Shown here one piece after another: positions 1-52,667 of a DNA stretch of 52,667 nt. The number at the start of each line of letters is the position of its first letter. The first letter of the stretch is position 1. The DNA comes from Candidatus Scalindua sp. (GTDB lineage Bacteria; Planctomycetota; Brocadiia; Brocadiales; Scalinduaceae): NCBI GenBank assembly GCA_021777035.1, contig JAIQZR010000158.1, positions 1-52,667 on the forward strand, read 5' to 3'. The notes beneath the pieces were generated by a model. That model was not told the origin of the DNA. It saw only the letters and a program-made list of their open reading frames with translations, and ran no database searches. Position numbers and translations under genes: made by a program.

Positions 1-3000
1 CAGTCTGCCTGCAGCATCATAGATATATGTGGCCGTCTGACCAAGCCAGTTAGTCACGGTCTTCATCCTGTTTAAGCCATCATATGTGTAGATCACCTTC
101 TTGTTGTTGGGATAGGTGATCTCTGTCAGGTTATCTGCTTCATCATAGTCGTAGGAGACCTTAAAACCGTTCGGGTCTGTTACAGAGGTTAATCTATGAA
201 TTTCATCGTAGGTATAATTTGTGGCGCCTATAGTGTCCGTCATGGAAGTCAGCTTGTCATGCTGATTGTAGACAAAATTGACTATGTTTGTATTGAAATC
301 CGGATAGTTAATCTTCTCCAACTTACCGGTGGGTGTGTATTGATAGTTTATTGTGTCGTTATTACGGTCGGTGATGAAGGACAATCTTCCCGCATCGTCA
401 TAGACTGCTGTTGTATTTTTTGTAAGTGGGTCTGTACGGCTGGTTATCAGGCCGCGATTATCATATACGAAACCGGTGGCTGCATTTTCCTGGTCTGTCA
501 GGGATGTCATGCGCCCAATAGTATCATAGTTAAAGTCTATTACGGGATGACCGGCTGTTTTCTCTGTATCAAGACTGCCATAGCTGTCATGTGTATACGT
601 TGTCACTGTATCCCGGCCATCGGTTATGGTTTCTAACAAGCCATTATGGTAATAGCTCGCTCCGGCTGTTCTACCGTCTCCGTCTGTGATTGATGTAAGG
701 TGGTGTCCGGTATCATAGCCGAGTTGAGTTATATGACCAAGGGGGTCTGCGATAGTATCCGGCCTTAGCTGAGGGTCATAGCCAATAATATACTCTTCAT
801 TCAGGGCAGTGAAAATATTCGTCAGGTTATGGTCACCGTCGTATTGAAAAACAATATCGTTGATCCTTGGGTCAGTAATCTTGACGACATGGTTCTGCCC
901 ATCAAATACCATTTTGTACTTGTACCCAAGCGCGTTTTCTCTGCTGATATATCTGCCTTTGTCATCAAAGCAGTAGATGATCTGGTTGCCATCAGGGTCT
1001 TCTTCTGCATTCCTGAAACCGGAAAAATAGAAATTATAGGTTTTATTACCTCCTGTTTGCCTTGGGACAGTCTGAGTATCCACCCTGCCAAGAGTATCAT
1101 AAGTGTTTACGGCAGTTGTTACGCCAAGTGGATCCAGTAGAGAGGTCATTCGGCCGCTGGAATCATAACCGTAGCCCCAGGTTTTGGATCCGGGATCTGT
1201 AAACCCGGTCAAATTGCCATTGCCGTCATAACCGTATGATATTGATCTGCCTGTAGAGTCTGCAACAGAAGTGATATGGTTACCGTTGTACCAGAGAGTA
1301 AGCATGCGGCCAAAGCTGTCCTGCACGGTTGACAGGTTGGAGCCGCTGTACGTAAATGACATGGTATTTGCGTCTATATCAGTCCAGTCGGCAATCCGAT
1401 CATTTGTATCGAAATCCAGTTGCGTACCAAAGCGTTCCTGCAGACTGAAGGTATCATCTCCATTATCTAACAATTGAGCTGTAATACCTGGAGGCGGGGA
1501 GTAGGAGCCGTCAGGTAGTTTTATATATTCCAGTACTTTGCCGCCAAGGTGTATAAATTTAGCATTATCGATCAATTGATCAACAGCCCATTTGTGGGCA
1601 AGTGCCGTGATAACCCACCCCTTAATATTATTTTCATTTTCCATAAGGTCAAATGCAACGTATAGCTCGGCGATCAGAGCCGCAGCATCTATCGGTCCAC
1701 GCTTACCCAGCCCGGGTCCTCCGTGACTTATTCTGTCCAGATATATATCGTAATTGTGCGTCCAACCATTACCAAGTGTCCTATCGGTAAGGTTACAGCC
1801 GCTATTATATGAACGGGTAAATGCAAGGCCAAGGGGTGCTGGGCTACCCAGGGCAATATCAGTCCTGTCATAAAGATATTCACCACTGAACATGTCCACC
1901 GGCTCTTCCGACTTAGGGGTTGAAACCTCAGCCATCTGACTTGCAGGAGTGCCTGTTATTCCACTGATCTTACCAACAGTTCCAGGAGGAATATTTACCG
2001 GTAGATCTGAAAATGCACCACCATATCCTCCTCCAATTAATGTCCAGACTTCGAATTGATGGCTAAATATAAAAGCACTACCTTTCCATGAATTTTCACC
2101 ACCTAACCCAATATCTCCATATTCAGGTATGTAAACTATTTGGTCAACGTCCACCGGAAATGCTTTATTGTATATATTTTGAAGATCGCCTTGAGTATAG
2201 TTTTTTAATTGGGATGAAACTGATCCCCAAGTGGAGAAACTAGAAGAAAATATTTTGTACCCACTTGCATTGGCAATTTGGAAAAGTTTTATTGTGGAGA
2301 GAGCGGCGGAATCAGAACCATTTAATTGTTCTAATGTACCGTGTTCAAAGCCACTGGCCAGAGTCATAAGAGTCCAGAAATGGTGTCGCCAACTAGGTTC
2401 TGTTGTATTACGTCTGGAGTGTATGCCCAATAAATGTAATCGATGGTCGATGTAATAACCCGCCCCTTGGGCTGCCAGTAATACACTATGATGGGTATAT
2501 GACATGGTCTTCGCCAGTTTAGAGAGAAGGCGATCACCAAGGAAAATCTGATTTAGATATGTTAATCCTACAATATTCAGACTTTCACCGAGAACCTCCT
2601 CTGAGGTGTCTGGCATTCCCTGTTCCAAAAAATTATCCAACACAGTCTGGCGCTTTTTTATAACTGTATCCGATATACCACCAAACTGTGAAATAATAGC
2701 GAAAGTAGAACCACTTTCTACACTAAATTTAGAGAATTGATCCGCGTAAGGTTGAGTATTATTCACAATAAGAGCATAGGGATGATCAATATAGACGTTA
2801 AGAAAACCCTTGGTACCCGGAGGTATGTTACTTCCAGCCGCAACCAATGTTCCGTTTAAACGCAGTTCGGGGATATCATTGTTATAAGTAAGAGTAAGAC
2901 GCTTCCCGGTGATCTCCGGTACCTCAAAGGTATAATCAATGCCTTGATACTCTATTCGCATAGTTGTAGTCAATGTTGATGGAATGTCATCCCATGTTTG

Positions 3001-3906
3001 CGATAGTGACGGCGAGAATGGCAGTGTGGTCTGATATTGGCTCAGATTGGTCTGTACAATGCTGCGCCCACCAACAATCTCTTTCATGTCACTGTTGGGA
3101 TTTTGATTTTTTATATAATCCACCAGATTAGTAGAATATTCCTTCAGCTTGTTTGCCAGATTTGCCTCATTTAGATTTTGGACATAATTACTTGCCACAG
3201 TCGCTCCGCTAGTCACCGCATTTATAAACGTATTCCTGTCATAACCAAGAGACTGACCAATATCGCTCTGGGTGTCATACAGAGTATCATCATAGGTCTT
3301 AAATGCCGGGTCGAAGAGGTAATGGGTATCGTATATAGTAGCTTTCACCCAGACGCGGTTTATAGCTGGTAATATCAATGGTATACCTGACCATAATATA
3401 ACCTCAGCAATAAGCTCAGGATCAGTATCCACACCTAACCAATTTGCTAATTCATTATTAGGTATAACCATAGTACCATACTGGTATTGTGCAGTATAGC
3501 CACTGGCGCGTAACAGGGCTATCATCAGGGATGCCTGGTCAAAATCATTACCCATGCCGTCAAGATATGTCTTGGTCGCCCCCTTTTGCGATCCGAAATA
3601 AGGAACATAGTCTATATGGTTATGGACATAATCGTAAATCAACTTTGGATCATTTTGTAAAGAACGGGCAAGTTCGGTAATTTCAGGTGTTGCAACTGCG
3701 GCAGATGCCGAAGTTGCTGAAGTTATAGATTCTGCAAAACTATTATAGTAAACTTGAGCTTCCACTGGGGATATGGGTTCAGCAGAACGACCCAGAGTCC
3801 AGCCTTTACTTTCCGTCTGAGAATACACACTTGAGTGTATGAAGAGTAATGACATAAGAGTAAAGCAGAGAGCATAGCAGAACAAATTGCGGTTTAGCAT
3901 TCTCAT
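1..3906 (-). CDS. Secreted YD-repeat (RHS-like) protein with transglutaminase-like N-terminal domain, 3' end outside window
   Basis: One minus-strand frame stays open from the start codon to base 1, about 1300 codons, and continues beyond the window. I chose the ATG at 3906 because an AAAGG lies eight bases upstream; a second in-frame ATG is at 3900. A signal peptide covers roughly residues 1-30. Residues 75-190 resemble the transglutaminase-like domain common in YD-repeat proteins (YDYVHNHIDYVPYFG, then ASLMIALLRASGYTAQYQYG), but the usual catalytic Cys position reads FDQASL and the His position reads NRVWVKA, so it is probably not a working enzyme. From about residue 800 on, many YD repeats occur (for example TATYIYDAAGRL at the left edge). 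These form the beta-cocoon shells of RHS and teneurin proteins. It probably sits outside the cell; toxin or adhesin roles cannot be told because the C-terminus is missing. Confidence 0.88.
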   Translation of the reverse strand, partial: MRMLNRNLFCYALCFTLMSLLFIHSSVYSQTESKGWTLGRSAEPISPVEAQVYYNSFAESITSATSASAAVATPEITELARSLQNDPKLIYDYVHNHIDYVPYFGSQKGATKTYLDGMGNDFDQASLMIALLRASGYTAQYQYGTMVIPNNELANWLGVDTDPELIAEVILWSGIPLILPAINRVWVKATIYDTHYLFDPAFKTYDDTLYDTQSDIGQSLGYDRNTFINAVTSGATVASNYVQNLNEANLANKLKEYSTNLVDYIKNQNPNSDMKEIVGGRSIVQTNLSQYQTTLPFSPSLSQTWDDIPSTLTTTMRIEYQGIDYTFEVPEITGKRLTLTYNNDIPELRLNGTLVAAGSNIPPGTKGFLNVYIDHPYALIVNNTQPYADQFSKFSVESGSTFAIISQFGGISDTVIKKRQTVLDNFLEQGMPDTSEEVLGESLNIVGLTYLNQIFLGDRLLSKLAKTMSYTHHSVLLAAQGAGYYIDHRLHLLGIHSRRNTTEPSWRHHFWTLMTLASGFEHGTLEQLNGSDSAALSTIKLFQIANASGYKIFSSSFSTWGSVSSQLKNYTQGDLQNIYNKAFPVDVDQIVYIPEYGDIGLGGENSWKGSAFIFSHQFEVWTLIGGGYGGAFSDLPVNIPPGTVGKISGITGTPASQMAEVSTPKSEEPVDMFSGEYLYDRTDIALGSPAPLGLAFTRSYNSGCNLTDRTLGNGWTHNYDIYLDRISHGGPGLGKRGPIDAAALIAELYVAFDLMENENNIKGWVITALAHKWAVDQLIDNAKFIHLGGKVLEYIKLPDGSYSPPPGITAQLLDNGDDTFSLQERFGTQLDFDTNDRIADWTDIDANTMSFTYSGSNLSTVQDSFGRMLTLWYNGNHITSVADSTGRSISYGYDGNGNLTGFTDPGSKTWGYGYDSSGRMTSLLDPLGVTTAVNTYDTLGRVDTQTVPRQTGGNKTYNFYFSGFRNAEEDPDGNQIIYCFDDKGRYISRENALGYKYKMVFDGQNHVVKITDPRINDIVFQYDGDHNLTNIFTALNEEYIIGYDPQLRPDTIADPLGHITQLGYDTGHHLTSITDGDGRTAGASYYHNGLLETITDGRDTVTTYTHDSYGSLDTEKTAGHPVIDFNYDTIGRMTSLTDQENAATGFVYDNRGLITSRTDPLTKNTTAVYDDAGRLSFITDRNNDTINYQYTPTGKLEKINYPDFNTNIVNFVYNQHDKLTSMTDTIGATNYTYDEIHRLTSVTDPNGFKVSYDYDEADNLTEITYPNNKKVIYTYDGLNRMKTVTNWLGQTATYIYDAAGRL

Positions 3907-3970
3907 CTTATTATCCTTTACGGTAAAAAAATGGTTATAAAAATATTAAAGTAAATATACATTATGGCCA

Positions 3971-4582
3971 TCAAGGATTTTTTACTATTACCACTACTGA
4001 ATCCATATACGATTGACCTGCGTCAAATGTCCCATTCATTACGGTATCAAATCCAACGAGGAAAGTGTAAATGCCTATTTGTAAAGTACTCATATTCAAC
4101 ACCTCTGTTGACAGATCTTCTAACGGTTTTTGATATGTAGTCGCAAAACCAGGCTGCCATGAATTACCGGAGCCTTCATAATGAAACCAGTAGTTGTTTG
4201 GTAGACCTAAGAGTATCCACCAGTCTGCATCTTGCCCTGTGAGACCCCTTGAGGAAATCTCCACGGTAATTGAAAGATCCGAACCTGCATTTACTATTAT
4301 GGGTTCTCCTGTATAACCATCAAATCCATTTGCCTTCACGTCAGTGGATGTACTTTTCAGAATAACCTTGCTTGTCCTATTGCCGACTTCATCATATGTG
4401 TATGTAACTGCGGTACCATCGGAGTAATTAACCTGTATCAGCCTATTCAGATCATCGTATTGATAATCTGCGGTACTCGCAACAGCGCAATTGAGAAAAA
4501 GCAGAAACTGGAAACATAATAATAACGATACTTTTTTAAACTGTTTTACTCCTAACCAGACTTTTTGTATCCATTCTGACAT
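3971..4582 (-). CDS. Small secreted YD-repeat protein
   Basis: 203 residues with a hydrophobic signal sequence (about residues 17-36) and two YD-type repeats (YQYDDLNRLIQV and YTYDEVGNRTSKV, about residues 40-75). A C-terminal domain of about 120 residues ends in a pattern (VGFDTVMNGTFDAGQSYMDSVVV) that I have met in secreted proteins of unknown role. It has a good AAGGAG eight bases before ATG. It lies 64 bp upstream of the giant YD-repeat gene in the same direction and may be co-transcribed with it. It looks like a detached single tip or cap of a YD-repeat protein and not a fragment produced by a recent frameshift, because it has its own signal peptide, ribosome site and stop. The function is unknown. 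Confidence 0.82.
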   Translation of the reverse strand: MSEWIQKVWLGVKQFKKVSLLLCFQFLLFLNCAVASTADYQYDDLNRLIQVNYSDGTAVTYTYDEVGNRTSKVILKSTSTDVKANGFDGYTGEPIIVNAGSDLSITVEISSRGLTGQDADWWILLGLPNNYWFHYEGSGNSWQPGFATTYQKPLEDLSTEVLNMSTLQIGIYTFLVGFDTVMNGTFDAGQSYMDSVVVIVKNP

Positions 4583-4686
4583 TTCAACTCTCCTTTCAAA
4601 TCTAATATACTTGTAAATTCCATTTTACCCGGCCCTTCTATAGTTGAAATTTAAAGATCTTTAGCATAAAACAGTTAAGTACCCAC

Positions 4687-4743
4687 AAAAAAAACCTTGC
4701 CGGTGAAAGACAATCATTATCTAATCATCTTTCACCGGCAAGG
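4687..4743 (-). terminator. Rho-independent terminator overlapping micro-ORF A
   Basis: A perfect 16-bp stem (arms 4695-4710 and 4728-4743) with a 17-base loop is followed on the minus strand by eight T. It overlaps the last four codons of the micro-ORF, an arrangement like a translation-dependent attenuator. Confidence 0.85.
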
Positions 4744-4797
4744 CCATCTTATTAATACTTCTTCGTAAACTCTTAGATATTTTAAGCTGGATTCCAT
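4732..4797 (-). CDS. 21-residue micro-protein, copy A
   Basis: ATG is preceded by AGGAGG with a four-base gap. The peptide begins MESSLKYLRVYEEVL and ends in W-P-C-R before TGA. The last codons and the stop lie inside the 5' arm of the terminator hairpin at 4695-4743, so a ribosome finishing the ORF would cover and melt the terminator stem. I do not recognise the peptide family. It could be a leader peptide controlling read-through into the YD-repeat genes, a free small protein, or a precursor peptide. The duplicate at 5006-5071 supports that it is real. Confidence 0.6.
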   Translation of the reverse strand: MESSLKYLRVYEEVLIRWPCR

Positions 4798-4958
4798 AGC
4801 ACCTCCTTATGCACAAAAATTAACTTCCTTTTAAAACAATAACGTAAAACACACCAAAAACTGACAGGCTAGCTCTCTAATATACTTACAAATTCCATAT
4901 TACCCGTGTCTTCTACTGCTGAATTTTGAAAATTTTAAGCATAAAAACAAGTGTATCA

Positions 4959-5017
4959 AAAAAAAAACCTTGCCTGTGCAAAGACAATTACTATCTAACT
5001 ATCTTTCACCGACAAGG
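4959..5017 (-). terminator. Rho-independent terminator overlapping micro-ORF B
   Basis: Arms 4968-4984 and 5002-5017 pair with one G-U wobble, one mismatch and one bulge, followed on the minus strand by about nine or ten T. The stem is weaker than in copy A but keeps the same position relative to the micro-ORF stop codon. Confidence 0.7.
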
Positions 5018-5071
5018 CCCACTTTGTAATACTTCTTCGTAAACTCTTAGATATTTTAAGCTGGATTCCAT
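5006..5071 (-). CDS. 21-residue micro-protein, copy B
   Basis: Second copy of the micro-ORF: same start, the same 15 first residues with identical codons, then Q-S-G in place of I-R-W, and again P-C-R before TGA. The ribosome site reads GAGGTG. As in copy A, the stop codon overlaps the first arm of a terminator hairpin. All amino-acid changes between copies are confined to residues 16-18. The function is not recognised. Confidence 0.58.
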   Translation of the reverse strand: MESSLKYLRVYEEVLQSGPCR

Positions 5072-5103
5072 AGCACCTCATTGTGCGTAAAATAATAACT
5101 TCC

Positions 5104-5573
5104 ATATTTAACCTATAAGGCAGGGTATACTAACAATTTTCTTTAAATTGTCAAGATCATTTAAATAGTTTTTTAAACCATATGACGACGTGGATCATCG
5201 TCGATATGTGCTCGATCGAATGATTTGTCTATTGACCATACTTGTCATGGGTGTCCCTATATGTTTATAGTTTCCGCTTATTTCAGATTAATTTATCATT
5301 TGAAGTTTAATATCCCGGATTGTATAGTTTTACATAATATAGAAATATACATGCTAGTTGATAGACACTGCAAAAGAGTTAAATCGTCCAATCCCGGAAG
5401 CGAAGGGGCGCTTAATATATGCCTGACATAATAGTAATTCAATCGCACTTGAAAAACGCAGCAGATTGACTATGCTTAAATGCGAGGATCCGTTTCCTTT
5501 CCACTCCACTCCACTCCATCTCGAAGACTATCTGGACAATGGGAGATAATCAAGCCTTCTAATCACTACATTA
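5104..5573. other. 470-bp intergenic region
   Basis: AT-rich in its middle part, with a short low-complexity CCACT repeat near 5500-5518. No convincing gene is visible on either strand. It must hold the promoter for the leftward micro-ORF/YD-repeat genes and the end of the LVIVD gene transcript, but I cannot pick out either with confidence. Confidence 0.4.
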
Positions 5574-8500
5574 TCAATAGTAACGCACCGAAACCTTGCC
5601 GAATGGTATCTCAGAACTGCGTTTTAGTTTGTACACCGCCAGACCTCCCAACTTCGGCTGAACAAGATGATCACCCATTAATTCGCCGATATTCCATCCG
5701 AATAGTTCATAGCCGGGGTAGTAAAACATCGGTTCCCATGAGAGCTTACGGCCAATTTCGTAGCGCTTCGTCCACTTCTCAGGTGTGATACCTAAATACT
5801 TGTGTAATTTGCCGGAAGCAACCGCATTTTTATATTCCTCGCGGCTCCACGTCTCTGGCACAAGCTCTAAATACGGCTCAAACTCCCAGTCTACCAGCTC
5901 GGGACTGCTGGGAATTATCAGGTCGTAGACACGGACTCCTCCCCAGTAGTCACACACGTACATGTACCTGCCCTCCAGCACCACATCCGTAATCATGTCG
6001 CCTTGGTGGAGCAGCCGGTTGTCAAACCAGTCATCCTGGAAAGTGGGCCTGGTTTCAGGCGTGATATACACAACCTTCATCTGTTCTGGATTCCTGACGT
6101 CTATAACAACGAGCCGAGGATCATCTGTGTCCTCATCTCCTTTGAGCTGATAAAGGTAACCGTGTCCCAATGCATACCGGCGTCCCGCACCTTGCGATAC
6201 ATTGTATCTTCCTCCTTTAAGATCAGGATGATTGTACAAGCCCAGGAACTTCATTGCCAATGGATCAGATACGTCCACAGCGACGGCTGAACCGTCTCCT
6301 ATAGTGATCAGTAGCTTACCGTCCGTAACGGAATGAGTGCCCCCATACACACCCTTCGGAAACGGCATTGAACCAAGCAGCTTTGGATGAAAGGGATCGG
6401 ACGAACAGTCGTATACGAGAACACCACGCGTTCCGGATTCCCAGTCCTTGTGGTGGCCTATGATATATCCGAGTCCGTTCCATAACTGTCTGGTAGGAAT
6501 TGTCGCCGAATCTTCGAGCTTGCCTACTTCTTTGGGATGCTCCATGTCAGATACATCCACGATTCTTCCATTGAAATAAAGGTAATGGCCTGTAACCAGT
6601 TGTGCAAAATTATCGAGTTTTCCCGGCCGGTAAACTCCTCTCATCTCAGGCCTGGTTGGGTTGGAAAAGTCGATTAACGCTTCCATGCCTCCCCATTGCA
6701 GTGATAGCGCTCCCCACTGCTCATTGTCACTTACCAGGAGATGCTGGCTTTCACCCATAGCGTAATATAAACTTGCCACATTAGGTTTGAGAGGCTTGGT
6801 TATGTCAATAATCCATACCCCGTAGTCAGAATCAGGTATGTAGAGACGTTTTTCGTGAGCCAGCATGCCACCACGCGGTTTTGCGCGGTTGAGCCCGAAT
6901 GTTCCGGACAGCTTGATATTAGCAAGATCACCAATGTCAAATATCTTGATCAAATCCTGTACAAATTCCGTTGTATTAGTTAGTCCTGCATCAACAACGT
7001 AAGCATATCTACCGGAAATTGCCACTCCACCAGACCGTATTACCTCGTCACTGGCTCTTGCAATAACCTTTGGGGCGGCAGGGTTAGAAACATCAATCAC
7101 AGCAAGCGACTTCTGCCTTTCCATAAAGTAGATTTTTTTGCCCACCAGACTGGCGTCAGCGATCTGTTTTCCCACATCCAGAGACCCCAGTTTAACAGGA
7201 CGTGCAGGGTCTTTTACACTCCATGTTTCTAGTATGTTATATCTATCTCCTCCTATTGAATAGGCCACACCGTCTTCAATAAAATCAAATAACGGAATCC
7301 CATCCTCCAACATTTTCTCCTTAGGATTTGCAGGATCAGTAAAATCTACCAACCGCAGTCCCTCCCGTTGGAAGATGTAGTCTCGAACGAATTTCGGTCT
7401 TATCGGATCTGACACATCATAAATATGCGTAACTATACCAGGCTTGTCTGGAATAGAGTCGTATTCGGCGATGTGAACTGCCAGTGAGGATATCCAGAAG
7501 TGATATGGTGGGCGCCCAGTAGCTTTTGGCGGCATGGTAATCCCGACAATCGCACCGTTCCTGATCACACCTTCACCGCCGGTTCCTACAAGTTTGAGAG
7601 TTGCGGGTTCCAGAATCTCGACTACTGCCAATGTCTTGCGGTCAAGGCACACATACAGATAGTCTTTGTTTGGTGCAACAATAAGGCTGGTAGCTTCTCC
7701 TGGCAGTTGCAGTCTGCCAACTTCATCCTGGGGATTTTTCGATACGTCAAAAGCGATAACGGCACCGCCTTCAATCGCATATTTCCATTTTCTATCAATT
7801 ACCACTTCTCTACTTTCAGGTGATTTATTTGGCGGGAAGGGCCAGTCTTTCCAGTTTCCTTCAGGAGTTACATAGCAGTAAATATAGTTGTCAAATCCAA
7901 CAACACGGCTGCCGTGGTTTGATGGTGGTGGTACACGATACCGTCCGAGTACCTTAGTTTCAGGAAGGTTGGAGATGTCGATTGCGGTGATACCATTGTA
8001 ACTTGCCAGGGCATAGGCTCGGTCTCCAGACACAAATGGATCCTTCCCAAAGCATCCCGGATCTTCTGTACTAACGGTCTGCGGATTCGAAGTATCTGAA
8101 ATGTCTATAACCTTAAATCCGCTATATGTTTCACCGTTGCCTATCATCAAGTAGTTTCCTTTTACGAACAGCCCATGGACAAAGCCATGAGGAGTAGGAC
8201 AAAAGTTGACCCGTTCAATTTTAGACTCTGTATCGCCTTCGGCAAACTTAAATCGTCCGGAAACAGGATCAATAGCCACCGTACCGCTCTTCACGTGCAC
8301 ATAAGGCCATCCGGCATTGTCTGAAAGATCCTGATAAACAGGTTTACGCGGACGCGAAAAGTTCATCTTACCCGCATACTCCCAGGAACACACATCATGA
8401 TCGTCTGCAAATATTGCAAACTTTTTGCCATAAGCCGTTGATACTTCTTCCGGCTTACAGTCAAAATTTGCTGTAAACGTTAACAGGTTTATATCTCCCA

Positions 8501-8684
8501 CATATCTCGTTGTGTGATCATCAGGATTTCTGGAGATAGGCGGTACTGCTGGTTCCTTTTGTTCATACAGACTAGAGTGTCCAAGCCGTTCTGAATGCTC
8601 TATTCGATCCTTTACTTCAAAATAGATGAGTACAGCTAAAAGGATAATCATTTGAAGTAATGCTAATTTGAGATAGTTTATCAT
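5574..8684 (-). CDS. Giant LVIVD-repeat beta-propeller protein
   Basis: 1036 residues. An N-terminal hydrophobic segment (about residues 5-22) looks like a signal anchor, so the rest is expected outside the inner membrane. Many copies of the LVIVD blade signature follow, such as VIDISDTSNPQTV, AVIDVSNPAAPKVIA, IIDITKPLKPNVA and AVDVSDPLAMKFLG, spread from about residue 190 to 930. LVIVD repeats form beta-propellers; their substrates are mostly unknown. There is no obvious catalytic motif. The Shine-Dalgarno is weak. The gene is isolated, lying upstream of the YD-repeat block and downstream of the cytochrome block on the same strand. It is far longer than most LVIVD proteins and may hold two propellers. 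Confidence 0.88.
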   Translation of the reverse strand: MINYLKLALLQMIILLAVLIYFEVKDRIEHSERLGHSSLYEQKEPAVPPISRNPDDHTTRYVGDINLLTFTANFDCKPEEVSTAYGKKFAIFADDHDVCSWEYAGKMNFSRPRKPVYQDLSDNAGWPYVHVKSGTVAIDPVSGRFKFAEGDTESKIERVNFCPTPHGFVHGLFVKGNYLMIGNGETYSGFKVIDISDTSNPQTVSTEDPGCFGKDPFVSGDRAYALASYNGITAIDISNLPETKVLGRYRVPPPSNHGSRVVGFDNYIYCYVTPEGNWKDWPFPPNKSPESREVVIDRKWKYAIEGGAVIAFDVSKNPQDEVGRLQLPGEATSLIVAPNKDYLYVCLDRKTLAVVEILEPATLKLVGTGGEGVIRNGAIVGITMPPKATGRPPYHFWISSLAVHIAEYDSIPDKPGIVTHIYDVSDPIRPKFVRDYIFQREGLRLVDFTDPANPKEKMLEDGIPLFDFIEDGVAYSIGGDRYNILETWSVKDPARPVKLGSLDVGKQIADASLVGKKIYFMERQKSLAVIDVSNPAAPKVIARASDEVIRSGGVAISGRYAYVVDAGLTNTTEFVQDLIKIFDIGDLANIKLSGTFGLNRAKPRGGMLAHEKRLYIPDSDYGVWIIDITKPLKPNVASLYYAMGESQHLLVSDNEQWGALSLQWGGMEALIDFSNPTRPEMRGVYRPGKLDNFAQLVTGHYLYFNGRIVDVSDMEHPKEVGKLEDSATIPTRQLWNGLGYIIGHHKDWESGTRGVLVYDCSSDPFHPKLLGSMPFPKGVYGGTHSVTDGKLLITIGDGSAVAVDVSDPLAMKFLGLYNHPDLKGGRYNVSQGAGRRYALGHGYLYQLKGDEDTDDPRLVVIDVRNPEQMKVVYITPETRPTFQDDWFDNRLLHQGDMITDVVLEGRYMYVCDYWGGVRVYDLIIPSSPELVDWEFEPYLELVPETWSREEYKNAVASGKLHKYLGITPEKWTKRYEIGRKLSWEPMFYYPGYELFGWNIGELMGDHLVQPKLGGLAVYKLKRSSEIPFGKVSVRYY

Positions 8685-8875
8685 CGTTTTTTGATCTCAT
8701 TTGCCCAGCTCAGCACGGTTTTTCTCCAGGCCAGGCCGCTTGCCCGCCGACTTTGAATTTCCTATGCATAAATTTACGTTGCGATGCAACAAGATTCAAG
8801 ATTGCCTATGCCTTGTCTATTACTTCAACGAATAGACAAATTGTATAGAAATCATTGAAGCTTGACAAGCATGAG

Positions 8876-10114
8876 TTATCGTATCTTCTCCTCAAAACTG
8901 TCGAGGAGATTTTTTGTAAGCTGAAAATTGTGTATTCCGTATTTTGTAATCAGGTCAATAATAGGGCCAATTTCATCTATAAAGTTGTTCCTGTCCGACT
9001 GCACACCAGCGTCTTTATCCTTTTCTCCATCAACTTCCGGATCACTTAGTAGAGAGGCATTACCGTCTTCTACTAAATTCTGTATACGACGGTTGAACTC
9101 TTTCAATCTACCTTTAATAGTTTTTGTCCATGCATTGTATAGTCTTCCATAATCTACATTGTGACATTTAATACAGTATTCTTCTACTCCCATGAATTTT
9201 AACTTCTCATCGTTATACCTGTGGCAATCTTCACATTTAACAGCCCTGGACATCATATCAGGCAGAGGAGCAACCGTGTCTATACCCGGCTTTCCCTTTA
9301 GAAAATCAGAAGGCTCTTTATGGCATTCAACACAGTCCATTTTCCCATCAGTCAGGTGGTGACATTTACTGCAATTAAGATTATATCCTAAAATACCGGC
9401 GTCGTTATCATGATTGATTATATGACACTTTTTGCATGACACGCTCTGCTCAGGATGTTGTACGTGTCTGAAAGGAATTGTCCATGAAAGCCGGCTCTTC
9501 ATTTTAGAACGAGGATTATGATACTTGTTCAAATCATTTTCATGACACTTTACACAATCCGGATCCGGAGTTGTATGGTGGCATTTAACACAGTTGATCT
9601 CTTCGTTTACCAACGATGCATTAGAATCCTTAACGTGACACAATCCGCAGTCAACATCGCTTTCCACGGTAAATCCATGTACAAATTTTTCCTCTTTATA
9701 CTTCATGAGATTCTCGTCAATATCATTATGACATCTTTTACACTCATCTCCTTCTAATTCAACATGATGACATTTAAGGCAGTTTTCCTTTGTTATTGTT
9801 AATTTACCATGATCCTTCGTATTAACCTCACTATTATCATGACAGGATGTACAGGTCATGCCTTGATCAAAGGAGTGTGTCTTGTGCCTGAAAATCTCTG
9901 CTCTTTGAGTTACATCATATTTATTTTCATATGCCATATAATTAACATGACATCTTACCGTGCATGAATCCAACTTCTTTATAGATCTCTTTGGCACCTG
10001 AATATGCTCATCCTTACTTAATGTCTCATTAGTGTAAACGCTACTTGCTTCAGAAAAGAGAGACAAGAGAAACATCAACCAAAAAAAGCCAGCAATTAAC
10101 ACATATTTGTACAT
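8876..10114 (-). CDS. Dodecaheme c-type cytochrome (multiheme)
   Basis: 412 residues with an N-terminal signal peptide (about residues 1-24), so exported across the energy-conserving membrane. Eleven CXXCH motifs are present (CTSCH, CLKCH, CKRCH, CGLCH, two CVKCH, CKKCH, CSKCH, CVECH, CEDCH, CIKCH), and one CX3CH motif (CTVRCH near residue 51), giving up to 12 hemes. Many free His residues can serve as distal ligands. The last 80 residues have no heme and look helical. It is the last gene of the leftward cytochrome block, 30 bp after the 11-heme gene, and probably forms an electron conduit with it. Not an octaheme hydrazine or hydroxylamine oxidoreductase: heme count and spacing differ. Confidence 0.9.
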   Translation of the reverse strand: MYKYVLIAGFFWLMFLLSLFSEASSVYTNETLSKDEHIQVPKRSIKKLDSCTVRCHVNYMAYENKYDVTQRAEIFRHKTHSFDQGMTCTSCHDNSEVNTKDHGKLTITKENCLKCHHVELEGDECKRCHNDIDENLMKYKEEKFVHGFTVESDVDCGLCHVKDSNASLVNEEINCVKCHHTTPDPDCVKCHENDLNKYHNPRSKMKSRLSWTIPFRHVQHPEQSVSCKKCHIINHDNDAGILGYNLNCSKCHHLTDGKMDCVECHKEPSDFLKGKPGIDTVAPLPDMMSRAVKCEDCHRYNDEKLKFMGVEEYCIKCHNVDYGRLYNAWTKTIKGRLKEFNRRIQNLVEDGNASLLSDPEVDGEKDKDAGVQSDRNNFIDEIGPIIDLITKYGIHNFQLTKNLLDSFEEKIR

Positions 10115-10144
10115 ATGATTTTCTTTTCCGTGGAATCAATTGAG

Positions 10145-11488
10145 TTATTCCAAACTCTGTATACTGTGATTAATCAGATCCTTCGCATATTTAATATTAT
10201 GAACGCCGAAACTTCCGTCGTTTTTAATTAAATTATAATTATAACGTGCCTCATCAATCAACGTTCCGGATATACCTTTCTTTGAATTCTCTTCAAGCAA
10301 TTCTGCTAATGACGTCAAAAGCCCTGTAACGTACTCCTTCTGCTCTGCCATTGTCTTATTAAATCCCTTTTTATGGCAGACATTGCAAGAGAGGGGATGA
10401 ACACTCATGTCTCTGCTTTTATGGCATGCGGTGCAGTTAACGGTAGCAAGATACATCGGATCAGGGCTGCCCTCAATCCCGCGACCGCCTTTACCTGCAT
10501 ATAATTCTCTTTGAAGTGAATAAGGTATTTTTCCGAAAATAGATCCCTGAACTTTCTCTTTAACAGGAATAACTCCCTGTTCTGTTTCACTTGTGTCAAC
10601 TGATATCATCGATGAGTTCTCATCTCCCGAAACGGCACTCCTCTCAGGCAGAATGTTGGTAATATATTCATTGCTCCATTTATGCAGAATTTCATTATGA
10701 CACGGGGAGCATGGGACATTATGCTTTCTCACATGATCATTGTGCATTCTTTCTGCTCCCTGATAATCATTCGGAATCTTTATATGGCAACGATAGCAAC
10801 TCTTCTCTTCTATCTCCCCACCTCTATGAACCGTATCGAAATGACAGTTTGTACATTTCACTTTCCGTTCCTTTTCAAAAGCACGATGATCAACCTTCTT
10901 CTCATATATTACAACATCAACCTCTACATTTTTATGGCACAGTGAGCACTCATCTACTTTAATCTTCTCTTTGGTGGTAAGCAGAGGGGGTTTACTCTCT
11001 AAAAAGTGACAGACATAACACGCATTTTCATCTATACCAAAATGCCTGGTTTTTCCATTTTTCTGTGCATCCCCGCCCAGATACGAATGACATCCGGTAC
11101 ATTTTAATTTGAGGTTGTCAGGGTACTCTTTCAAGTGTGTTTTATGATTGAAAGAGAATACATCTTTGTAATTTGATACTTTCGATGTAAGCTTTTCAAC
11201 AGGATGACATTCTATGCTCGTACAGTTACTATCATCAATTTCAACCGACAATGTCCTGCCGCTATTATCATGTGTGTGACAACTCAGACATCCGGTATTA
11301 CAGGATACAGTTTCGTTCCAGGAATTATATGCTGTTTCCATACTGTGACATCTTGCGCAGAATTCAGAAGAATTCGGTTTATGTACGGCGATGATAATCA
11401 ACGTGACACAGCATATTGCAGACACAATTGTCAATAAGGACAATATTTTGACTGCCTTCTTTTCTCTTTTTCTCAAGTTTTCCAGCAT
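10145..11488 (-). CDS. Membrane-anchored 11-heme cytochrome with NapC/NrfH-like start
   Basis: 447 residues. One transmembrane helix (about residues 13-34) is followed by CARCHSM, which fits the CXXCHxM first-heme motif of the NapC/NrfH quinol-oxidising cytochromes. Ten CXXCH motifs are seen, plus one CX4CH (CTSIECH, about residue 90). A heme-free linker lies at about residues 275-345, then two further hemes, then a helical tail. The likely role is to take electrons from the quinone pool or a b-type cytochrome and pass them to periplasm-side (or anammoxosome-side) partners such as the adjacent 12-heme protein. The start codon lies 15 bp after a small tandem repeat (11503-11526). Confidence 0.88.
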   Translation of the reverse strand: MLENLRKREKKAVKILSLLTIVSAICCVTLIIIAVHKPNSSEFCARCHSMETAYNSWNETVSCNTGCLSCHTHDNSGRTLSVEIDDSNCTSIECHPVEKLTSKVSNYKDVFSFNHKTHLKEYPDNLKLKCTGCHSYLGGDAQKNGKTRHFGIDENACYVCHFLESKPPLLTTKEKIKVDECSLCHKNVEVDVVIYEKKVDHRAFEKERKVKCTNCHFDTVHRGGEIEEKSCYRCHIKIPNDYQGAERMHNDHVRKHNVPCSPCHNEILHKWSNEYITNILPERSAVSGDENSSMISVDTSETEQGVIPVKEKVQGSIFGKIPYSLQRELYAGKGGRGIEGSPDPMYLATVNCTACHKSRDMSVHPLSCNVCHKKGFNKTMAEQKEYVTGLLTSLAELLEENSKKGISGTLIDEARYNYNLIKNDGSFGVHNIKYAKDLINHSIQSLE

Positions 11489-11502
11489 AATATGTTTTTG
11501 CC

Positions 11503-11526
11503 ACTAAGACACTAAGACACTAAGAC
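11503..11526. repeat. Three tandem copies of ACTAAGAC
   Basis: Three perfect head-to-tail 8-bp units lie just before the 11-heme gene start. This kind of short CACTAAGAC array is a common dispersed intergenic repeat in environmental bacteria. The rest of the 259-bp gap (11489-11747) holds no gene that I can see. Confidence 0.75.
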
Positions 11527-11747
11527 TCAAAATCAAGAAATTATTTCTCTTATTAGTTGAAGTTACGCTTACAAACACAAATCCGCTTTCTCTGGAAGCC
11601 TGAAGGTCGTGCCGACAGGCAGATCTACCTCCCGACAGATTCGGATCTGTGAGCTAACCACAGGGTCGTCCTCAAACGACTGGCATGACATTCCGTCACA
11701 TTCCCAATTCTTCAATTCGTAACCTGTAACTCGCAACCCTTAATTCC

Positions 11748-12854
11748 TTAATCAATCTTTGATTGAACTAATTCGATCTTCACTTTGGCAAAATGTGTTT
11801 TTTCTGTTCTATCAAAATTCGTTCTGAAAAGGAGGGCCTCTAATTCCACAATTTCATCACTTTTATCATCCGGATCAAACGCGAAACTATATATCTTTTT
11901 TTCTCCAGGTTTTATCTGGGTATTCAGTTCCAAAAACATACTCTCTTGTTTGGATTTGATTATTTTTCCCAAATTATCCATAAGGTTGATCAATAAGAGA
12001 ACTTCTCTATATCCGTATTTCCCGGTTGGAATAGAGTGATTAACCTTAGAATTAATAATTTCGACATTACCGGCAATTTGATTATTGTAGGTGTTCATTT
12101 CAGTAAATTTCAATTCTATGAAATCTCTGTTTTTCTCTATGGCACTTAAACTGGAAAAAGTATGTTTCTTTCCTTCCTTCTTTTTATGTAATTTCTGCCA
12201 CGGTTCATCCTGTATCAACTTACGTCTGACGGCAGGCATATGACAATCCTGGCATGTTTCATCATTGCCATTACCTACATATGTTAAATACTCCTCAAAA
12301 GTATCAACATGGCATGTGCCACAAAGTTTGCTACTTTTATAAAACTCTTCGTCCTTCTCTAAAGGGTGTGGAGAGATGCCTGTATGCGGACCTGAAAATT
12401 TGCAATCTACGGTAAGGTGGCAGCTCTGGCAGTCAACACCGTCTTTCAGATTATAATCCCTTGCCGCTATTTCATCATTCTTTGACTGAGTTACTGAAAC
12501 TTTTGTATTATCACCATTATCATTTTCTAATAACGCAAATATTGTTTCAGGCGCATGGCATCTGATACAAAATTCAAATTCATAATTATTGGTAGCAACC
12601 CTGAACTCTTCGCTTATGTAACTCTCTGAGTGTGTAGACCCCGTCCACTCCTTGTAAATATCAATATGACAATCTCCGCATTTGTGCGAACCGGGGAACT
12701 CATCACCTCTCTTAACCAGCTCAGGATGCATATCCATGGTAGTCAACATCTTTTGAAACAGACCACAACCTGATGCTATAGTTACAATGGCAACTATAGC
12801 CAGAATGCCTGATATACTCAGAAAAGTTTTTGCGTCGTGATGTTTATGTATCAT
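11748..12854 (-). CDS. Pentaheme c-type cytochrome, membrane-anchored or lipoprotein
   Basis: 368 residues. A hydrophobic N-terminus (about residues 12-30) ends in a weak lipobox-like ASGC, so it may be lipid-anchored. Five CXXCH motifs follow (CGDCH, CIRCH, CQSCH, CGTCH, CQDCH, residues about 59-205), in the pattern of cytochrome c554-type or multiheme reductase partner proteins. The C-terminal 150 residues are heme-free and beta-rich. Its start is one base after the stop of the subunit IV gene, so the two are translationally linked. It probably replaces cytochrome f or c1 as the electron acceptor of the bc-type complex. Confidence 0.88.
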   Translation of the reverse strand: MIHKHHDAKTFLSISGILAIVAIVTIASGCGLFQKMLTTMDMHPELVKRGDEFPGSHKCGDCHIDIYKEWTGSTHSESYISEEFRVATNNYEFEFCIRCHAPETIFALLENDNGDNTKVSVTQSKNDEIAARDYNLKDGVDCQSCHLTVDCKFSGPHTGISPHPLEKDEEFYKSSKLCGTCHVDTFEEYLTYVGNGNDETCQDCHMPAVRRKLIQDEPWQKLHKKKEGKKHTFSSLSAIEKNRDFIELKFTEMNTYNNQIAGNVEIINSKVNHSIPTGKYGYREVLLLINLMDNLGKIIKSKQESMFLELNTQIKPGEKKIYSFAFDPDDKSDEIVELEALLFRTNFDRTEKTHFAKVKIELVQSKID

Positions 12855-12855
12855 T

Positions 12856-13260
12856 TTATTGTAGAAACTTGATTATGCCCAAGGTGAATATCAGCAGCAG
12901 ATTAACAATGACTATGGAGAAAAAAACAGGTTTCTTCCACAAACCTCTTTCCTGACTTCTATCAAGAAACGGAACGCTGATAAATGCGGCTGCGTATATT
13001 GCAAGAATTATAACATGCCAGGCTCTGTTATTAATTAAGGCTGAAAAGTGAAAGAATGGAAGCAAAAACCACGGAGGTCTTGTTTGAAACGATGCAAATT
13101 CATCTGTCGACTTCTGGAAAGATTCCGGAAAGAACAATACACCCAGCATGACAGCACTTATAAAGAAAAATACTAAAAGTGTATGCCTGAGTATCTCATT
13201 TGGAAAGAACGATTCAAGTTCTTCTTCACTTCTACCCTTACTATAGTCAGCCATTGTCAT
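12856..13260 (-). CDS. petD: Cytochrome b C-terminal half (subunit IV-like)
   Basis: 134 residues with three membrane helices (about residues 25-45, 80-98 and 110-130), the size and topology of subunit IV of b6f complexes. The Qo-site motif, normally PEWY, reads PPWF here (within TRPPWFLLPFF), so the glutamate that takes the quinol proton is missing. The gene follows the cytochrome b6-like gene after a 180-bp gap and is coupled to the pentaheme gene. I infer the second membrane subunit of a split, b6f-like quinol-cytochrome complex. A start two codons later (M3) is possible. Confidence 0.8.
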   Translation of the reverse strand: MTMADYSKGRSEEELESFFPNEILRHTLLVFFFISAVMLGVLFFPESFQKSTDEFASFQTRPPWFLLPFFHFSALINNRAWHVIILAIYAAAFISVPFLDRSQERGLWKKPVFFSIVIVNLLLIFTLGIIKFLQ

Positions 13261-13440
13261 TTAAATTGTAGCGAGAGACGAAGGAAGAAAAACACGAATG
13301 ACGAAACAATCGTCCATCATCCAGGCCACGAAGGGGCTTTTCATCATTCGTCCATCTTTTACCGTTACTCTAAAACTAAATCTGTGATAATTCGTGTAAT
13401 TTGTGTCTAACTTTTTTTATTCTGGTTTAATAAGGTTGAT

Positions 13441-14121
13441 CTACAATGGCTCTGAGACTCCGGTTCTACGTATCATCAGAAAGTGAAATCCCATGATAAT
13501 AGACATCATTAATGGAATGCATATGACATGTAGCGCATATAAAGACACAAGCCAGTGCCTGGAAATCGCATCTTCATTTTGATAACTCCCGACAATATTA
13601 TCAGACACCATTGTTGGCATTCCAACTTCACTACCGACAGCGCTTACATCCCAATAAGACAGGCTGTTAGCAGGAAGACACGTGCCTGTGTAACAGATAA
13701 TTAACGTAAGCACCAGTAACAGTGCACCTGACACCCAGTGAAGTTCTCTTGGATTTTTATAGAGACCCTTAAACAAAATCCTTATCATATGCACCAATAG
13801 TGAGACCACCATAAAATATGGAGTGACAGCATGTATTTTCTGTATTAACCATCCATATGGAACAGCATGTCTTATGTACTGGACACTATTGAACGCACTA
13901 CTGGCAGAGGGGACGTAATAAAATACTAAGAAGATACCAGTACCAACTTGTAAGGCAAAAGCGATTAGCGCAAACCCACCCATACAACGAAACCAGCTAA
14001 TCCCCTTTGGTATTTTTTTCTTAGTTAAGTTCTTTTCAATTATCTCCTTTAACTGAAATCGCTCTTCAATCCAGTTGGCAATTCGATACGAACTTTTATT
14101 ATTTTTGCAAGTTTTGTTCAT
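13441..14121 (-). CDS. petB: Cytochrome b6-type protein with heme ci cysteine
   Basis: 226 residues, four membrane helices. The heme b ligands are H97/H111 and H198/H213, spaced 14 and 15 as in cytochrome b6. C46 in WFRCMGG aligns with the Cys of b6f complexes that binds the extra high-spin heme ci (heme x) at the Qi site. It is therefore b6-like, split from subunit IV. The start overlaps the 3' end of the PAP2 gene by 23 bp. No Rieske gene is found beside it. With the cytochromes downstream it probably forms a quinol oxidase or reductase module in the energy-conserving membrane. Confidence 0.88.
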   Translation of the reverse strand: MNKTCKNNKSSYRIANWIEERFQLKEIIEKNLTKKKIPKGISWFRCMGGFALIAFALQVGTGIFLVFYYVPSASSAFNSVQYIRHAVPYGWLIQKIHAVTPYFMVVSLLVHMIRILFKGLYKNPRELHWVSGALLLVLTLIICYTGTCLPANSLSYWDVSAVGSEVGMPTMVSDNIVGSYQNEDAISRHWLVSLYALHVICIPLMMSIIMGFHFLMIRRTGVSEPL

Positions 14122-14755
14122 AATTAAGGCCTAAGAGGCTATCTCCTTCAGTATTGGATACTGATTTTATTACGGTATACAATCTTCTCCTGATGAGAAT
14201 GCTAAAATACACGTTGACTATAAATTCATTTATCACTCTCAGCCTCTTTCTTAAAGCCCAAATCGTATATGCCGCAACCACTGAAACTAACAACGAACCA
14301 AGTATATCTTCCGGAAAATGAACACCACAAAAGACCCTTGAAACACCACTAAGTAAACCAAAAAAGAGTAATAAGCAACCTATTATCCTTGTTGATCTAA
14401 TAGAGAATAACATGGCTGCAATTGAAAGCATAAAGGTTGTGTGATCAGAAGGAAATGATGATTCAGATGCATGATCAACTAAGCAGACACCAATGTTTTT
14501 CATAAATGGACGAGGATGAAAATAAAAAAGTGTGATGAAGCGATTTATCAGAACCCCTGCGATAGCAGAATAACCGGCAACTAAAGCAGAATATTTTCCA
14601 CCAATCCTTGAGCTGAACCATAGATAAAGTAAAATGGAGATAAACACATATGGCATATACTCAGCAATAACGATTACGATATTATCTATTAATGCACTGA
14701 CTCCTGCATATTTATTAATAGCAGTAAAAAAATTGATATTGATTTGCTCAATCAA
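14099..14755 (-). CDS. PAP2-family phosphatase, probable undecaprenyl-diphosphatase (BcrC-like)
   Basis: 218 residues with about five membrane helices. The three phosphatase motifs are visible: RFITLFYFHPRPF (about residue 80), SSFPSDHTTF (about residue 100) and SRVFCGVHFPEDILG (about residue 140). They form the active site that removes phosphate from lipid diphosphates on the outer face of the membrane. The length fits BcrC. The C-terminal 40 residues extend beyond the usual domain. Its end overlaps the cytochrome b6 start, which suggests co-transcription but no obvious functional link. Lipid-A or phosphatidylglycerophosphate phosphatase activity is an alternative. Confidence 0.85.
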   Translation of the reverse strand: MIEQININFFTAINKYAGVSALIDNIVIVIAEYMPYVFISILLYLWFSSRIGGKYSALVAGYSAIAGVLINRFITLFYFHPRPFMKNIGVCLVDHASESSFPSDHTTFMLSIAAMLFSIRSTRIIGCLLLFFGLLSGVSRVFCGVHFPEDILGSLLVSVVAAYTIWALRKRLRVINEFIVNVYFSILIRRRLYTVIKSVSNTEGDSLLGLNYEQNLQK

Positions 14756-14811
14756 TCTATACTCACATTCTTTGTTTGAGGCATTACATTACCAGAATTA
14801 TTATGGATTAA

Positions 14812-16116
14812 CTATTGCGCTTCAACGTGAGCCAGAGCACCGTCAAGAACATCAATTAATTCATCTATATTATCCTTATCGATTATCAGAGGAGGCTGAA
14901 AGGCCAAGACATTACGACTGGCACCTGTCTTTCCTATAAGAACCCCTTTGTCCTTCATGTATTCCAGGATTTTGTCAGTCTCCTGTGCGGCAGGTGCTTT
15001 ATCCTGACCAACGAGTTCTGCACCAAGCATCAATCCTCTTCCTCTAACATCACCTATTAACGCATATTTCCCCTGAAGTACTTTTAACTTCTCTTTGAGA
15101 TATTCTCCCATTACCCTTGCGTTATCAACCAGATTATATTTACTTATTACGTCCAGGGTCGCCAATGCAGATACACTTGTAACAGGGTTTCCTCCGAATG
15201 TAGACGCCCCCGGCCTTTTATAAGAAGAGGCAATTTTGTCGGATGTTATAAACCCTCCAACGGGTGTCCCATTAGAAATTGCTTTGGCAAACGTCATAAT
15301 ATCCGGACTAACACCTGAGTGCTCAATTGCAAACATCTTGCCAGTCCTCCCAAAACCAGTCTGTATCTCATCGGCAATAAACAATATTCCATATTTATCT
15401 AATATCTCTTTCAGCACTTTAAAATACTCAGCAGGCGGTGTTATGATACCACCATTACCCTGTATAGGCTCAGCAATAAATGCAGCGACCTCACCAGAGG
15501 TAGATGTTTCTATTACATTTTCTATCTGCCTTGCACATTCGATATTACAATCAGGATATTCAAGTTTAAAAACACATCGATAACAGTAAGCATTCGGCAC
15601 AAAGCTGATACCACCAACAGGATTAGTATCTGTTCGCCAAAACTTCAATCCTGTCACGCTCATCGTCAACTTTGTTCTTCCATGCAAACCGTTATACAGA
15701 GAAAGAAATTCGTGTCTGCCAGTATATATTTGAGAAAGTAACAGTGCACCTTCATTAGCTTCAGACCCGCTTGCGCAAAAAAAGCTTTTTCTTAGATTTT
15801 GAGGTGTTACCTCAGCAAGCCTTTCAGCAAGATCTACTATTGGTTGCGTTAAATATATCGTTGTAGTGTGTTGCAGAGTCTTCACTTGTTCACATATCTT
15901 ATCTATAATCTCAGGGTGACAGTGCCCTGCATTTAGTACTGATACACCAGCGTAAAAGTCCAGATATTTTTTCCCGGAATGGTCAAAAAGATATTGCCCC
16001 TCTCCTCTTACCATCTGCACGGGGTCTTGATAAAAATGGTAAACACAAGGAATCATGAATTCCTTTTTTTTTCTAATTATTTCCTGTGGACCAATATATG
16101 ATTCTTTATTTTGCAT
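14812..16116 (-). CDS. Class III PLP-dependent aminotransferase (alanine-glyoxylate aminotransferase 2-like)
   Basis: 434 residues, full length for the family. The PLP lysine is K278 (FAKAISNGTPVGG), and the cofactor-binding aspartate is in LFIADEIQTGFGRTG just before it. A Cys-rich insert (CYRCVFKLEYPDC) is typical of the AGXT2-like branch. These soluble enzymes move amino groups from alanine, omega-amino acids or ornithine-like donors to glyoxylate, pyruvate or 2-oxoglutarate; the exact substrate cannot be read from sequence. A purine-rich GGGAAA precedes the ATG. It ends about 56 bp before the PAP2 gene, same strand. Confidence 0.92.
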   Translation of the reverse strand: MQNKESYIGPQEIIRKKKEFMIPCVYHFYQDPVQMVRGEGQYLFDHSGKKYLDFYAGVSVLNAGHCHPEIIDKICEQVKTLQHTTTIYLTQPIVDLAERLAEVTPQNLRKSFFCASGSEANEGALLLSQIYTGRHEFLSLYNGLHGRTKLTMSVTGLKFWRTDTNPVGGISFVPNAYCYRCVFKLEYPDCNIECARQIENVIETSTSGEVAAFIAEPIQGNGGIITPPAEYFKVLKEILDKYGILFIADEIQTGFGRTGKMFAIEHSGVSPDIMTFAKAISNGTPVGGFITSDKIASSYKRPGASTFGGNPVTSVSALATLDVISKYNLVDNARVMGEYLKEKLKVLQGKYALIGDVRGRGLMLGAELVGQDKAPAAQETDKILEYMKDKGVLIGKTGASRNVLAFQPPLIIDKDNIDELIDVLDGALAHVEAQ

Positions 16117-16352
16117 TACTATTTCCCAAAGATTTCCTCACGCAAAGACGCAGTGAACGCAAAGAGTTATATTCGCCCAAGCCATTTACGATCCGTGTAA
16201 TACCATCCGTCATCAAGTTTTCGCCAAAGTTCAATAAGTAGCCTAGCTTACACCCTGCAAGCCTGAGATAAGTTAATACTTGTTTCTTGTGTGCTTTTGT
16301 GAATTGCAATTGAGGCTTCAACTACCTCTTTCCAAATTCCGTTCTCAGTCAT
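16106..16352 (-). pseudogene. GxxExxY family protein, internally deleted remnant
   Basis: From an ATG at 16352 the frame reads MTENGIWKEVVEASIAIHK, the usual start of GxxExxY proteins, and then goes out of frame. A second frame (16321-16106) carries the usual C-terminus: KAHKKQVLTYLRLAGCKLG, then LLNF and DGITRIVNGL. The normal family member is about 125 residues with a central GLLESVYE-type part, which is missing here. So this is an internal deletion with frameshift. Flanking sequences with AAGACGCAG and GCAAAG words are typical of intergenic repeats near such genes. Confidence 0.75.
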
Positions 16353-16390
16353 CACGTTTTTTTCTTTGCGATCTTGGCGGCTCTGCGTGA

Positions 16391-17161
16391 TTATTTTTTT
16401 TCAGATGTAAGCTGATCAAGGAAAAATCTGGCTTCCGGATTGTCTTTATTAATCTCCAATAAACGTTTAAAAATATTTATCGCACTTTCCACTTCGCCTT
16501 TCTCCATATATGCAAGACCTAGATTTGCGTACCCCTTTTCCAATTCCGGATTATTTTTTATAACAGCCCTGATGATTTCTATTCCCTTATTAACATCACC
16601 GCCCAGAATGCCAGGTTTGTTAATATACATTCTTGCATTCTCAATTAGTGCCATAGGATTGTTTTCATCAATCTGCAGTGCAATGTCTATATCCTCCTCT
16701 GCTAAACTACCATTCTTCATCCCAGAGAACATACCGGATATTTTGTTAGAAATAAGAGCGCCTCTGACCCTGTACGATTCAGAAAAATTATCATTCAGTT
16801 CAATTGATTTGTTCGCAAATACTTCTCCTTCCCCTGCAATAGCGACTCTTTCTGCTTTCAATGCCTTCTTTACTCTCTTTACCGAGTTCTGTTCAATTTC
16901 AAAGTTTTTTATATCACAAAGTCCGAGATATGCCAATGCTGTATAGTGAGCATACTCATAGTTAGAAGGATTGTCATTACTCAGTTGTATGAATGTCTTT
17001 TTTGCATCTTGCAGTAATTGTGCATTATATGTATTTATCCCTTTATCAAGATGCTTTTTGGCCTGTTCAAACACGTCATTCCCCGCATCAGATATAATCG
17101 CTTGAAAAGTAACAAATAGAAAAATAATTAATAGTGTACCTGTTTTTTTTTGTATTTTCAT
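16391..17161 (-). CDS. Exported TPR-repeat protein
   Basis: 256 residues with a signal peptide (about residues 8-26). TPR units are clear at the C-terminus (NPELEKGYANLGLAYMEKGEVE, about residues 205-240) and more degenerate in the middle, so it is expected to be an exported protein-protein interaction scaffold. The ATG is directly preceded by a leader of about 95 bp which is repeated before the U32 gene. The frame ends where the GxxExxY remnant begins. The partner is unknown. Confidence 0.85.
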   Translation of the reverse strand: MKIQKKTGTLLIIFLFVTFQAIISDAGNDVFEQAKKHLDKGINTYNAQLLQDAKKTFIQLSNDNPSNYEYAHYTALAYLGLCDIKNFEIEQNSVKRVKKALKAERVAIAGEGEVFANKSIELNDNFSESYRVRGALISNKISGMFSGMKNGSLAEEDIDIALQIDENNPMALIENARMYINKPGILGGDVNKGIEIIRAVIKNNPELEKGYANLGLAYMEKGEVESAINIFKRLLEINKDNPEARFFLDQLTSEKK

Positions 17162-17162
17162 A

Positions 17163-17258
17163 ATTTATATCTTTCAGAAGAAGTTAAAAGGGTCTGAAGT
17201 TTAGGAAAGAGTTTAAACGGCTTATACCGTTCAAATCGCGTCTGTTCTTTCACTTTAG
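17163..17258 (-). promoter_or_regulatory. Shared 5' leader element, copy 1 (before TPR gene)
   Basis: About 95 bp, nearly identical to the block at 19282-19387, ending right at the start codon. Read on the minus strand it has a hairpin (AACGG, loop, CCGTT) and, close to the ATG, TTCAGA pairing with TCTGAA, whose second arm contains the only purine-rich ribosome site (GAAAG). It could be a cis-acting RNA or a dispersed repeat that carries a promoter. Confidence 0.55.
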
Positions 17259-17271
17259 GGTCTGAGAAAAA

Positions 17272-19281
17272 CTAACTAGTCTGTGTAGCTTTTTTCATTA
17301 CTTCCAGAGTACTTCTTGAACGTGTAACATCTTGAGAATAACCACACAAGCTAAGTCCTTTAGGAGATTTTTCTACCAGGTCATTCCATTCCGTTTCAGG
17401 CAATGGACAAAATGCACTCGGATTCTCCATCAACAGATCCATACGTCTACGATATTGATTTACTACCGTTTCCACCAAGTTATCTTCATAGTACTGTGCC
17501 TCTATTCTAAACACTTTAACATCTGTCATTAAAAACGAATTCAGATAAGGCAGTACACACAAATCCGAAGCAAACATAATATGGTTCCTGCAATACTGGT
17601 CTACTTCTATCGTTCTAATTTCGCCCTTTTCATCCTTAAGTGCATAGTTGATATAGCGGCATGGTAATCTGCAGCCACTTTTTGCATTTGTCTTGGTAAC
17701 CAACATTGCCGGTAGACAATGTTCCAACAACATACTGGGAAGAGAGCCGTGTACTATACACTCTACTGGAATTGTCGAACGTCTTGCAAGTTTTTCAAGA
17801 TCATTGAATGATGACTCAATGGAAGAAGTAACCCTTCTCACTCCTAACTTTTCCAACATTTTAATAGAATTTATATTCAAAATATTAAATGAAAAATCAG
17901 CGAATATGTCCAGATCAAATTGTTTTGCACAATTCAAAGCACCAAGATTATGAACAAGCACACCATCTACCCCAGTCCTCGTTCCTATATCAAAAAGCCA
18001 TTCAATTTCCGATAATTCCCGAGAAGTGCATATGCGTGGAGTTCCGTATACAAGTTTCCTACCCATATCATGTGCCATCTTAACCGCATCATGTAAATGC
18101 TCTTTCGTCCATCCTTCTCCTCTAACAGGTGACACCTCTGCCCCCAAATATACATAATCGGCACCGGCATTCACTGCTTTCTTTACCGCATTTATAGTGG
18201 AAACCTTTACAGCAAGAAGCTTTCTGTTTTTTGGGCTACCATTATCTACCTCAAAAGGGTTTTCACTCAGATCATCTGGTGTCAGATTCTTCTCCACTGC
18301 CCCACGGCTTAAGAAGAGAGGCTCTTTATTACCGGTATAATCAAATACATTTGATGTCGCATGAGAAAATGCCATTGAGGTGGTAAAATCTCTTACTCTA
18401 TCCTTATACATTTCCTCAAAATCTTCTATCTTATGCCAATACGTAAATGGTGAATTCAAATAATCATCAATAGCTTTACGATATAACGTAATAATAGATC
18501 GCAGAAAATCTTGGTGCCGCATCCTGCCCTCTATCTTAAAAGAACTCACTCCAGCCTGAATCAATTCCGGTATATGTTGAAACATGCACATATCCTTCAT
18601 AGCAAGCAGATAACCATTTGGCAAATCTCCAATCTCTTCACCGGATTTATTTTCTACAATACTGTACTTCCACCTACATGGCTTCATACATTCACCACGA
18701 TTCGCGCTTTTGCCAAATATCACTCCACTGGAATGACACTGCCCACTCTGGCTAACACACATATCACCATGAACAAAATACTCTGTTTCAATATCAGCCT
18801 TCTCCCCTATTTCCTTTACCTGATAAAGGGCAATATCACGAGACGTAATGATTCTCGACACACCCAGTTCCTTCAATTCGGTAGCCATTTCCACGCTATG
18901 CACATTCATCATTGTACTGGCATGCATCGGTATATCCAGTTTCATTTCGTTAACAAGATTGATAACACCCAGATCATGGACTATTATTGCATCTACTTTA
19001 ACGTCCTGAAGATATTTCAGATAATCATAGAGTCCGCTCATTTCGGCATCACTGATAATATTGTTTACTGTCACATAAATATTTACATTTCGATCATGCG
19101 CATAATCAACTGCCAGTGCTAATTGCTCGTCCGTAAAATTAAAATCAGAACGATGCATACGCATATTAAACCGCTTGCCAGCGATGTAAACAGCATCAGC
19201 TCCCGCATCTATTACTGCCACTAATACGTCCCATTTACCAGCCGGGGCAAGTAATTCAACTTTTGTCTGTGATAATTTCAT
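17272..19281 (-). CDS. Double-domain peptidase U32 family protein
   Basis: 669 residues made of two U32-type (beta/alpha)8 barrels. The first (about residues 8-300) has VELLAPAGKWDVLVAVIDAG, then YFVHGDMCVSQSGQC and GECMKPCRW, the Cys set that binds iron-sulfur clusters in RlhA, UbiU and TrhP-type hydroxylases. The second (about residues 355-650) repeats the fold, with CIVHGSLPSMLLEHC and SGCRLPCRY. The family is now linked to oxygen-independent hydroxylation of RNA or ubiquinone precursors and not to proteolysis. An RNA-modifying role is the best guess. AAAGG sits eight bases before ATG, inside a leader shared with the TPR gene. Confidence 0.88.
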   Translation of the reverse strand: MKLSQTKVELLAPAGKWDVLVAVIDAGADAVYIAGKRFNMRMHRSDFNFTDEQLALAVDYAHDRNVNIYVTVNNIISDAEMSGLYDYLKYLQDVKVDAIIVHDLGVINLVNEMKLDIPMHASTMMNVHSVEMATELKELGVSRIITSRDIALYQVKEIGEKADIETEYFVHGDMCVSQSGQCHSSGVIFGKSANRGECMKPCRWKYSIVENKSGEEIGDLPNGYLLAMKDMCMFQHIPELIQAGVSSFKIEGRMRHQDFLRSIITLYRKAIDDYLNSPFTYWHKIEDFEEMYKDRVRDFTTSMAFSHATSNVFDYTGNKEPLFLSRGAVEKNLTPDDLSENPFEVDNGSPKNRKLLAVKVSTINAVKKAVNAGADYVYLGAEVSPVRGEGWTKEHLHDAVKMAHDMGRKLVYGTPRICTSRELSEIEWLFDIGTRTGVDGVLVHNLGALNCAKQFDLDIFADFSFNILNINSIKMLEKLGVRRVTSSIESSFNDLEKLARRSTIPVECIVHGSLPSMLLEHCLPAMLVTKTNAKSGCRLPCRYINYALKDEKGEIRTIEVDQYCRNHIMFASDLCVLPYLNSFLMTDVKVFRIEAQYYEDNLVETVVNQYRRRMDLLMENPSAFCPLPETEWNDLVEKSPKGLSLCGYSQDVTRSRSTLEVMKKATQTS

Positions 19282-19387
19282 AATTAATACCTTTCAGAAG
19301 CAGTTAAAAGTGCCTGAAGTTTAGTAAAAAGTTTAAACTGTTTAAACGGCTTATACCGTTCAAATCGTGTCTGTTCTTTCACTTTAG
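19282..19387 (-). promoter_or_regulatory. Shared 5' leader element, copy 2 (before U32 gene)
   Basis: Second copy of the leader before the TPR gene, with an 11-base insertion around the AACGG/CCGTT hairpin. The start-proximal hairpin survives with a wobble instead of a Watson-Crick pair, and its 3' arm includes the AAAGG ribosome site. That a repeat ends at exactly the start codon in both genes argues for a function in expression. Confidence 0.55.
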
Positions 19388-19412
19388 TACACTTTAGGCA
19401 CTTATTTATGCT

Positions 19413-20552
19413 TTAATACAATCCTGTTTTTACCATTTTACTATTATTTTCCAGAAGCCCGGGGTTCCTGACTCCGTCCTGAGTGATTCCATACTCTCTA
19501 GCAGTAGAAGTTGGAGGTATACGGATCGCCCTGTCACGTTCAAACATGTTTGGTATAAAAAAACTTTCATCCAATCTGTGAAACACGACCTGCCCCTCTT
19601 CCTCGTAGTTAACAACCTTTGACAACCGTCCACTATCGGGTACATTACCATCAACCGCTTCAACCACCTGCACTATCATTCTGGGACCAAGTGGATAATA
19701 ATCAAGGTCATACGTAGATGACGCTTCTATTTCGAGACAGAGACCAAAAAGCGTATTCCCATATCCTGAAATGTGAACTGCATTCGGAAAATCTTCCTCT
19801 TTAAACCGTTTCAATGCCTCTTTTCCTATTGAAATACCACCGTAATGTACACCCTTTATAGCCATACGTTTTTGATCGCTCATGCGCAAAGCTAATGCGG
19901 CAAGAACAGGAGGTGTTGTGTATAAGACGTCTATTTCCTGCGTCTCTATAATATCCATTGCCTGGCCAAGTACGTGTTCAAGATAACGTTTACTCCCTAT
20001 TGACTCAGGTCGCATTTTTTTTGCCCATCTTGGATCAAAATCTATAGAAAACGGATCCATACTTCCCATCTTGTTTGCAACCGGCCCAACCGCTTTGCCA
20101 ATTATGTGTGGACCACTTGGCCCAATCCACAACCAATTTCCACCAGTAGGGAAATCACGCTTTCCGGCAATAAAAGCAAACCAGTCAACGAAAATCGCAT
20201 GAAACTCCAGAGTGTGATATGCTGTTACTTTGGGTCTACCGGTAGTGCCTGCAGTTTCACCTAATATAAAATCGTTTTTATGATCCAAGAATACCTTTGG
20301 GATGAAATGTTCAATGGGATATTTCCGCAAATCATCTTCACGCATTGGCCCAAGTATCTTTAAATCATCGAGAATTTTTAACTCTTTTTTTGCATCAATT
20401 CCCAACTCTTTCTCTTTCTCAAGCCAGTACTGACTTCCATAGTCCGGATCAAAATGTCTGGACACAACTGACGGCAACCACTCATCATGCGATAATCCAA
20501 ACCACTTTGAGTATTGAAATTGAAATGGGTTCGTTTTATTTAAGGTCAACAT
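19413..20552 (-). CDS. Phenylacetate-CoA ligase-like AMP-binding protein, C-terminal domain missing
   Basis: 379 residues of the adenylate-forming (PaaK/CapK) type. The phosphate-binding loop AGTTGRPKVTAYH is at about residue 108. A second family motif reads SGYGNTLFG where most ligases have an acidic TE pair. Family members are usually above 420 residues and end in a small domain carrying the catalytic lysine; here the protein stops early, so it may only adenylate or bind acids, or depend on another protein. It is last in a leftward cluster with RND exporter, SCP2-like and reductase genes, which suggests acyl or lipid chemistry. Confidence 0.75.
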   Translation of the reverse strand: MLTLNKTNPFQFQYSKWFGLSHDEWLPSVVSRHFDPDYGSQYWLEKEKELGIDAKKELKILDDLKILGPMREDDLRKYPIEHFIPKVFLDHKNDFILGETAGTTGRPKVTAYHTLEFHAIFVDWFAFIAGKRDFPTGGNWLWIGPSGPHIIGKAVGPVANKMGSMDPFSIDFDPRWAKKMRPESIGSKRYLEHVLGQAMDIIETQEIDVLYTTPPVLAALALRMSDQKRMAIKGVHYGGISIGKEALKRFKEEDFPNAVHISGYGNTLFGLCLEIEASSTYDLDYYPLGPRMIVQVVEAVDGNVPDSGRLSKVVNYEEEGQVVFHRLDESFFIPNMFERDRAIRIPPTSTAREYGITQDGVRNPGLLENNSKMVKTGLY

Positions 20553-20601
20553 ATTTTGTATAAGACATAGAAAGACTATCTTGACTAAATGTAGTAATAA
20601 C

Positions 20602-20654
20602 GGTGGATTCGCTTCGCTTCCCCGGACAAAAAACGCCGAGGACTTTAATCCACC
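20602..20654. repeat. Inverted GGTGGATT/AATCCACC intergenic repeat
   Basis: GGTGGATT at 20602-20609 faces AATCCACC at 20647-20654, with GCTTCGCTTCCCC between. This resembles the dispersed GTAGGGTGGATT-type palindromic repeat seen between genes in many bacteria. It may also fold as a terminator-like hairpin after the RND gene. Confidence 0.65.
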
Positions 20655-20671
20655 CTACATAAAAACAGAAT

Positions 20672-23005
20672 TTATGACTGAAATTTTGGTTTAAATAATA
20701 ATATACATGAAGGCAAAATAAGCAGATCAGCGATAATCGCACTTACCATTGTTATACCAGTGAGCAGTCCAAAATATTGAATAGCCTTAAAACTAGATAG
20801 ACAAAAAACCAGAAAACCACAAGTTGCAACAATGGTAGTAAAAATCAATGCCCTACCCACTCCTGAGAGTGTACGTTGTATTGCAAGGTAATGATCACCA
20901 TCTTTTCTGAATTCTTCTTTAAAACGGTATAGAAAATGGATTGTATCATCAACCGATATTCCTATCGCAACACTCGCAATCATAATTGTCGCAACATCCA
21001 GATTTATACCCACGTATCCCATAACTCCCAAGGTAATAACAATTGGAATCAAGTTGGGTATCATGCTCATCATACCAATCCTTGCAGATTTCAATAGCAA
21101 CGCAATACATATGAAGATCAAGATAAAAGCGAGGCTGAATGTCTTTATCTGGCTCTCAATCAAGTATCCCTGCATATCCATGAGAAGCGACACGATACCC
21201 GTAATAGTACAACCAACACTTAATGGAAAATTTGTCTTAACGAATCCTTCTATATTATTTACTATCGCCTGATATCTAGAAGAACCGACGTTTTTCATCC
21301 TTACGGTAACACGTCCTTCGTTATAGTCTTCTGAGTAAAGACTTTTTACGATTTTGTCTCCGTGCAGTGATGCAAGCTTTACGTAATCAATTGCCTTATC
21401 CTTTGTTATTACTTGACTATCTGAATTGTCTTTATAGAGTAACTTGTTAAGATACTTTACATAGTCTGCAACAGAAACGCTCTTGGTCACCTCTGGTATT
21501 TTTTTTAAATAGTCCTGCAATTTCTCCATTCCCACCAGGACATCAGGCTGAAAAGCACCACCCACATTTCCAGCATCAATAACTATGTCCATGGGCATAA
21601 GTCCCATTAATTCCTCCTCAATATGTTCCGTTGCTTTCGCTATTTCACTGCTTTCAGGAAACGACTCGAATATGCTGGACTCCGCCTCAATCTTTGTGAT
21701 TCCATAAATCGCGACTCCAACAAACAGTAAACTCAAAACAAAGAGAGATATAGTATTATTCTTAACAAACTTTCCGATAAACCCATAGCCCCCCCAGTAT
21801 TCCTTGTTGCTTAATTTTCTACTTTTTCTAAGATCTAAGAATGGCTTACTCATCCATAACGGAAAAAGAGAAAGCATGCCAGGAACAAAGGCTATACATA
21901 TAAAGAATGACATCATTATTCCGGCGGACATAAATATGCCGGTAATTTTTACCGGAGTTACATCACTGGCCATCAGAGAAAGAAAGCCAATTGAAGTTGT
22001 CAGACATGTCAGAAAACATGGAACACATATGTGTTTGACTGTTTCTAATATACTCTTTCGTCTATCTCCCGAGAGATTTACTTCCAGATAAAACCTGTTT
22101 AGAATGTGTACTGAAGTAGCCAGAGAAATTATGAAGACAAGGGGTATAAGCATCCCCGATACCATGTTCATCTTATGACCAAATATAACAAACAGACCGA
22201 CAGTCCACATAATATTAATGCCGATTGTTATTGCGGGAATCAGTACACCGGAAATATTCCTAAAAAGTACTATCAGAATAACGAGTGCCACTGCAAACAT
22301 CACCGGTGTGAAAGTTTTCATATCTTTTTGCGACATTCGATCCAGTTCTGTATTTACGATTGATGGGCCTGCAAGAAAAAAATTTTTCTGTGGCTCATTT
22401 ACCTCACTTACTCCATCTTTTAATGAAAGCTGAGACGGTGCATTATTATATTCAATGTCAACAGTTCTAAGTATCTCCCTGGTTTCTTTCACTAGCTCTT
22501 TTCTCAACTCTGGTGACACTTTTTTTACAGTAGCTATTATAGCAGTTGTTTCACCATTACTAGAGATCACATTATTAACGTACATAGGATCACTCAGGGT
22601 CTTTTCCTTAAATACTTCAAGGGCAGACCTTGTCTTGTTTCTCTTTAATATATCTTTAAAATATGGTGCGGACAACTTGTCCTTGTAAACACTGGCCAAA
22701 GAGGTCACGCTCCTTACGCCCTTAACCGATTCCAGCCTCGTTGCTATATCATTAATTAGCTTAAGCCTTTTTCCGGTAAAAAGATCATCACCATCCATTG
22801 CAATTAAAAGAAACTCATCATCTCCAAACCTGTCTATAAAATTATAATAGTAATCAAGTTTAGGATCATTATGTTTCAACCATACTTCAATGGAATTATC
22901 GGTTTTAGCCTTTATTGCATAATGCCCAAACAAAACGGTTAAAAGCCCTATCAGGACAAGAAACACTATACGGTATCTCAGTATTATATTTGCAATTCGT
23001 ACCAT
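20672..23005 (-). CDS. RND-superfamily exporter (MMPL/HAE3-like)
   Basis: About 777 residues from the ATG at 23005, which begins one base after the upstream stop; an upstream TTG at 23023 is a less likely start. Two halves of about six membrane helices each with large loops after helices 1 and 7 are the RND layout; length fits the HAE3/HpnN-like branch that exports hopanoids and other lipids. The second half keeps the proton-relay acid pair in GISVDDTIHFLYRF, whereas the matching place in the first half reads SLATSVHIL without an acidic residue. It follows an SCP2-like gene, so a lipid cargo is plausible but unproven. Confidence 0.88.
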   Translation of the reverse strand: MVRIANIILRYRIVFLVLIGLLTVLFGHYAIKAKTDNSIEVWLKHNDPKLDYYYNFIDRFGDDEFLLIAMDGDDLFTGKRLKLINDIATRLESVKGVRSVTSLASVYKDKLSAPYFKDILKRNKTRSALEVFKEKTLSDPMYVNNVISSNGETTAIIATVKKVSPELRKELVKETREILRTVDIEYNNAPSQLSLKDGVSEVNEPQKNFFLAGPSIVNTELDRMSQKDMKTFTPVMFAVALVILIVLFRNISGVLIPAITIGINIMWTVGLFVIFGHKMNMVSGMLIPLVFIISLATSVHILNRFYLEVNLSGDRRKSILETVKHICVPCFLTCLTTSIGFLSLMASDVTPVKITGIFMSAGIMMSFFICIAFVPGMLSLFPLWMSKPFLDLRKSRKLSNKEYWGGYGFIGKFVKNNTISLFVLSLLFVGVAIYGITKIEAESSIFESFPESSEIAKATEHIEEELMGLMPMDIVIDAGNVGGAFQPDVLVGMEKLQDYLKKIPEVTKSVSVADYVKYLNKLLYKDNSDSQVITKDKAIDYVKLASLHGDKIVKSLYSEDYNEGRVTVRMKNVGSSRYQAIVNNIEGFVKTNFPLSVGCTITGIVSLLMDMQGYLIESQIKTFSLAFILIFICIALLLKSARIGMMSMIPNLIPIVITLGVMGYVGINLDVATIMIASVAIGISVDDTIHFLYRFKEEFRKDGDHYLAIQRTLSGVGRALIFTTIVATCGFLVFCLSSFKAIQYFGLLTGITMVSAIIADLLILPSCILLFKPKFQS

Positions 23006-23006
23006 A

Positions 23007-23450
23007 CTATAAATAATTAACAAGGACGTTCATTTTAAGCGCAATCATTATGTCACCTGCTATCTTGACCTTTCTCTTAAAAAAAGCCTTTTGCGGTGTA
23101 AACTCTCTTTTTAAAATAGAGATAAAAGTTTCACTATCCATTCGGAATGTTGACACTGCGCGTATTGTTGATTCATTAGGATAGGAGCGGATCTCAGAGC
23201 AATTTCTTACAACACGTGTCAACAGTCCGCATTCCACTGCAATAGTCCAACTACCGCCGTTGTCACCATCTATGTCAAACCTGATGGCAGTATTCAAACT
23301 CTCAATCTTGGGAAGTGTGCATAGGTTTACACGTGCAAAAATCAACTGCTCAAAATATTCTACAGGAGTCATCCCATTTGTAATTTCAGGCCGCTTGTCA
23401 AAATCTCCTGGTTTTATGTCAACCGTTTGGTAAATTTTATGATCGTTCAT
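23007..23450 (-). CDS. SCP2 sterol-carrier-like small protein
   Basis: 147 residues, no signal peptide. The middle and end (AIRFDIDGDNGGSWTIAVECG, then TFRMDSETFISILKREFTPQKAFFKRKVKIAGDI) match the pattern of SCP2 lipid-binding domains: a beta-sheet with DG-G-W and a terminal helix after a KIxGD element. SCP2 domains hold fatty acyl or sterol-like lipids in a hydrophobic tunnel. The gene is sandwiched between the RND exporter (one-base spacing) and a thioester reductase, consistent with handing over a lipid. Confidence 0.65.
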   Translation of the reverse strand: MNDHKIYQTVDIKPGDFDKRPEITNGMTPVEYFEQLIFARVNLCTLPKIESLNTAIRFDIDGDNGGSWTIAVECGLLTRVVRNCSEIRSYPNESTIRAVSTFRMDSETFISILKREFTPQKAFFKRKVKIAGDIMIALKMNVLVNYL

Positions 23451-23462
23451 AAATATGCTCGC

Positions 23463-24695
23463 TTAGACTTTCTCTAATAATGTTCGTTTTCCCTCTCCCC
23501 AATTATGAGAAACAGCAAAATCTATTAATATCGCAACTAATTCCTTAGTCATGGCAGGACAAATAATACCACTGCCTTTCAAAATCTCCTGAGTATGGCT
23601 ATCATCAAATCGTAACTTACTAAACAGATACGAGTAATAAGACCTTGTCTGGCGAAGAAATAATTTTTCTACAGTGCTCAAATTTTGCGTTTCAAGTGAT
23701 TTATCAATCTTTATATGCATACCATTAATTCCCAAAATGGCCATTACCAAATCTCTTAATTCGCAGAGTTTCGGTGGATTTGGATTTGTAATATGATAAA
23801 TTTTACCTATACTCTCTCCCTTTTTTAAAATTGCAACAATGGCATCAGCAACATAATCGATGGGAACGAGATTAATAAGAGCATTATGGTCTCCAGGCAC
23901 TCTAATAGTAATATCATTTAAATTTTCACTTTTCTGCTTAATAAAAGAATTATTAATATTTAACAACACCTTCACAAAAAGGTATATGTTGTCAAATTTA
24001 CATGTGGCCCCGGTTTGGGAATCTCCTACTATTATTCCCGGACGATATATTGTATATGGAATATCATTACTTTTTGTATATTTAATCACAAGTTGCTCAG
24101 CAACGAACTTACTCCTCTCATACTCATTATTAAATAGAGGCTCATCTACCATCTCATTTTCGCAAATTAAGCCATTTTGTTTGCCAGCAACATATGCTGT
24201 GCTTATATAATGAAACCTCTTTTTCCCCCCTGTATTAGTAAACTGTAATACATTTTCTGTCCCCTTGACGTTAACGGCCACATGCTCATCAGCATCCTGC
24301 ATTTCAAAATGGGTTATCGCAGCACAGTGAAACACTTCATCTACTTCATTACACAACCTTTTATATTCTTGTTTCTCTAATCCCAAACTACTGGAAGTTA
24401 TATCACCATCGAATATTTCTACATTACTAAAAAATAGTTCAGGAAGTGATTTATTATCATTTATCTGACCACCAGCCAGTCGGCACTGTTCCTGTGTGTA
24501 TTCATCTAAATGATGCCCCTGTATCAGTTCCTTAAATAAGCCTTCCGAATCAAATGAAATTTGAGACGAATCATTGTCTCTTTTTCTTATTAACAACCTC
24601 AACTTACAGCCTGAGACCAGAAGTCTCTGCGCAATAGCACCACCAAGAAAGCCTGTTGAGCCTGTTACCAAAATTATTTTTTCCCTTTTCTCCAT
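23463..24695 (-). CDS. NAD(P)-dependent thioester/fatty acyl reductase (extended SDR)
   Basis: 410 residues. The Rossmann motif TGSTGFLGG lies at about residues 11-19; the catalytic YxxxK is in NEYERSKFVAEQL at about residue 190; the substrate side has YRPGIIVGDS. This pattern fits male-sterility/thioester-reductase NAD-binding domains, which reduce acyl thioesters to aldehydes or alcohols. Length is usual for a stand-alone enzyme. It is the first or second gene of the leftward lipid-like cluster, with GGGAGG upstream of ATG. The substrate is not known. Confidence 0.85.
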   Translation of the reverse strand: MEKREKIILVTGSTGFLGGAIAQRLLVSGCKLRLLIRKRDNDSSQISFDSEGLFKELIQGHHLDEYTQEQCRLAGGQINDNKSLPELFFSNVEIFDGDITSSSLGLEKQEYKRLCNEVDEVFHCAAITHFEMQDADEHVAVNVKGTENVLQFTNTGGKKRFHYISTAYVAGKQNGLICENEMVDEPLFNNEYERSKFVAEQLVIKYTKSNDIPYTIYRPGIIVGDSQTGATCKFDNIYLFVKVLLNINNSFIKQKSENLNDITIRVPGDHNALINLVPIDYVADAIVAILKKGESIGKIYHITNPNPPKLCELRDLVMAILGINGMHIKIDKSLETQNLSTVEKLFLRQTRSYYSYLFSKLRFDDSHTQEILKGSGIICPAMTKELVAILIDFAVSHNWGEGKRTLLEKV

Positions 24696-24734
24696 ATTAA
24701 ATTAATACCCTCCCGTTGCTCATACCGAAACACA

Positions 24735-25109
24735 TCATTTACTATCTACTTTCGCCTGGATCGCTTCACGAACTGCTTCTTCTATTTCGTTATAGCCAAC
24801 CGGCTTTTGAAATAGTCTAAATGACTCATGGATTATAGAAGAGACAGAAGATAAGGAAACATCACCGTCTATAACGATAATAACCGGGAGTTTATAATCT
24901 ATCGCCTTTATAGCAGAGAAAATCTGCACACCGTTTAAATCGTCTGGTTGCAGATTAAAGATAACAACACCAAATCCGTCTTTCAGTACATATTTTACCG
25001 CCTCACTTGGCCGGGAAGCTTCTTGCACAACAAAGCCTTTTGATTCAAGCACATATTTTAAATTACACCTGAACAAATCGTCCGGATCACAAATAAGAAC
25101 TTTTTTCAT
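24735..25109 (-). CDS. Stand-alone receiver domain with N in place of phospho-acceptor D
   Basis: 124 residues, a single response-regulator receiver fold. The acidic pocket (CDPDDLF) and the lysine (FQKPVG) are kept, but the phosphorylation site aspartate is N52 (VIFNLQPDDLNG), and the switch Thr/Ser region reads VIDGD. It is thus probably not phosphorylated in the usual way and could be a constitutive or ligand-responsive pseudo-receiver. It lies 39 bp upstream of the reductase gene and may regulate or localise that cluster. No output domain. Confidence 0.85.
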   Translation of the reverse strand: MKKVLICDPDDLFRCNLKYVLESKGFVVQEASRPSEAVKYVLKDGFGVVIFNLQPDDLNGVQIFSAIKAIDYKLPVIIVIDGDVSLSSVSSIIHESFRLFQKPVGYNEIEEAVREAIQAKVDSK

Positions 25110-25487
25110 TTTATATTTTTCAGTGACATTTAAAACCCTACTTACTACTTCTCAATTGTTTCATTTTAGTTTGAAGAATAACACCAGTTTCTCTTTCCCC
25201 GTAAGAATATCATTGTTAAAAAGTGAAAGCTCTGATTTGCTGACAACCTACTTCAGGTTTTCGTATAACATGCAACTATCGCAATAGAGATGCCACGCGA
25301 ATAAAACGTGAAAGTATCATATATGACAAGATCATTTAAGTATTTGTTCAATAGCGTCTTAACGCAATTACAAATATTTGAAGCTTATTATGTAATAGTC
25401 ATTAAATGGAATGGACAATGTAATGTTTACATAGCATAGCATGTAATTATTACATGCTTTTTGTTTGTAACATATTATAGTTTAGCT
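25110..25487. other. 378-bp intergenic region with ATGTAAT-rich palindromes
   Basis: No gene is seen. From about 25385 to 25458 the word ATGTAAT recurs several times in both orientations, ending in the perfect palindrome at 25438-25458. This may be a terminator for the leftward eIF2B-like gene or a binding site for the promoter of the receiver gene. Confidence 0.4.
25438..25462. terminator. Palindromic hairpin, possible terminator
   Basis: AGCATGTAAT (25438-25447) and ATTACATGCT (25449-25458) form a perfect inverted repeat. A short T run follows on the plus strand, though the genes on both sides are on the minus strand, so an operator is as likely as a terminator. Confidence 0.4.
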
Positions 25488-26360
25488 CTATAAAGTCCCA
25501 ATTTCAATCTCACCATTTTCAGTAATTAAATGATCCACAAGTTTGAGGTCTATGAGGTCATGGGAGTGTGTGGTTAGAGGATAGACACAACCGTCCTGTA
25601 CCATATCTACCACTTTTAAATAGATATGCTGGCATGTACAGGGTTGGTGGGAAAATTTAAGAGATTTCACAAAGAGGTATACCGGTATATGGTTATAACG
25701 GCAGAAGGAGACAACATTTGCCGTTCCCACTACAGCCACCGCTTGTTTGTCATGTGTAAATGAAACTGCCCCGATAAACATTTTAGTGGCGTTTTCAAGT
25801 TGAAGGCTCAAGGAATATTCCGGCACAATGATATGATCGATATCGGCTTCAGTCAACCAGGTAATCATCTGTTTTGTTTTCAAAAAATCCTGTTTGAGAA
25901 CTATTACTGAGAATTTACGGTTCAGTTCTTTTTTGGCTTCGATCAAAATACGTTCCACAACGGTACTGGCTGAATGGGTAATGATGACGTCATTGTCCAT
26001 AACATATTGCCGTCCCGCCAGGACAACTTTTTCCGTCATGGTCTCAAACAGTTCCATTTTTTGCTTAAGGATCCTGACCGTTTGGTTTTTTATCTCATCA
26101 TAACTTGCATCCGCATAGGCCATTATTTCTGTTTCAAATTGTTCGATAAGGTGGATAAGGGGTACTATTCTCGGTTCAGTGTTTTTTATGATTTCGATCA
26201 GTTCGGCATACTGGGCCAGAAGATGTTCCCGTTTACATCGTAACAATTTGACAGCATTTATAAATGACTGCAATACTGTCATCGTAGTACGGTTTGTTCC
26301 GAGCGTTTCTCCATGGCCCCTGAAAAGGCTGAATAATTTTTCACGATCTATTATATTCAT
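25488..26360 (-). CDS. IF-2B/eIF2B-family protein lacking isomerase residues
   Basis: About 290 residues. I prefer the ATG at 26360 because it overlaps the stop of the permease gene as ATGA; the ATG at 26372 is an alternative. The C-terminal half has the eIF2B-alpha/MtnA/ribose-1,5-bisphosphate isomerase fold (DVIITHSASTVVERIL at about residue 130, GTANVVSFCRYNHIPVYLF near residue 215). The Cys of the isomerases is replaced by Ser (THSAS), and the GAD aspartate by V (IGAVSF), so isomerase activity is unlikely. It more resembles the non-catalytic regulatory eIF2B subunits. Possibly it senses a nucleotide or sugar phosphate and regulates the coupled transporter. Confidence 0.75.
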   Translation of the reverse strand: MNIIDREKLFSLFRGHGETLGTNRTTMTVLQSFINAVKLLRCKREHLLAQYAELIEIIKNTEPRIVPLIHLIEQFETEIMAYADASYDEIKNQTVRILKQKMELFETMTEKVVLAGRQYVMDNDVIITHSASTVVERILIEAKKELNRKFSVIVLKQDFLKTKQMITWLTEADIDHIIVPEYSLSLQLENATKMFIGAVSFTHDKQAVAVVGTANVVSFCRYNHIPVYLFVKSLKFSHQPCTCQHIYLKVVDMVQDGCVYPLTTHSHDLIDLKLVDHLITENGEIEIGTL

Positions 26361-27661
26361 AGCGACATCCACAAATAAACGGAAAGATAGATCGAAGAAA
26401 TTACCAATGTTATCAATGCAATCAGAGCGCTTGATCTCATAAATTCAAGAAAGCTGATATTATGCTTATATTTTTTTGCAATTCCTACGGTAACGATATT
26501 AGCCGAAGCGCCGAGCATCGTCAGGTTTCCTCCAAAACAGGCCCCAAGAACCAACGCCCACCAGAGAATATTATTGGGAATGGGATTTGATTCCTGCATA
26601 AGCTTGACAATAGGTATCATGGCAATGGTAAAAGGAACATTATCTAAAAAACCGGAGGCTATACCCGACACCCATAACACCATTAACACCATGAGATAGG
26701 GATTGTTTCCTACCCGAAGGAACACATTATGTGCCAACCACTCAATCACTCCCTTTTCTTCCAGCACACCAATCAGAGCAAAGAGACCTGAAAAAAAGAG
26801 CAAGGTAACCCATTCTATCTCTTCCAACATTTGCTCTACATCGATCTTTGATATTACAAAGAGTAGCATGGCTACGAAAATAGACGCCACACCAGGCGAT
26901 ATTCGAGTTATGGTCTGAGTGACAAACAGACAAATGACTATTGCGAGACAGACAAGGCTCTTACAAATAAACATCTTGTCAATCTTTACGTTTAGAAATT
27001 CATTTCGAATCTTCTCCAGAAGTAACTGAACCGAGAACAATTTGGTAAGGTTTGTGTTAATAGGTTTGAATTGTTCTCTGTGGGTTATCCAGATAAATAG
27101 CATTGCCGCAGACATGGCGATAAGAACCGGAATAGCAAGGTTGAGTATAAATTGATTAAAGGTCAACCCAACTTTAGAACCGATAATTATGTTGGGTGGA
27201 TCTCCGATCAGCGTTGCTGTACCCCCAATATTTGAAATAACCGCCTGGCTAATCACGTATATTTTTGGATCCAGCCCCATACCGGCCGTTAATTGAATAA
27301 CTATGGGAATAACAATGAGCACCGTAGTAACGTTATCAAGGAATGCTGACAAAAAAGCGGTAACAACGGAAAACAGGATTAATATCTTCAGCGGACTGCC
27401 CTGGGTAAGCTCCGCAATTTTTACCGACACAAATGAAAAGAGCATGGTTCTTTTGAGAATGGCAACGATAGCCATCATCCCCAACAACAGCATAATAGTT
27501 TCAAAATCGATGAACCCAATGGCCGTATCTTCGTCGACCACTCGAAATATCAGCAGTACCATCACTCCAAGCAGTACAGCAACAGCCTTATTGATTATTT
27601 CAAGGGAGATAACAATATAAACAGCGACAAAAACTATTATCGGTAGCCATACTTCGTACAT
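26357..27661 (-). CDS. ArsB/NhaD-type ion permease
   Basis: 434 residues with about 11-12 membrane helices. Family signatures of the ion-transporter superfamily are clear: SAFLDNVTTVLIVIPIVI (about residue 110), NIGGTATLIGDPPNIIIG (about residue 150) and SGFLDNVPFTIAMIPIV in the second half. These belong to the ArsB, NhaD and P-protein transporters, which move arsenite, sodium/protons or dicarboxylates. No ars genes are near, so Na+/H+ exchange is my preferred guess. It overlaps the eIF2B-like gene by 4 bp. Confidence 0.85.
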   Translation of the reverse strand: MYEVWLPIIVFVAVYIVISLEIINKAVAVLLGVMVLLIFRVVDEDTAIGFIDFETIMLLLGMMAIVAILKRTMLFSFVSVKIAELTQGSPLKILILFSVVTAFLSAFLDNVTTVLIVIPIVIQLTAGMGLDPKIYVISQAVISNIGGTATLIGDPPNIIIGSKVGLTFNQFILNLAIPVLIAMSAAMLFIWITHREQFKPINTNLTKLFSVQLLLEKIRNEFLNVKIDKMFICKSLVCLAIVICLFVTQTITRISPGVASIFVAMLLFVISKIDVEQMLEEIEWVTLLFFSGLFALIGVLEEKGVIEWLAHNVFLRVGNNPYLMVLMVLWVSGIASGFLDNVPFTIAMIPIVKLMQESNPIPNNILWWALVLGACFGGNLTMLGASANIVTVGIAKKYKHNISFLEFMRSSALIALITLVISSIYLSVYLWMSL

Positions 27662-27853
27662 ATTTATTCTCTATTCCAAGCTTTGCTCAAAATGCAAATT
27701 GAATGTTCTATTCGCTGATAATAACGGAAGGTGATTATAAAATCATTAGAAAAAAAGTAGATTAGCTTGTATCTGGAATATCAAAATATTTTTGAAATAC
27801 ATAAACCAGGTAACAGGTATTATTATATCCCTTAAAACGTTGTATAATGCATA

Positions 27854-27882
27854 TTGACAATTACAACAATTATTACTATCAT
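27854..27882 (+). promoter_or_regulatory. Sigma-70-type promoter for the winged-helix regulator
   Basis: TTGACA at 27854-27859, a 17-base spacer and TATCAT at 27877-27882 give a leader of about 60 bases to the ATG at 27951. Confidence 0.5.
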
Positions 27883-27950
27883 AAACTGAGCATGATTATT
27901 ATCTTCATTAGCAAAGAATCATAAATTACCATCGAGACGCAGGTTTCACA

Positions 27951-28451
27951 ATGAAACTAACAAAAAATGAAGTAGAAACGCTAAAGTTACTGGTCGAAAA
28001 CCCACAAACGTCAAATATGGACATATCAAATAAACTTGAGATGACTTCACAGGGTATCGGCAAGATTAGAAAGCAACTCATAGAGAAAGGATTTATAAGA
28101 GACCAGGAGCTTAGTCTTGATTATGAAAAATTGGGTATAACCATACTTACAATTGCCTTGATAAAAATATTACCAAGTGTATTTAAGAGGTTTGAGCACA
28201 ATGAATTAGATGTGGTTTTAAGACCATTAAATGCAATCGGAACTTATGCAATACCAGAAACAGACATAACACACATAATAATTTATGCGTTCAAGGATAT
28301 TAAGGAATATGACACGTATTTCAGAAATATTTTGGAGGAATTTGGAGATTATGTGGAAATAAAACACTCATTTGTTCTTTCGTCAGGAAGCATACTTAAA
28401 TCATCATCCAAGCCTATGCTTCTGGAAGTTCTGAATAAGTTGGGAATTTGA
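27951..28451 (+). CDS. Winged-helix transcription regulator, Lrp/AsnC-like (copy 1 of 3)
   Basis: 166 residues. The N-terminus is a winged helix-turn-helix (LTKNEVETLKLLVENPQTS, then DISNKLEMTSQGIGKIRKQL, residues 2-55). The C-terminal half (ITHIIIYAFKDIKEYDTYF, then FGDYVEIKHSFVL) looks like a ligand-binding or dimerisation domain similar to Lrp-type regulators. Two paralogues lie at 41676-42120 (broken) and 43438-43974. It stands alone on the plus strand, divergent from the ArsB/NhaD-type permease and followed by the DUF1566 gene 83 bp later. Confidence 0.85.
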   Translation: MKLTKNEVETLKLLVENPQTSNMDISNKLEMTSQGIGKIRKQLIEKGFIRDQELSLDYEKLGITILTIALIKILPSVFKRFEHNELDVVLRPLNAIGTYAIPETDITHIIIYAFKDIKEYDTYFRNILEEFGDYVEIKHSFVLSSGSILKSSSKPMLLEVLNKLGI

Positions 28452-28533
28452 TAAAAAAAGCAAAAATCAAAACAAAGAAGATATACGAAATAGGAGAAGC
28501 GCAGGAATAGAAGTCAATGTATAGAAAGTACTG

Positions 28534-29160
28534 ATGGGAAAAAGAGAACATGTAAAACTTAATAACAAGAAGAGGCAAGTGGATTCAGAATGCCATCCAA
28601 TAAACGGCCCTCACCATAACCGGAAGAGATTGGTAAATTTACGTAAATTTCCAAAAAACTGTAGTGAAGATTATATAAAAACAATGATTAAGAAGTACAA
28701 TTTTTATGACTGTGGCCGGAATGAGAATGGAAATTTTTATAATGCTCTTAAATCGAAAACTATTAACAACAACAAAGTAATTATAAGCCACTCAACAGGG
28801 CTGATGTGGCATCAATCAGGTTCTATTGAGCCAATGGAATGGTATAACGGAGATGAGTGGATAAGTGAACTGAACGGGAATGGGTATGCCGGATATTCAG
28901 ACTGGAGATTGCCCACTGTAGAAGAAGCTGCATCTTTGTTGAAGGTGAGAGAAAACAATATAGCACTGTTCATTGATCCTTATTTCAGTAACAAACAGGC
29001 AAATATCTGGACCTGCGACAGTCACGGAATGTATCTTGCATGGAAAGTAAGGTTTACATATGGGCATGTATACCTGCAATACGCTTCGTGTGATATCTAC
29101 TTTCGCCCTGTACGGTCATGCAAATATCAGAACCCTGCCGCAGCCCATTCTCAAAGATAA
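28534..29160 (+). CDS. DUF1566 (Lcl C-terminal) domain protein
   Basis: 208 residues. The domain begins near residue 85 with STGLMWHQSGS and goes on with MEWYNGDEWISELNGNGYAGY, SDWRLPTVEEA and IYFRPVRS, the hallmarks of DUF1566, a fold related to C-type lectins and formylglycine-generating enzymes. No signal peptide is visible; the first 85 residues are basic and polar. Its role is not known. Confidence 0.85.
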   Translation: MGKREHVKLNNKKRQVDSECHPINGPHHNRKRLVNLRKFPKNCSEDYIKTMIKKYNFYDCGRNENGNFYNALKSKTINNNKVIISHSTGLMWHQSGSIEPMEWYNGDEWISELNGNGYAGYSDWRLPTVEEAASLLKVRENNIALFIDPYFSNKQANIWTCDSHGMYLAWKVRFTYGHVYLQYASCDIYFRPVRSCKYQNPAAAHSQR

Positions 29161-29259
29161 GTTATCACTATTTGCATTAACTAATAATCGATTATAGCTT
29201 GTAATACTTATAAATTTAAGGAGCATTTCAAATAATAAAAAAACGAGGAAATAAATATT

Positions 29260-29694
29260 ATGATTACTGTAAAACAGATTTTGAATGATAAGGATGGTGG
29301 GATTTTTACCGTAACACCTGAGCGCACTTTATATTATGCACTAAAGGTTATGGCAGATAAAAATATTGGGGCACTGATTGTAGTAAAACGAGGAAATGCT
29401 GTTGGAATGTTCTCAGAACGTGATTTAGTACGAAAGGCTGTACTCGACCAGAAAATATCAATGGATATGAAAGTAAATCAATTAATGACAACCTTAATGT
29501 GTTATGTACGGCCTGAACAAACTATTGATGAATGCATGGCGCTAATGACAGAGAAACGTACTCGTCATTTGCCAGTATTGGACTCAGGAAAGCTGGTTGG
29601 CATTATTAGCATTGGAGATATATTAAAACAAACCATAGCGGAAAAGGAGTTTAAAATCCAAAATCTTGAATCATTTATTTCAGGCGGGTTTTAG
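29260..29694 (+). CDS. CBS-domain pair protein
   Basis: 144 residues, almost all taken up by two CBS motifs (TPERTLYYALKVMADKNIGALIVV; MFSERDLVRK; TIDECMALMTEKRTRHLPVL; GIISIGDILK). Such pairs form a disc that binds adenine nucleotides and reports energy state. GAGGAAA lies well placed before the ATG. It is followed after six bases by a 57-residue membrane protein and then by another CBS protein and Amt 1. Confidence 0.92.
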   Translation: MITVKQILNDKDGGIFTVTPERTLYYALKVMADKNIGALIVVKRGNAVGMFSERDLVRKAVLDQKISMDMKVNQLMTTLMCYVRPEQTIDECMALMTEKRTRHLPVLDSGKLVGIISIGDILKQTIAEKEFKIQNLESFISGGF

Positions 29695-29700
29695 AGAACA

Positions 29701-29874
29701 ATGAAAACTGACAATGATCTGATTCCGCAAAATGAAGTCAATGGTAACGCGCCTTCTAATGATCGCGAACATGTAGTAGAGATGTCCGCTTTGTGCCTGA
29801 TTGTATTAGTAGTGCTAATGCTTGTACATTCATTAATACTTTTTTTAATTATTTCTCACAAAAAAAAACAATAA
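29701..29874 (+). CDS. 57-residue single-helix membrane protein
   Basis: The ATG comes six bases after the stop of the first CBS gene. Residues 1-28 are polar and acidic; residues 29-52 form one hydrophobic helix (ALCLIVLVVLMLVHSLILFLI); a short basic tail (HKKKQ) ends it, which suggests that the N-terminus faces out or the tail anchors to the cytoplasm. I know no family. Position inside the CBS-Amt cluster suggests a small regulatory membrane subunit. Confidence 0.55.
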   Translation: MKTDNDLIPQNEVNGNAPSNDREHVVEMSALCLIVLVVLMLVHSLILFLIISHKKKQ

Positions 29875-29970
29875 TGATAGTCATAATTAAGATACTTGGT
29901 TCAATCGCCTAAAAGAAAAGCCTAAATGCTTGCGCCATCCAATTATTCTAACATATGCAGAAAGACGATA

Positions 29971-30441
29971 ATGCGAGTAAAAGATATAATGAAAAGAAAT
30001 GTTATAACGATAAGTGAAAATGAAAATCTAGACCAGCTTACTGCCAAATTTATCAAATACAATTTCCATACCCTTCCAGTCACAGACAACAACAGAATCC
30101 TTGGAATTGTCAGCTACGAGGATCTCATGAAGATTTTCCATACACATGATTATGCTCTTCAAGAGTTGAAGAAATCGACACGATCAGACAATGCGAAAAA
30201 TAATGGTTTTCTGGAATACGGACTTCAAATGAACCTGGGATCTACAGTAACGGTGTCAGACATAATGAATACCGATATTGTCACGGCAGAATACAACATG
30301 ACGCTAATCGAAGTCAGAACACTAATGAAACGTAGCGGTGTTTCTCAAATGCCGGTAATAAAGGATGATACTCTGGTGGGATTTATTACACTCTTTGACA
30401 TAATAATTGCACTTTTTAGGGTAATGGACATTATTGAATGA
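29971..30441 (+). CDS. Second CBS-domain protein
   Basis: 156 residues from the ATG at 29971 (MRVKDIMKRNVITIS), the typical first beta-strand of CBS proteins; an in-frame ATG at 29926 would add 15 residues without clear meaning. Two CBS motifs: TAKFIKYNFHTLPV, GIVSYEDLMK and TLIEVRTLMKRSGVSQMPV, VGFITLFDI. A 40-residue insert separates them. It lies 106 bp before Amt 1; a nucleotide-sensing role toward transport is a reasonable guess. Confidence 0.88.
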   Translation: MRVKDIMKRNVITISENENLDQLTAKFIKYNFHTLPVTDNNRILGIVSYEDLMKIFHTHDYALQELKKSTRSDNAKNNGFLEYGLQMNLGSTVTVSDIMNTDIVTAEYNMTLIEVRTLMKRSGVSQMPVIKDDTLVGFITLFDIIIALFRVMDIIE

Positions 30442-30547
30442 ATAGCTCTACAAAAATATCGAAACACTAATATTTCTATGCGAATGTATTACATGGTAAT
30501 TAACAAATGGGAGATGGAATTTAAAAAAAAGGAAAGGGAAACAGAGT

Positions 30548-32008
30548 ATGCGTGGCAATAAGCAACGGTCGTTGAATGTTGTATATTTAATTATGTGTGT
30601 ATCATGTCTGGCTTATTTCAGTACCAGATTAGTTTTTGCCAGTGACCCAAGTGGTACCGTAAACTACGGTGCCGATGGCAGCATTGAGAGACTTGGTTAT
30701 TCAATTAATTTTACATGGACCCTTGTTGCTGCATTTCTGATATTTTCAATGCAGGCAGGGTTTGCGATGCTTGGTGGGTTTTTACAGGCTAAAAATATGC
30801 TGGGATACATAGCACACTGTTTTATAGATGGTACTCTAGGTGCTATCGTATTCTGGGTCGTTGGCTTTGCCCTTATGTTTGGTGGTTCCAACGCGGCACC
30901 GGGCCTGGAAAAAGGCAATGCATTTATAGGATTTAGTGGATTCTTTCTCTCTTCCGGAAGCTATGATGTAGAAACTATCATGCTCTGGCTCTTCCAGATG
31001 GTGTTTGCCACCAAAGCAGTTACCATTATTGCCGGTGCTGTAGCTGAACGTATGAAGTTTGTTCCCTATTTAATCTACAGCTCTTGTGTATGCGGTGTAA
31101 TCTATCCTATATACGGACATTGGATATGGGGTGGTGGCTGGTTAAGCACTTTACCCTATGGTGCTGGCTGTGTAGATTTCGCGGGAGCAGCGGTTATTCA
31201 TACAGTAGGAGGAATGCTTGCCTTGACAGGTGCCTGGCTTCTCGGCCCTAGAATGAACAAATTCAATCCTGACGGCTCATCAAATGCTATCCCTGGTCAT
31301 AACATTAATTTAGTAGTTCTCGGTACACTATTTCTGGCATTTGGTTGGTTCGCCTTTAATGCGGGCAGTACGCTTGGCGCAACAGATCTCAGGATTTCAG
31401 TCATAGCTACCAATACTTTTCTAGGATGTGCTGCAGGTGCAAGCATAATAATATTCGCATCGTACATAATCTTTGGTTTCGCTGACATCGGCCTTTCCTG
31501 TAACGGCGCTCTTGCCGGCTTGGTGGGCGTAACCGGAGCGTGCGCATATATCCCTCCATGGGCAGCTATAGCAATTGGAGTGTTGTCAGGAATGATTATG
31601 TGGGGTACCGTAATATTTGTAGAAAAAAAACTGAAAATTGACGATCCCCTCGGCGCAGTTGCCGTACATGGTGCTAATGGTATATGGGGAATGATTGCGG
31701 TTGGGATATTTGCAGACGGTACGTATGGTGGTATAAGAGGCTGTATCACGGGTTCTATTGAACAGCTTAAGGCCCAACTCATCGGTACTTTGGTTGCTAT
31801 AGCCTGGGGGCTAAGTACGGGAGCATTATTATTCTGGCTACTCAAAATAACCATGGGCCTGCGTGTCTCTGCACTGATTGAACACGAAGGTGTTGACATA
31901 CATTTACATGGTTCTCCGTGTTATCCAGCTCAAGCTGAACTTGCATCTCAATTAGGTACAGCGGAGGAAGAAGAGACTGCCCACAAAAATATAGCCATAC
32001 TGGAATAA
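30548..32008 (+). CDS. amt: Ammonium transporter Amt (1 of 3)
   Basis: 486 residues: a cleavable signal (residues about 12-33) and then the 11-helix Amt fold. The signature residues of the ammonium channel are present: Asp in CVDFAGAAVIH, the twin His (AVIHTVGGM and AVHGANGIWGM) and the GYIYGHW-like IYGHWIWGGGW stretch. The C-terminal tail (VDIHLHGSPCYP) is where P-II proteins act in other bacteria. Close to Amt 2 (48687) in sequence, more distant from Amt 3. Two CBS genes precede it and a SulP gene follows. Confidence 0.96.
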   Translation: MRGNKQRSLNVVYLIMCVSCLAYFSTRLVFASDPSGTVNYGADGSIERLGYSINFTWTLVAAFLIFSMQAGFAMLGGFLQAKNMLGYIAHCFIDGTLGAIVFWVVGFALMFGGSNAAPGLEKGNAFIGFSGFFLSSGSYDVETIMLWLFQMVFATKAVTIIAGAVAERMKFVPYLIYSSCVCGVIYPIYGHWIWGGGWLSTLPYGAGCVDFAGAAVIHTVGGMLALTGAWLLGPRMNKFNPDGSSNAIPGHNINLVVLGTLFLAFGWFAFNAGSTLGATDLRISVIATNTFLGCAAGASIIIFASYIIFGFADIGLSCNGALAGLVGVTGACAYIPPWAAIAIGVLSGMIMWGTVIFVEKKLKIDDPLGAVAVHGANGIWGMIAVGIFADGTYGGIRGCITGSIEQLKAQLIGTLVAIAWGLSTGALLFWLLKITMGLRVSALIEHEGVDIHLHGSPCYPAQAELASQLGTAEEEETAHKNIAILE

Positions 32009-32207
32009 CCTCTAGCAAAAAATGCCATTGAGTATCAAGGATACAGAGATATGTCTAAAAATACTTAAGGACATCACTAATGGCGATTTGCCTTTTGATA
32101 GTACTTTAGCAATTAATACCAAAAAGAACAAATGACAAATACAACCTAAACAAGTTAAGTCATAAGGGCTACTAAAGGCTATCCTTCGACCTTATTATTT
32201 TAAATCG

Positions 32208-34154
32208 GTGAAAGGAGAAAGTAAAATTATATCAGGATCAAATACTGAATTGCAGGTTCCGAAAACAGGCTTTGCAGGACAAAGGCAAAATTTCAGAAAA
32301 GACATTATTTCCGGGTTTCTGGTTTTCCTGATTGCACTACCCTTGTGCCTGGGGATCGCGCTGGCGTGCGGTTTTCCAGCGTCTGCAGGAATACTAACCG
32401 TAATTACCGGCGCTCTGCTTACGCCATTTATCAGTAACTCAGAACTGACAATTAAGGGAGCGCCTGCCGGTCTTATTGTTATCATTATAGGTGCGATTTC
32501 TGAATTCGGGTTCACAGGATGGCAAAATCCAGAGGCTGATTTACATGCCTACCGGCTTGTCCTTGGAGTCGGAGCTGCCGCAGGAGGTATCCAGATACTA
32601 TTTGGTCTACTGCGTGTAGGAGTACTAAGTGAGTTCTTTCCCAAATCTGTAATACATGGAATGCTTGCCGCAATAGGCATAATCATAATAATAAAACAAT
32701 TTCCCATCGCTTTGGGTGGCCAGGCTGAGGGTGAGCCGTTTGAGTTGATCCTCTCAATCCCGCAGAAGATAATACATATGAACCCGTGTATTGCGGCAAT
32801 TGGCACCGGCAGCCTGGCAATCATGTTCGGGATGCCGATGATCAAGAACAGGTATGTCAAGATGATGCCTAGTCCCATGTTTGTGTTGATATTTGCTGTA
32901 TCGTTAGGATTGTATTTCGGTATATCTCAGGAGCACTCTTATCATTTTGAAGGACGTGATTACATGGTCGGGGAGGAGTTTCTGGTTAATGTTCCCGGCA
33001 ATATGTTTAAGGCAATGACACATCCTGACTTTTCCGCATTAAAGACAATGTCCGGGTGGAAATGGGTAATCATGTTTGCATTAATCGGAAGCCTGGAGTC
33101 TCTTCTCAGCGCAAAGGCTATAGATACAATTGATCCATGGAAAAGGAAAACGAATCTTAATCGCGACATGCTTGCTGTCGGTATCGGTAATACCGTTAGC
33201 GCTTTTGTTGGCGGCCTTCCCATGATTTCGGAGATTGTGCGCAGCAAGGCAAATTTAGACAATGGTGCACGAACCCGTTTTGCTAATTTATTTCATGGGC
33301 TGTTTCTACTCATTTTCGTGGGATCGGTTCCATTTTTACTACATCATATCCCTCTCGCTGCCCTGGCGGCAATGCTCGTTTACACAGGCTTTAAATTGAC
33401 CGCACCACACGAGTTTGCTCATGTTTTCAAAATCGGGAGAGAGCAATTACTCATATTTGTGGTTACTATAATAGCAGTCTTGGCAACGGACCTGATTATC
33501 GGCATAGCTGTAGGGATTGGGGTTAAGTTCATAGTCCATATTATTAATGGAGTATCGATAAGTTCGCTATTTAAGCCTTCTATCAGGATAGAAGATACAG
33601 ATGATGATACATGTACCATAATAGCCAGACAGTCGATAGTATTCAGTAATTGGATTCCATTCAAAAGAAAGGTAGAGCAGCTTGGACTGGAGCAAGGTAA
33701 AAATATAATAGTAGATTTGTCAGAAACAATTATGGTAGATCACAGCGTGATGGAAAAACTTCATGAAATGAAGACCGAATTTGAACAACACAATCTTTGT
33801 CTACAGATTACTGGAACAGTAGAACATCATAAGCTGTCTTCACACCCGTTAGCCGCGCGCACGAAAGGATTAAAGGCTATAAAACGCATTACTATTTTTG
33901 CGGATTCAAATCTCCAGAGCCTGCTTGAATCGGAGCTGATACAGCTTGGAACAATCGATTTTACCTCTACGGGCTGTGGTGGACTGGGCGCCGTTATAAA
34001 GAGGAGATTACGTGTGGAAGCACTACTTCAGCCAGGCGTAGCTGACAAGGTTATAGACCATCTCCGTCAAAAATTACTACCGGAATATGCAGTAAAATAC
34101 GCGGTACGGGCTTATGTAGAGAATGTGGAGGCAATCCTGCCGGACTATGGATAA
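32208..34154 (+). CDS. SulP-family anion (bicarbonate/sulfate) transporter with STAS domain and extra C-terminal domain
   Basis: 648 residues. SulP core of 12-14 helices (DIISGFLVFLIALPLCLGIA at about 25-45, KGAPAGLIVIIIGA), a STAS domain (about residues 470-560) and about 85 further residues. That tail (RVEALLQPGVADKVIDHLRQ, then YAVRAYVENVEAI) resembles the last strands of P-II-like proteins. The BicA-like branch imports bicarbonate. The annotated GTG start is not preceded by a ribosome site; an AAAGGAG lies just inside the frame, eight bases before an in-frame ATT at 32226, so the true start is uncertain. Next come the Hyf-like genes. Confidence 0.88.
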   Translation: MKGESKIISGSNTELQVPKTGFAGQRQNFRKDIISGFLVFLIALPLCLGIALACGFPASAGILTVITGALLTPFISNSELTIKGAPAGLIVIIIGAISEFGFTGWQNPEADLHAYRLVLGVGAAAGGIQILFGLLRVGVLSEFFPKSVIHGMLAAIGIIIIIKQFPIALGGQAEGEPFELILSIPQKIIHMNPCIAAIGTGSLAIMFGMPMIKNRYVKMMPSPMFVLIFAVSLGLYFGISQEHSYHFEGRDYMVGEEFLVNVPGNMFKAMTHPDFSALKTMSGWKWVIMFALIGSLESLLSAKAIDTIDPWKRKTNLNRDMLAVGIGNTVSAFVGGLPMISEIVRSKANLDNGARTRFANLFHGLFLLIFVGSVPFLLHHIPLAALAAMLVYTGFKLTAPHEFAHVFKIGREQLLIFVVTIIAVLATDLIIGIAVGIGVKFIVHIINGVSISSLFKPSIRIEDTDDDTCTIIARQSIVFSNWIPFKRKVEQLGLEQGKNIIVDLSETIMVDHSVMEKLHEMKTEFEQHNLCLQITGTVEHHKLSSHPLAARTKGLKAIKRITIFADSNLQSLLESELIQLGTIDFTSTGCGGLGAVIKRRLRVEALLQPGVADKVIDHLRQKLLPEYAVKYAVRAYVENVEAILPDYG

Positions 34155-34249
34155 CCGATACCACTAGTAGCCAAAATTCTGTTTACAAACAAATGTAGAA
34201 CAATCTTATTACTTAACAACCTTTAATTGATTATTGTAGCTATATAAAA

Positions 34250-36241
34250 ATGACAAGTATATGCATCTACTATTCCGGGCTTATTATCTTTATTGCCGGG
34301 GCAGTAATCCCATTGGCATGCCCTCAGAAGGTAAAAAGGTTTGCATACATGTTTCCATGCATGGGGACTTGTGCCTTTGCCGCGTTTGGAATGTATTTGC
34401 TGTTTAAACAACCCATAGACATTTCGACTTTCTCAATTACACCGCTTCTTGAATTTGTATTTTGCGGGGATGCTATTTCAGGATTCTTTATTTTACTGAT
34501 ATCCATTCTTACCTTTTCGGTATCGATCTATTCTATGGGATATACAAAGGATATTGCCAATAAAGGCGTTATGGCTGTTCTTTTTAACATCTTCATTCTA
34601 AGTATGTACGCAGTTGTTCTGTCAGGAAATGTCATTACTTTTTTAATTTCCTGGGAGACAATGTCCATTGTCTCCTACTTCCTGGTAACCTTTGACAGAG
34701 AAGAGGAATCGGCAAGTGCGGGTCTTCTCTATGCCATAATGACCCATGCCGGAACGGCATTTATCATGGCGGCATTTCTGATACTATATAAATATACCGG
34801 ACATATGGACTTTGCAGGCATAAAGGAAGCCGCGAAAGATATCCCTGCCGGTATAAAGTCAATCGTGTTTATCTTTGCTGTCATTGGGTTCGGTACCAAG
34901 GCCGGTATTATACCTCTCCACACATGGCTTCCTCAGGCGCATCCAGCCGCCCCATCAAATGTATCTGCCCTGATGTCTGGCGTTATGATCAAGATCGGAA
35001 TTTATGGTATCCTGAGAATTGTGATCAATATGTTGGGAGTGGGCCCTGAGTGGTGGGGTATTGCCATAATCGTGATAGGAGCTGTCTCCTCTGTACTCGG
35101 CATCTTATATGCCTTAACAGAAAATGACATGAAACGCCTCCTTGCCTATTCCAGTGTTGAAAATATTGGAATTATCCTGCTCGGTATCGGGGCTTCTATG
35201 GTACTGACAAGTAGCGGGTTACACACGCTCTCTGCCATTGCCATGACCGCAGGTCTTTATCATACATTGAATCATACGCTGTTTAAGGGGTTACTCTTTC
35301 TGGGTGCCGGTTCAGTAGTACATGCAACACACACAAAGAACATGGAAAAGATGGGAGGATTGATTAAGCTGATGCCGTACACGGCTTTTTTCTTCCTGAT
35401 TGGTTCTATTTCCATTTGTGCCCTCCCGCTTTTCAACGGTTTTGTAAGTGAATGGCTTACGTTTCAAGCGCTGCTCTTTGATTTTAAATCAGCGTCTGCT
35501 GTGGCAAAACTAATCGCTCCATTAAGCGGAGCGGCGCTGGCATTTACCGGGGCGATGGCAGTTGCCTGTTTTGTAAAGGTTTTTGGTATCTCATTTCTCG
35601 GAATGCCAAGGAGCCAACATGCTGAGAGTGCAAAAGAGTCATCAACATCAATGTTAGCCGGAATGGGATTCCTCTCCCTTCTTTGCCTGCTGACAGGCAT
35701 ATTCCCGGGATACACAATAAAGCTTTTCTCTTCTTCTGTTTTCAGCCTTACGGGGGTGGGTTTTTCATCATCAGGAATGGACGTCTTATTCATACGAGAG
35801 ATTTCCTCAGGTATCTCGCCCCTGTCACTGTTTATCGTGATGATTTCCCTGTTTATCGCAACAGTTTTCCTGGTCCGTATCTTCGGAGGAAAGAGAAAGA
35901 TAACATACGGCAACTCCTGGGACAGTGGAATACCGTCGTTAACGTCAAGAATGCAGTACACGGCAACAGCATTTACAAATCCAATCAGAGTGGCATTTAA
36001 GAAGATGTATCTTACTAAGAGACAAACAAAGGTCTCCTATACACTGAAACCTTATTTTGCAAAAGCAATTGAATACCGTGACGAGATTACACCATTTTTC
36101 GAAAGATACATTTACAAACCGGTAGTAGATTTTATTCACAGTCTCGCAGGTAAAGTGAAGCATCTCCAGTCCGGAGACCTCCACCTTTACCTTGGCTACA
36201 TACTTGCGACACTTATACTGCTGCTCATTTTCTGGAGCTAA
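34250..36241 (+). CDS. hyfB: Hyf/Ehr-like complex, HyfB antiporter-like membrane subunit
   Basis: 663 residues, about 15-16 membrane helices. The proton-conducting transporter core (LISWETMSIVSYFLVTFDREEE; AGIIPLHTWLPQAHPAAPSNVSALMSG; FKGLLFLGAGSVVHATHT) is that of the Mrp/NuoL family, subgroup HyfB/HycC. It couples electron transfer in the peripheral arm to ion pumping. It is first of six genes with spacing of a few bases, transcribed with hyfC to hyfI. Confidence 0.9.
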   Translation: MTSICIYYSGLIIFIAGAVIPLACPQKVKRFAYMFPCMGTCAFAAFGMYLLFKQPIDISTFSITPLLEFVFCGDAISGFFILLISILTFSVSIYSMGYTKDIANKGVMAVLFNIFILSMYAVVLSGNVITFLISWETMSIVSYFLVTFDREEESASAGLLYAIMTHAGTAFIMAAFLILYKYTGHMDFAGIKEAAKDIPAGIKSIVFIFAVIGFGTKAGIIPLHTWLPQAHPAAPSNVSALMSGVMIKIGIYGILRIVINMLGVGPEWWGIAIIVIGAVSSVLGILYALTENDMKRLLAYSSVENIGIILLGIGASMVLTSSGLHTLSAIAMTAGLYHTLNHTLFKGLLFLGAGSVVHATHTKNMEKMGGLIKLMPYTAFFFLIGSISICALPLFNGFVSEWLTFQALLFDFKSASAVAKLIAPLSGAALAFTGAMAVACFVKVFGISFLGMPRSQHAESAKESSTSMLAGMGFLSLLCLLTGIFPGYTIKLFSSSVFSLTGVGFSSSGMDVLFIREISSGISPLSLFIVMISLFIATVFLVRIFGGKRKITYGNSWDSGIPSLTSRMQYTATAFTNPIRVAFKKMYLTKRQTKVSYTLKPYFAKAIEYRDEITPFFERYIYKPVVDFIHSLAGKVKHLQSGDLHLYLGYILATLILLLIFWS

Positions 36242-36242
36242 G

Positions 36243-37160
36243 ATGGAAAACATGCAATTTATCATCATAGTAATTTTTTCTCCGTTAATTCAGGGGATTA
36301 TAAAGAAACTTAAGGCGAACTTTCAGGGTAGAGTCGGCTCCGGAATATTCCAACCGTATTATGATCTTATGAGGCTTTTCAAAAAAGAGATGGTTGTATC
36401 CCATGTTACGTCATGGATATTCAGGGTCTCGCCCTATATCGTTTTTGTCTCTACTATAATGGTTGCCATAATGGTACCGGTTATAACCACAAAATCAACT
36501 TACAGTATAACCGGAGACATCATAGTGCTTATTTACATCTTTGCCATGGGTAAATTTTTTATGGCACTGGCAGCACTTGACTCAGGAACCGCATTTGGGG
36601 GTGAAGGAAGCAGCAGGGAAATGATGGTCTCAATACTGGTTGAACCGATGATTATGCTTTGCATATTTACCACGGCAATAGCTGCCGGCTCAACAAATCT
36701 GGCAGTCATCGCGGAACAACATAATACCATTCTGACACCATCACATATGTTAGCCTTCTTCGCGTTTATGATTGCAATCGTAGCAGATACCGGAAGGATT
36801 CCTGTGGATAATCAGGACACACATCTTGAACTTACCATGATCCATGAAGGAATGCTCCTTGAGTATTCCGGCAGATACCTCGCCCTGATGGAATGGGCGC
36901 ACTATATGAAACAGATGCTTCTGTTCACTATCGTGGTTGACATGTTTTTCCCTTTGGGGATTGCGTATGATGGCGGAATACCAGAAATTGCCGTAGCATT
37001 TGGCGCATACTTCCTCAAGATACTTTTTCTGGCAGGCGTGATGTCTATAGTGGAATCAACAAGGGCAAAGTTGAGGTTTTTTGAACTTCCTTCACTCCTT
37101 GGAGGTTCCTTCGCCCTTGCAGTCTTGTCACTCTTAACCCTTATAATGATAGGCAGGTAG
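36243..37160 (+). CDS. hyfC: Hyf/Ehr-like complex, HyfC (NuoH-like) membrane subunit
   Basis: 305 residues from the ATG at 36243, one base after the hyfB stop; the open frame extends further upstream but only inside hyfB. Eight helices; QGRVGSGIFQPYYDLMRLFKKE and DNQDTHLELTMIHEGMLLEY are the NuoH/HycD/HyfC signatures, with the acidic residues of the quinone-like cavity. It anchors the peripheral arm to the membrane arm. Confidence 0.9.
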   Translation: MENMQFIIIVIFSPLIQGIIKKLKANFQGRVGSGIFQPYYDLMRLFKKEMVVSHVTSWIFRVSPYIVFVSTIMVAIMVPVITTKSTYSITGDIIVLIYIFAMGKFFMALAALDSGTAFGGEGSSREMMVSILVEPMIMLCIFTTAIAAGSTNLAVIAEQHNTILTPSHMLAFFAFMIAIVADTGRIPVDNQDTHLELTMIHEGMLLEYSGRYLALMEWAHYMKQMLLFTIVVDMFFPLGIAYDGGIPEIAVAFGAYFLKILFLAGVMSIVESTRAKLRFFELPSLLGGSFALAVLSLLTLIMIGR

Positions 37161-37165
37161 ATATA

Positions 37166-37846
37166 TTGGAAAAGTCTTTTGATTTATCTCTGGTAAATGA
37201 TTTTATTTCTGTCGGGATACTTCTAACGGCTATTGCGCTGAATACCCTTGAACGTCTTGAGTCCTGCGTAAAGGCATATACATATAATTCATGGCTGCTT
37301 TCCCTGTTGATCCTTGTTCCGGCAGTAACGACAGGCAATCCGCATCTCTATGTAGCCGCCTCTCTTACGTTGGCGACAAAGGGGATTATGATACCCTTGT
37401 TCTTAAGGAAAATCGTTTACCAGCAGAAGATGATCCATCAGGTACAACCATACATAGGCAACTTGCTCTCTCTTACGCTATCTGGCATTTTAATTACGAT
37501 TGTATACGCCTCGTTGAGCAAAGGCATCTCTGTAACCGGTTTTTCAAATCACGCCTTGAAGGTCTCTATTGCCGTTATTTTAATCGGATTATTAATTATG
37601 ATAACCAGGAGAAAAGCGATAACTATGGTTGTGGGGCTTTTGTTTATGGAAAATGGATTGTTTCTCACGGGCTTTTCGCTTACCTCCGGAATGCCGGTGA
37701 TTATCGAACTCGGAATCCTGTTTGACGTGCTTATGTGCGTTATAATACTTGGTGTCTTTATCGTACAGATCAGGCACAAATTTTATTCAGTCGATCTTGA
37801 TGCGTCAACGACACTACACGATCAATTAACCACATTAAAGGGATAG
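37166..37846 (+). CDS. hyfE: Hyf/Ehr-like complex, HyfE (NuoK-like) membrane subunit
   Basis: 226 residues starting at TTG, five bases after hyfC, with AGG eight bases before. About seven helices; the end (RRKAITMVVGLLFMENGLFL) shows the NuoK-like ENGLFL motif with its membrane glutamate. HyfE is known as a NuoK-like subunit with extra helices. The rare TTG start may lower its translation. Confidence 0.85.
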   Translation: MEKSFDLSLVNDFISVGILLTAIALNTLERLESCVKAYTYNSWLLSLLILVPAVTTGNPHLYVAASLTLATKGIMIPLFLRKIVYQQKMIHQVQPYIGNLLSLTLSGILITIVYASLSKGISVTGFSNHALKVSIAVILIGLLIMITRRKAITMVVGLLFMENGLFLTGFSLTSGMPVIIELGILFDVLMCVIILGVFIVQIRHKFYSVDLDASTTLHDQLTTLKG

Positions 37847-37853
37847 ATAAAGA

Positions 37854-39335
37854 ATGTCAGGTATATTACTATTACTTCTCATACCAATTATTACGGCAGT
37901 ACTCTGCTATTCCTCACACAACAGAAGAGAGGCTGAATACTTCAACCTGTTCGGCATTGCAGCTACAGCCGTAGTATCGATATTTCTCATATCAGTTTCA
38001 CAGTCATCACCCATATTTTTCTTTCGTGGAATGTTTTTTATTGACGCGCTTTCCGCGTACATACTGTCCATCGTGATACTTGTTTCAGTTGCAGTAGCGA
38101 TATATTCAGTAAGATACATGGGACGCGAATTTCAAGAGGGATTAATAAGTATAAAGGAACTTAAGGATTTCTACGCGTTGCTGCACCTGTTCATTTTTAC
38201 CATGCTGCTCGCGGCAGTTTCTAATAATATCGCTATTTTCTGGGTAGCGATAGAGAGTACAACTATTGTATCCTCTCTGCTTGTGGGTTTCTACAAAGAC
38301 AGGGAGTCAGTAGAGGCGGCCTGGAAATATATTATTCTCTGTACAGTAAGCCTTGTTTTCGGGCTGCTTGGTGTATTTATCATATACTACGCATCCTCAA
38401 CCGTTCTGGTTGGTGGGGGCACGCTCAACTGGACGGAGCTCAGGGAAATAGCACATGACATGAACCCTAAGACGGTAGAACTGGCGTTTTTATTTATTCT
38501 GGTGGGATATGGCGCCAAGGCAGGATTCGCACCCATACATAACTGGCTGCCGGACGCCCACAGCCAGGCGCCAACTCCCGTCAGCGCACTTCTTTCCGGA
38601 GTGCTGATTAAATGCGCATTTCTGGGGATCATACGATTCGTAATCATAGGAAATGAGTGCCTGGGGCTCTCTTATTGCGGTAATCTTCTTATGGTATTTG
38701 GATTAGTGTCAATGGGAGTTGCAAGCGCATTTATACTCGTACAAAACAACTTTAAACGGTTGCTCGCATACAGCAGCATAGAGCACATCGGTATTATAGC
38801 AATCGGTATCGGAATAGGCGGGTTCTGGGGGATTTACGGTTCATTACTGCATATGCTTAATCACGCAATTGTAAAACCTTTGCTATTCTTTACAACAGGC
38901 GAGATAAAATTGAAATACCACACCACCGCGATAGACAAAGTGAAGGGTGCGATGGTAGCGCTACCCATCGCCGGCACAGTGATGTTAATTGGGGCGTTGG
39001 CAATAGCCGGAAGTCCTCCGTTTAATATTTTCTTAAGTGAATATACTATTCTCAAAGCTGCTGTTGATGGAGGAAACTGGGTGACATTCTCTCTCTTTAT
39101 CATCTTTGCTACTATAATCTTTGCCGGTTTACTACGCCATTTCGGAAGTATGGTATTTGGAAAACCCAATATAGACCATGAACAGGATAATGAGAAAGCC
39201 ACAGAAAAGGGAAATAAAATGGGCCTTGGAATCATTGTCGTAATGGCAGTTGCCATTCTTGTACTGGGCCTTTATATCCCGGGATTTCTCGATGAAATGT
39301 TGAAGAGTTCTGTAAAAATTATAGCAGGAGAGTGA
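37854..39335 (+). CDS. hyfF: Hyf/Ehr-like complex, HyfF antiporter-like membrane subunit
   Basis: 493 residues with about 14 helices; second Mrp-type channel subunit (FWVAIESTTIVSSLLVGFYKD; GFAPIHNWLPDAHSQAPTPVS; LLAYSSIEHIGIIAIGIG). The pumping Lys and Glu positions appear kept. The presence of both HyfB and HyfF suggests two ion channels, as in hydrogenase-4. Confidence 0.9.
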   Translation: MSGILLLLLIPIITAVLCYSSHNRREAEYFNLFGIAATAVVSIFLISVSQSSPIFFFRGMFFIDALSAYILSIVILVSVAVAIYSVRYMGREFQEGLISIKELKDFYALLHLFIFTMLLAAVSNNIAIFWVAIESTTIVSSLLVGFYKDRESVEAAWKYIILCTVSLVFGLLGVFIIYYASSTVLVGGGTLNWTELREIAHDMNPKTVELAFLFILVGYGAKAGFAPIHNWLPDAHSQAPTPVSALLSGVLIKCAFLGIIRFVIIGNECLGLSYCGNLLMVFGLVSMGVASAFILVQNNFKRLLAYSSIEHIGIIAIGIGIGGFWGIYGSLLHMLNHAIVKPLLFFTTGEIKLKYHTTAIDKVKGAMVALPIAGTVMLIGALAIAGSPPFNIFLSEYTILKAAVDGGNWVTFSLFIIFATIIFAGLLRHFGSMVFGKPNIDHEQDNEKATEKGNKMGLGIIVVMAVAILVLGLYIPGFLDEMLKSSVKIIAGE

Positions 39336-39342
39336 TATAAAT

Positions 39343-40878
39343 ATGCCTGAAAATGAAGAGTATAAAGAAGTCAGAAAGAGTGAGTTCAGAAGTCACTGCA
39401 TCGCACTCTGTCTCAGCAAAAAAGCTGTTCTTCGCCTGATGTTTGCAACGGATGAACGGGATACGGATAATTGCTTTAAGATATACGCCATATTTTCTGA
39501 GCAAGGCAGGGATATATTCCACATCCCATTCTTCAAACTTCGGGAAGACGATCTGACATTCAGGAGCATAACAGACAGTATCCCCGCCGCCCATTGGTAT
39601 GAACGTGAAATTAAGGATATGTTCGGGCTCGTCCCTGAGCACCATCCTGATCCGCGCAGGCTGGTGTTTCACGACTCCTTCCCAGCAGATTCACATCCAT
39701 TAAGAAAAGACTGGACAATATCCGAAAAGGACTTGAAGGAATGGGGGGAAGGAACGGAGAAGAAAGTGCCTTATAATTTTTTGAAGGTTGAAGGCAAGGG
39801 TGTTTATGAAATTCCGGTTGGACCGGTGCATGCTGGAATAATAGAGCCGGGGCATTTCAGGTTCAGTGCAGTCGGTGAGACGATATTATATCTTGAGCCA
39901 AGAATGTTTTATACCCACAAGGGTATTGAAAAACATTTTGAAGGCATGAGTTTCCATGAAGGGGTGAGACTTTCAGAACGTGTATCAGGGACATCTTCAT
40001 TTTCTCATTCGGTAGCGTACTGTATGGCAGTGGAAAGGATGGCGAGTATTAATGTAACGGAAAAAGCACAGGCGATTAGAACGCTCCTTCTTGAACTGGA
40101 ACGACTTTATAATCATATAGGAGACATAGGTTTCCTGTGCGCTGGAACCGGCTTTACCGTTGGCAATGCGACAGGATCAAAAATCAAAGAGAGGCTTTTG
40201 CTGCTGAATGACAGACTTACAAAAAGCAGATATCTCAGAGGCATAAATACAATTGGCGGTGTGACAAAGGATATCTTCTTACATACAGACGATATATCGC
40301 TAACTATTGATAAAGTAGCAAAGGAATACAAAAGTCTCATGAAGCTTCTGTTAGGTACCGTTTCGCATATTGAAAGACTGGAAAATGCCGGAAGATTGAC
40401 AAAAATAACGGCCATGAAACTTGGTGTCACCGGTATTGCGGCAAAAGCATCAGGAGTTGATGACGATATAAGAAGATCGCATCCTCATCTTATTTATAAT
40501 AAAATATTTGAACCTGCCACATTTACCAGGCAGGAAGGAGACGTCCTTGCAAGGATGATGGTCAGAGCGGAAGAGGCTAAGTGCTCCATGCATATGATAA
40601 AAACTATTGTCGAAGAACAGTATGAGGGACGCTTGCAGGTAAAGGCAGACGACATACCTCCGAACTCTCATGCCATTGGGTATACGGAGACCCCAAGAGG
40701 TTCACTCTTTTATTGGGTTAAGTCGGACGGAAAAGGGCGACCATCACGAGTGAAATTGAGATCACCATCATACTGCAACTGGCCGGCAGTACCTTTTGCT
40801 GCACAAGGGAACATAGTGCCTGATTTCCCACTATGTAATAAAAGCTTCAACCTGTCTTATTCCGGCTGTAATATGTAA
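39343..40878 (+). CDS. hyfG: Hyf/Ehr-like complex, HyfG fused NuoC-NuoD large subunit without Ni ligands
   Basis: 511 residues. Residues 1-125 are a NuoC domain (HWYEREIKDMFGLVPEHHPD). Residues 145-511 are a hydrogenase-large-subunit/NuoD domain. Where hydrogenases have RVCGIC, this one has RVSGTS (S215, S218); where they end in DPCxxC, this one has NLSYSGC at the very end. All four thiolates needed for Ni-Fe are lost from their places, so hydrogen chemistry is not expected; this matches the Ehr (energy-converting hydrogenase-related) complexes. A good AGGAG lies before the ATG. What donates or accepts electrons is open. Confidence 0.9.
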   Translation: MPENEEYKEVRKSEFRSHCIALCLSKKAVLRLMFATDERDTDNCFKIYAIFSEQGRDIFHIPFFKLREDDLTFRSITDSIPAAHWYEREIKDMFGLVPEHHPDPRRLVFHDSFPADSHPLRKDWTISEKDLKEWGEGTEKKVPYNFLKVEGKGVYEIPVGPVHAGIIEPGHFRFSAVGETILYLEPRMFYTHKGIEKHFEGMSFHEGVRLSERVSGTSSFSHSVAYCMAVERMASINVTEKAQAIRTLLLELERLYNHIGDIGFLCAGTGFTVGNATGSKIKERLLLLNDRLTKSRYLRGINTIGGVTKDIFLHTDDISLTIDKVAKEYKSLMKLLLGTVSHIERLENAGRLTKITAMKLGVTGIAAKASGVDDDIRRSHPHLIYNKIFEPATFTRQEGDVLARMMVRAEEAKCSMHMIKTIVEEQYEGRLQVKADDIPPNSHAIGYTETPRGSLFYWVKSDGKGRPSRVKLRSPSYCNWPAVPFAAQGNIVPDFPLCNKSFNLSYSGCNM

Positions 40879-40945
40879 AAATAGAGTGTTGTTCTGGTTT
40901 AAGTAAAATGTAGATGCAGGCTCAAGTAGTATTATTCTCATGATT

Positions 40946-40968
40946 TTCCCAGGGCTTAAGCCTGGGAA
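40946..40968. repeat. TTCCCAGG/CCTGGGAA inverted repeat between hyfG and hyfI
   Basis: Perfect 8-bp arms around GCTTAAG. It resembles common dispersed CCCAGGGCTTAAGCC-type intergenic palindromes; it could weaken expression of hyfI. Confidence 0.55.
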
Positions 40969-41008
40969 TGCTATATGTAAAAATTACAATATTATAAGGA
41001 ACATATAA

Positions 41009-41590
41009 ATGTGGTTAAATCTTTTAAAGAATCTGATAACCAGGAAAGAGGCAGTCCGATTCTATAAGTCTAAGACTCAAATTTTATTGAATTCTCGCTC
41101 TGAACAACAGACAAAACTCGACAAATCACACACACATACTCTCTCTAATAAAGAGAGAGATACTCTGTTTTCGGGAAAAGAGAAGATGAATAGGATTTTT
41201 GGTAAGTCTCTGAAAATAAGACAGGTAGATTCAGGTTCCTGTAATGCCTGCGAATGGGAATGTACGGCACTCACAAATCCGATTTATGATATACAAAGAT
41301 TCGGCATCGACTTTGTCGCCTCCCCCAGGCACGCTGATGTGTTACTGGTAACAGGCCCGGTATCACGGCAGATGGAACTAGCGCTGAAGAAAACATATCT
41401 TGCAATGCCAGATCCCAAAATTGTAATTACGTGTGGAGATTGCTCTAATGATGGTGGAATCTTCAGAGGTAGCTATGCGGTAACGGATGGAGTCGATAAC
41501 GTAATACCGGTTGATTTCCATATTCCAGGATGCCCTCCATCACCGACAACAATAACCAGAAAATTGTTAAAATTAATGGAAAAGATTTAA
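41009..41590 (+). CDS. hyfI: Hyf/Ehr-like complex, HyfI (NuoB-like) iron-sulfur small subunit
   Basis: 193 residues. The cluster ligands of the NuoB/HycG family are seen in SGSCNACEWEC (C78, C81), ITCGDC and GCPPSPTTI, so the proximal 4Fe-4S cluster near the large subunit is kept although the Ni site is lost. A poorly conserved lead of about 60 residues precedes it, more basic than usual; M60 could be an alternative start, but AAGGAAC stands before the ATG chosen here. It sits 130 bp after hyfG. No HyfA/HyfH ferredoxin-like gene is present in the window. Confidence 0.88.
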   Translation: MWLNLLKNLITRKEAVRFYKSKTQILLNSRSEQQTKLDKSHTHTLSNKERDTLFSGKEKMNRIFGKSLKIRQVDSGSCNACEWECTALTNPIYDIQRFGIDFVASPRHADVLLVTGPVSRQMELALKKTYLAMPDPKIVITCGDCSNDGGIFRGSYAVTDGVDNVIPVDFHIPGCPPSPTTITRKLLKLMEKI

Positions 41591-41675
41591 CCTCTAATAC
41601 AAAATGCACTATTTTTTTCAAGTATCTGCTTTGAACAAGGGATCAAACCCGATCATATAAAGGGGAAGCAGTGTT

Positions 41676-42120
41676 ATGATGAAACTCACAAAGAATGAAA
41701 CATTTGTACTCAAGTTTCTGGTTGAAGATCCGTCAACCACAAACCAGGATATATCTGAGAAGCTTGATATTACACCTCAGGGTGCCGGCAAAATAAGAAA
41801 ACAGCTCTTCGAGAAAAAGTATATACAAACTCAGGAGCTGGGCCTGGATTATGAGAAACTAGGTATAAACATTCATGCAATTGCCATGGTAAAGATATTA
41901 CCCAGTGTATTTAAGAAATATCTTAGAGAAATTTGGAGACTACGTAGAGATAAAACACTCCTTTATTATTTCATCATGGAGCATACTTAAATCATCATCA
42001 AAGCTTATGCTTCTAGACGTTTTGGATAGCTGGAAATTTGATAAAACAATAGAAACTACAGGTAAAACACAGAATATGCGCAAAACAGAAAAACCGCAGG
42101 TTATAAAAGAACATGTTTAA
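41676..42120 (+). pseudogene. Winged-helix regulator (copy 2 of 3), disrupted by a 137-bp deletion
   Basis: The first 80 codons match the regulator at 43438 almost exactly; after VFKK the sequence jumps to the stretch that encodes YFRNILEEFGDYVEIKH in the intact copy, but in another frame. Compared with 43438-43974 the loss is 137 bp (43669-43806 region), flanked in the intact copy by GTATTTAAGAA and GTATTTCAGAA, so slippage between these near-direct repeats explains it. The remaining frame (41676-41990) still encodes the DNA-binding domain plus 20 foreign residues. The tail overlaps the radical SAM start by 8 bp. Confidence 0.85.
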
Positions 42121-43270
42121 TGATATATTTTTATTTATTAAAGAATACCATTCCTCCCTGATAAGAGGAGCAATAACATTTACAGATAATGCCTTAGTAT
42201 TTTTCTTTAATAAAAAACTAAAACGTGGACCATTATTTGTAAATTTGAACATTACATATCGATGCAATGCAACGTGTTCATTTTGTAATACCCATGAATT
42301 AAACAAAGCCAACGTGAAGACTATGACCACGGAAGACGTTTTACGAATTGTTCGCGAGATTGGAGAATTCGGGACCTGGCATTTAAGTATTACAGGAGGA
42401 GAGACGCTACTACGAAAAGATTTGGATGTAATAATACTCGAAGCCAAAAAATATAACATGTTCGTTAATATTAATACCAACGGTTTGCTACTCGCTGGTA
42501 AGTCCAAAATGCTTGCAGACACTGGCGTCGATAGCATCACAATTAGCCTGGATTCCGATCAAGCAAAAACTCACGATGAAATCCGAGGCATCCCAGGTTT
42601 GACTCAAGCTATTGTGAACGGTATAGAAACGATCAATAGCTTGAGAAACGGAAAAAAACCAATAATTACACTTCGCGTGGTGGTCTCTAAACAAAACTAT
42701 GAGTCTCTCGATAATATTATCGATGTGTTTAGCCAAAAAGTTGACAAAATTTTTTTCCAGCCTCTTCATGACGGGGTCAACGTTCCTAAATTCGCAAAGA
42801 AAAATGCACATGCAAATTACAGTCTTTTTAAAGTAAGAGATACTAATAAATACATGTTTCAAAATAAGGATCGTAGTCATTTTGCAGAAGTGTTTAATGC
42901 TCTCATTAAAAAACACAAATGGTTAGATACCCTCTATTATAGAGAATCTGAAATATTTATATTTGATAAAGATACCTTATGGAATAAATATAAGTGTTAC
43001 GCAGGCTATTTTTACATGTCCATTGACCCTTCTGGTCGAGTTTCTTCATGTCCATTTCTTGACGGCAGTCTGGGCAATGTGGTAAAACATTCTGTAATGG
43101 ATGTTTGGGGTGGAGAAGAGATGAAAAACTGGAGGAAAGTGATTAAAAACAAAAAAAATGAATGTATGTGTTGGTGTGGAATATCTGAAGTTAATGCTTT
43201 TCTCAAGAATAAATTTGAAAACAGATTTGTCCAATCTCTTATGAATATAATGAAGATTATACGGCATTAG
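42113..43270 (+). CDS. Radical SAM/SPASM-domain protein
   Basis: 385 residues. The radical SAM cluster motif is CNATCSFC (about residue 51), followed by the GGE motif in SITGGETLLRKDL and a normal (beta/alpha)6 core to about 260. A C-terminal SPASM/twitch-type region has Cys near CYAGYFYMSIDP, SSCPF and CMCWC, for auxiliary iron-sulfur clusters. SPASM enzymes modify peptides or act in cofactor and lipid pathways; no precursor peptide is seen immediately beside it. It overlaps the broken regulator and is followed by a perfect hairpin and the intact regulator. Confidence 0.9.
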   Translation: MFNDIFLFIKEYHSSLIRGAITFTDNALVFFFNKKLKRGPLFVNLNITYRCNATCSFCNTHELNKANVKTMTTEDVLRIVREIGEFGTWHLSITGGETLLRKDLDVIILEAKKYNMFVNINTNGLLLAGKSKMLADTGVDSITISLDSDQAKTHDEIRGIPGLTQAIVNGIETINSLRNGKKPIITLRVVVSKQNYESLDNIIDVFSQKVDKIFFQPLHDGVNVPKFAKKNAHANYSLFKVRDTNKYMFQNKDRSHFAEVFNALIKKHKWLDTLYYRESEIFIFDKDTLWNKYKCYAGYFYMSIDPSGRVSSCPFLDGSLGNVVKHSVMDVWGGEEMKNWRKVIKNKKNECMCWCGISEVNAFLKNKFENRFVQSLMNIMKIIRH

Positions 43271-43290
43271 TTTCTGTACGTAAATTTCCA

Positions 43291-43347
43291 GTCATTATAG
43301 TATTGAAAATAAGGTTCGCAAAAACATATTTTCAATACTATAATGAC
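43291..43347. repeat. Perfect 21-bp inverted repeat after the radical SAM gene
   Basis: Arms 43291-43311 and 43327-43347 match over 21 bp without mismatch, with a 15-base loop. There is no T run after it on either strand. It may still end the radical SAM transcript or be the operator of the regulator 90 bp downstream. Confidence 0.85.
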
Positions 43348-43437
43348 CCGATTCAATTATTATAGTTACAAAAAAATATATATTAATAAATCCTTTAGTA
43401 GTTATAAAGCCAGATCATATAAAGGAAAATCAGCGCC

Positions 43438-43974
43438 ATGATGAAGCTCACAAAGAATGAAACGTTTGTACTCAAGTTACTGGTTGAAGATCCCTCAACC
43501 ACAAACCAGGATATATCTGAAAAGCTTGATATAACACCTCAGGGTGTAGGCAAAATAAGAAAACAGCTCTTCGAGAAAAAGTATATACAAACCCAGGAGC
43601 TGGGCCTGGATTATGAGAAACTAGGTATAAACATTCATGCAATTGCCATGGTAAAGATATTACCCAGTGTATTTAAGAAGTTTAAAAATAATGAATTGGA
43701 TAAGGTTTTAAAACCAATAAATGCTATCAGGTCATATGCAATACCGGAAACTGACATAACACATATAATAATCTATGCCTTCAAGAATATTAAAGAATAT
43801 GACACGTATTTCAGAAATATCTTAGAAGAGTTTGGGGACTATGTAGAAATAAAACACACTTTTGTCTTGTCGTCAGGAAGCGTTATCAAATCATCATCAA
43901 CACTTATGTTTCTGGATGTGCTAAACGGGCTAGAAAAAGATATTACAAACAGAACAACTGAGACAAACCCATAA
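43438..43974 (+). CDS. Winged-helix transcription regulator, Lrp/AsnC-like (copy 3 of 3)
   Basis: 178 residues; same architecture as copy 1 (winged helix in residues 3-56, C-terminal domain to about 155). The DNA-recognition segment (DISEKLDITPQGVGKIRKQL) is practically that of the broken copy 2 and close to copy 1. The upstream stretch GATCATATAAAGG before ATGATGAA is shared with copy 2, which shows that promoter and gene were duplicated together. The gene ends 19 bp from the convergent PLD-like gene. Confidence 0.85.
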   Translation: MMKLTKNETFVLKLLVEDPSTTNQDISEKLDITPQGVGKIRKQLFEKKYIQTQELGLDYEKLGINIHAIAMVKILPSVFKKFKNNELDKVLKPINAIRSYAIPETDITHIIIYAFKNIKEYDTYFRNILEEFGDYVEIKHTFVLSSGSVIKSSSTLMFLDVLNGLEKDITNRTTETNP

Positions 43975-43993
43975 AATGTTCATATCAAATCTA

Positions 43994-45073
43994 TTATCTT
44001 ACCACTTGTAGCACATCCGCATCTTCAACCCTATACGAAGAGAATGCACTGCTCAGTGATACCAATCTTCCCGTGTAAGTTACTATATCACCAACTTTCA
44101 ATTTCATTACTGTTCTCTGTTTCGAGTAGTCAAACCTGAGATTAACGTCTATGTTACTGCCTTTATGACTTATGCCAATCTTATTCCAGTCATAAACGGC
44201 AAACCCTCTAAAACTAATCCTACCTGTCCATCTGATATATTTCCCCTCGTATTCATTCTCCCACAGTTGCCTCTTCTCAGATTTATCGAATTTACTTTCA
44301 CTACCAAACTTTTTATCAAAGTCTTCAAAAGAGATAGAAACAGACTGTTTCAATGGTTTTGCAATAGTTTTTAAATGCGCAATATCTTTCCTGGCAACAA
44401 ACTTGAGAACATTATCTTCGGAGGTAGTATTTCCCTCACTTTCTTCTATCATATTACTCACGCTACCCTGTTTTGCCAGTTCCTTTACCTTATTTGATGC
44501 AGCAATCACCGCCATCCTGCCAGCTCCCTGCACGACACTTTTGTTATATAACGACTCAAATTCTTTCTTGTATTTCTCCACTGCATCCGGTTCGTCAATA
44601 AAAATCGCATTCTCATAATTGAATTTCTCAGAATATTCTGTCCAGGTATATGAGCCAGTCACGAGAAGTTTATCATCAAAAATTGCAAATGCATTGTGCA
44701 TGGATCCTCCAATATTACCTTTAAGAAATTGCAAATCAAATTGTTCCTGCTTAAGAAACTCTAACACCGGATAACACTTTGCATCTTGTGTCTGATCTAC
44801 AACGACCCTTATAATTACGCCACGCTCTTTGGCCTGATACAATGCTTCTGCTATATCGCCTGCCGTAAACGTAAAAGCCGTAACGTCTATTGTGACTTTT
44901 GATGAAATAATATTTTTTATTATAGCTTCTTTAATTGATCCTTTTGGTGAGAAAAGAACCTCGGTCTTTGCATATATCGTACTGGAAGCACATAACACAG
45001 AAAGAGTACTTATGCTTAAAATGAACAATATGGCAATCAAATCTTTTTTTTTAATAAATCCGGATCTATTCAT
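43994..45073 (-). CDS. Exported PLD-like protein with changed HKD motif and C-terminal OB-like domain
   Basis: 359 residues with a signal peptide (about residues 10-36). Residues 40-180 form one phospholipase-D-like domain related to Nuc-type endonucleases. The HxKx4D motif reads H126-N-A128 then D133, so the catalytic lysine is replaced by alanine. GSYTWTEYSEKFNYENAIF follows as in the family. Residues 265-355 (YIRWTGRISFRGFAVYDW; VGDIVTYTGRL) look like an OB fold that binds nucleic acid or sugar. Activity is doubtful; a binding role is possible. Confidence 0.8.
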   Translation of the reverse strand: MNRSGFIKKKDLIAILFILSISTLSVLCASSTIYAKTEVLFSPKGSIKEAIIKNIISSKVTIDVTAFTFTAGDIAEALYQAKERGVIIRVVVDQTQDAKCYPVLEFLKQEQFDLQFLKGNIGGSMHNAFAIFDDKLLVTGSYTWTEYSEKFNYENAIFIDEPDAVEKYKKEFESLYNKSVVQGAGRMAVIAASNKVKELAKQGSVSNMIEESEGNTTSEDNVLKFVARKDIAHLKTIAKPLKQSVSISFEDFDKKFGSESKFDKSEKRQLWENEYEGKYIRWTGRISFRGFAVYDWNKIGISHKGSNIDVNLRFDYSKQRTVMKLKVGDIVTYTGRLVSLSSAFSSYRVEDADVLQVVR

Positions 45074-45443
45074 AGTTTTTTAACAAAAATTTTAAAATAA
45101 GAGGCAAATAAGAGGCAGTTATCCAACATTTCATAGAACCAATAATTTATAATTTATGGCTGAAATCTGACATTTTTTATTTATATCTCATGTTAACTAT
45201 TTTATCAATGATAAACAAATTTATATAATTCAATAGATCAATTGAATGAAGTATTATAATAAAGCAAGTTACCTGATCCTGAGCATAAGTTCTTTTGTAA
45301 ACAAATCTTAGTTATATATCAACTATATTGATAGACTAATAAATGAACCAAAATCAAAGAATACCATGTCTTTATAGATGCTAACATATTGCGTAAACAA
45401 CCATTTGGCACTATCTTTGCGCAATACACCTTTTTAATATAAA
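45074..45443. other. 370-bp AT-rich intergenic region
   Basis: No gene seen. It lies between the 5' end of the PLD-like gene and the 3' end of the metallophosphoesterase gene and should contain the PLD-like gene promoter on the minus strand. A good sigma-54-like site is at 45406-45420 on the plus strand. Confidence 0.4.
45406..45421 (+). promoter_or_regulatory. Sigma-54-like -24/-12 site
   Basis: TGGCACTATCTTTGCG matches the sigma-54 consensus, with GG and GC correctly spaced by 12. It points to the right, into the 3' end of an opposite-strand gene, so it may drive an antisense RNA or be fortuitous. Confidence 0.3.
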
Positions 45444-46358
45444 CTAAATTCCAGTTAATATACGATTAGCGAGATCGAAAGGGAGTCCGGCTTCAAGAAT
45501 TTTTTTCCTGACGACTTCCCTATCGTACTCTGCTTTTTCCATATAAACTTTCTTTGCTTCCGAGTCGTAAATTTTGTATGAAGCCATTGGAATGCCGTCT
45601 CGTGGCTGACCGACTGAGCCGGGGTTTATATAGTATCGTTGGCCAGGTTTTAAAGAGATATCAAATGTTTCCAGTCTCTCCGATGATCCTCTTTCGGCCA
45701 ACATAAGATTTTTATCGAATTTGTCTGCGGGAACAAAGACGGAAGCATGAACGTCTCTTTTATGTTTAGTATATAAATATGCCGCCGGTTTATGTGTGTG
45801 ACCGGCAAATGTTATTTTTGAATGCAATAAGTTGTAATTTAATAATATTGAATTCATCACATATACATAATCTTGAGAACGGTTTGATGTACTGTGAACC
45901 AACTCGATATTATATTCTAATAGCTTTTCTTTGTATGATAGAGATTTAAGAAAACGAATATTGTCATTATGGATTACTTTCTTAGTCCAATTTATCGATA
46001 TACCTGCTGAAGAGGCCATTACGGTATTTAACTGGCCAATGACTCGTTGATCATGGTTACCTGCGATAACAGTGGCCTTATTGCCCAGTGAGACAATATA
46101 ATTAATTACATTGTCTCTATCAGTAGCGTCGATGTCAATACCTTGAATAATGGTTTGAATTTCTTTTTTCAAAGCAGGTTTACCGCTCTTTAAAAATTTA
46201 ACTATAGTGCAGCATTCATTGGGGTTTACACCGTAGCCGACAATATCACCAAGTATTAAAACATAGTCTATTTTGTCATTTTGATTGTGAAGTTCTGAAA
46301 AAACTGAGACCAGCGCTTCAATGTTACTGTGGATGTCTGAAATAATAAGAAATCGCAT
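45444..46358 (-). CDS. Metallophosphoesterase (paralogue A)
   Basis: 304 residues from the ATG at 46358; the open frame extends upstream, but the paralogue at 47487 begins at the same MRFLIISDIHSN point, which fixes the start. Calcineurin-like motifs: SDIHSN (about 8), GDIVGYGVNPNE (about 42), AGNHDQRV (about 100) and FAGHTHKP (about 190), forming the two-metal site. It may act on phosphoproteins or nucleotides. It is transcribed away from the kinase gene, sharing a divergent intergenic region. Confidence 0.88.
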   Translation of the reverse strand: MRFLIISDIHSNIEALVSVFSELHNQNDKIDYVLILGDIVGYGVNPNECCTIVKFLKSGKPALKKEIQTIIQGIDIDATDRDNVINYIVSLGNKATVIAGNHDQRVIGQLNTVMASSAGISINWTKKVIHNDNIRFLKSLSYKEKLLEYNIELVHSTSNRSQDYVYVMNSILLNYNLLHSKITFAGHTHKPAAYLYTKHKRDVHASVFVPADKFDKNLMLAERGSSERLETFDISLKPGQRYYINPGSVGQPRDGIPMASYKIYDSEAKKVYMEKAEYDREVVRKKILEAGLPFDLANRILTGI

Positions 46359-46597
46359 ACTTTTACATTTAAATAAAGTTAACAAGTTGATTTTTTCAGT
46401 TAGTTTAGAATAATATGAGACAAAGAGAACGAAATAATATTTCCAACTCGTCAGGCAAAGGATGAACATTAACCGATTGAGTTTATACAATTTATTGTGT
46501 TGTCACTACTGTATTAATCAATTATTGTGGAGAAAACATCTGCAAACCAAGTCTCACTTCATTTTTAACATATAGTTAAATTAGAATTTTTTACGGC

Positions 46598-46626
46598 TTG
46601 CATCTTATTAATTATTATTGTATTAA
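46598..46626 (+). promoter_or_regulatory. Candidate sigma-70 promoter of the kinase-phosphatase pair
   Basis: TTGCAT at 46598-46603, 17-base spacer, TATTAA at 46621-46626, 29 bases before the kinase ATG. Confidence 0.4.
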
Positions 46627-46655
46627 CAAAATATTCAATAACCTTACGTAATATT

Positions 46656-47477
46656 ATGTACTCAATAAAGAACTACAAATTTGAATCTTTCAAAACAGTT
46701 GCTGATATGCATAAGTCAAATTATGCTAAATTAGAGGACGATGATACCTTAGAAATTAAAAATATGGGTGTTAAGTATTGTCCTCATCTGAGTTTTGAAG
46801 ATGAATATTATATTTTGCAGCAATTAGATCATAGGCAAATTCCCAAGGCTTATGATTTTGGCCATGAGGTTTTGTATAAAGATATAAAGGTTGTATTGAA
46901 ACAACATTTTATTGTCCTTAGCCATACGAGCGATACAGATCTTGTAGGTTATTATAAAATGAAAACAGGATATTTTCCTCCGGTAGATGAAGTTATTAAA
47001 TGTTTCATTAGCGTTTGTGACCCACTTGATTATTTACACTCAAAAGACTTCATTCACTGTGATATCAAGCCTGGCCATCTATTGCTGGAGCCTGATACAG
47101 GCACAGTTTATTTGATTGATTTCGAACTTGCAATAAAAAAATCAGGTGTTTTAAAAGGGATTAGCATGGATTATGCTTCCCCTGAGCAACATACACTGGT
47201 TGAACAACTAAGGGGTACACCTGAAAATGTTCCTCTGGAAGCAATCTCGTTCTTTTTGTCCATTGATGGCAAGGCAGATATATATTCAACAGGTGCAATT
47301 TTCTATGAAATCTTGACAGGCCAGAAATGGCACGAAAAAAAATGCCCTCCAGGTGAGTTTAATAAATCAATCCCTCCGAAACTGGAAGAGATTCTTATGG
47401 CAACATTGGAGGAAACTCCGGCGAACAGAATCGCTACGGCACAGCAACTAAAACAGTCATTAGAGGCTTTAATCTAA
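46656..47477 (+). CDS. Small Ser/Thr-kinase-like protein (paralogue A)
   Basis: 273 residues, a whole protein-kinase fold with no other domain. The ATP lysine is probably K40 (GVKYCP), helix C glutamate in SFEDEYYIL; the catalytic loop is FIHCDIKPGHLL (D136); the metal-binding DFG reads D155-F-E; the APE motif reads ASPEQ. The glycine-rich loop is not recognisable. No membrane segment, so cytoplasmic. It is followed after nine bases by a metallophosphoesterase, suggesting a kinase-phosphatase pair. A second paralogue begins after Amt 3. Ribosome site is weak. Confidence 0.85.
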   Translation: MYSIKNYKFESFKTVADMHKSNYAKLEDDDTLEIKNMGVKYCPHLSFEDEYYILQQLDHRQIPKAYDFGHEVLYKDIKVVLKQHFIVLSHTSDTDLVGYYKMKTGYFPPVDEVIKCFISVCDPLDYLHSKDFIHCDIKPGHLLLEPDTGTVYLIDFELAIKKSGVLKGISMDYASPEQHTLVEQLRGTPENVPLEAISFFLSIDGKADIYSTGAIFYEILTGQKWHEKKCPPGEFNKSIPPKLEEILMATLEETPANRIATAQQLKQSLEALI

Positions 47478-47486
47478 GGTGGAAAA

Positions 47487-48407
47487 ATGAAATTCTTAAT
47501 CATATCAGATATTCACAGTAACCTTGAAGCGCTGGTCTCCGTTTTTTCAGAACTTCATAGTAATAACGAAAAGATTGATAGAATATTGATACCCGGTGAC
47601 ATTGTCGGATATGGTCCTAACACAAATGAATGCTGCACAATCATACGGTTTTTAAAGAACGGTAAGCCGTCATTAAAAAAAGAAATTCAAACAATCATAC
47701 AAGAATTAGATCTCGATGATACTGTCAAGCATAACATTACAGACTATATTTTTTCAATGGGCAAAAAGGCTTATGTAATAGCAGGCAATCATGACATGCA
47801 AGTGATCGGTCAACCTTCGCTATGTAGTATTATGGCCGCTTCAGCGGGTAACGCTGCAAAGTGGACAACCAAGGTGCTGAAGAAGGATAATGCTCGTTTC
47901 CTCGAATCCTTATGGTATAAAAAGAAAATAAGGAAATATGGCATAGAGTTGGTCCACAGTACACCAGTCTACCCTCAAGGTTATCAATATGTTAAGAATG
48001 CAGCAACTTTGAGCTACGACATACTATATTCAAGCATTACAATTTCCGGCCATACGCACACGCCGTCTGCATATTTATACACAAAACAAAAAAGGGATAT
48101 CTCTGCTTCTGTTTTTATCCCAACGGACCAATTCGATAATAGACTTATGTTAGTAGAAAGACAATCAATGGAGAGGCAGGAAACATTTGATGTCTCATTA
48201 AAACCCGGTCAACGTTACTACATAAATCCCGGTTCGGTTGGCCAGCCAAGAGACGGTACGCCGAAAGCATCTTACATGATTTACGATACAATCGCAAAAC
48301 AGGCCTCTCTGAAAAAAGCAGCGTATAATACCGAGGTAGTAAAGAAGAAAGTTCTTAAGGCCACGCTTCCATTTGACCTTGCAGAACGTATAGTAAAAGG
48401 GGTCTGA
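47487..48407 (+). CDS. Metallophosphoesterase (paralogue B)
   Basis: 306 residues. Same motifs as paralogue A: SDIHSN, GDIVGYGPNTNE, AGNHDMQV and SGHTHTPSAYLY; the two proteins are highly similar along their full lengths. GGTGG lies before the ATG. It lies nine bases after the kinase gene and is probably translated with it; it is the natural candidate to undo what the kinase does. Confidence 0.9.
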   Translation: MKFLIISDIHSNLEALVSVFSELHSNNEKIDRILIPGDIVGYGPNTNECCTIIRFLKNGKPSLKKEIQTIIQELDLDDTVKHNITDYIFSMGKKAYVIAGNHDMQVIGQPSLCSIMAASAGNAAKWTTKVLKKDNARFLESLWYKKKIRKYGIELVHSTPVYPQGYQYVKNAATLSYDILYSSITISGHTHTPSAYLYTKQKRDISASVFIPTDQFDNRLMLVERQSMERQETFDVSLKPGQRYYINPGSVGQPRDGTPKASYMIYDTIAKQASLKKAAYNTEVVKKKVLKATLPFDLAERIVKGV

Positions 48408-48452
48408 ATTTTTGTAAATTATTATGACAATGTTTCTCTTAAGGAGGTGACA

Positions 48453-48470
48453 ATGATGGCTCTTTGTTAG
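48453..48470 (+). CDS. Five-codon leader ORF with very strong ribosome site
   Basis: AAGGAGGTGA (48441-48450), complementary to the whole anti-Shine-Dalgarno, precedes ATG-ATG-GCT-CTT-TGT-TAG (MMALC). A strong hairpin starts ten bases later. The arrangement suggests a leader peptide upstream of Amt 2, though a remnant or a chance site cannot be excluded. Confidence 0.4.
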   Translation: MMALC

Positions 48471-48480
48471 ATTGATTCAT

Positions 48481-48527
48481 AAATTAGTTCCTTTTACAAA
48501 GGAACTAATTTCATGTAATATTTTTTT
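48481..48527 (+). terminator. 14-bp hairpin followed by T run, upstream of Amt 2
   Basis: Arms 48481-48494 and 48498-48511 pair perfectly with a three-base loop; seven T follow after nine bases. It either ends the kinase-phosphatase transcript or acts as a conditional stop before Amt 2. Confidence 0.65.
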
Positions 48528-48686
48528 GATTAAGAGGAAAAATATTCAATCTTCACTGACAAAACGGAATTTTCAAAAGTAGTTTTTTTATTAATATAGG
48601 TTTCTATCTATCGTACAATCAGCCTGTTACAGCTGATTCACGGTTTATATCACTTGTGTACTTTTTACCTTATTAAGGAGGGGGAA

Positions 48687-50240
48687 ATGAACTTGTTGCT
48701 TAAAAAGTCGAGTAGTAGTTTGAAATGGTTAAACGTAGTCAGTTTTATTGTAAGTGTGTCATGTCTGGTCTATTTTGGTTCTAAGATTGTGCTTGCCGGA
48801 GACCCAAGTGGTGAGAACACTTATTCCGACAGCATTGAAGGATTAAAATATTCCATCAATTTCACATGGACACTTATTGCAGCATTCCTGGTATTTTCGA
48901 TGCAATCGGGTTTTGCCTTACTTGGTGGATTCCTGCAATCAAAAAACATGCTGGGCTATATGGCACACTGTGTCGTAGATGGTTTTGTGGGTGCGCTTCT
49001 TTTCTGGATGTGCGGCTTTGCCATTATGTTTGGCGGCTCTGCGGCAGCGCCAGGTCTGGAGTCTGGTAATTGGTTTATGGGGTGGAGTGGATTTTTCCTT
49101 GCCGGCGGAAGCTATGATGTTCAAACGATCATGTTATGGCTCTTCCAGATGGTATTCTGTACTAAGGCAGTTACGATTATTGCGGGAGCGGTTGCGGAAC
49201 GAATGAAGTTTGCGCCATACATGGTTTACAGTATTTTTGTGTGCGCTATAATCTATCCTGTATATGGGCACTGGATGTGGGGTGGTGGCTGGTTAAGCAG
49301 CTTACCGTATGGTGTAGGATGTGTTGATTTTGCGGGATCAGGAGTAGTGCACACAGTGGGTGGAATGCTTGCCCTGGTTGGCGCCTTCTTTCTTGGCCCC
49401 AGAAAAAATAAATTTAACCCGGATGGGACAGCTAATGCTATACCCGGTCACAACCTTACACTGGTAGTCGTTGGAACCTTACTTCTTGCATTTGGTTGGT
49501 TCGGATTCAACTCCGGTAGTACGCTCGGCGCAACAGACTTAAGGATTTCTGTCGTAGCGACTAATACATTTTTGGGAGCTGCCGGTGGTGCTGCCCTCGT
49601 AATATTCGTGTCATGGATCGCTTTTGGCTTTGTAGATATCGGTTTGACTTGTAACGGTGCACTTGGTGGGTTAGTTGCTATAACCGGCCCTTGTGCTTAC
49701 GTCCCACCGTGGGCTGCCGTAACAATTGGTATACTGGCAGGAGCAATAATGTGGGGTACGGTAATATTTGTAGAAAGACAACTGAGGATTGATGACCCTC
49801 TTGGTGCGGTTGCAGTACATGGCGCCAACGGCATATGGGGAATGCTCGCAATTGGAATTTTTGCAGACGGCACATACGGAGGTGTAAGTGGTTGCATCAC
49901 CGGTTCAATAGGACAACTTCAGTCTCAAGTCATTGGTACTGCTGCTGCTATTGGATGGGCCTTTGCCTGTGGAGCACTTTTGTTTGGTGTTCTCAAATTA
50001 ACCTTTGGTCTCCGTGTATCTGAGCTGGTTGAATTTGAAGGTGTCGATATACATTTACACGGTTCCCCATGCTATCCTGTCCAACATGAACTTACGTCTT
50101 CAATTGGCTCATTAGATGTAGAAGAAACTGTTCATAGAGATATGGCCATACTGGAAGAATCTATGGCAAAGGATGCAAGCAGAGAGCAGATCTATTCTGA
50201 TAAACTTGGCAGATGGATCTATGCTAAACCAAAAAAGTAA
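48687..50240 (+). CDS. amt: Ammonium transporter Amt (2 of 3)
   Basis: 517 residues from the ATG at 48687, chosen for the AAGGAGGGGG that precedes it. Signal-like start, then 11 helices very similar to Amt 1. The channel residues are present: Asp in CVDFAGSGVVH, twin His (VVHTVGGM; AVHGANGIWGM). A C-terminal tail of about 75 residues beyond the last helix includes VDIHLHGSPCYP and an acidic, Lys-ending part longer than in Amt 1, a likely surface for P-II. glnB follows 87 bp later. Confidence 0.96.
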   Translation: MNLLLKKSSSSLKWLNVVSFIVSVSCLVYFGSKIVLAGDPSGENTYSDSIEGLKYSINFTWTLIAAFLVFSMQSGFALLGGFLQSKNMLGYMAHCVVDGFVGALLFWMCGFAIMFGGSAAAPGLESGNWFMGWSGFFLAGGSYDVQTIMLWLFQMVFCTKAVTIIAGAVAERMKFAPYMVYSIFVCAIIYPVYGHWMWGGGWLSSLPYGVGCVDFAGSGVVHTVGGMLALVGAFFLGPRKNKFNPDGTANAIPGHNLTLVVVGTLLLAFGWFGFNSGSTLGATDLRISVVATNTFLGAAGGAALVIFVSWIAFGFVDIGLTCNGALGGLVAITGPCAYVPPWAAVTIGILAGAIMWGTVIFVERQLRIDDPLGAVAVHGANGIWGMLAIGIFADGTYGGVSGCITGSIGQLQSQVIGTAAAIGWAFACGALLFGVLKLTFGLRVSELVEFEGVDIHLHGSPCYPVQHELTSSIGSLDVEETVHRDMAILEESMAKDASREQIYSDKLGRWIYAKPKK

Positions 50241-50327
50241 GATACGTTATACTGCATCAAATTTATAATCTTATTTTTTTTAAATTATTTTTTTTGGAAA
50301 TATTTTAGTTCGAAGGAGGTATACTTT

Positions 50328-50666
50328 ATGAAAAAGATTGAAGCAATAATTCGTCCCGAAAAGTTTGATATCATCAAGGATGCCCTTACAGAGAAGGGTT
50401 ATGGTGGGATGTCAGTAGCAGAAATGAAGGGGCATGGTAACCAGAAGGGAGTCAGCGAAGTCTGGAGAGGAAAGAGATACCGTGTAGATCTGCTGCCAAA
50501 GATAAAGATTGAGCTTGTTGTTTCAGATGATGCGGTAGATCAGGTGATTCAGACTATTATTGATGAATCACAGACAGGAAGTATCGGAGATGGAAAGATA
50601 TTTGTTTCTGAAATCTCAAACGTGTACAGAATCCGTACCGGTGAACAGGGTGATACAGCAATTTAA
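50328..50666 (+). CDS. glnB: P-II nitrogen regulatory protein
   Basis: 112 residues, full length. The T-loop (GHGNQKGVSEVWRGKRYRVD) carries Y51, the residue uridylylated in enterobacteria, then LLPKIKIE. The C-terminal signature TGSIGDGKIFV is intact. It senses 2-oxoglutarate and ATP/ADP and blocks Amt channels by inserting its T-loop. AAGGAGG precedes the ATG. Its place between two amt genes suggests a GlnK role. Confidence 0.96.
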   Translation: MKKIEAIIRPEKFDIIKDALTEKGYGGMSVAEMKGHGNQKGVSEVWRGKRYRVDLLPKIKIELVVSDDAVDQVIQTIIDESQTGSIGDGKIFVSEISNVYRIRTGEQGDTAI

Positions 50667-50717
50667 GGCAACTATTCTTAATCACAACTTTTTGGGTTTA
50701 ATTGTCTTTTAATCTGG

Positions 50718-50776
50718 GGAGATCAGTGCTGTCTTGAGTCATGCAATATAATGATTAGGGGCACTGATCTCCTTTT
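50718..50776 (+). terminator. Terminator after glnB
   Basis: GGAGATCAGTGC (50718-50729) and GCACTGATCTCC (50761-50772) pair perfectly over 12 bp with a 31-base loop, followed by TTTT. It separates glnB from Amt 3. Confidence 0.7.
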
Positions 50777-50939
50777 GGATTCAGATTTTAGCGTACCAAA
50801 ACAATCTGTAACATTTAGCATGTTAATGCCTGAACGGATGACATTTTACGATAAGCATTGATCTCTCCTGCCAGAACATTGGTATCCAGACAGTCTACTG
50901 GTAGTAGAGCCTTATTATTGAGTTACATAAATTTTGTAT

Positions 50940-52370
50940 ATGAATATGATGCATAATAGGATGAAAGCAAATAGTATATTAAAGCAGATAATGCGATGGT
51001 ACATAGTGACTCCTGTTATTATGTGCTGTTTTTTACTTGTAGCATTTCACACAACCAAAGCCTCAGACATGGTGAATAGCTATTCTATTCACCCTTCAGA
51101 AATAAGAGATATAGAGGGGGTCAAGATATCTATTGATCTTGCCTGGACATTGTTGTGCGGATTCCTTGTCTTTAATATGCAGGCTGGATTTGCTTTTCTG
51201 GGCGCAGGATTTCTTCAAAAGAAAAACACATTAAACTACCTGACAATGAGTTTTATGGATTTTTGTGTTGGTGGCTTAATTTTCTGGGCGTTTGGATTTG
51301 CACTTATGTTTGGAGGCTCATATCTGGCCTTTGGGCTTGATGCTGGAAACACGCTTGTTGGCTATAGCGGATTCTTTCTCTCTTTTGGTACATTTGACTA
51401 CTCAACGTCAAAGTTATGGTTGTTTCAAATGATGTTTTCAGCAGCCGCATGCACAATAGTAGCAGGTGCCGTTGCCGAACGCATCAAGTTCAATACACAT
51501 ATAATTTGCAGCATTGTATTGTGCGGAATCATATATCCTGTATACGGCCATTGGGTTTGGGGAGGCGGTTGGCTTGCTAATCTACCTTTCGGTTCCGGGA
51601 TGAGGGATTTTGCAGGATCTGGTGTAGTCCATGGAATAGGCGGCTTAATAGCCCTTGTTGCAGCGTGGATGATCGGTCCCAGGTTTGGCAAGTACAACCC
51701 TGATGGCACACCAAACATGTTCCACGGCCATAATCTCTCTTTTGTCGTTTTGGGAACCCTGTTTTTGCTGTTCGGATGGTTTGGATTTAACGCAGGAAGT
51801 ACATTAGGTTCAACCGATCTCAGAGTTTCAATAATAGCGGCAAACACATTTCTTGCTGCATGTACAGGAGGAGTGGCGCTTATGTACATCACGTACTTTG
51901 ACACCGGAAAATTTGATATCGTTATGACTTGCAATGGCACTCTGGCCGGTTGTGTGGCTATAACAGCCTCTGGAGCTTATGTTCCGCATTGGGCAGCAGT
52001 AGCTATTGGTTTTATTGCTGTTATCATTTTAAGAGAAAGCCTGCACTTTATAGAAATTAGGCTGAGGATAGATGATCCGGTCGGGGCAATCTCTGTCCAC
52101 GGAGCAAATGGCCTTTGGGGGTTACTTTCTGTTGGTATCTTCGCTGATGGCTCTTATCTCGGAGTTAAGGGATTAATAACTGGTTCAGGATGGCAACTGT
52201 TGTCCCAATTCATAGGTTGTATTGTCCTCATGATATGGGCATTAGGCATTGGTTATATATTATTCTATATTTTAAAGAAAACTATCGGGCTCAGAGTACC
52301 GGTAAATGAAGAAAATACAGGTATTGATGTCTATGAACACGGAATTTCATGCTATCCCGGTTTTAATTAA
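50940..52370 (+). CDS. amt: Ammonium transporter Amt (3 of 3), divergent
   Basis: 476 residues from the ATG at 50940 (further in-frame ATGs at 50946, 50949 and 50961; no clear ribosome site). 11 helices after a signal-like start. Twin His (VVHGIGGL; SVHGANGLWGL) and the Asp of MRDFAGSG are kept, so the channel should conduct. It differs from Amt 1 and 2 in its start, in loops such as AGFLQKKNTLNYLT, and in a shorter C-terminal tail (IDVYEHGISCYPG). It has its own transcript start after the glnB terminator; a kinase gene follows. Confidence 0.95.
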   Translation: MNMMHNRMKANSILKQIMRWYIVTPVIMCCFLLVAFHTTKASDMVNSYSIHPSEIRDIEGVKISIDLAWTLLCGFLVFNMQAGFAFLGAGFLQKKNTLNYLTMSFMDFCVGGLIFWAFGFALMFGGSYLAFGLDAGNTLVGYSGFFLSFGTFDYSTSKLWLFQMMFSAAACTIVAGAVAERIKFNTHIICSIVLCGIIYPVYGHWVWGGGWLANLPFGSGMRDFAGSGVVHGIGGLIALVAAWMIGPRFGKYNPDGTPNMFHGHNLSFVVLGTLFLLFGWFGFNAGSTLGSTDLRVSIIAANTFLAACTGGVALMYITYFDTGKFDIVMTCNGTLAGCVAITASGAYVPHWAAVAIGFIAVIILRESLHFIEIRLRIDDPVGAISVHGANGLWGLLSVGIFADGSYLGVKGLITGSGWQLLSQFIGCIVLMIWALGIGYILFYILKKTIGLRVPVNEENTGIDVYEHGISCYPGFN

Positions 52371-52497
52371 TTCCCAATGACATATAAACAATCATATACG
52401 TTTTTTATAAATGTAGCATTAAAAGTAATTTGACAATCACAACTTTGTAAATCCGATCCAGATAAGTTAATGGTCACATCATTATGAAAGGAAACAA

Positions 52498-52667
52498 ATG
52501 TATAAAATAGGAAATTATGAATTTGAAAATTTCAAATATAGGCCTGGTCACAGAGCAAATTATGGTATTTTGGCTAAACCTGGTAATAATGAATGGGGAA
52601 TGAAGTACTCTCCTACATACAGCTATGACCGAGAGTATGAAGTGTTGAAAAATTTTTCTCATTTGCA
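52498..52667 (+). CDS. Kinase-like protein, paralogue B, N-terminal part only
   Basis: The frame from ATG at 52498, preceded by AAAGGAAAC, stays open to the window edge (56 codons). It begins MYKIGNYEFENFK and continues with WGMKYSPTYSYDREYEVLKNF, which lines up with the start of the kinase at 46656 (MYSIKNYKFESFK; GVKYCPHLSFEDEYYIL), with the ATP lysine at K36. So a second kinase stands just after Amt 3. Confidence 0.8.
   Translation, partial: MYKIGNYEFENFKYRPGHRANYGILAKPGNNEWGMKYSPTYSYDREYEVLKNFSHL

Follow-up and report, generated by a model that had tools for sequence, protein, structure and literature searches.

The closest proven counterpart of the element described here is the pil1 leader of Streptococcus gallolyticus, for which passages of the original report (PMC3894217) present genetic evidence that translation of the leader prevents the terminator from acting: expression drops when the ATG and the Shine-Dalgarno sequence (SD) are lost, and is high in variants whose leader stop falls within the hairpin or directly ahead of it. 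Passages of PMC4824070 state that ribosomes do not repress E. coli terminators placed in the initial 100 bp of a coding region, and that amino acid attenuators have their terminators more than 20 bp away from the leader gene. The original prediction for the locus studied here was made without knowledge of any described family with its arrangement, a short open reading frame (ORF) whose stop codon is built into a terminator, but this arrangement has been described: it is found in the pil1 and pil3 leaders and is supported for pil1 by mutations (PMC3894217).

We analyzed a window of 52,667 nucleotides of Candidatus Scalindua sp. DNA (the whole stretch), in which the gap on the minus strand between an LVIVD-repeat gene and two RHS genes holds two copies of a unit (Table 1). 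Each unit was observed to consist of an SD, a 21-codon ORF (MESSLKYLRVYEEVL..), a long stable hairpin and a U-tract; the two lie head to tail at a spacing of 275 nt, and in both the TGA stop starts 11 nt inside the 5' arm of the terminator. The predicted anatomy, a tandem 21-codon ORF with an SD, the same 15 first residues and a stop within the 5' arm, is thereby borne out, with both copies on the minus strand. The SD of leader ORF 1 sits inside a small hairpin (GCAC/GUGC). The promoter-like site ahead of unit 1 aligns with the TTGACAATATAAA.. stretch of a related unit from another genome (G010, see below), and transcription from it would be expected to start approximately where the homology between the two units begins; consensus matching found nine promoter-like sites in 4400-5600, against 4.9 expected. 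The U-tract of terminator 2 is 104 nt from the first RHS gene, whose product on reading starts with an apparent signal peptide, and a later promoter between the two is possible. We propose that each unit would serve as a leader-ORF transcription attenuator for large secreted-protein genes, a function suggested by sequence to which we assign a probability of roughly 0.57.

Table 1. Features of the two-unit locus and its neighboring genes (window coordinates)
Feature	Position	Strand	Remarks
LVIVD-repeat gene, 1036-aa protein	8684-5574	-	upstream of units
Promoter-like site before unit 1: TTGACA, 16 nt, TAGTAT (extended TG)	5127..5154	-	consensus match only
Unit 1, whole homologous stretch	4876..5119	-	copy alignment
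Leader ORF 1, 21 codons + TGA, MESSLKYLRVYEEVLQSGPCR, SD GAGGTG	5006..5071	-	
Terminator 1: stem interrupted by one mismatch and one bulge; 10-T tract	4958..5019	-	
Promoter-like site between units: TTGATA, 16 nt, TAAAAT	4932..4959	-	consensus match only
Unit 2, whole homologous stretch	4601..4843	-	copy alignment
Leader ORF 2, 21 codons + TGA, MESSLKYLRVYEEVLIRWPCR, 9-nt SD match AAGGAGGTG	4732..4797	-	
Terminator 2: 24-bp stem with no interruption; 8-T tract	4687..4745	-	
First gene behind units: 203-aa protein, one RHS/YD repeat, SD AAAGGAG	3971..4582	-	
Second gene: transglutaminase-like + RHS/YD-repeat protein, 1302 codons	1..3906	-	incomplete at contig end

Two features of the surroundings are recorded here in their own right. 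A conserved GGGTAAWATGGAATTT..AAGTATATTAGA stretch closes both units (4601-4630 and 4876-4905); on reading, its ATG opens a second short frame in unit 2 running into the beginning of the RHS gene, and the frame in unit 1 ends after 9 codons. The 1036-aa LVIVD-repeat protein has one relative at E <1e-20 in the 16 other family genomes searched (G014, 68% identity), behind which lie other genes; the 8.2 kb following this homologue contain no RHS-like ORF on reading.

Units 1 and 2 are 82% identical, with 46 differences over 248 aligned columns, and these are distributed as predicted, with more divergence outside the ORF (41 of 182 columns) than within it (5 of 66). The longest run of identity between the copies was observed to span 53 columns, from GAGGTGCT (position -8 relative to the ATG) through codon 15, and was equalled in 38 of 200,000 column shuffles. 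The lack of synonymous change between the copies, pointed out in the original prediction, is real but provides no coding evidence, because codons 2-15 offer only 8.7 synonymous sites and the chance of seeing no change is about 0.11, and the shared P-C-R ending is likewise present but lies in the stem, where it is tied to the arm sequence. The two window copies alone cannot tell protein conservation from nucleotide conservation, and the codon usage of the leader ORFs is non-coding-like, only 0.5 and 0.7% of simulated gene windows scoring lower. The terminator hairpins have predicted energies of -26.3 (copy 1) and -38.1 kcal/mol (copy 2), with z-scores of -5.7 and -10.3 against shuffles, and in a survey of 139 U-tailed hairpins from 284 kb of the same genome (the window plus 20 contig stretches) copy 2 ranked strongest and copy 1 joint third. 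Three of these 139 hairpins carry in their 5' arm the stop of an SD-preceded ORF of 15-60 codons, two of the three being the units, and none of the 139 holds the end of an ORF of at least 100 codons within its arm. The energy of the small hairpin around the SD is no better than that of shuffles (z -0.28 and +0.43).

Using DNA searches at E up to 0.001, we found nothing in the genome of origin besides the two known copies; 13 genus genomes likewise yielded the two own copies only, next to weak matches at E 0.02-1, as did 75 class genomes (among the best 10 candidates per genome) and 392 phylum genomes (among the best 2 candidates per genome), the own genome being included in each set. These plain DNA searches overlooked the G010 unit and therefore do not show absence. 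No unit was found in the plasmids and phages searched. At the peptide level, a search of 59 genomes returned nine non-own matches (E 0.08-4.8), each rejected on reading, and degenerate-codon scans for the core [ST][LF]KY[LF]R.YEE returned eight genome stretches and one viral contig stretch, none of them such a micro-ORF. The upstream regions of 7 of the 20 non-own matches to the 203-aa RHS protein have no such leader, and a former second RHS gene, now lost, to which unit 1 would have served as leader was rejected, the spacer alignment being no better than shuffles. A covariance model of the two window units (R1), run on the 75 class genomes, had its best match outside the window at G010:C24:28952-29111 (67.5 bits), in a genome of the same genus, and a model restricted to the part before the hairpin (R3), run on 38 genomes, matched the three units along with 17 other stretches (E 0.7-4.8) that were rejected on reading. 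With three copies in two genomes, and searches each of limited reach, no broad family was seen. No paper containing the string MESSLKYL was found in the open-licence literature.

The G010 stretch aligns with the window units across the full leader and encodes MEYKPKEYELKNQRVYKELVLEKKP, followed by a stop; TTGACA and an SD-like AAGGA precede this frame, and a 29-bp hairpin closes the stretch. A homologous ORF exists in a relative, before a large secreted-protein gene, an outcome in favor of the original prediction, which would have been refuted by the lack of such an ORF. Its two indels relative to the window units (15 and 3 nt) comprise whole codons. Coding-like change was observed between unit 2 and G010, the one independent comparison for this test: frame 0 gave a pS of 0.76 and a pN of 0.20 (Fisher p 0.006, from rounded counts on a hand alignment), the other frames gave pS/pN values of 0.46/0.28 and 0.33/0.30, and frame 0 alone is open in both sequences, set beside window ORFs whose codon usage is not gene-like. 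The similarity common to the ORFs at the protein level is LK..RVY.E.VL. The stop codon, TGA or TAG across the three units, lies 7-11 nt into the 5' arm in all three, although the stop codon and arm sequence of G010 differ; an open frame with its stop in the arm survives in 13% (G010) and 17% (unit 2) of shuffles. Compensated changes were seen in 7 of 24 terminator pairs and in one of four pairs of the SD hairpin, and RNAalifold, run without a given structure, recovers the terminator and the small hairpin with the SD in its loop. Covariation of the terminator would be expected of any terminator.

In G010 we observed the order promoter-like site, ORF, hairpin and large gene. The product of this gene has 1,644 residues or more, including LVIVD repeats together with a bacterial Ig domain and TSP3 repeats, and its signal-peptide-like start, judged by reading, suggests that it is secreted. 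The start codon of the gene follows the end of the U-tract by 20 nt, and the neighbor on the far side of the unit is oriented divergently, with a listed start 305 nt away, so that transcripts starting upstream have to pass through the terminator. This layout is that of an attenuator rather than of a free micro-gene, and of the two options initially put forward it favors translation deciding read-through over a free micro-protein; a promoter hidden within the G010 hairpin itself is possible.

These observations bear on the reading of each unit as a small independent gene whose short transcript encodes a free micro-protein of 21-25 aa, with the hairpin acting as terminator and 3' end protection and with unrelated neighbors. 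Such a gene would account for the good SD, the promoter-like site belonging to the unit, the strong terminator and the similarity of the encoded proteins, but we consider it unlikely, as the G010 unit leaves the large gene hardly any promoter room besides its own, ORFs of at least 100 codons do not end within strong hairpins in the 284 kb surveyed, and the unit was not seen by DNA search in the other 73 class genomes, with no micro-ORF unit among the R1 matches that were read. The small mRNA of a type I toxin would pair a hydrophobic toxic peptide with an antisense RNA; on reading, the peptides of the units carry many charged residues. The G010 layout also speaks against plain insulating terminators, according to which a tandemly duplicated intergenic terminator protects the RHS genes against the operon upstream and the ORF arose by chance. 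Two strong terminators do stand between the upstream gene and the RHS genes, the codon usage of the ORF is random-like and the genome has no further copy by DNA search, yet the 53-column identical run covers the SD and ORF and not the hairpin, and G010 keeps the ORF with its stop in the arm though its upstream gene is divergent and leaves nothing to insulate; we regard insulation as very unlikely.

According to the attenuator reading, a polymerase would start upstream and transcribe the ORF and then the long terminator hairpin. If the ORF were left untranslated, the hairpin would form and transcription would stop ahead of the secreted-protein genes, whereas a ribosome close behind the polymerase, at the stop inside the 5' arm, would cover most or all of that arm and allow read-through. 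The frequency of ribosome loading would depend on the small hairpin enclosing the SD and AUG, and the two window copies in series would make for a tighter switch. The anatomy, its conservation, the coding-like change and the layout in G010 were observed, and from there the translation of the leader, its effect on termination and the signal are inferred. A leader ORF with an SD lies between a promoter-like site (by consensus or reading) and a terminator, before a gene, as is clear in G010. Ribosome coverage was estimated with the textbook footprint; a ribosome at the stop would cover 24 of 24, 24 of 24 and 20 of 26 arm bases in the three units, and the arm bases left uncovered fold weakly. No significant anti-terminator was found in the three units, the best duplexes between leader and arm having z-scores of -1.0, 0.2 and -1.6, though all of these lie near the SD. 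The hairpin is complete 103-121 nt after the leader ATG, near the 100-bp limit described for E. coli, and a polymerase pause, fast initiation or a slow polymerase would therefore be needed. This timing counts against the attenuator reading, as do the non-gene-like codon usage of the window ORFs, the share of shuffles that keep an open frame with its stop in the arm, the possible promoter behind terminator 2 and the finding of only three copies in two genomes.

The class-wide R1 search also connected the units to c-di-GMP riboswitches. Of the 12 R1 loci scanned, 10 carry the c-di-GMP-I-GGC riboswitch (RF03167), the other two being the G010 unit and L102, and a scan of 20 loci at the R2 stage found 15 with RF03167 and one with RF01051. 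In two printed RF03167 alignments the 5' arm of the terminator is the 3' strand of the aptamer. We assembled a non-circular set of 30 loci from 45 matches in 17 family genomes, fetched with RF03167 itself, and 21 of them have a strong U-tailed hairpin. These hairpins align to the units better than 53 generic hairpins of the own genome do (p 5e-7 for unit 1, 5e-6 for unit 2 and 9e-8 for G010, the loci not being independent). Of the 21 riboswitch hairpins, 15 have the motif CCTT[AG] within the initial 10 nt of their stem, versus one of 53 generic hairpins (with equal windows, 15/21 versus 1/53 also at 14 nt, and 2/53 generic at 20 nt), and it is present at the stem in all three units. The unit terminators are similar, not identical, to the GCCTTACTGCC-like terminator common with RF03167 in this order, and the sole riboswitch found in the window's own genome (L154) has different arms. 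The units thus appear to share a terminator type with the c-di-GMP-I-GGC riboswitches of the same order, and shared descent of the terminators is possible.

Such resemblance raises the prospect that the units are orphan riboswitches built on the c-di-GMP-I-GGC platform, in which release or retention of the terminator arm would depend on ligand binding instead of translation, with the ORF present by coincidence. Besides the terminators, which are closer to those of RF03167 loci than to generic hairpins, the c-di-GMP-I class aptamers at 10 of 12 R1 and 16 of 20 R2 loci scanned and the kept pairing of the SD hairpin, with its one compensated pair, would agree with this. However, neither RF03167 nor any other riboswitch matched window positions 3500-6500 at E up to 5 or loci L001 and L103 at E up to 10, and the whole-codon indels and synonymous bias in the ORF fit poorly with an incidental frame; in addition, similarity ahead of the hairpin is weak after composition correction, the SD hairpin is at shuffle level in energy, and the likeness among riboswitch arms is partly built in, since the RF03167 model spans the 5' arm. 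We therefore hold an orphan riboswitch to be improbable. A sensor exchange, in which a terminator module shared in this order, and usually controlled through a c-di-GMP aptamer that opens it, became joined to a translated leader ORF and placed secreted-protein genes under the control of ribosome traffic in place of c-di-GMP, is a speculative account that we think doubtful.

Several loci met during these scans deserve mention. L175 (G000:C194:53477-53617) and L126 (G012:C37:5847-5987) have, on reading, mutually similar leaders with a GCCTTACTG-type terminator; CCAGGATGGTRC and TACATGRAAGTRG stretches are common to both, neither matches a riboswitch at E up to 10, and they are possibly divergent c-di-GMP-I-like or orphan riboswitches. 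L136 (G008:C3:225370-225514) reads as a c-di-GMP-I-GGC riboswitch that lost the 5' half of its aptamer and kept the 3' half and the terminator, and L098 (G046:C401) is a c-di-GMP-I-GGC riboswitch followed, on reading, by two similar terminators in series. RF03167 counts in the 17 family genomes at E up to 0.01 were 11 in G016, 10 in G015, seven in G008, one in the own genome and one in G010, with none in five.

If the attenuator reading is true, a conserved leader peptide may serve mainly to place a stop codon inside a terminator, and the units would guard large secreted repeat proteins in a lineage far from the Gram-positive cases. The shared terminator type would also offer a natural comparison of a ligand-driven with a ribosome-driven switch on one platform. 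At the RF03167 loci the terminator is of the same type and its 5' arm is also in dual use, but it doubles there as part of the aptamer (in the two alignments) and here as the end of the ORF; an aptamer is present there, and none was matched here. The pyrBI attenuator of E. coli has a 135-bp leader gene and depends on UTP-dependent polymerase pausing, whereas no pause site is shown in the units. As mentioned in passages of PMC4824070, pyrBI too has a terminator within the leader gene and a translating ribosome that suppresses termination. The bmrB leader of Bacillus subtilis likewise contains an intrinsic terminator within a leader ORF and ribosome-governed read-through, but in the passages of PMC4191407 its ORF has 162 nt, antibiotic-slowed translation leads to read-through and an anti-terminator is predicted, of which no significant counterpart was found in the units. 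Two terminators in series in one leader also occur in the Bc1 c-di-GMP riboswitch of Bacillus thuringiensis, where they lie 28 bp apart, one aptamer is present and a leader ORF is not mentioned in passages of PMC11218506. Changes in GCAGA repeats shift the stop of the pil1 and pil3 leaders (passages of PMC3894217), and no such repeats were seen in the units; here, by contrast, all three copies have their stop in the arm, their peptide core is conserved and the window contains the unit twice. The mechanism put forward in the original prediction is the best reading and is of a known kind, and what is new is the element, in which a conserved leader peptide, present twice in the window, has its stop fixed in the arm of a c-di-GMP-riboswitch-like terminator.
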